This document shows positions 1 through 22,194 of a stretch of DNA of 22,194 nt, in pieces (the stretch's first letter is position 1; each line of letters begins with the position of its first letter). The translations under genes and the position numbers were made by a program. The notes below the pieces were generated by a model. That model did no database searches. It was not told the origin of the DNA and saw nothing but the letters and a program-made list of their open reading frames with translations. Source of the stretch: a virus; IMG/VR virus record IMGVR_UViG_3300009706_000070, positions 1 through 22,194 of that record. The stretch is one strand, 5' to 3'.

Positions 1-70
1 GTGATGATTAACGCTTGAACGGGTAATCCCTGACAACCAATTATATTAATACACTACCTTATTTATAGGT

Positions 71-250
71 TTAACTCTCTTCTTCAGATTCATTTTCCCT
101 TGCTTCTTTAACAGCATCTTCGCATAAAAATGTAAGTTTCCAAAATGTTTTCTTATCATCAACAGATATTTTTGATTTAGGTAGTTTAGCAAATGCTAAC
201 TCAAACCATACTAATAGTGTTTTATAGTCAGTTAAACTAAAATCAACCAT
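71..250 (-). CDS. Small acidic hypothetical protein (59 aa)
   Basis: I do not recognise this protein. It reads from ATG (248-250 on the minus strand) to TAA at 71-73 and begins MVDFSLTDYKTLLVWFELAF. It looks largely helical, has one cysteine, and ends in an acidic Glu/Ser-rich tail. Support for its reality is a TATA-like AATTTAAA (minus strand, 272-279) centred 25.5 bp upstream of the ATG, matching the spacing of other genes here. It lies 22 nt downstream of the minus-strand cysteine-knuckle gene, so it may also be cotranscribed with it. Its function is unknown; a small regulatory or accessory protein is one guess. Confidence 0.6.
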   Translation of the reverse strand: MVDFSLTDYKTLLVWFELAFAKLPKSKISVDDKKTFWKLTFLCEDAVKEARENESEEES

Positions 251-271
251 ATGATTTCTTTAAATAGGTAG

Positions 272-279
272 TTTAAATT
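272..279 (-). promoter_or_regulatory. TATA box for the 59-aa minus-strand gene
   Basis: TTTAAATT on the plus strand, centred 25.5 bp upstream of the ATG at 250. It overlaps the stop codon of the upstream gene, so the downstream gene could be transcribed alone as a leaderless mRNA. Confidence 0.45.
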
Positions 280-470
280 CTTTTGTATGTACACATTGGT
301 ATAGGTCTAGAACGAATTTTTACACGTAATACAGTTCCACAGCAAGGACAATGTACTCCTTCCCATTTTACAAATAATGCACATAAGGTACATCTCTTAC
401 CACCATGTAAATATGTTCTATTACCTTTAGGTGCTCTATATCTCTGACATACTCCTTTACAATGATGCAT
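273..470 (-). CDS. Small cysteine-knuckle (zinc ribbon-like) protein (65 aa)
   Basis: A basic protein starting MHHCKGVCQRYRAPKGN. Its cysteines are C4, C8, C27, C30, C41, C43, C44 and C60, in the patterns CxxxC, CxxC and CPCC, which fits structural zinc binding and possibly nucleic-acid binding. From memory, small proteins of the form CKGVC..RY..(K)RC..C...(W)G..CPCC are common in thaumarchaeal genomes and their viruses; this recollection was not checked by search. It is divergently oriented to the 39-aa gene at 507, with a TATA-like element at 491-498. No enzymatic motif is visible. A transcription regulator is plausible but unproven. Confidence 0.75.
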   Translation of the reverse strand: MHHCKGVCQRYRAPKGNRTYLHGGKRCTLCALFVKWEGVHCPCCGTVLRVKIRSRPIPMCTYKRI

Positions 471-477
471 AATAAAC

Positions 478-484
478 TATATAT
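478..484 (+). promoter_or_regulatory. TATA box for the 39-aa gene
   Basis: TATATAT centred 26 bp upstream of the ATG at 507. It sits inside the promoter region of the divergent minus-strand gene, between that gene's TATA box and its start codon. Confidence 0.5.
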
Positions 485-490
485 CTGTCG

Positions 491-498
491 TAATATAA
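491..498 (-). promoter_or_regulatory. TATA box for the 65-aa minus-strand gene
   Basis: TTATATTA on the minus strand, centred 24.5 bp from the ATG at 470. It lies between the plus-strand TATA box (478-484) and the plus-strand start (507), so the two promoters cross each other. Confidence 0.45.
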
Positions 499-506
499 GT
501 GTTATA

Positions 507-626
507 ATGGAAGAAAAGTCCTTAAAAGAGCCTAAAGAGATTAAAATTCAAGAAAAACCTGTTAAAAAATGCTTGTGTACCCCTGAAATTGGTAAACACC
601 CAAAATGTCTTGAACATAGTCTATAA
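507..626 (+). CDS. Tiny lysine-rich protein with Cys/His cluster (39 aa)
   Basis: ATG at 507 to TAA at 624-626. It begins MEEKSLKEPKEIKIQ and ends in a CxC...H..C..H cluster (KCLCTPEIGKHPKCLEH) that could bind one metal ion. The N-terminal half is highly charged and probably disordered. A TATATAT box 26 bp upstream supports leaderless expression. I know no family for it. It may be a very small viral nucleic-acid-binding protein, but the function is open. Confidence 0.5.
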   Translation: MEEKSLKEPKEIKIQEKPVKKCLCTPEIGKHPKCLEHSL

Positions 627-662
627 CATATTCTGACATAATTTTAACATTATTAGACAAAG

Positions 663-670
663 TTTATTAA
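663..670 (+). promoter_or_regulatory. TATA box for the portal gene
   Basis: TTTATTAA centred 25.5 bp upstream of the portal ATG at 692, the standard spacing of this window. Confidence 0.55.
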
Positions 671-691
671 CTAACATATTGTTAAATCAGT

Positions 692-2557
692 ATGGGTATT
701 AGAGATTCTCTTAGTGGATTAAGAAAAGCATTAAGCCCAGTTAACAAAGGTTACACTGATGCTACGACTAGACCTAGTATAGCACAACCTTACATGAGTA
801 CCGATACAGGTGCTAAATTACCAATTTTCCCATTCCCACTCATTATGATCTATGAGTTGGCAGATAACATTGACGCTATTAGAATACCTATTGAAACTCT
901 TAATCGTGAGATGTTTAAGAATGGTTTTGAGATAGTAGAAAGATTCAAATACAAATGCTTAAACTGTTCAAAAACTTTCCAATATGCACCAAATATTCAC
1001 GAAGAAAGTGAAGATAAAATAGATATGGATAAAGTACAATGTGATTCATGTATGAGTTATGATATGAAAAGACCTGTACCAACACATAGAAAGATTCTTG
1101 AGGATATTATGAGTAAACCTGTAAATGGAAACATGCAAAACATGGAAGATCTTGCAAGACAATTAGAAAGAGATTTAGAGATTGCAGATAACGCTTACAT
1201 GTTATTATTAAAGAATTATTTTATTGATGATGTAACAGGAGAAATAGATCAACAGAAAACCGAAATTAAAGAACTTTTAAGAATTGATCCACCACAAGTT
1301 GCAATGATTGCTGATTCTGATGGTAGAATAGGTTATGATGATAAGAGACAAAAGATTTGGGTATGTCCTAGATTTGAACACAGAGATAAGAGACAATACA
1401 CTGACAGATGTGATGTATGTAACGCTAAATGTTTAAAAGCAATAATTGAAGTAAACTCTGTATACTCTATTGGTATACCACACCCAAAAAGAGTAATTTA
1501 CGGTGAAGGTGAAGTTATTTGGAAAGCAGGTAAATACAAACCAAGTTTAATTTATGGTCTATCTCCTATATTCGCTATATGGAGTAAGGCAATGTCATTG
1601 TCACACATGGACGAATATATTAGAAAATACTTTGATAAAATGCGTCCACCACGAGGATTACTTGTTGTTGCATCAAGAAACTATGAAACATTCAGAAAAT
1701 CATGGGACGCTTTAGAACAAAAAGCAACAGAAGATCCATACATGATACACCCACTTATGGTTGAATCTGACAAAGGTGGAAAGAATATGGCTAACTGGAT
1801 AGACTTTACTGGTTCATTACAAGAGTTACAATTCATTGAAATAAGAAAAGAACTAAGACAAATCATTGGTGCAGTATATGGTGTACTTCCATTGTACTAC
1901 GGAGAGATGGTAGGTGGTTGGTCACAAGAAGGATTACAAGTTACAATTACAAACAGAGCAGTTAAATGGGGACAAGATATTCTATTCAAATCTTTCTTTA
2001 AGAAATTTGCAGAAGTTATGGGAGTTGATGATTGGGATCTTAAACTTGTAGCAGGAGAAGAAAATGATAAACTATCAGAACTACAAAGAGAAGGTGTAGA
2101 GATTGATAATATGGCAAAACTACAACAGATGGGATTCAAGATAGAAAGAACCCATACTGGTGAATACAATATATCTAAAGAGGTTCAAGAACTTGAAAAC
2201 GAAGAACTCAAAAACGGTAGAGGTAGATCAACTGCTGCACCTGAAGAGGGAAGACAAAACGCACAAGGTGAACATGTTGAAAGTAGACCTTCTGACATGG
2301 GAGGAGTTGCACAAGGACACCCTTCATCTGGTAGTGGAACATCAATGTCACAAAAGAATTTCCCTGATGGTATAACACCTACTAACTTTGACGTAGTGAA
2401 GAAAACATTACAAACTGCAGTAGACTTTGGTTGGAAGAAAACTAAAACCGTAGAAGAGTTAAGAAAATATGCAGGTATGACAGTAAGAAATGCAAGAGAT
2501 ATAGTTAATAATGAGATAGGTATGACACAAAGGTGGGACGATGAACAAAATGACTAA
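692..2557 (+). CDS. Portal protein
   Basis: Forms the dodecameric ring at one capsid vertex through which DNA enters and leaves and to which the tail attaches. The call rests on length (621 aa), position ahead of protease and capsid genes, and a portal-like core: an N-terminal region with conserved aromatic/Pro stretches, a middle part with MSLSHMDEYIRKYFDKMRPP (about residues 301-320), and a 'GVLPLYYGEMVGGWSQEGLQ' segment (397-416) of the type found before the portal stem and crown. Residues about 500-560 are Gly/Ser/Gln-rich and likely disordered. Two cysteine clusters are inserted: C89/C92 with C117/C120, and C225, H230, C240, C243, C247, probably zinc sites. Its 3' end overlaps the next gene by 17 nt. 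Confidence 0.85.
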   Translation: MGIRDSLSGLRKALSPVNKGYTDATTRPSIAQPYMSTDTGAKLPIFPFPLIMIYELADNIDAIRIPIETLNREMFKNGFEIVERFKYKCLNCSKTFQYAPNIHEESEDKIDMDKVQCDSCMSYDMKRPVPTHRKILEDIMSKPVNGNMQNMEDLARQLERDLEIADNAYMLLLKNYFIDDVTGEIDQQKTEIKELLRIDPPQVAMIADSDGRIGYDDKRQKIWVCPRFEHRDKRQYTDRCDVCNAKCLKAIIEVNSVYSIGIPHPKRVIYGEGEVIWKAGKYKPSLIYGLSPIFAIWSKAMSLSHMDEYIRKYFDKMRPPRGLLVVASRNYETFRKSWDALEQKATEDPYMIHPLMVESDKGGKNMANWIDFTGSLQELQFIEIRKELRQIIGAVYGVLPLYYGEMVGGWSQEGLQVTITNRAVKWGQDILFKSFFKKFAEVMGVDDWDLKLVAGEENDKLSELQREGVEIDNMAKLQQMGFKIERTHTGEYNISKEVQELENEELKNGRGRSTAAPEEGRQNAQGEHVESRPSDMGGVAQGHPSSGSGTSMSQKNFPDGITPTNFDVVKKTLQTAVDFGWKKTKTVEELRKYAGMTVRNARDIVNNEIGMTQRWDDEQND

Positions 2558-2768
2558 AAAATTCCATAAATGTGACGACAGTTGTAAACATGCAGGACTA
2601 TGGAAAGAAGAACCAAAGATTGTAAAAAAAGTTGTTAAACCTAAAAAATTAGATGAATGGGACAAATATATGGGTTACATTAATGACTTGTTAATAATTA
2701 AAAAAGACAATAGATCACTTGAAATATTAATGAGATGTCTAAGAGATATGCAAAATAGAGATAAATAA
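2541..2768 (+). CDS. Small basic hypothetical protein (75 aa)
   Basis: Starts MNKMTKKFHKCDDSCKH, with a CxxxC pair (C11, C15) near a basic N-terminus, a Lys/Val/Pro linker and a helical C-terminal half. It overlaps the portal gene by 17 nt and the following gene by 1 nt (TAATG), so translation is probably coupled. A purine-rich AAGGTGGGA lies just upstream. A second in-frame ATG at 2550 is an alternative start with better spacing to that element. The family is not recognised. Its place after the portal suggests a DNA-packaging or head-assembly accessory, which is inference only. Confidence 0.65.
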   Translation: MNKMTKKFHKCDDSCKHAGLWKEEPKIVKKVVKPKKLDEWDKYMGYINDLLIIKKDNRSLEILMRCLRDMQNRDK

Positions 2769-3214
2769 TGGCAGAGAAAGTTAAAATAGACTCTGGACAA
2801 ACAAAAATTGGTAGTAAAATTATAGATATACATCAATCAAATGAATACACAAAGGTAAATAGTTACAAAGAAGGTATGTGTTTTGGTTGTTTTGATCATG
2901 GTGTTCCAGTAGGAGCAGGTGTATCAGATATATGTGGTGACTGTGCAGGTAAAAAAGGTAGGGAAACTATTCTAGTTCCAATTAAAGAGATTGTTTATGG
3001 CATGTGTCATTTCTGTGGAGAATATAAACATGGTATGGAACAAATAAATGCAAGACTTTGTCAAAAATGTCACAGAAAGGTTTCAAACGTAATGAAAGCA
3101 TATAATAACAAAGGTGGAATGTTTGAAGTTGATCCATTTTGGAAGAATATGAGAAGAAAACACGGTAAAGATTGGCAAATAATCATGTCTAAAAACTTAG
3201 GTAACAGACGTTAG
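2768..3214 (+). CDS. Four-CxxC zinc-knuckle protein (148 aa)
   Basis: Carries four CxxC pairs: C38/C41, C56/C59, C80/C83 and C98/C101. They form two four-cysteine sites, with INARLCQKCHRKV around the last pair, followed by a basic, Trp-rich C-terminus (PFWKNMRRKHGKDWQ). The layout fits two tandem zinc ribbons with a nucleic-acid-binding or protein-binding role; no catalytic motif is seen. I have the impression that similar proteins accompany the portal gene in metagenomic thaumarchaeal viruses, but could not check it. Its start overlaps the previous stop by 1 nt, and its stop overlaps the convergent gene at 3211-3648 by 4 nt. Confidence 0.75.
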   Translation: MAEKVKIDSGQTKIGSKIIDIHQSNEYTKVNSYKEGMCFGCFDHGVPVGAGVSDICGDCAGKKGRETILVPIKEIVYGMCHFCGEYKHGMEQINARLCQKCHRKVSNVMKAYNNKGGMFEVDPFWKNMRRKHGKDWQIIMSKNLGNRR

Positions 3215-3648
3215 TTTTTTAATACAAAATTTATTCTATTATTCTCAAAATCATAGTATCTGTTGTCATAATTAACCATTCTAGTTTCCATATTGTTACC
3301 ATCGTTAATATATTTGTCAACCCTCCATCTAAGTTCTGGTTTTCTTAAAAATCTTGGGAATATGTCAATTTTCATTTTTTTAGGGTTAAATTTTATCTTA
3401 TCATGTAATATAAGCTTGGTTTCATCAGTTTTATACTCTTCTACAGTGGCATTTCTAAAATGAACCATTGATTTTTGTAAATATGGTTTTTCTATAAGGT
3501 CATTTGTGTCAGTTACCACCCATAATTTAGTTTTTTGATGTATATACATATCTATTATCTTAATAGTTTTGAACTTTTCATTGAAATTATCCTTGTTAAA
3601 TGACTCAAATTCATCATAATTATTGTATAAATATATTGAAGAAGCCAT
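3211..3648 (-). CDS. Hypothetical protein on the opposite strand (145 aa)
   Basis: The only minus-strand gene inside the structural block. It begins MASSIYLYNNYDEFESFNKD and is rich in Asn, Asp, Lys, Tyr and Phe, with no signal peptide, membrane segment, cysteine or recognised motif. An RFLRKPELRWRVDKY stretch is basic and aromatic. A perfect palindromic TATA box (TTTATAAA, 3670-3677) sits 25.5 bp upstream, so it has its own leaderless promoter, back to back with that of the 83-aa gene. Its end overlaps the convergent zinc-knuckle gene by 4 nt. It could be an accessory (moron) gene or a regulator. Function unknown. Confidence 0.75.
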   Translation of the reverse strand: MASSIYLYNNYDEFESFNKDNFNEKFKTIKIIDMYIHQKTKLWVVTDTNDLIEKPYLQKSMVHFRNATVEEYKTDETKLILHDKIKFNPKKMKIDIFPRFLRKPELRWRVDKYINDGNNMETRMVNYDNRYYDFENNRINFVLKN

Positions 3649-3669
3649 AATATTAATATATATGACCTA

Positions 3670-3677
3670 TTTATAAA
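3670..3677 (-). promoter_or_regulatory. TATA box for the 145-aa minus-strand gene
   Basis: TTTATAAA centred 25.5 bp from the minus-strand ATG at 3648. It lies 8 bp from the divergent plus-strand TATA box at 3686-3693, so the TFB-recognition elements of both promoters would share the same bases. Confidence 0.55.
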
Positions 3678-3685
3678 TCAACCGA

Positions 3686-3693
3686 TATAAATA
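3686..3693 (+). promoter_or_regulatory. TATA box for the 83-aa membrane protein gene
   Basis: TATAAATA centred 29.5 bp upstream of the ATG at 3719. This predicts a leader of only about 3-5 nt. Confidence 0.5.
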
Positions 3694-3718
3694 AAAAGAA
3701 TACCCGTTATTAATTATT

Positions 3719-3970
3719 ATGCTTGAATTATTAGACTCAATATATGAAGAAGTAGTCATGGCTATTGCTCTTGGTACAGGGGCAGCAGTAGTTACATACT
3801 TTAAAAAAGTACAAAAAACACAGAAAAGTCTATGTGAAACAGTAGAAAGGTTACAAAAAACCATTATTATTTTGGCTAAAGCAGTTGATAGACAATCAAA
3901 TAGATTACACCCAGAAGAATCAATACCATCAGATCTTGATGATTTAGTTAAAGAATTACTCGACAAATGA
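3719..3970 (+). CDS. Single-pass membrane protein (83 aa)
   Basis: One hydrophobic segment at about residues 12-27 (VVMAIALGTGAAVVTYF) is followed by basic residues and a helical, coiled-coil-like stretch (KSLCETVERLQKTIIILAKAVDRQ), then an acidic C-terminus (DLDDLVKELLDK). The charge pattern suggests that the C-terminal part stays in the cytoplasm. It sits 20 nt upstream of a holin-like gene, and a membrane-anchored coil next to a holin is a common arrangement in lysis cassettes. A lysis accessory or antiholin role is therefore possible but unproven. It could equally be an unrelated membrane protein. Confidence 0.65.
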   Translation: MLELLDSIYEEVVMAIALGTGAAVVTYFKKVQKTQKSLCETVERLQKTIIILAKAVDRQSNRLHPEESIPSDLDDLVKELLDK

Positions 3971-3980
3971 GTAGCAATAG

Positions 3981-3988
3981 TTAAATAT
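3981..3988 (+). promoter_or_regulatory. TATA-like box of the holin-like gene (favours start at 4009)
   Basis: TTAAATAT centred 24.5 bp upstream of an in-frame ATG at 4009, but only 6.5 bp from the first ATG at 3991. By the spacing rule of this window, the leaderless start would be 4009. Confidence 0.4.
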
Positions 3989-3990
3989 AG

Positions 3991-4275
3991 ATGGATTATC
4001 TTTCTCTTATGGTAGACCCATTACTCATAGTAGTAATAGCAACGGTATCTGGGGCAATATTAAACACCATAAGAGGATTTCTAGGTTCTGACAATTCCTA
4101 TGATATTAAGAAATTCTTTGGTGCAGTAATCGTGTCAGGATTCGCAGGTATTGCTATAGCACAAACAATAGGATTATCAGGCATAGACACATTAGGTCTA
4201 GCATTGATAGGACTAACAGCAGGTTTCTCTGTAGATTATGCTGTTTCAAAAGCCAAAAAACTAACAGAGGATTAG
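3991..4275 (+). CDS. Holin-like small membrane protein (94 aa)
   Basis: Three hydrophobic segments at about residues 7-30, 42-61 and 65-84, separated by short loops, then a lysine-rich tail (VSKAKKLTED). Size, segment number and charged tail match class I holins, which make holes in the membrane at the end of infection; the family assignment is by shape only. Two starts are possible: ATG 3991 (94 aa) and ATG 4009 (88 aa, MVDPLLIVVIATV). The TATA-like box at 3981-3988 favours 4009 for an independent transcript, while read-through from 3719 could use 3991. A hairpin plus T-tract follows the stop. Confidence 0.7.
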   Translation: MDYLSLMVDPLLIVVIATVSGAILNTIRGFLGSDNSYDIKKFFGAVIVSGFAGIAIAQTIGLSGIDTLGLALIGLTAGFSVDYAVSKAKKLTED

Positions 4276-4301
4276 AAAAACCTCTATTTTTTACTTTTTT
4301 T
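4266..4301 (+). terminator. Hairpin plus T-tract terminator
   Basis: AGAGG (4266-4270) pairs with CCTCT (4281-4285) across a 10-nt A-rich loop, followed by ATTTTTTACTTTTTTT. Archaeal termination needs mainly the T-tract. It separates the membrane-protein unit from the protease gene. Confidence 0.5.
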
Positions 4302-4310
4302 ATCATAATA

Positions 4311-4318
4311 TTTATTAA
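4311..4318 (+). promoter_or_regulatory. TATA box for the prohead protease gene
   Basis: TTTATTAA centred 26.5 bp upstream of the ATG at 4341, directly after the terminator T-tract. Confidence 0.5.
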
Positions 4319-4340
4319 CCTTGTCTAGTTTACTTTATAT

Positions 4341-7073
4341 ATGACAATATATGGTTTCCATAAACTTACAAGTACGTTAAAAAGCATGGAAGGTATAAAT
4401 TCAGATGAAAGATACTTTGAAGGATTACTAACAGTACAAATGAAAGATAAGCAAGGTGAAGTTACCATAGTTGATGAATTATACAAAGTATTACCTGTAT
4501 GGATAGACAGAGGAGCACCAATCAGTGATACTCATTCTAACAGAATTGTAGGTAAAGGTATCAATTATTCTAGAACAACTGTAAAAAATGGTGAAGGTCA
4601 TGAATTACCTGCAATTAAAATAACTGGTAAAATTTTCAAGAATTATGAATTAGACAATGTTATTTGGAATAAAATTAAAAATAATGAATATAAGGGATTA
4701 TCATTTGGTGGTGCAACGAGATCAGCAAGATCCCCAATTAAAATGAAAGACGGAAGTACTGCTTATGCATTAAGTGATCTTGAACATTATGAAGTTGCTG
4801 TATGTGCAGATCCTGCAGTACCAATGGCTATCATTACTGATTTTAACCAGATTGCTAAAGCAAATTTTAACTCATCTGTTAGAGATGATGGTAAGATGGT
4901 AATTCAATGTGACAAGATGGGTTGTTATGTTAACAAAATAGGTGGTGGTGGAATAGGTGGAGGAGATCTCTTAACTGTTATGGAAGGTGATAAACCAGAA
5001 AATTATAATGCAGTTGAAAATGGTAAAAAACGTGGTCGACCTATTGATAAAACTGAACCAACAGGTATGACTGATAGAGAATTAAAATTATGGAGAGAAA
5101 TACAGGAAGATGATAAAGAAGATTCTGATAATCAATATTATACTAAAGGAAAAGGAGATTTCTGTCCTAACTGTGGAAAACATAAAAAAATGGAAATGGG
5201 CGATATGACATCTATGGGTGGTGCATGTCCTAACTGTGGTCATGGTTTTAAAGAAAAATTTATGGAGAAAAAAGAGATGTTGGACGCAACATTAGGTAAC
5301 AAGGAAGAGAAACGCCCAACACAATCTAAAAGAGATATGAGAGAAACTGAAACATCAGGATATAAACCAGATCTAGAAAAGGCTATTGAAATTATTAATA
5401 AAGCAGGATATAAAGTTGATACAGAAGATAGAAATAACGGTACAGGAATTAATGATGTGGAAAGAGAAATACCTGCAAAGAAACTTCCAATAAAAGGATC
5501 ACTATCACAAGAACTTCCAACTCAAATTCAACAAGCAGATCTAAACGAATCACAAACATTTGAACAAAAGGTACAAGCATTGATGGCAGAAGGTAAATCA
5601 AGAGAATCAGCAGAGAAGATTGTTGGTTCATTCGTACATAAGGTCGAAGCAAGTTCAGGTTCAGGTGGTGCAGGTATAGGAGATTCAAATAATAGTAACG
5701 GTGGAACTTTAACAACACAAACTGGTGGTGCAAATAACCCAATACATAATAGTAAATGTCAATGTGATAAATGTAGAAGTAAGGGATTAGATATTAGTAA
5801 TACTGGTTCAGGTGGAACAACTGAAGGAGCATTTAATCAAAATCCACCTAATGCACAAAGATTGAATAATAAATCAGATGATGTCAATAAAGACTCACTT
5901 ATAAAAATAGAAGATGAAAAAGATGAGAATACAAAAGTAGAAGTTTTAGATGAATGGAAACATGAGAAACACCCAGATGCAAAAGAGAAGGCAGATGATG
6001 AAGAAATAGTAGAGGCACCAGAGGTTGAAGAAGAAGAAAGACCTGAATGGGCATGGTTAATGAATCATAAATCAAAGGCAACTAGAGAAGTAAACAAAGT
6101 ACATGCTTTAATGAAATTAAATAATATTAGAAAAATTAAAAGAAATCCAACTGCTCCAAAATCCACACAAAATAGTATGGCAAATGATGTAAACAATTAT
6201 AATAATTGGTCAAAGTTGCAAGCAGGAGTACAAGGACATCGAGATATTGATTCACAAGAATATTCTAGAAGACTACAAATAAATGCAACAAGAGCAGGAA
6301 GAGGAATGACAGATAAATATCCAATGCCTCCACGAACTGGTTTAAAACAAACTAAAAGAACTGTAGGTGCTTCTCGTACATCACTAGGAGGAGGATCAGG
6401 AAAAGGTGATGGAGCCTTGGGAAAATCAATAGGAGATGGTAAACAAGCAAAACCAAGATCACGAAATCCAAGTAGAGATGATGCTAAAAAACCACATGAT
6501 AAACATGGTAAAGATGATGATCATGAAAAACCACCAACTCCAAAGATACGTTACAGTAGAGGTGGTGGAGATAATACTCCAAGACAAATTAGACAATCAT
6601 TAGATGAACTCAGAAAACTAAGTACTTTTAAAGCCCCACCAGAAAAACATAGGAAAAGAGTAACAGTTGAGGATATAATATCACATGGAAAAAAAGAAAG
6701 AGAGGAAGCAGAAAAAAGAGTCAGAGAACTAAAGATTGGTGCATTAGAAAAAGTTATGACATATCAAAACACACGAGGTAATGTGGAAATGAAATATCCA
6801 ACAGAAGGTGAAGAAGTATGGGATTCAAAACAACAAAAACGTGTTAAAGAAACCAAGACACCAAAAAGAACAATGGCATTAGAAAAAGCATTAGCTGAAC
6901 TTAAAAAACTACAAATTTCAGGTGGTTTAGGCTCAAGAGGTCTAGGATCAGAACATGGATATACTCAAGGTCAACAAGAGAGTACTCAAGTTACATTAGT
7001 ACAACCAAGACCTGAAGATGACAGGGTACAATCAAAAAGAACTACAAAAGAACCTAAAAAACAACAGTTATAA
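4341..7073 (+). CDS. Giant prohead protease with disordered scaffold-like tail (910 aa)
   Basis: The N-terminal ~170 residues look like an HK97/XkdF-type prohead serine protease, which matures the capsid by cleaving scaffold and capsid termini. Candidate catalytic residues are H65 (DTHSNR), S121 (KGLSFGGATRS) and an acidic residue at E148 or E151 (LEHYEVAVCADPA). The other ~740 residues are far beyond the usual size. They hold C190/C195, a zinc ribbon C275-C278-C296-C299 (CPNCGK...CPNCGH), a helical motif at about 408-434 (KVQALMAEGKSRESAEKIVG), a CQCDKC cluster (473-478), an acidic stretch (551-568), long Gly/Ser/Asn/Lys-rich disordered regions, and a charged helical region (748-806). A covalent protease-scaffold fusion is plausible. 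It has its own TATA box. Confidence 0.8.
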   Translation: MTIYGFHKLTSTLKSMEGINSDERYFEGLLTVQMKDKQGEVTIVDELYKVLPVWIDRGAPISDTHSNRIVGKGINYSRTTVKNGEGHELPAIKITGKIFKNYELDNVIWNKIKNNEYKGLSFGGATRSARSPIKMKDGSTAYALSDLEHYEVAVCADPAVPMAIITDFNQIAKANFNSSVRDDGKMVIQCDKMGCYVNKIGGGGIGGGDLLTVMEGDKPENYNAVENGKKRGRPIDKTEPTGMTDRELKLWREIQEDDKEDSDNQYYTKGKGDFCPNCGKHKKMEMGDMTSMGGACPNCGHGFKEKFMEKKEMLDATLGNKEEKRPTQSKRDMRETETSGYKPDLEKAIEIINKAGYKVDTEDRNNGTGINDVEREIPAKKLPIKGSLSQELPTQIQQADLNESQTFEQKVQALMAEGKSRESAEKIVGSFVHKVEASSGSGGAGIGDSNNSNGGTLTTQTGGANNPIHNSKCQCDKCRSKGLDISNTGSGGTTEGAFNQNPPNAQRLNNKSDDVNKDSLIKIEDEKDENTKVEVLDEWKHEKHPDAKEKADDEEIVEAPEVEEEERPEWAWLMNHKSKATREVNKVHALMKLNNIRKIKRNPTAPKSTQNSMANDVNNYNNWSKLQAGVQGHRDIDSQEYSRRLQINATRAGRGMTDKYPMPPRTGLKQTKRTVGASRTSLGGGSGKGDGALGKSIGDGKQAKPRSRNPSRDDAKKPHDKHGKDDDHEKPPTPKIRYSRGGGDNTPRQIRQSLDELRKLSTFKAPPEKHRKRVTVEDIISHGKKEREEAEKRVRELKIGALEKVMTYQNTRGNVEMKYPTEGEEVWDSKQQKRVKETKTPKRTMALEKALAELKKLQISGGLGSRGLGSEHGYTQGQQESTQVTLVQPRPEDDRVQSKRTTKEPKKQQL

Positions 7074-7087
7074 ATCTTCCCACAATC

Positions 7088-7095
7088 TTTATAAA
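7088..7095 (+). promoter_or_regulatory. TATA box for the scaffold-capsid unit
   Basis: Perfect TTTATAAA centred 29.5 bp upstream of the ATG at 7121, predicting a leader of a few nucleotides. Confidence 0.55.
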
Positions 7096-7120
7096 CTGCT
7101 TATATGTTAATTTATTATAC

Positions 7121-7696
7121 ATGACTTTAGAAGAACTTAGAAAAGAAGATCATGAAGACGAGAAAGACGAAGAAGAAGATGAAAAGCATGAATCAAAAGA
7201 GAAATCCTTTGATGAAGCTTTAATTGAAACTTTGTCTACTCTAACTGAGCACGTAAAAGCTCTGTCAGATTCTCAAGCAAATCTCGAAGCACGAGTTGAA
7301 AAAGCTCTCTTTGAAGAACCAAAAACACAGTTAAATATCAAACCAAAAGAATCAGATAATGAGGACATTGGTGCTGAAGTAACTGTACCAGATACATTAC
7401 AATCCAATTCTGTGCAAGCAGGATTAGATGACGATAAATCTGGTCAAGATAAACCTGAAGGTGATAAAGCAGGATTGGCTATGCAACAAAAAGCTAATTT
7501 CGACTTTACCACAGAAACACCAAGACCAAGTGCATCTGTTGAAAACATAAACAAATCTGCTAACGTAGAATTGAATATGGTTTTGAAAGACGCAAGAGCT
7601 CAAGGTTATGAAGGTCTATCCCATGTTGCAAAAAGAATCTTAGCAGGCGATTACGGAAGCCCAGATACGACACACGATAACGGAGGGTATTATTAA
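7121..7696 (+). CDS. Acidic scaffold-like protein (191 aa)
   Basis: Very acidic at the N-terminus (residues about 5-30 are mostly Asp, Glu, Lys), then a predicted coiled coil (about 31-65: FDEALIETLSTLTEHVKALS), a low-complexity middle and a short C-terminal helix (VELNMVLKDARAQGYEGLSH). Position directly before the major capsid gene, with 1 nt between stop and next ATG, and an acidic coiled-coil composition are typical of scaffolding proteins that template the procapsid and are later degraded by the protease. It could instead act like the delta domain that HK97-type capsid proteins carry at their own N-terminus. The C-terminus (about 150-180) may bind capsid protein. Confidence 0.65.
   Translation: MTLEELRKEDHEDEKDEEEDEKHESKEKSFDEALIETLSTLTEHVKALSDSQANLEARVEKALFEEPKTQLNIKPKESDNEDIGAEVTVPDTLQSNSVQAGLDDDKSGQDKPEGDKAGLAMQQKANFDFTTETPRPSASVENINKSANVELNMVLKDARAQGYEGLSHVAKRILAGDYGSPDTTHDNGGYY
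7682..7687 (+). promoter_or_regulatory. Shine-Dalgarno site of the major capsid gene
   Basis: GGAGGG, 10 nt before the ATG at 7698. The capsid gene has no TATA box of its own and is translated from an internal site, in contrast to the leaderless genes around it. Confidence 0.7.
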
Positions 7697-7697
7697 A

Positions 7698-8915
7698 ATG
7701 CCTAAAATCCAAACTATCGACGAACTAGAAGCACTCTATTATGGATATAATAGAAACCTCATCAGAAAAGCTGACGCTCCTATCACAACATCAACTGCAG
7801 GTACATTCAATGCAGTCTTTGGTGCTTATGCATGGGCTCAACTTAACTTAGAGGCAAACGCCTTCGGTATTCTACCAAAAGTCCCTTGGGACAAATCTGG
7901 TTGGAGGGTTATTACTGACAAAGCTGTCCTTAATACAACAAACTCTAATACAGTATTAGGTGGAACAGCAGAAGGTGGACTAATTGCTCAAACAACCAAA
8001 CCTCAACTTAAAGAGATTGATGTAAAGCCAAAAACCGTTCAGTTGCCATTCAGTGCATCTGAAGTTATGGAATGGCTTGCAACACACTCTAAAGATGATA
8101 TTTGGGGAGGCTTAGGTAGTCTTAGACTATTTATGGCTGTACAGCATAAAGAGTTCCTTAACAGAATGCTTTTAGCAGATGTCGAAGTAGGTGCAGCAGG
8201 TGGTGGAGTCTATGCAGGCACACTTGACTTTGAATCACTAGACAGAATTATTTCTTCAAACGCTGAAGAAACAGTTGTCGGTGGTGTAGGTTCAAAACAC
8301 TATAATCCTTGGACTGTAAGTGCTGATATCAATAGAGATACCAACGCTATGTCAGAATTTGATTGTACTGTAGAATCAGCAAGTGGTACTTTAGGTACAG
8401 ATGGTGTACTTACCGATGACACATTACGAACTTTCCTTAGAAAGATCCGTATTGCTGCAGGTAAAGATCCAAACGTATTCCTAGGTAGTCACGAAGTTTA
8501 TTCCGAAATCCAAGGCTTGTATATGCCTTCTGTAAGAGTTGCAAACCCTTACGGTGAGAGCTTAGTACAAATCGACGTAAACGGAATCCAAACTTTCAAA
8601 GGCACTGGAGTAGGTATTCACGTAGATTCTATCTATGGAGTCCCATTCATTCCAACAAAAGATGCACCGTCATACGGTAACACAGAAATTGGAAGACTAT
8701 TTGCATTAGATACATCTGATGCAGAAGGTTATGGTTATCCAAGAATCGGAATCCAAGTAGCAATTCCTACCGAATATTACGAAGCAACCCGAAGAACTCC
8801 TGCATATCCATTTGTCAACAATGCATTTGTTGAGAAAGGTGTATACAGAACTATGGGTGAAACTGTATGTCGTCACTTCAAATCTCAAGGTAAGATCAGA
8901 GATATTAAACTCTAG
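7698..8915 (+). CDS. Major capsid protein (HK97 fold)
   Basis: 405 aa, a normal length for an HK97-fold shell protein. Recognisable features are an N-terminal arm (about 1-60), a segment GGLIAQTTKPQLKEIDVKPK (about 94-113) followed by a beta hairpin and a long spine helix (SASEVMEWLATHSKDD and onward to LFMAVQHKEFLNRMLLADVE), a P/A-domain with FLGSHEVYSEIQGLYMPS, and a C-terminal domain ending in VCRHFKSQGKIRDIKL. It lies after protease and scaffold genes, uses a strong Shine-Dalgarno site, and is followed by a T-tract. Codon choice has more C-ending codons (atc, ttc, aac) than the neighbours, consistent with high expression. Confidence 0.9.
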   Translation: MPKIQTIDELEALYYGYNRNLIRKADAPITTSTAGTFNAVFGAYAWAQLNLEANAFGILPKVPWDKSGWRVITDKAVLNTTNSNTVLGGTAEGGLIAQTTKPQLKEIDVKPKTVQLPFSASEVMEWLATHSKDDIWGGLGSLRLFMAVQHKEFLNRMLLADVEVGAAGGGVYAGTLDFESLDRIISSNAEETVVGGVGSKHYNPWTVSADINRDTNAMSEFDCTVESASGTLGTDGVLTDDTLRTFLRKIRIAAGKDPNVFLGSHEVYSEIQGLYMPSVRVANPYGESLVQIDVNGIQTFKGTGVGIHVDSIYGVPFIPTKDAPSYGNTEIGRLFALDTSDAEGYGYPRIGIQVAIPTEYYEATRRTPAYPFVNNAFVEKGVYRTMGETVCRHFKSQGKIRDIKL

Positions 8916-8930
8916 TCAAACCAAAATCAA

Positions 8931-8945
8931 ATTTTTTATTTTTTT
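8931..8945 (+). terminator. T-tract terminator after the capsid gene
   Basis: ATTTTTTATTTTTTT starting 15 nt after the stop codon, with no clear hairpin. This is the usual form of an archaeal terminator. Confidence 0.6.
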
Positions 8946-8980
8946 AGATATATATCAAGTAACCCCCTAAACTAAGAATA

Positions 8981-8988
8981 TATTTATA
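8981..8988 (+). promoter_or_regulatory. TATA box for the metalloprotease gene
   Basis: TATTTATA centred 25.5 bp upstream of the ATG at 9010, after the capsid terminator. The protease is thus a separate transcription unit. Confidence 0.55.
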
Positions 8989-9009
8989 GTATTATTTTAA
9001 TATTTAAGT

Positions 9010-9798
9010 ATGAAATATATTGCTGTAATTCTTATATTTATGGTTTTGTTCATGAATATACCTATATATGCTGAAAATGGGGAACAACATAGTAAATATG
9101 ATACATTGAAATTAAAACATATTACTAATCCTAATGTTTGTTTGTTCGAGGTAAATCCTGAGTTGTATGATGATTGGGAGGGGTTGAGAAATATAACAAT
9201 ATCTGCAATAGAAGAATGGATAGTAAAATTAGAATATGCTTATCCTAATGGAGATTGGAATGTTCCTATAGAAACAATATCTTGGGAAGATCATAAAACT
9301 GCAAATTCATTAGATTATACTCAATGTAATATTATGATAAATTATGAAAAATCATCAAACAGTAAAACATTAGGAAATACAGGTTTAAATTTTAGTAATT
9401 CTTGGCATAAATTTATGTTCATTAATATATTTTTAGAAAGTCAAAAAAACATAACTAAGATTGTTATAGGCGATAATATATCTAATTCTACAATTAACAT
9501 GATGCAAAAAAATTATTCTTTATCAGAAAATACAATAAAAAATATTGTAATGCATGAATTTGGACATGGTTTAGGTTTAGCACATTTTAATACAAATAGG
9601 TCAATGATAGATTATACACAATCTGTAATGACACCAACAATAAAACCATTTGACGAAAATCAGATTTTATCTGTTACATATCTAGATTTAGTCATGATTG
9701 GTAAAATATATGGAGAAAACGGGTGGAATATACCAACACCAGTATTTCATATTAAAGGGTGTTATATATCAGATAGTTACATTTTTAGATGTTATTAA
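9010..9798 (+). CDS. Secreted matrixin-like zinc metalloprotease (262 aa)
   Basis: An endopeptidase that should act outside the cell. The N-terminus is a clear signal peptide (MKYIAVILIFMVLFMNIPIYA, probable cleavage near A21) with no lipobox. The active site HEFGHGLGLAH (residues 182-192) is a full metzincin HExxHxxGxxH motif: H182, H186 and H192 bind zinc, E183 is catalytic and G189 is conserved. The downstream SVMTP (M207) is the Met-turn, as in matrixins and related archaeal proteases. Cysteines C44, C106, C251 and C261 could form disulfides. It has its own TATA box and sits between capsid and decoration genes. Its wording is more AT-rich than its neighbours, suggesting late acquisition. 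The target is unknown; the S-layer is a candidate. Confidence 0.88.
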   Translation: MKYIAVILIFMVLFMNIPIYAENGEQHSKYDTLKLKHITNPNVCLFEVNPELYDDWEGLRNITISAIEEWIVKLEYAYPNGDWNVPIETISWEDHKTANSLDYTQCNIMINYEKSSNSKTLGNTGLNFSNSWHKFMFINIFLESQKNITKIVIGDNISNSTINMMQKNYSLSENTIKNIVMHEFGHGLGLAHFNTNRSMIDYTQSVMTPTIKPFDENQILSVTYLDLVMIGKIYGENGWNIPTPVFHIKGCYISDSYIFRCY

Positions 9799-9800
9799 AA

Positions 9801-9808
9801 TATATATA
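9801..9808 (+). promoter_or_regulatory. TATA box for the decoration-like gene
   Basis: TATATATA centred 26.5 bp upstream of the ATG at 9831. It supports ATG 9831 over the TTG three bases earlier. Confidence 0.5.
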
Positions 9809-9830
9809 ATAGTCCTTTTTATATAAGTTG

Positions 9831-10223
9831 ATGGCAATAACAATCGCACAAAATGCCTTACATAAAAGTCTTTCAGGCAAGACACTATCTATACAAAGTG
9901 AGCTGACATCAAAATTAAAATCAGTAGTCGTTGACATAACCTATGCAGCAGGAGATGCCTATGTAGTAGGTGGAAATGTCGTGGATCTTTCTTTAGGTAG
10001 TAGAATCGGTACTGTTATCGGAGCACAAATCTTCGATGGCAATAAAGGTTTGGTTTTGCAATACGTTCCTTCTGCAACAAATGCAGCAGCAACAGGTAAG
10101 ATTAGATGTTATGGTGAAAATCATGCTGCAAAAGGATCAGCACCAAGAGCACTATTAGAGTTAGAAGTAGGAAATACTGCAACTAATAGTATGACTTGTA
10201 AAATCCGAGTACTAGGTTTCTAG
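9831..10223 (+). CDS. Small virion protein, capsid decoration candidate (130 aa)
   Basis: Starts at ATG 9831 (MAITIAQNALHKS); the TTG at 9828 adds only one residue. The body is beta-rich: 'ITYAAGDAYVVGGNVVDL', then 'GKIRCYGENHAAKG', then 'ALLELEVGNTATNSMTCKIRVLGF'. This order (AGD.Y..GG..., GKI..Y, ...L.EV...T.....IRVL.) matches a class of small structural proteins often coded just after the major capsid gene in marine phages; the match is from memory of the pattern. A head decoration or head-stabilising role is likely. It has its own promoter and is followed by a T-tract. Confidence 0.65.
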   Translation: MAITIAQNALHKSLSGKTLSIQSELTSKLKSVVVDITYAAGDAYVVGGNVVDLSLGSRIGTVIGAQIFDGNKGLVLQYVPSATNAAATGKIRCYGENHAAKGSAPRALLELEVGNTATNSMTCKIRVLGF

Positions 10224-10228
10224 TCTCA

Positions 10229-10242
10229 TTTTTTTATTTTTT
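10229..10242 (+). terminator. T-tract terminator
   Basis: TTTTTTTATTTTTT-type run 6 nt after the stop codon at 10223, directly before the palindrome cluster. Confidence 0.55.
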
Positions 10243-10245
10243 ATA

Positions 10246-10310
10246 AAGTTAATTAACTTAATTAAGCTAAGTTAGCTAACTTTACATACGTTAGTTAACA
10301 GTTAATTAAT
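10246..10310. repeat. Cluster of four GTTAnnTAA(C/T) palindromic sites
   Basis: Four ten-base sites in 63 bp: GTTAATTAAC (10248-10257), GTTAGCTAAC (10271-10280), GTTAGTTAAC (10290-10299) and GTTAATTAAT (10301-10310). The first two extend to perfect 14-bp palindromes with AAGTTA/TAACTT arms (10246-10259 and 10269-10282), and a 10-bp palindrome CTTAATTAAG (10257-10266) lies between them. The last site is 26 bp before the TATA box of the 88-aa gene. This looks like an operator array for a dimeric DNA-binding protein; an origin-like iteron set or a complex terminator are alternatives. Confidence 0.65.
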
Positions 10311-10336
10311 GCAATGTATTCCTATAGTTGATAAAG

Positions 10337-10344
10337 TTTATATA
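10337..10344 (+). promoter_or_regulatory. TATA box for the 88-aa gene
   Basis: TTTATATA centred 25.5 bp upstream of the ATG at 10366, downstream of the palindromic sites. Confidence 0.55.
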
Positions 10345-10365
10345 ATTCCTCATATATGATATAGT

Positions 10366-10632
10366 ATGGGTACAGAGAATCATAATGTTGTTTCCTTCAA
10401 TACTAATACTTTAGCAAAAGGAACTCACGGTGTAATAGTCGCTATATATTGTACTAAGGAACATGCAGGAGCAAAATTAGAGGTAATTAATGGGTTACTG
10501 GCAACAGATCCAGTAGAATTTACAGTATACGGATCATCAATTCAATCAGTTTTTAACATAAATAGACGTTTAGAAAATGGTATTTACCTAAAAGTGACTA
10601 ATGCAGCCGAATGGATAGCAGTTTTTAAATAG
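10366..10632 (+). CDS. Small beta-rich hypothetical protein (88 aa)
   Basis: Starts MGTENHNVVSFNTNTLAKGT and continues in alternating hydrophobic/polar strands with one central FTVYGSSIQSVFNINRRL segment, ending AAEWIAVFK. No signal peptide, membrane segment or known motif is seen. Position between a decoration-type gene and the head-tail connector suggests a small virion protein, perhaps another capsid surface or neck component. Its promoter is the only one in the window preceded by a palindrome array, so it may be regulated differently from its neighbours. Confidence 0.6.
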   Translation: MGTENHNVVSFNTNTLAKGTHGVIVAIYCTKEHAGAKLEVINGLLATDPVEFTVYGSSIQSVFNINRRLENGIYLKVTNAAEWIAVFK

Positions 10633-10635
10633 AAA

Positions 10636-10643
10636 ATTTAAAT
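10636..10643 (+). promoter_or_regulatory. TATA box for the head-tail connector gene
   Basis: ATTTAAAT centred 26.5 bp upstream of the ATG at 10666. A second box, TTTATAAA at 10655-10662, is too near the ATG to serve it. Confidence 0.5.
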
Positions 10644-10665
10644 ACAAAGCAACCTTTATAAAACT

Positions 10666-11280
10666 ATGGTCACATACTGTACAGTAGCCGATGTTTCTGA
10701 TTTTCTACGTGTTCCAATCACTGCTACTACTACTCCAAATAAGGCTCAGGTCGAGAAAATTATTCTCAGGAAAGAACAAGAACTTGACAGAAGAATAGGA
10801 CATCATTTTGGAGGAGTTATATCATCAGGTAAAGAAATTCATGATTTACCATTACTTTATTCGTATGGTTGGGGTTCACCAATATTTTTAAAACATAGAC
10901 AGATTGCTGATCTTGATGCAACACTAGGAGATAAAATAGAAATATGGAGTGGTGACAGTTATGTAGATCACACTTTAGATACAGGAGTTCATAATCTTGA
11001 AGGAGAATATGGTAAGATGTATTTTCGTGGTTATATATTTACAATTATGAGAAAGAACAGAATAAGAGTAACATATCGTTATGGCGATCCAACTGTTCCT
11101 TATGATATACAAGACACTTGTATTAAACTCACAGCAATAGATTTGATCAACTCTAGTTTCAGAATGGATATTCTACCAACTGGTGCAAACGGTGTAGATA
11201 TATCTGCATCTAAATCAGATTGGAGAGCTGACATTGAAAACTGTATAGACAATCGACAAGAAATATTCTTTATACCTTAG
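10666..11280 (+). CDS. Head-tail connector (adaptor) protein
   Basis: 204 aa. It forms the ring that joins the portal to the neck. The N-terminus reads YCTVADVSDFLRVPITAT followed by a helix with QVEKIILRKEQELDRRIGHHFGG, the usual opening of gp6/gp15-type adaptor proteins. Later comes RIRVTYRYGDPTVPYDIQDTCIKLTAIDLI, which matches the family's '..V.Y.YG...vP.di..a...la...l' C-terminal helix region. Position between capsid and neck genes agrees. It is somewhat longer than typical adaptors because of a beta insertion at about residues 48-130. The stop is 1 nt before the next start. Confidence 0.75.
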   Translation: MVTYCTVADVSDFLRVPITATTTPNKAQVEKIILRKEQELDRRIGHHFGGVISSGKEIHDLPLLYSYGWGSPIFLKHRQIADLDATLGDKIEIWSGDSYVDHTLDTGVHNLEGEYGKMYFRGYIFTIMRKNRIRVTYRYGDPTVPYDIQDTCIKLTAIDLINSSFRMDILPTGANGVDISASKSDWRADIENCIDNRQEIFFIP

Positions 11281-11281
11281 T

Positions 11282-12772
11282 ATGGTAGTTACTTTTAGAA
11301 CAGGGATTCGTATAAATCCTGCCAAACAATATAATGCATTAAAAAATAGATTGATTGATCAAACGATAAAACAAACAGTTATGAAAACCAATCAAGATAT
11401 AATGGAATTGTTTAAATCATTAGGTATAGATTATGTACCATTTTTATTATCATATCATCAGTCTAGGTCAAAAGGTAAATATCTTGATTATGATCCATCT
11501 ATGACACCTTACAAAACTGGTAACGTTGGTGCAAATCTTGAAACAACAAGTCAAGGTGCAAGTGGAGGTGACTCTAGTGGACAACAAGGATCAGGTGATA
11601 TAGCAGAAGAAGGTGATATTTGGAAATATCAAAAAAATATCAGTTTGGATATAGACCAAGATTTTCTTGCTTTTTATTTTAAAGATAAAGTAGATTATAA
11701 TTTATGGCTTTCTAGAAAATATCCTGAATTACAAAGAGAGTCTTGGTGGGCTCTCAGAAATAATAATGATCCTCCTAAGGAATACCAAGATAAACAAACG
11801 GAATATTATGATGAGATGGGAGATAAAGCAATAAAACCTTTTGAAGGATCAAATATTGCCACAGGTAAAAATAAATATGGAACTTGGTCAAAAACTATTA
11901 CTGGTAAATCAAATGTAGTTGGTTATATTCAATCAAGACCTACTGGAGAATTTAATTCTGCAATAAGAGGAGGGGATAGGTATGGTGCAAAAAATTGGAA
12001 ATCATTTACTACAAAAGATGTTCAGAAATTTACAGAGAACGAAGGTTTTTTATTCAGAGGTAACTTACAAAGATTTTTATCAACAGCAGATGATAGAGTT
12101 GTAAAAGTATTAATGGACGTATTGACACAGTTTCAAGAAGAACTTTTGAATCTTGATTTAAATGATTTCGAGGTAGATGAAACTACTACATTAAAAGACA
12201 GGAAAATAGAACCTAAAGAATATGAAGGTAAAACCAACAGTGCTGAAGAATTAAGAAAAGGTATAGGTGAAAGACAGAAAAAGTTTTTACAGGAAACTGC
12301 AGATTTTAAAGGAATATGGAAACCAGAACCAAAGTTTCCAAATATTAGAAATATTAGAACTTGGTTTCTAAGAACGGGTATTTATAACTCTAATAGTTTT
12401 GATGAGTTTTTAACTAAAACACCAAAAGGAAAAGCTAACTGGATAGATAGATCTGTATTTTTAATAGCAAATGGTGTTTATGCCAAAGCATTAGGACAGA
12501 AGACTTCTCGTATGACAGCAGATTGGGATAGACCTACACCTTTCAAAAAAGGTATTCGTGCAGGTAAAGCAGCATATATATCCAAAGCAAGACGTTATAA
12601 AAGATTCGCCAAAGATAGAGCAGTCGCTAATACTCAGAGACAGAAAGACTATGAAGTTTGGAAGGCAGAAAACTCTACTGCTGCCCGTGGGTGGAAGAAT
12701 AGATATGATAATGGTAGGAGTAAAAAACCTAAAAAAGGCTCTCCGAGATATGACTGGCGTCTTGGTAAATGA
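11282..12772 (+). CDS. HK97 gp10-like neck protein with large insertion (496 aa)
   Basis: Head-closure or tail-completion proteins of this type are normally about 110-170 aa. The two halves of the usual pattern are visible but far apart: an N-terminal helix plus 'YVPFLLSY...PYKTGNVGANLE' (about residues 51-87, compare '.vPvdTG.L..s.'), and 'ANGVYAKALGQKTSRMTADWDRPTPF' (396-421, compare 'yA...e.Gts...pqPfl.pA'), the latter split here only for length. Between them lie about 300 residues, starting with a Gly/Ser-rich linker (90-107) and containing charged helical stretches. The C-terminal 70 residues are strongly basic. It is translated by reinitiation, starting 1 nt after the connector stop. 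The call rests on motif order and gene order. Confidence 0.6.
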   Translation: MVVTFRTGIRINPAKQYNALKNRLIDQTIKQTVMKTNQDIMELFKSLGIDYVPFLLSYHQSRSKGKYLDYDPSMTPYKTGNVGANLETTSQGASGGDSSGQQGSGDIAEEGDIWKYQKNISLDIDQDFLAFYFKDKVDYNLWLSRKYPELQRESWWALRNNNDPPKEYQDKQTEYYDEMGDKAIKPFEGSNIATGKNKYGTWSKTITGKSNVVGYIQSRPTGEFNSAIRGGDRYGAKNWKSFTTKDVQKFTENEGFLFRGNLQRFLSTADDRVVKVLMDVLTQFQEELLNLDLNDFEVDETTTLKDRKIEPKEYEGKTNSAEELRKGIGERQKKFLQETADFKGIWKPEPKFPNIRNIRTWFLRTGIYNSNSFDEFLTKTPKGKANWIDRSVFLIANGVYAKALGQKTSRMTADWDRPTPFKKGIRAGKAAYISKARRYKRFAKDRAVANTQRQKDYEVWKAENSTAARGWKNRYDNGRSKKPKKGSPRYDWRLGK

Positions 12773-12794
12773 TAAACTTAATAACTCTGTAGAC

Positions 12795-12802
12795 TTTATA
12801 TA
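12795..12802 (+). promoter_or_regulatory. TATA box for the tail terminator gene (favours start at 12822)
   Basis: TTTATATA centred 23.5 bp upstream of the in-frame ATG at 12822, but only 8.5 bp from the ATG at 12807. The spacing rule of the window points to 12822 as the start. Confidence 0.45.
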
Positions 12803-12806
12803 AAGT

Positions 12807-13223
12807 ATGGGTAATTCCAACATGTATCAAAGTGCAGAAACTGCCAAGAATCTAATTAAAGATAACTGGACTTTATCATCTCAACCAGATATAACTTTCG
12901 TATGGGAAGAAAGAACCACTGGTTTTATGGACGATAGACGTGATTTTATATTAGTGACTCCTACTAATGAACAACCTGAGTATTTTGGATTACATGGTGA
13001 CGATTTTCTACATACTATTTATGTTAAAATACAGGTACATTCATTTCAAAATCTACAACATCATGAAAATTTGGTTGATGAAGTGTTTAGAATAGTAAAA
13101 GCAAATATACGGGGAACTGATTATGTTGACTTGATGTTAATGTCATCTAACCACGAAAATGATTTATATAGGAATATTTATAGGCATACTGTCGTTATGA
13201 AGTACAGAAAACTTAATCCATAA
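12807..13223 (+). CDS. Tail terminator / tail completion protein
   Basis: 138 aa from ATG 12807, or 133 aa from ATG 12822 (MYQSAETAKNLIKDNW), which the TATA position favours. The protein has an N-terminal helix (AKNLIKDNW), strands with ITFVWEERTTGF and FILVTPTN, then 'HTIYVKIQVHSFQNLQHHENLVDEVFRIVKANI', the beta-strand plus helix typical of tail terminators that cap the tube and join it to the neck. It ends with a strand HTVVMKYRKLNP. It sits immediately before the tail tube gene, its standard place. Seven histidines and no cysteines are present. Confidence 0.7.
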   Translation: MGNSNMYQSAETAKNLIKDNWTLSSQPDITFVWEERTTGFMDDRRDFILVTPTNEQPEYFGLHGDDFLHTIYVKIQVHSFQNLQHHENLVDEVFRIVKANIRGTDYVDLMLMSSNHENDLYRNIYRHTVVMKYRKLNP

Positions 13224-13224
13224 T

Positions 13225-13232
13225 ATTTATAA
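13225..13232 (+). promoter_or_regulatory. TATA box for the tail tube gene
   Basis: ATTTATAA centred 25.5 bp upstream of the ATG at 13254. Confidence 0.55.
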
Positions 13233-13253
13233 GGTAATAGTTTAAATAATATC

Positions 13254-14225
13254 ATGGTACGAACTGGTGCTCATGTATATGTAAAATACGGCTGGGAAGG
13301 AACAACTTATGGTGTTCTAGGATCAGGTCTAACAGCAGATAAAAAGTTCGGTCTTCAAGACAAAATGTCTAGTCTTACACTCACAAATAATAAAGTTAAT
13401 TTAGCTAAACTTAATCAAAATACAGTAGATAAATTTGCATACGGTCAACAACAAGGAACTGCTTCAATGTCATTTACTCTTTCAAGCCCGTGGATAATTG
13501 GTTCAATTTTAGGAACTCCAACTAAAGCAGGTACAACACCATTTACATATACATATCCTCAAACTTCAGGACTACCTAAGACAGCAAGAACTATTCAAGT
13601 AGAAGTTGGTTATGATGGACTGGCAGCAGATATAGTCAGAACATTAAAAGGTGGAATTGTAGGATCACTTTCCATAAGTGCTTCAGTAGGTGGATTAGTA
13701 GACTGTAGTGCAGATATTACTTACGGTGTAGAAACAGCACCATCAACAACCTTGACAGCAGCACCATCAAAACCAGCAGAAGAATTTCCATATACATTCG
13801 CTCATGCAGAGTTATATTTTGCAGGAGCATTAGTTGCACAATGTCAAGATGCAAGTTTAAGTCTTGCACAAAATGCAGAACTGCTTTATGGTTTAGGTAG
13901 TCATTCAGGTGCAGCAGCATACAAACGAGTCTTGGATATAACTGGTTCATTTAAAGCATCATGGTTAAATCAAACTTTACTAGATGATTTACTTGCACAG
14001 ATAGCAGCAACTCCTCAAGAAACAGTTGGTGGAGGAGCAACAGAATTTAGATTAACATTTGAAAAATCTTCTGCTGAAAAAATAGTAATAACATTGACAG
14101 GATTGGCAATAAATGATCATGGTGTCTCAGGTCTTGAACCAGTAGAACCAGTATTTGAAGATATTAGTTGGACAGCAAAGACCATATCTGTAGTAGCAAC
14201 CTCTGCAGCAACAGCAGAACAATAA
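13254..14225 (+). CDS. Major tail tube protein
   Basis: 323 aa, forming the stacked rings of the tail. It is Thr/Ala/Gly/Ser-rich and beta-dominated. The N-terminal half carries 'KKFGLQDKMSSLTLTNNKVN' and 'GQQQGTASMSFTLSSPWIIG', a pattern common in tube proteins; the second half repeats the logic with 'FAHAELYFAGALVAQCQDAS', 'LDITGSFKASWLNQTLLDDL' and 'FRLTFEKSSAEKIVITLTGL'. The two halves look like a duplicated tube fold. The location between terminator and chaperone genes is diagnostic. No sheath gene is present, so the tail should be non-contractile. It has its own TATA box, fitting high expression. Confidence 0.85.
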   Translation: MVRTGAHVYVKYGWEGTTYGVLGSGLTADKKFGLQDKMSSLTLTNNKVNLAKLNQNTVDKFAYGQQQGTASMSFTLSSPWIIGSILGTPTKAGTTPFTYTYPQTSGLPKTARTIQVEVGYDGLAADIVRTLKGGIVGSLSISASVGGLVDCSADITYGVETAPSTTLTAAPSKPAEEFPYTFAHAELYFAGALVAQCQDASLSLAQNAELLYGLGSHSGAAAYKRVLDITGSFKASWLNQTLLDDLLAQIAATPQETVGGGATEFRLTFEKSSAEKIVITLTGLAINDHGVSGLEPVEPVFEDISWTAKTISVVATSAATAEQ

Positions 14226-14228
14226 CAC

Positions 14229-14236
14229 TTTAATAT
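14229..14236 (+). promoter_or_regulatory. TATA box for the tail-assembly chaperone gene
   Basis: TTTAATAT centred 24.5 bp upstream of the ATG at 14257. Confidence 0.45.
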
Positions 14237-14256
14237 AACAAATATACACAATATAT

Positions 14257-14667
14257 ATGATTAAATCGTTTGAGATCCCGTGGGACAATAATACAAAAGA
14301 AACTGTAGAATATGAAGATGATATTACATTTGGAGAATTAGAAGCAATTCTAAATCAATGTTTAGATATGACTCAGGTCAATGAACCTAAGGTTAATTTA
14401 CCACTTTATAGACAGTTAATATTAACAGCAGTAATTACAAAAGCACCTTTTAAAGTAAAAGAAGTTGCTTCAATTAGAAACCTTAAATCAAGTGTAGCAA
14501 AAACCATAATGAAGGAGGTCATGAAGGACTACCCTTTAGCGAAATATTTGGAAGAGTGGGTGGAGACTTTCGTGGGGCAGGATATAGTAGAGGCACAGGA
14601 AATATCTACTACTTCTTCGCAAGGGAATACGGTTGGACGAAAGACCAAGTCGACTCGCAGCCGATAA
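14257..14667 (+). CDS. Tail assembly chaperone, short form (G-like, 136 aa)
   Basis: The unshifted product. It begins MIKSFEIPWDNNTKETVEYE, has an acidic N-terminal domain followed by helices (FGELEAILNQCLDM, YRQLILTAVITKAPF, SVAKTIMKEVMKDYPLAKYL), the usual make-up of G-type chaperones that coat the tape measure protein before tube assembly. Its last ~42 residues (after the slip site) are Ser/Thr/Arg-rich and look like a by-product of sharing DNA with the other frame. It lies between tail tube and tape measure genes, where this gene almost always sits. Confidence 0.8.
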   Translation: MIKSFEIPWDNNTKETVEYEDDITFGELEAILNQCLDMTQVNEPKVNLPLYRQLILTAVITKAPFKVKEVASIRNLKSSVAKTIMKEVMKDYPLAKYLEEWVETFVGQDIVEAQEISTTSSQGNTVGRKTKSTRSR

Positions 14668-14735
14668 GCTATCTTAACGTTATTATATCTGAATATCAAG
14701 ACGAACAGCGTAGAGAACGTGTTAAATTTAAATAG
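14257..14735 (+). CDS. Tail assembly chaperone, frameshifted long form (GT-like, 159 aa)
   Basis: Read frame 0 from 14257 to the TTA at 14536-14538 (94 residues), slip back one base, and continue from 14538 to TAG at 14733-14735 (65 more residues). The extension runs SEIFGRVGGDFRGAG, then YSRGTGNIYYFFAREYGW, then TKDQVDSQPISYLNVIISEY and a basic end (QRRERVKFK). 'YYFFAREYGWTKDQVDSQPI' is the hallmark of T-type extensions (a short helix, 'GW....i...p...l', then a helix), which link chaperone to tube protein. No ATG exists in the -1 frame before this motif, so frameshifting is the simplest way to make it. The only GTG is at 14556. Confidence 0.82.
14512..14538 (+). promoter_or_regulatory. Programmed -1 frameshift signal
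   Basis: The heptamer C CCT TTA (14532-14538) fits X XXY YYZ exactly in the zero frame, so Pro and Leu tRNAs can re-pair on CCC and TTT. AAGGAGGT (14512-14519), a near-perfect anti-rRNA sequence inside the coding region, ends 12 nt before the heptamer, a distance like the stimulatory element of bacterial dnaX. I could not fold the downstream RNA. Confidence 0.75.
14726..14733 (+). promoter_or_regulatory. TATA box for the tape measure gene
   Basis: ATTTAAAT centred 26.5 bp upstream of the ATG at 14756. It lies inside the last codons of the frameshifted chaperone reading frame. Confidence 0.5.
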
Positions 14736-14755
14736 ATCTAGTTATTATAATATAT

Positions 14756-16564
14756 ATGAGTGCTGAAGGATTAATAGATATACCTAACCTTAAAGAGGCA
14801 CTAAAAATTCAAAAAGAATTTTTGGAATCCTCAGTTAAAATTAGATCAGCAGAACAAAGAGGTAATTTGGCAATGGATCATGCTTTGAAAGGTCAAAGAA
14901 AGGCTATGAATCTTATGACTAGACAATTCTCAGGTGGTGGAGTGCTTGGACAAGCAATGAATATGTTACAACAAGTAGGTGGAATGGGGTTACAAAACAT
15001 GCAAGATAAATCTAATCTTCGTGATAAAGTAAAAAGTGGAAAAGCAACTGATGCAGAAAAATCACAATTTAGTATGTTATCACAATCAAAATCTACAGGT
15101 ATATTTGAAAAATTAGATAAGATATTTGATAAATCATTTGGTGGTAATTCTAGATGGAATAAAATGTTTGCAGGCAAAGGTAAAATGGCAGCAGGTGGAA
15201 TGGCATTGGGTGCAGCAGGTGCAGGTGTGGGGTTAGCTTCTAAAATTATTGATTCATCTCCTTTAATGCAACAGATGATGAAATTACTTAACTTTGGTAT
15301 TATGCTTATACTTAGACCTATAGGTGACTTTTTCGGTATGCTCATGCGACCAATTTTAATAATGTTGTTACGAAAGTTTATCATACCATTCTATCAAACT
15401 GTATATCCTGTATTTCTTTCATGGGCAAGAGATATTAATGAAATTACTGAAGCTATAACTGGAGGAAACGATAGTATTAATAAAACTATTATAGACACAG
15501 GTAAAGTAGCAGTAGCCACTACTGGTACAGGATTAACTGCTATAACATCACTTCTCAAACCTAAAGAAATAGCTAAAATACCTGCATTAGCAGAGAATGT
15601 ACTTAACCCAAGGAATTTACCAGCAGTTGCAGGTAAAACTCCACCTGAATTGGAAAAATTAAAAAACATTGCAAAAACTCTTGACCCCGTTATTAAAAAG
15701 AGTGATAAAATGGTTAACATTGCATTAAAAACAACTAAAGCAATTAATATGGTTGCAACAGCTCCAATCAAAATTGCAGAAAAAGCAATTACTAAAATGG
15801 CAATACCAGTAGCTAAAGCAGCAATAGATGTAAATAAAGGAATAATGAATCTTGCAACAGGAGGATTGAGTGGTAAAGTAGATAAAAGAGTAGGGAAAGT
15901 AAGTAATAAATTAGGTGGAGCAGCAAAAACTACATTAGGTAAAGCAACTAAACCTGTTACGGAAATTTTAGCAAGAGTAGGGGTTAAAACAGGAGCTAAA
16001 ATTGCAGGAAAAACGGCTGCTAAATTTATACCTATTGTTGGACAGGCATTATTGGCAGTAGATGCAGCAGGATCTCTTATGAAACAATTTGCACCTGAAC
16101 AATATGAAGGTGTGAGAAAAGGTGCACAAGGACTTGGTAGTTTGTTAGGTGATAAAGATCATGTTTATACAGAAGGTATTTTAGACTTTTTAGGATTTGG
16201 TGAAAAATCAACTGCTGAACAACTCGTAGGAGGTGCAGGTTGGTTATCAGATAAGGTATCAGGTACAAACAGAGCTGAAGGAGAAGGAGCATTTGGTCAA
16301 GGTGGAGGTTGGTTTGGAATGGCTAATGGAGGAATGATTAGAGAACCAATTAAAGGTGTAGGTAAATCAGGTCAGAAATATAAGTTTGGTGAACGAGGTT
16401 CAGAAGCAGTAATTCCTATGGATAGAATGAGAGGAGGTGGTTCAGGCGTAACAGTAAACGTAACAGTTAATGGTAGCATATACTCAGATAGAGATATGCT
16501 TCAATTCCAAAGAACAATAATGAAAGCAATAGAGACAAGTAGTACGAGGAAGGCTAAACTATGA
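14756..16564 (+). CDS. Tail tape measure protein
   Basis: 602 aa. It sets tail length and lies inside the tube. It starts with helices (residues 1-60), then a Met/Gly/Gln-rich part, a strongly hydrophobic region at about 170-222 (LLNFGIMLILRPIGDFFGML and RPILIMLLRKFIIPF), then Ala/Lys/Thr-rich helices to about 440. The C-terminus has the classic 'GGMIREPIKGVGKSGQKYKF' and 'GERGSEAVIPMDRMRGGGSG' motif followed by VTVNVTVNGSIYSDRDM. At roughly 0.15 nm per residue, the tail would be about 90 nm; this is an estimate. The stop overlaps the next start (ATGA). The hydrophobic segments could insert into the host membrane at infection. Confidence 0.9.
   Translation: MSAEGLIDIPNLKEALKIQKEFLESSVKIRSAEQRGNLAMDHALKGQRKAMNLMTRQFSGGGVLGQAMNMLQQVGGMGLQNMQDKSNLRDKVKSGKATDAEKSQFSMLSQSKSTGIFEKLDKIFDKSFGGNSRWNKMFAGKGKMAAGGMALGAAGAGVGLASKIIDSSPLMQQMMKLLNFGIMLILRPIGDFFGMLMRPILIMLLRKFIIPFYQTVYPVFLSWARDINEITEAITGGNDSINKTIIDTGKVAVATTGTGLTAITSLLKPKEIAKIPALAENVLNPRNLPAVAGKTPPELEKLKNIAKTLDPVIKKSDKMVNIALKTTKAINMVATAPIKIAEKAITKMAIPVAKAAIDVNKGIMNLATGGLSGKVDKRVGKVSNKLGGAAKTTLGKATKPVTEILARVGVKTGAKIAGKTAAKFIPIVGQALLAVDAAGSLMKQFAPEQYEGVRKGAQGLGSLLGDKDHVYTEGILDFLGFGEKSTAEQLVGGAGWLSDKVSGTNRAEGEGAFGQGGGWFGMANGGMIREPIKGVGKSGQKYKFGERGSEAVIPMDRMRGGGSGVTVNVTVNGSIYSDRDMLQFQRTIMKAIETSSTRKAKL
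16546..16553 (+). promoter_or_regulatory. Shine-Dalgarno-like site of the distal tail gene
   Basis: GAGGAAGG, 7 nt before the ATG at 16561, within the end of the tape measure gene. It supports coupled translation across the ATGA overlap. Confidence 0.55.
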
Positions 16565-17514
16565 CTGGTATAGAAATACAGTTGTACAAAGTACACCCTG
16601 AATTATATACAAAAACAACTGATGAAGCTGAAGATAAACATAGAATAGATAAATTTGTAGCCAAGACATTTGAGTCTATAGGAATAGATTTAAACACACC
16701 TATATCACCTATGCCTTTACCTGAAGATAGATCAACAGAAAACATATTGGTAAAAATGGAAGGTAACTCACAACAGGTAAGATTTAGTTGTAGGTTTGAT
16801 GGTGATTTAGTTGAATTAAGTTATGTAGAAGATATAATTGAAGTATTAACACAGGCAGGACAATTAAATGTAGATAATAGATCTGCACTAGATATAACAG
16901 CAACACCATCGTTAGGATCAACTTATACTTATATTCCAGAAACTACTACTACAGATAACATATCATTAGTACAATTATTTTTAAATAATTTTGAATCTAG
17001 ATCCATAACTGATTCTTTTGTATTGAGAATAGTTGATAAAGCAGCACTTCCAGCAGATGATAAGATTTTATTTACAGGTGGAGGATCAATTCAATCAATT
17101 AGTACATCTACAGATTCAGCCTCTCCTGTAGTTTGGAATGTTAATGTAGACTTTTTAATAGGAAAAGTAATATCAATTTATGATGCTGATGTTCCTGAAG
17201 AGGTAACAGGATTAGAAGTAAGTAGAGGAGATGCATCAGGAAAAATAATGTTTAGATGGAGTCCTCCTGCAAGAGAAGGTGGATCTGCAGTTATTAAATA
17301 TACATTCGTTTGGCAAAAAACATTAGAAGGTGTATGGAATGGTGAAAATTCTATTTTAGCCTCAGCTTGTCCTGCCACTGTACCTTCAAATGAGACTAAA
17401 TTTCTATATCAACTATCAGCTTTACCAACAGGTCAAGATTATAAAGTATATATGATTGCTGAAAACACTTCAGGTGCAGGTGCAATATCACAAGTTGTTA
17501 GGGTTACTTTATGA
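16561..17514 (+). CDS. Distal tail protein with C-terminal FN3 domain (317 aa)
   Basis: Joined to the tape measure gene by an ATGA overlap and to the hub gene by another, so it is part of the tail-tip operon. Residues 1-210 are beta-rich and of distal-tail type (MTGIEIQLYK..., 'VRFSCRFDGDLVELSYVEDI', 'FLNNFESRSITDSFVLRIVD'). Residues about 211-317 form a fibronectin type III domain: VPEEVTGLEVSRGDASGKIM, then FRWSPPAREGGSAVIKYTF, then 'YKVYMIAENTSGAG' and a final VVRVTL strand. FN3 domains are common on virion surfaces, where they may bind host glycans or proteins. The protein should form the ring between tube and hub. Confidence 0.7.
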   Translation: MTGIEIQLYKVHPELYTKTTDEAEDKHRIDKFVAKTFESIGIDLNTPISPMPLPEDRSTENILVKMEGNSQQVRFSCRFDGDLVELSYVEDIIEVLTQAGQLNVDNRSALDITATPSLGSTYTYIPETTTTDNISLVQLFLNNFESRSITDSFVLRIVDKAALPADDKILFTGGGSIQSISTSTDSASPVVWNVNVDFLIGKVISIYDADVPEEVTGLEVSRGDASGKIMFRWSPPAREGGSAVIKYTFVWQKTLEGVWNGENSILASACPATVPSNETKFLYQLSALPTGQDYKVYMIAENTSGAGAISQVVRVTL

Positions 17515-19433
17515 GATCCTTTGCTAAACTTTTAAAAGAAAATACTCAGGGTGTTGGTGCAGCAGCACGTCAAGTAACATCTGTTGTTCCTATGGATCAT
17601 GCAGAAGTATCAAGAGATGGTTTAAGAGCCGTTGACTCTGGTGTATTCAAAGTTCCTTCAAGAATAGAATCAAACATAGGAGATGAATATAAATACATAC
17701 AGGACGTAGCAGATGCAACACATTTGAGAGGTGCTTATTTGTTTCAAGGTTCATGTCTTGACGAAAGTGGATATAACAATGATCCTAGAGATCAAACAAG
17801 TACTTCTACAGGTGAGAGTGGATTTACAGATTATGATGGATTGGATTACACTTTAAATACAACTGCAAATAATAAATTCAAAGGAATTTATGGTGCAACT
17901 GTAGCAAGTAATGCTAAAGGTGCTATTATTGAAAACAAGTTTCTTAAAGACGGCACTACAAATGTTTTTGATTTCTCAGGAGATTTTGATATATTTTGTT
18001 GGGTTACTGCACCTGCTTCAGGTGGTGCAGGTACTATATTTTCAAAAAGAAATAGTGCTACTGAGGGTATAGAAATATCATTAAGTAGAGATACTTCCAC
18101 AAGCCCTGATTCGTTTAAAGCTATAGGATATTTCCATACTACTAATGCAGGTAACAGTGAATCATCTATCAATTCAGGTTCATCTAGAATTACTTATGGT
18201 GAATCAGCTCTTGTAAGATTTCAAAGAAAAGGTAAAACATTTAATTTATGGTTAGTCAATGGATCAGAATCTACTCCATTTGGAGGAGCACCTAATGGAA
18301 CTTATACTGCACCTGCAGCATATCCAAAAACTACAGGATCTTTCTCAGTTCCGACTGACGCAGTTATAGGATCAAAAGCCCAATTATTTAGTGGCAACGA
18401 AGTCACTGCTACAACTAATGACGTTGGAGGTTACATATACTCCATAAGAATATATTCTAATGTACTTGATAAACACAGTGCTAATCAAATATTTGCATCA
18501 AGACCTATACCTTTGATCATGAAACTTGCAGGATCATTATACAAGATGGAGTCTAGTATAGATCAAAAGAAACTATATGTAAAAGGATTTGGTAAAGTCA
18601 TAATAGACTCAGTAATAAGTAATATAATATTAGATGGTACTGTTGCTGATGGTGAATGGTATAACCCATCTACCCATACAAGATCTGGTGTAAATTTCAC
18701 AAATTGTTCCTCTGTAGAAATTATAAGAGCAATATTTGCTCACCTTAATCGAACACTTACAGATTCACCTACTTTTACATTGAGTGTAAGAGATCTAACT
18801 TCAACATCAAATTCAATAAACTCTTACGCATCAACAGGTAATTTCTTAGAAATTATTGATCAGTTAATGACCATAGTAGATAAGTCATTTTATGTATCAC
18901 CAAGAGGTAAATGTATTATAGAAGAACCTAACATTGATTTAACTTCTACATTGAAATTTGGTAAAATGTATGATATAAGTGCTGATGGATTTGATGACAC
19001 TACAACTGTCAATGATTTGTATGTGTCAACTAGAATAACAGGAACCTTTAATATAATACATAGAGTAGATACAGATTCTATTGATCTTATAGGACTATAT
19101 TCAAAAAGAATATTTGTCCCACAAATTACTGATGGGGCTGCAGCAGGTACATTTGGAACTAATTTTATTGCATTACATGCAGATATAAATTCTAGATATA
19201 CCATAAAAGCACCATTTTTAATAGATTTTATTAGAGAGAATTTCAGGGTAAAGGTAACAAATACCACTAAAAATCTTGATGTGAATACTACAATAAAATC
19301 AATAACTTGGACTTACCCAGAAGGTAAAACAACCATAGAGACAGGTGACTTCCTATTGGACGCATTTGATATTGAAAAGACTTCAGCAGAGGCAATCAGT
19401 AACTTAGTCACAGATACCAATTTGAACCCATAA
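17511..19433 (+). CDS. Tail hub (baseplate) protein with inserted LamG-like domain (640 aa)
   Basis: The C-terminal part (about residues 335-625) has the look of a tail hub: 'FLEIIDQLMTIVDKSFYVSP' with RGKCIIEEP, later FRVKVTNTTKNLDVNTTIKS and ITWTYPEGKTTIETGD. The middle (about 72-330) resembles a LamG/concanavalin-like lectin: LRGAYLFQGSCLDESGYNND near its start and 'GGYIYSIRIYSNVLDKHSAN' at its end, the usual opening and closing motifs. Residues 1-70 (RSFAKLLKENTQ...) may belong to the hub. A glycan-binding domain on the tail tip would fit receptor recognition. The start overlaps the previous stop (ATGA). Confidence 0.7.
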   Translation: MRSFAKLLKENTQGVGAAARQVTSVVPMDHAEVSRDGLRAVDSGVFKVPSRIESNIGDEYKYIQDVADATHLRGAYLFQGSCLDESGYNNDPRDQTSTSTGESGFTDYDGLDYTLNTTANNKFKGIYGATVASNAKGAIIENKFLKDGTTNVFDFSGDFDIFCWVTAPASGGAGTIFSKRNSATEGIEISLSRDTSTSPDSFKAIGYFHTTNAGNSESSINSGSSRITYGESALVRFQRKGKTFNLWLVNGSESTPFGGAPNGTYTAPAAYPKTTGSFSVPTDAVIGSKAQLFSGNEVTATTNDVGGYIYSIRIYSNVLDKHSANQIFASRPIPLIMKLAGSLYKMESSIDQKKLYVKGFGKVIIDSVISNIILDGTVADGEWYNPSTHTRSGVNFTNCSSVEIIRAIFAHLNRTLTDSPTFTLSVRDLTSTSNSINSYASTGNFLEIIDQLMTIVDKSFYVSPRGKCIIEEPNIDLTSTLKFGKMYDISADGFDDTTTVNDLYVSTRITGTFNIIHRVDTDSIDLIGLYSKRIFVPQITDGAAAGTFGTNFIALHADINSRYTIKAPFLIDFIRENFRVKVTNTTKNLDVNTTIKSITWTYPEGKTTIETGDFLLDAFDIEKTSAEAISNLVTDTNLNP

Positions 19434-19465
19434 TAAAGATTACTGCCTTATTCATAGACAATAAT

Positions 19466-19473
19466 ATTTAAAT
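19466..19473 (+). promoter_or_regulatory. TATA box for the 192-aa tail protein gene
   Basis: ATTTAAAT centred 26.5 bp upstream of the ATG at 19496. Confidence 0.5.
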
Positions 19474-19495
19474 ACTTCAATATTAAACATATTAC

Positions 19496-20074
19496 ATGTT
19501 AATTCACGGTAACGGCAAAGAACTTCCAACAGAAATAGATCCAAAAAATAATATTTGTTTAGTAGTCTCTCATCTAGACGGTTCAAAAGACTGGTGGTAT
19601 GGAGCAAACTTAGTCACTAATGACGGTGATATTTATTATGCTAAAAAAGCAGCAGGAGAAACACCAGCTTCTAATGAGGACTTTGGTGCTTCAGCATGTG
19701 TTTTACAAAACCCTTCAAGTGCAAACACAATAGCCAAGACTGATGCCTATGTTCAAGTAACTAATCCAATAGTTACATCAGGTGCAGTTAGAGGACTAAC
19801 AGCAACTTATCCATTAACCAATGATCAAGATTCCGATAACACAGGTGCTTCAGCAGATGCAATATCTTATAGATTTGATTGGGCAACCAACCAAATTGAT
19901 ACATCAGCAGGAAACCCAATTACAGGTGGAGCAATTTATGATGTTGGACAAACATCACCAGTAGCAGCAACCAAAATCTTAACACACTGGAACTTTACAT
20001 CACCTGCAACTTTCCATAAAACAAGCACCGATACACTAAAACTCTTCGTAAATCATACATTTAACGGAGTATAA
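19496..20074 (+). CDS. Putative minor tail protein (192 aa)
   Basis: Starts MLIHGNGKELPTEIDPKNNI. It is beta-rich, with many Thr, Ser, Ala and Asn residues, a DGSKDWWYGANLVTNDGDI segment near the N-terminus, and a C-terminus with 'THWNFTSPATFHKTSTDTLK' and LFVNHTFNGV that resembles the end of phage tail proteins with a single beta-sandwich. No known motif is recognised. Its place between hub and tail fibre genes, with its own TATA box, points to a tail-tip or fibre-attachment component. Confidence 0.6.
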   Translation: MLIHGNGKELPTEIDPKNNICLVVSHLDGSKDWWYGANLVTNDGDIYYAKKAAGETPASNEDFGASACVLQNPSSANTIAKTDAYVQVTNPIVTSGAVRGLTATYPLTNDQDSDNTGASADAISYRFDWATNQIDTSAGNPITGGAIYDVGQTSPVAATKILTHWNFTSPATFHKTSTDTLKLFVNHTFNGV

Positions 20075-20096
20075 CCCTTTGCCTAAAGGCTTATCT

Positions 20097-20243
20097 ATGG
20101 CAGGTATATTTAATTTGTTAGAAAGAATTAGTATGAAGTTTCCAACAGCAACAGGTGGATTAGATGACAAAGTCAGATTTGATGAGAAGATTAATTTTGT
20201 ATTAACAAAGGTTAATAACGATGAGATACGAGGTAATAACTGA
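20097..20243 (+). CDS. Small protein coupled to the tail fibre (48 aa)
   Basis: ATG 20097 to TGA 20241-20243. It begins MAGIFNLLERISMKFPTATG and ends NNDEIRGNN; it is mostly helical and has no cysteines. Its stop overlaps the ATG of the tail fibre gene by one base (TGATG), which argues that it is translated and coupled. Upstream there is only a weak TATA-like GTATAA and a short CCTTT/AAAGG hairpin (20076-20089). It could be a fibre chaperone or connector, but this is inference. Confidence 0.6.
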   Translation: MAGIFNLLERISMKFPTATGGLDDKVRFDEKINFVLTKVNNDEIRGNN

Positions 20244-22194
20244 TGGCACGTAAAGCAATCTATAAGCACGCAACAGAAGTCAATACATCTACTTATCCTG
20301 ATGATGGTTCTTCTCCAGTAGGAACTACTGAATGGAATGAAGATCCAGCACAACAGGGAATGTATGGTAACACACCTACAACATCAACAGTAACAATAGC
20401 CACAGGTGTATTAACTGTAACAGATTCAGTCACAGTGGCAGCAGCAGAAACAGGAACTTCAGATACTTTAGATAAATTAGCAATAACAAACACAAGTCAA
20501 TATGATTTGATATATCTTTTTGCAGATACAGGAGATACAATTACATTAACAAATACTTCAAGTTTAGCAGCATCAGGACAGGTACAAACTATTAGTGGTG
20601 CAGATGAAGTATTATCTACAACCAAACCTACAATCCTAATTAGAAAAGGAAGTTACTGGTATGGTTATGGTGGAGGAACTACAGCAGATGGATCAGTTAC
20701 AAATATCAAACTTGCAGATATGGCAGCAAATACAATTAAAGTTAGAGATTCAAGTTCAGCAGGAGTGCCATCAGATAAAGCAGTAGGAACTACTGAAATC
20801 CTTATAGGAGATGGAACAGGATTTACAGCAGCAGCACTTTCTGGAGATGCTACAATGACCAATGCAGGTGTAGTTAGTGTAGCAACATTAAATCAAAATA
20901 CAACAGGAAGTTCAGCAAGTTGTACAGGTAATTCTTCAACAGTAACAACCAATGCAAACTTAACAGGTGGAGTAACAAGTGTCGGTAATGCTGCCACAGT
21001 AGTAACCAACGCTAATCTTACAGGAGATGTAACAAGTGTAGGTAATGCAACTACAACCGTAACCAATGCAAACTTAACAGGAATTGTAACTTCAACAGGT
21101 AATGCTACAGCTATAGCAAACGGTGCTATCGCAACAGGTAAAATTTCAGGTTTTGATACTCAAGTACAAACAAGTAGACTAGATCAAATGGCTACAGCTA
21201 CAGCAGATGTAGCATTAGGATCACAAAAAATTACAGGATTAGCAGATGGTACAGCAGCACAGGACGCAGCAACTAAAAATCAAGTTGATGTAGCCCAAGC
21301 AGGATTAGACGCAAAAGATTCATGTAGAGTAGCAACTACTGCAAATATTACATTAAGTGGAGAACAAACTATCGATGGAGTAACAACTACAACAGATAGA
21401 GTTTTAGTTAAAAATCAAACAACAGGATCACAAAATGGTATCTATGTTTCAGCAAGTGGAGCATGGGCAAGATCAACTGATGCAGATGCAAGTGTAGAAG
21501 TAACAGCAGGTTTATACACTTTAATCACAGAAGGTACAACTTTAGCAGGTCAAGGATTTGTATTAACCACAGATGATCCAATTACAGTAGGCACTACAGC
21601 ATTAACTTTCTCACAATTCTCAGGAGTAGGAGATCTTGTAGGAGGAACAGGAATTACAAAGACTGGAAATTCAATAGCAGTAGATGCAAGTCAAACACAG
21701 ATCACATCAGTAGGAGCTCTTGGTACAGGTTCTATCACATCAGGATTTGGAGCTATCAATAATGGTTCATCAACAATTACAACCACTGGTGCAGTAGCAA
21801 CAGGTGCATTAACTGTAACAGGTACAATCACAGGTGCTTTAACTGGTAACGTAACAGGAGATGTAACAGGCTCATCAGGCAGTACAACTGGTAACGCTGC
21901 AACAGCAACTACAGCAACTACAGTAACAGATGATGCAATTACATTAGCAAAAATGGCATCAGGAACAGATGGTAATTTAATCACTTATGATACTAATGGA
22001 GATCCAGTAGCAGTAGCAACTGGAACAGCAACCCATGTATTAACTTCAAATGGAGCAGGAGCAGCACCAACATTCCAAGCAGCAGCAGGTGGATCAACAT
22101 TAGCATATACTCCGTTTGCAAATAATGCATCTACAACATACGCAGGAAATCAAACAGTATTCACTACAGTCGGTGTAGGAGAAAGAGATATTTA
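20243..22194 (+). CDS. Tail fibre protein, 3' end beyond the window
   Basis: Open from ATG 20243 to the window end with no stop (650 codons plus 2 bases). It begins MARKAIYKHATEVNTSTYPD. It is a low-complexity Thr/Ala/Gly/Ser protein with motifs shared by receptor-binding fibres of marine phages: FTAAALSGDATMTNAGVVSV, 'KITGLADGTAAQDAATKNQV', QNGIYVSASGAWARSTDADA, and 'ATHVLTSNGAGAAPTFQAAA'. A 19-residue repeat 'VTNANLTGxVTSxGNAxxx' occurs three times in tandem, with a degenerate fourth copy before it. It probably trimerises and binds the host surface. The end is truncated by the window, not by mutation. Confidence 0.85.
   Translation, partial: MARKAIYKHATEVNTSTYPDDGSSPVGTTEWNEDPAQQGMYGNTPTTSTVTIATGVLTVTDSVTVAAAETGTSDTLDKLAITNTSQYDLIYLFADTGDTITLTNTSSLAASGQVQTISGADEVLSTTKPTILIRKGSYWYGYGGGTTADGSVTNIKLADMAANTIKVRDSSSAGVPSDKAVGTTEILIGDGTGFTAAALSGDATMTNAGVVSVATLNQNTTGSSASCTGNSSTVTTNANLTGGVTSVGNAATVVTNANLTGDVTSVGNATTTVTNANLTGIVTSTGNATAIANGAIATGKISGFDTQVQTSRLDQMATATADVALGSQKITGLADGTAAQDAATKNQVDVAQAGLDAKDSCRVATTANITLSGEQTIDGVTTTTDRVLVKNQTTGSQNGIYVSASGAWARSTDADASVEVTAGLYTLITEGTTLAGQGFVLTTDDPITVGTTALTFSQFSGVGDLVGGTGITKTGNSIAVDASQTQITSVGALGTGSITSGFGAINNGSSTITTTGAVATGALTVTGTITGALTGNVTGDVTGSSGSTTGNAATATTATTVTDDAITLAKMASGTDGNLITYDTNGDPVAVATGTATHVLTSNGAGAAPTFQAAAGGSTLAYTPFANNASTTYAGNQTVFTTVGVGERDI
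20885..21115 (+). repeat. Tandem 57-bp repeats in the tail fibre gene
   Basis: Three clear units coding TTNANLTGGVTSVGNAATV (20945-21001), VTNANLTGDVTSVGNATTT (21002-21058) and VTNANLTGIVTSTGNATAI (21059-21115), preceded by a diverged unit (TLNQNTTGSSASCTGNSSTV, 20885-20944). Synonymous differences between units show that they are old enough to have drifted. Confidence 0.8.

What the first reader, a model, noticed from the sequence alone, without database searches (positions are those of the whole stretch)
14512..14735. Programmed -1 frameshift producing a G/GT tail chaperone pair in an archaeal virus
Seen: a perfect X XXY YYZ heptamer (C CCT TTA, 14532-14538) in the zero frame; AAGGAGGT ending 12 nt upstream; a -1 frame open from 14487 to 14735 carrying a T-type motif (YYFFAREYGWTKDQVDSQPI); no ATG in that frame. 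Known: G/GT frameshifting is conserved in tailed bacteriophages, and an upstream anti-rRNA sequence stimulates -1 slippage in bacterial dnaX. Few such cases are documented in archaea, so a Shine-Dalgarno-stimulated slip here would be notable. Bases 14538-14667 are constrained in two frames and visibly richer in G and C than neighbouring genes.
Basis: partly seen in the sequence, partly recalled or inferred. Interest (0 to 1): 0.8.

Follow-up and report, generated by a model that had tools for sequence, protein, structure and literature searches.

The report
Ribosomal frameshift in archaeal virus tail gene
Viruses of ammonia-oxidising archaea appear to make two tail-building helper proteins from one gene by letting some ribosomes slip back one base at an invariant slippery sequence, helped by an upstream sequence that pairs with the host ribosome; this bacterial-style arrangement had not been tested in these archaea.

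Summary
[quoted passage not shown] CCCTTTA (14532-14538) lies in frame, 12 nt after AAGGAGGT, and a T-like domain is open in the -1 frame to 14735. All 80 untruncated relatives from a first pair of searches keep CCCTTTA, as do all 80 from a third; they cover 81 distinct sequences, G down to about 37% identity. The three slip codons never vary synonymously (expected about 45%). T beyond the G stop is under protein selection (median dN/dS 0.25). In 9 of 37 sequence clusters T has no possible start codon. An anti-16S pairing block sits upstream, far beyond codon-usage expectation (0 of 1000 shuffles), although these viruses' own G starts lack Shine-Dalgarno sequences. No conserved downstream RNA structure was found. 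A relative carries amoC 97% identical to Nitrosopumilus, so the host is very probably an ammonia-oxidising archaeon. The modelled G fold best matches YqbN and the HK97 tail assembly chaperone. G/GT -1 frameshifting was already proposed in haloarchaeal viruses, so this is a new variant of a known kind. New: host lineage, invariant CCCTTTA, Shine-Dalgarno element. No experiment was possible.

The parts
13254..14225 (+). Tail tube protein gene, directly upstream of G
   Evidence: Pfam Phage_tube_2 E 3e-21; tblastn to HCTV-1 gene 121, 28% identity
14257..14667 (+). G: tail assembly chaperone, zero-frame product, 136 aa
   Evidence: ORF; 81 distinct relatives; fold match to YqbN 3klu (Z 8.1) and HK97 chaperone 2ob9 (Z 4.5); BFVD tail assembly chaperones
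14512..14519 (+). AAGGAGGT, internal Shine-Dalgarno-like element, complementary to ACCTCCTT at the 3' end of Nitrosopumilaceae 16S rRNA
   Evidence: Mean duplex energy -10.8 kcal/mol over 37 clusters against -4.6 for codon shuffles, 0 of 1000 reach it; 16S end GGATCACCTCCTT
14532..14538 (+). Slippery heptamer C CCT TTA where ribosomes are inferred to slip -1
   Evidence: Invariant in 37 of 37 clusters and in all untruncated relatives; codons never vary synonymously
14538..14735 (+). T: -1 frame extension of the GT product, 65 codons from 14538 plus the TAG stop at 14733-14735; fusion predicted 159 aa
   Evidence: Conserved IYYF.A.EFGW..E.VD motif; dN/dS median 0.25 beyond the G stop; AF2 model helical
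14538..14667 (+). Dual-coding overlap of G and T
   Evidence: GC 47.7% against 29-37% nearby; raised codon identity in 14581-14667
14756..16564 (+). Probable tape measure gene, directly downstream of T
   Evidence: Position and a 602-aa ORF; only weak, unnamed PHROG matches, so the name rests on gene order and length

Best explanation
The locus is the G/GT tail assembly chaperone cassette of a tailed virus of ammonia-oxidising archaea (Nitrososphaeria). Most ribosomes translate the 136-aa G protein. A fraction reach CCU (P site) and UUA (A site) of C CCU UUA while the anti-Shine-Dalgarno end of their 16S rRNA pairs with AAGGAGGU about 12 nt upstream. The pairing strains or pauses the ribosome, both tRNAs re-pair one base back on CCC and UUU, and translation continues at AGC in the -1 frame to 14735. 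The product is a GT fusion of about 159 aa (junction ...KDYPL-SEIFGR..., or ...KDYPF-SEIFGR... if the P-site tRNA slips alone and the next tRNA reads UUU). By analogy with phage lambda, G coats the tape measure protein and the T part recruits the tail tube protein. Shown by sequence: the heptamer, the -1 coding frame, the anti-16S block and their conserved arrangement, and the lack of a conserved T start codon. Inferred: that slippage occurs, its efficiency, that the block stimulates it, and the roles of G and GT.
For: CCCTTTA is present in every untruncated relative: 80 loci and 80 of 80, in all 81 distinct sequences, with G identity down to about 37%. The heptamer's first C is kept although the codon holding it encodes Tyr, His or Phe. 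Slip codons: 1.00 identical against 0.45 expected. T beyond the G stop: median dN/dS 0.25 over 71 pairs. In L048 and L050 the -1 frame opens only 3 nt before the heptamer, and 6 nt before in L066, L068 and L072, so entry must be at or after the heptamer. The anti-16S block gives mean -10.8 against -4.6 kcal/mol, z about -13, peaking at -26 to -20, and is made from different amino acids (KEV, SEV, EGV, KEI, AGV). The viruses' own G starts show none of this (0 of 37), while all 37 internal 20-mers reach -7 kcal/mol. Host-type 16S carries the complement. A host-type genome has tRNA-Pro(GGG), which would pair better with CCC than with CCU. The modelled G fold ranks YqbN and the HK97 chaperone first and second. 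Gene order tail tube, G/T, tape measure.
Against: No protein, ribosome profiling or reporter data. No conserved downstream structure. tRNA-Leu(UAA) was not found by ARAGORN among the tRNAs read from one host-type genome, possibly because of introns. The codon-shuffle test treats clusters as independent although they share ancestry; singly, most clusters reach only p 0.02-0.07, and three (L026, L044, L055) are not significant at all. The HK97 match is modest (Z 4.5), and Foldseek found no PDB match below E 0.001 for either model. T resembles known chaperone families only weakly (phrog_9001 in 5 of 37 members, best E 0.007).
Confidence: 0.88

Rival explanations
1. T is a separate protein started by internal initiation, at the GTG at 14556 or after the internal Shine-Dalgarno.
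For: NTG at +24 is ATG, GTG or TTG in 28 of 37 clusters, and a strong Shine-Dalgarno lies upstream.
Against: It is CTG, with no other start in the open frame, in 9 of 37 clusters. The TG is forced by the invariant Trp codon TGG of G. The Shine-Dalgarno lies about 36 nt before it, too far to serve it, and pairing near it is weak. This would not explain CCCTTTA being invariant.
Confidence: 0.04
2. G and T are joined by -1 slippage at CCCTTTA, but the GGAGGT block is not a stimulator and reflects amino-acid constraint or chance.
For: Several single clusters are not significant, and the KEV/GV amino acids themselves favour G-rich codons. Haloviral counterparts show no excess (p about 0.7).
Against: Pooled over 37 clusters no shuffle of 1000 reaches the observed value, and the rare codons GAG and GTC are used in an AT-rich genome. 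The block persists while amino acids change.
Confidence: 0.15
3. The frame change is made by transcriptional slippage rather than by ribosomes.
For: Some phage and bacterial genes use this (general knowledge; PMC5009743).
Against: It needs long A or T runs; here there are only CCC and TTT, conserved in exact codon register.
Confidence: 0.01
4. The -1 frame is a sequencing error or a decayed remnant of a once-continuous gene.
For: Single contigs can carry indel errors.
Against: The same arrangement occurs in 81 distinct sequences from many samples, with purifying selection on T.
Confidence: 0.01

Closest known systems
G/GT frameshift of haloarchaeal viruses HVTV-1, HCTV-1, HCTV-5 (Druskaviridae)
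   Same: Joined tail assembly chaperone CDS between tail tube and tape measure (in HCTV-1 two small genes intervene before the tape measure), -1 slip at X XXY YYZ; the portal (HVTV-1, HCTV-1, HCTV-5, HCTV-16) and tail tube (HCTV-1, HCTV-16) are the nearest named matches to this window
   Different: Their heptamers are GGGAAAC, AAAAAAC (HCTV-2) or GGGAAAG (PMC5009743); no pairing excess in the upstream block tested (p about 0.7); different host lineage; no G sequence similarity found
Phage lambda and other dsDNA phage G/GT tail assembly genes
   Same: Gene order, -1 frameshift near the end of G, T as a C-terminal extension (PMC5009743)
   Different: Archaeal host; invariant CCCTTTA; a Shine-Dalgarno-like stimulator; no detectable sequence similarity
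E. coli dnaX and IS-element -1 frameshifting with a 5' Shine-Dalgarno stimulator
   Same: A Shine-Dalgarno about 10-12 nt upstream of a -1 heptamer (PMC5009743)
   Different: Heptamer A AAA AAG in dnaX; dnaX also needs a downstream stem-loop, not found here
HK97 tail assembly chaperone (2ob9) and Bacillus YqbN (3klu)
   Same: Similar predicted fold for G residues 1-95 (Z 4.5 and 8.1)
   Different: 7-11% sequence identity only

Membership tests
G/GT tail assembly chaperone cassette | Lies between tail tube/major tail protein and tape measure genes | tested here: met
   Tail tube by Pfam E 3e-21 upstream; 602-aa ORF directly downstream, tape measure by position and length only
G/GT tail assembly chaperone cassette | Slippery heptamer near the 3' end of G opening a conserved frame | tested here: met
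   All untruncated relatives keep CCCTTTA and the -1 frame
G/GT tail assembly chaperone cassette | T made only as a fusion, without its own start | tested here: met
   9 of 37 clusters have no ATG/GTG/TTG in the open -1 frame up to the G stop
G/GT tail assembly chaperone cassette | G has a tail assembly chaperone fold or sequence | tested here: met
   3klu Z 8.1 and 2ob9 Z 4.5 at ranks 1 and 2; BFVD chaperones at E 3e-4 to 7e-3; no family match by sequence
G/GT tail assembly chaperone cassette | GT fusion protein exists in cells | not testable with these tools
   Needs mass spectrometry or a reporter
Shine-Dalgarno-stimulated -1 frameshifting (dnaX type) | Anti-16S block about 10-14 nt upstream of the heptamer, beyond chance | tested here: met
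   0 of 1000 codon shuffles over 37 clusters; host-type 16S complement present
Shine-Dalgarno-stimulated -1 frameshifting (dnaX type) | Downstream stem-loop | tested here: not met
   Mean z -0.3 to -0.8, close to control regions; alifold consensus empty. So it is not filed as a dnaX-type member; it is only said to work like one in its 5' element
Shine-Dalgarno-stimulated -1 frameshifting (dnaX type) | Removing the block lowers frameshifting | not testable with these tools
   Needs a reporter assay
Tailed viruses of ammonia-oxidising archaea | Link to an archaeal host | tested here: met
   amoC in relatives G002 and G003, the former 97% identical to Nitrosopumilus; portal hits in the phage collection only to haloarchaeal viruses; no amoC was recognised in the window itself

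The most novel reading that the evidence does not exclude
Ribosomes of ammonia-oxidising archaea use their anti-Shine-Dalgarno to drive -1 frameshifting in a virus that starts its own G gene without any Shine-Dalgarno, so that in this gene the rRNA element serves recoding rather than initiation; one invariant heptamer, CCCTTTA, has been kept across the whole virus group without a structural stimulator.
Probability: 0.6. Interest if true: 0.7.

Novelty: new variant of a known kind. Interest (0 to 1): 0.57.

Why it matters
Recoding in archaea rests on very few cases, and -1 frameshifting in archaeal tail genes was known mainly as a prediction in a handful of haloviruses. This group gives 81 distinct sequences in which slippery site, reading frame and an anti-16S element are kept together, which is strong comparative evidence that archaeal elongating ribosomes use anti-Shine-Dalgarno pairing as bacterial ones do. 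It also bears on annotation: T is likely to be missed or called as a separate gene in viruses of major marine nitrifiers.

Tried and rejected
Downstream stimulatory RNA structure: z-scores close to control regions, empty alifold consensus. Internal start codon at 14556: not conserved. Transcriptional slippage: no homopolymer run. Shine-Dalgarno-like element in haloviruses: visible by eye in HVTV-1 and HCTV-1 but no excess in the block tested (p about 0.7). Provirus in Nitrosopumilaceae genomes: two short contigs among 250 genomes carry a related portal; the G profile found nothing in those two genomes, and the contigs are only 3.9 and 8.5 kb. Genome scan with G: no relative. G against the phage collection: none. 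PDB Foldseek for G and T: nothing significant. One script run used a wrong frame step and falsely reported no heptamers; corrected.

Full report
What is there. The ORF 14257-14667 encodes 136 aa. CCCTTTA at 14532-14538 is read TAC CCT TTA in that frame, AAGGAGGT is 14512-14519, and the -1 frame is open 14487-14735. Upstream is a tail tube gene (Phage_tube_2, E 3e-21) and downstream a 602-aa ORF in the tape measure position. This is the canonical place for a G/GT cassette.

Relatives. Searches of viral contigs gave 81 loci, one of them truncated before the site, and a third search gave 80 records, largely overlapping. Every untruncated one has CCCTTTA in frame: 60 distinct sequences from the first two searches and 21 further from the third. 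The 60 distinct sequences fall into 37 clusters below 85% nucleotide identity; in all 37 the seven bases are invariant. G identity to the window falls to about 37%. The codon carrying the first C is TAC, CAC or TTC, so the base is kept while the amino acid changes.

Selection. Using codon identity among same-amino-acid pairs, the three codons of the slip site are identical in all pairs (1.00 against 0.45 expected), while upstream G shows 0.51 against 0.52. In the overlap the first part, 14539-14580, shows no synonymous excess (0.52 against 0.54); the second part, 14581-14667, does (0.75 against 0.50). T codons beyond the G stop give a median dN/dS of 0.25 over 71 pairs, which are not independent of each other. 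The T motif IYYF.A.EFGW..E.VD is conserved.

Where the frames join. In L048 and L050 the -1 frame opens 3 nt before the heptamer, and in L066, L068 and L072 6 nt before it; entry therefore lies at or after the heptamer. The only recurrent start-like codon, at +24, is CTG in 9 of 37 clusters, and those have no other start in the open frame up to the G stop. Internal initiation therefore cannot be the general mechanism.

The anti-16S block. The 16S rRNA of four genomes of this group ends GGATCACCTCCTT. For the 15 nt at -23 to -9 the mean duplex energy over 37 clusters is -10.8 kcal/mol; 1000 codon shuffles that keep the protein and the viruses' codon usage average -4.6 and never go below -6.3. 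The signal peaks just there along the gene; a second, weaker G-rich stretch lies after the heptamer. Singly the test is weak, since most clusters give p 0.02-0.07 and three are not significant; the strength is in the pooled pattern and in the block being rebuilt from different amino acids. Shared ancestry makes the pooled number optimistic. The viruses' G starts have no such pairing (0 of 37 at -7 kcal/mol or better, mean +0.26), against 37 of 37 internal 20-mers; the capsid gene and one other gene in the window do have one, so initiation with a Shine-Dalgarno probably also occurs. No downstream structure is conserved.

Identity of G and T. AlphaFold2 models: G mean pLDDT 79.5, T 75.5 with a confident helical part. 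Among the PDB chains Foldseek ranks highest, VIA-align puts YqbN 3klu first (Z 8.1, 2.8 A, 85 residues) and the HK97 tail assembly chaperone 2ob9 second (Z 4.5), above the unrelated rows (3.0 and below). In BFVD four matches pass E 0.001, among them a Bacillus phage tail assembly chaperone, and a haloarchaeal one (Haloarcula hispanica tailed virus 2) follows at 0.0017. Sequence libraries name nothing for G and give only weak chaperone hits for T.

Host. Two related contigs carry amoC; one was read as a 187-aa protein, 97% identical to Nitrosopumilus AmoC, the other begins MAQIPALLPKEVEIQ. The portal finds only haloarchaeal viruses in the phage collection, and a related portal is present in two Nitrosopumilaceae assemblies. 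PMC8651126 reports capsid and portal trees in which marine archaeal viruses, including those of Thaumarchaeota, intermingle with HVTV-1 relatives, which agrees. The host of the window itself is inferred from its relatives.

Mechanism. The arrangement fits tandem slippage: tRNA-Pro(GGG), present in a host-type genome, would pair better with CCC than with CCU, and a tRNA-Leu reading UUA can re-pair on UUU as at the HIV-1 site U UUU UUA (general knowledge). The internal Shine-Dalgarno at about 12 nt matches the spacing at which such elements stimulate -1 slippage in bacteria (general knowledge; PMC5009743 for the element itself). Efficiency and the actual protein remain unmeasured.

Comparison. 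G/GT -1 frameshifting has been proposed in HVTV-1 and HCTV-1, -2 and -5 (PMC5009743, PMC8211752); the annotations of HVTV-1, HCTV-1 and HCTV-5 join the two frames. Hardycor1 (PMC7911831) has another such heptamer. Their heptamers differ from this one, and the upstream block tested in three of them shows no excess. A 5' Shine-Dalgarno stimulator is established for E. coli dnaX and many IS elements (PMC5009743). I found no paper in the library that describes this in viruses of ammonia-oxidising archaea; subscription papers, including the original halovirus reports, were not readable here. The finding is therefore a new variant of a known kind, with strong comparative support.

Noticed in passing
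window 692-2557, residues about 557-607: The C-terminal ~50 residues of the portal match short, partly tandem ORF segments in about 20 Nitrosopumilaceae genomes that lack the rest of the portal.
   Followed up: no
window 9010-9798: A predicted matrixin-type (M10) metalloprotease directly follows the capsid gene; relatives carry amoC in the same part of the structural module.
   Followed up: partly
L102 and L103: Two viral contigs carry an apparently intact amoC inside the capsid-tail gene region.
   Followed up: partly
window 7682-7698: The capsid gene, unlike most genes of the window, has a strong Shine-Dalgarno (GGAGGG) before its start, while most other starts look leaderless.
   Followed up: partly
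window 20240-22194: A repetitive, low-complexity, tail-fibre-like frame runs off the right end of the window.
   Followed up: no
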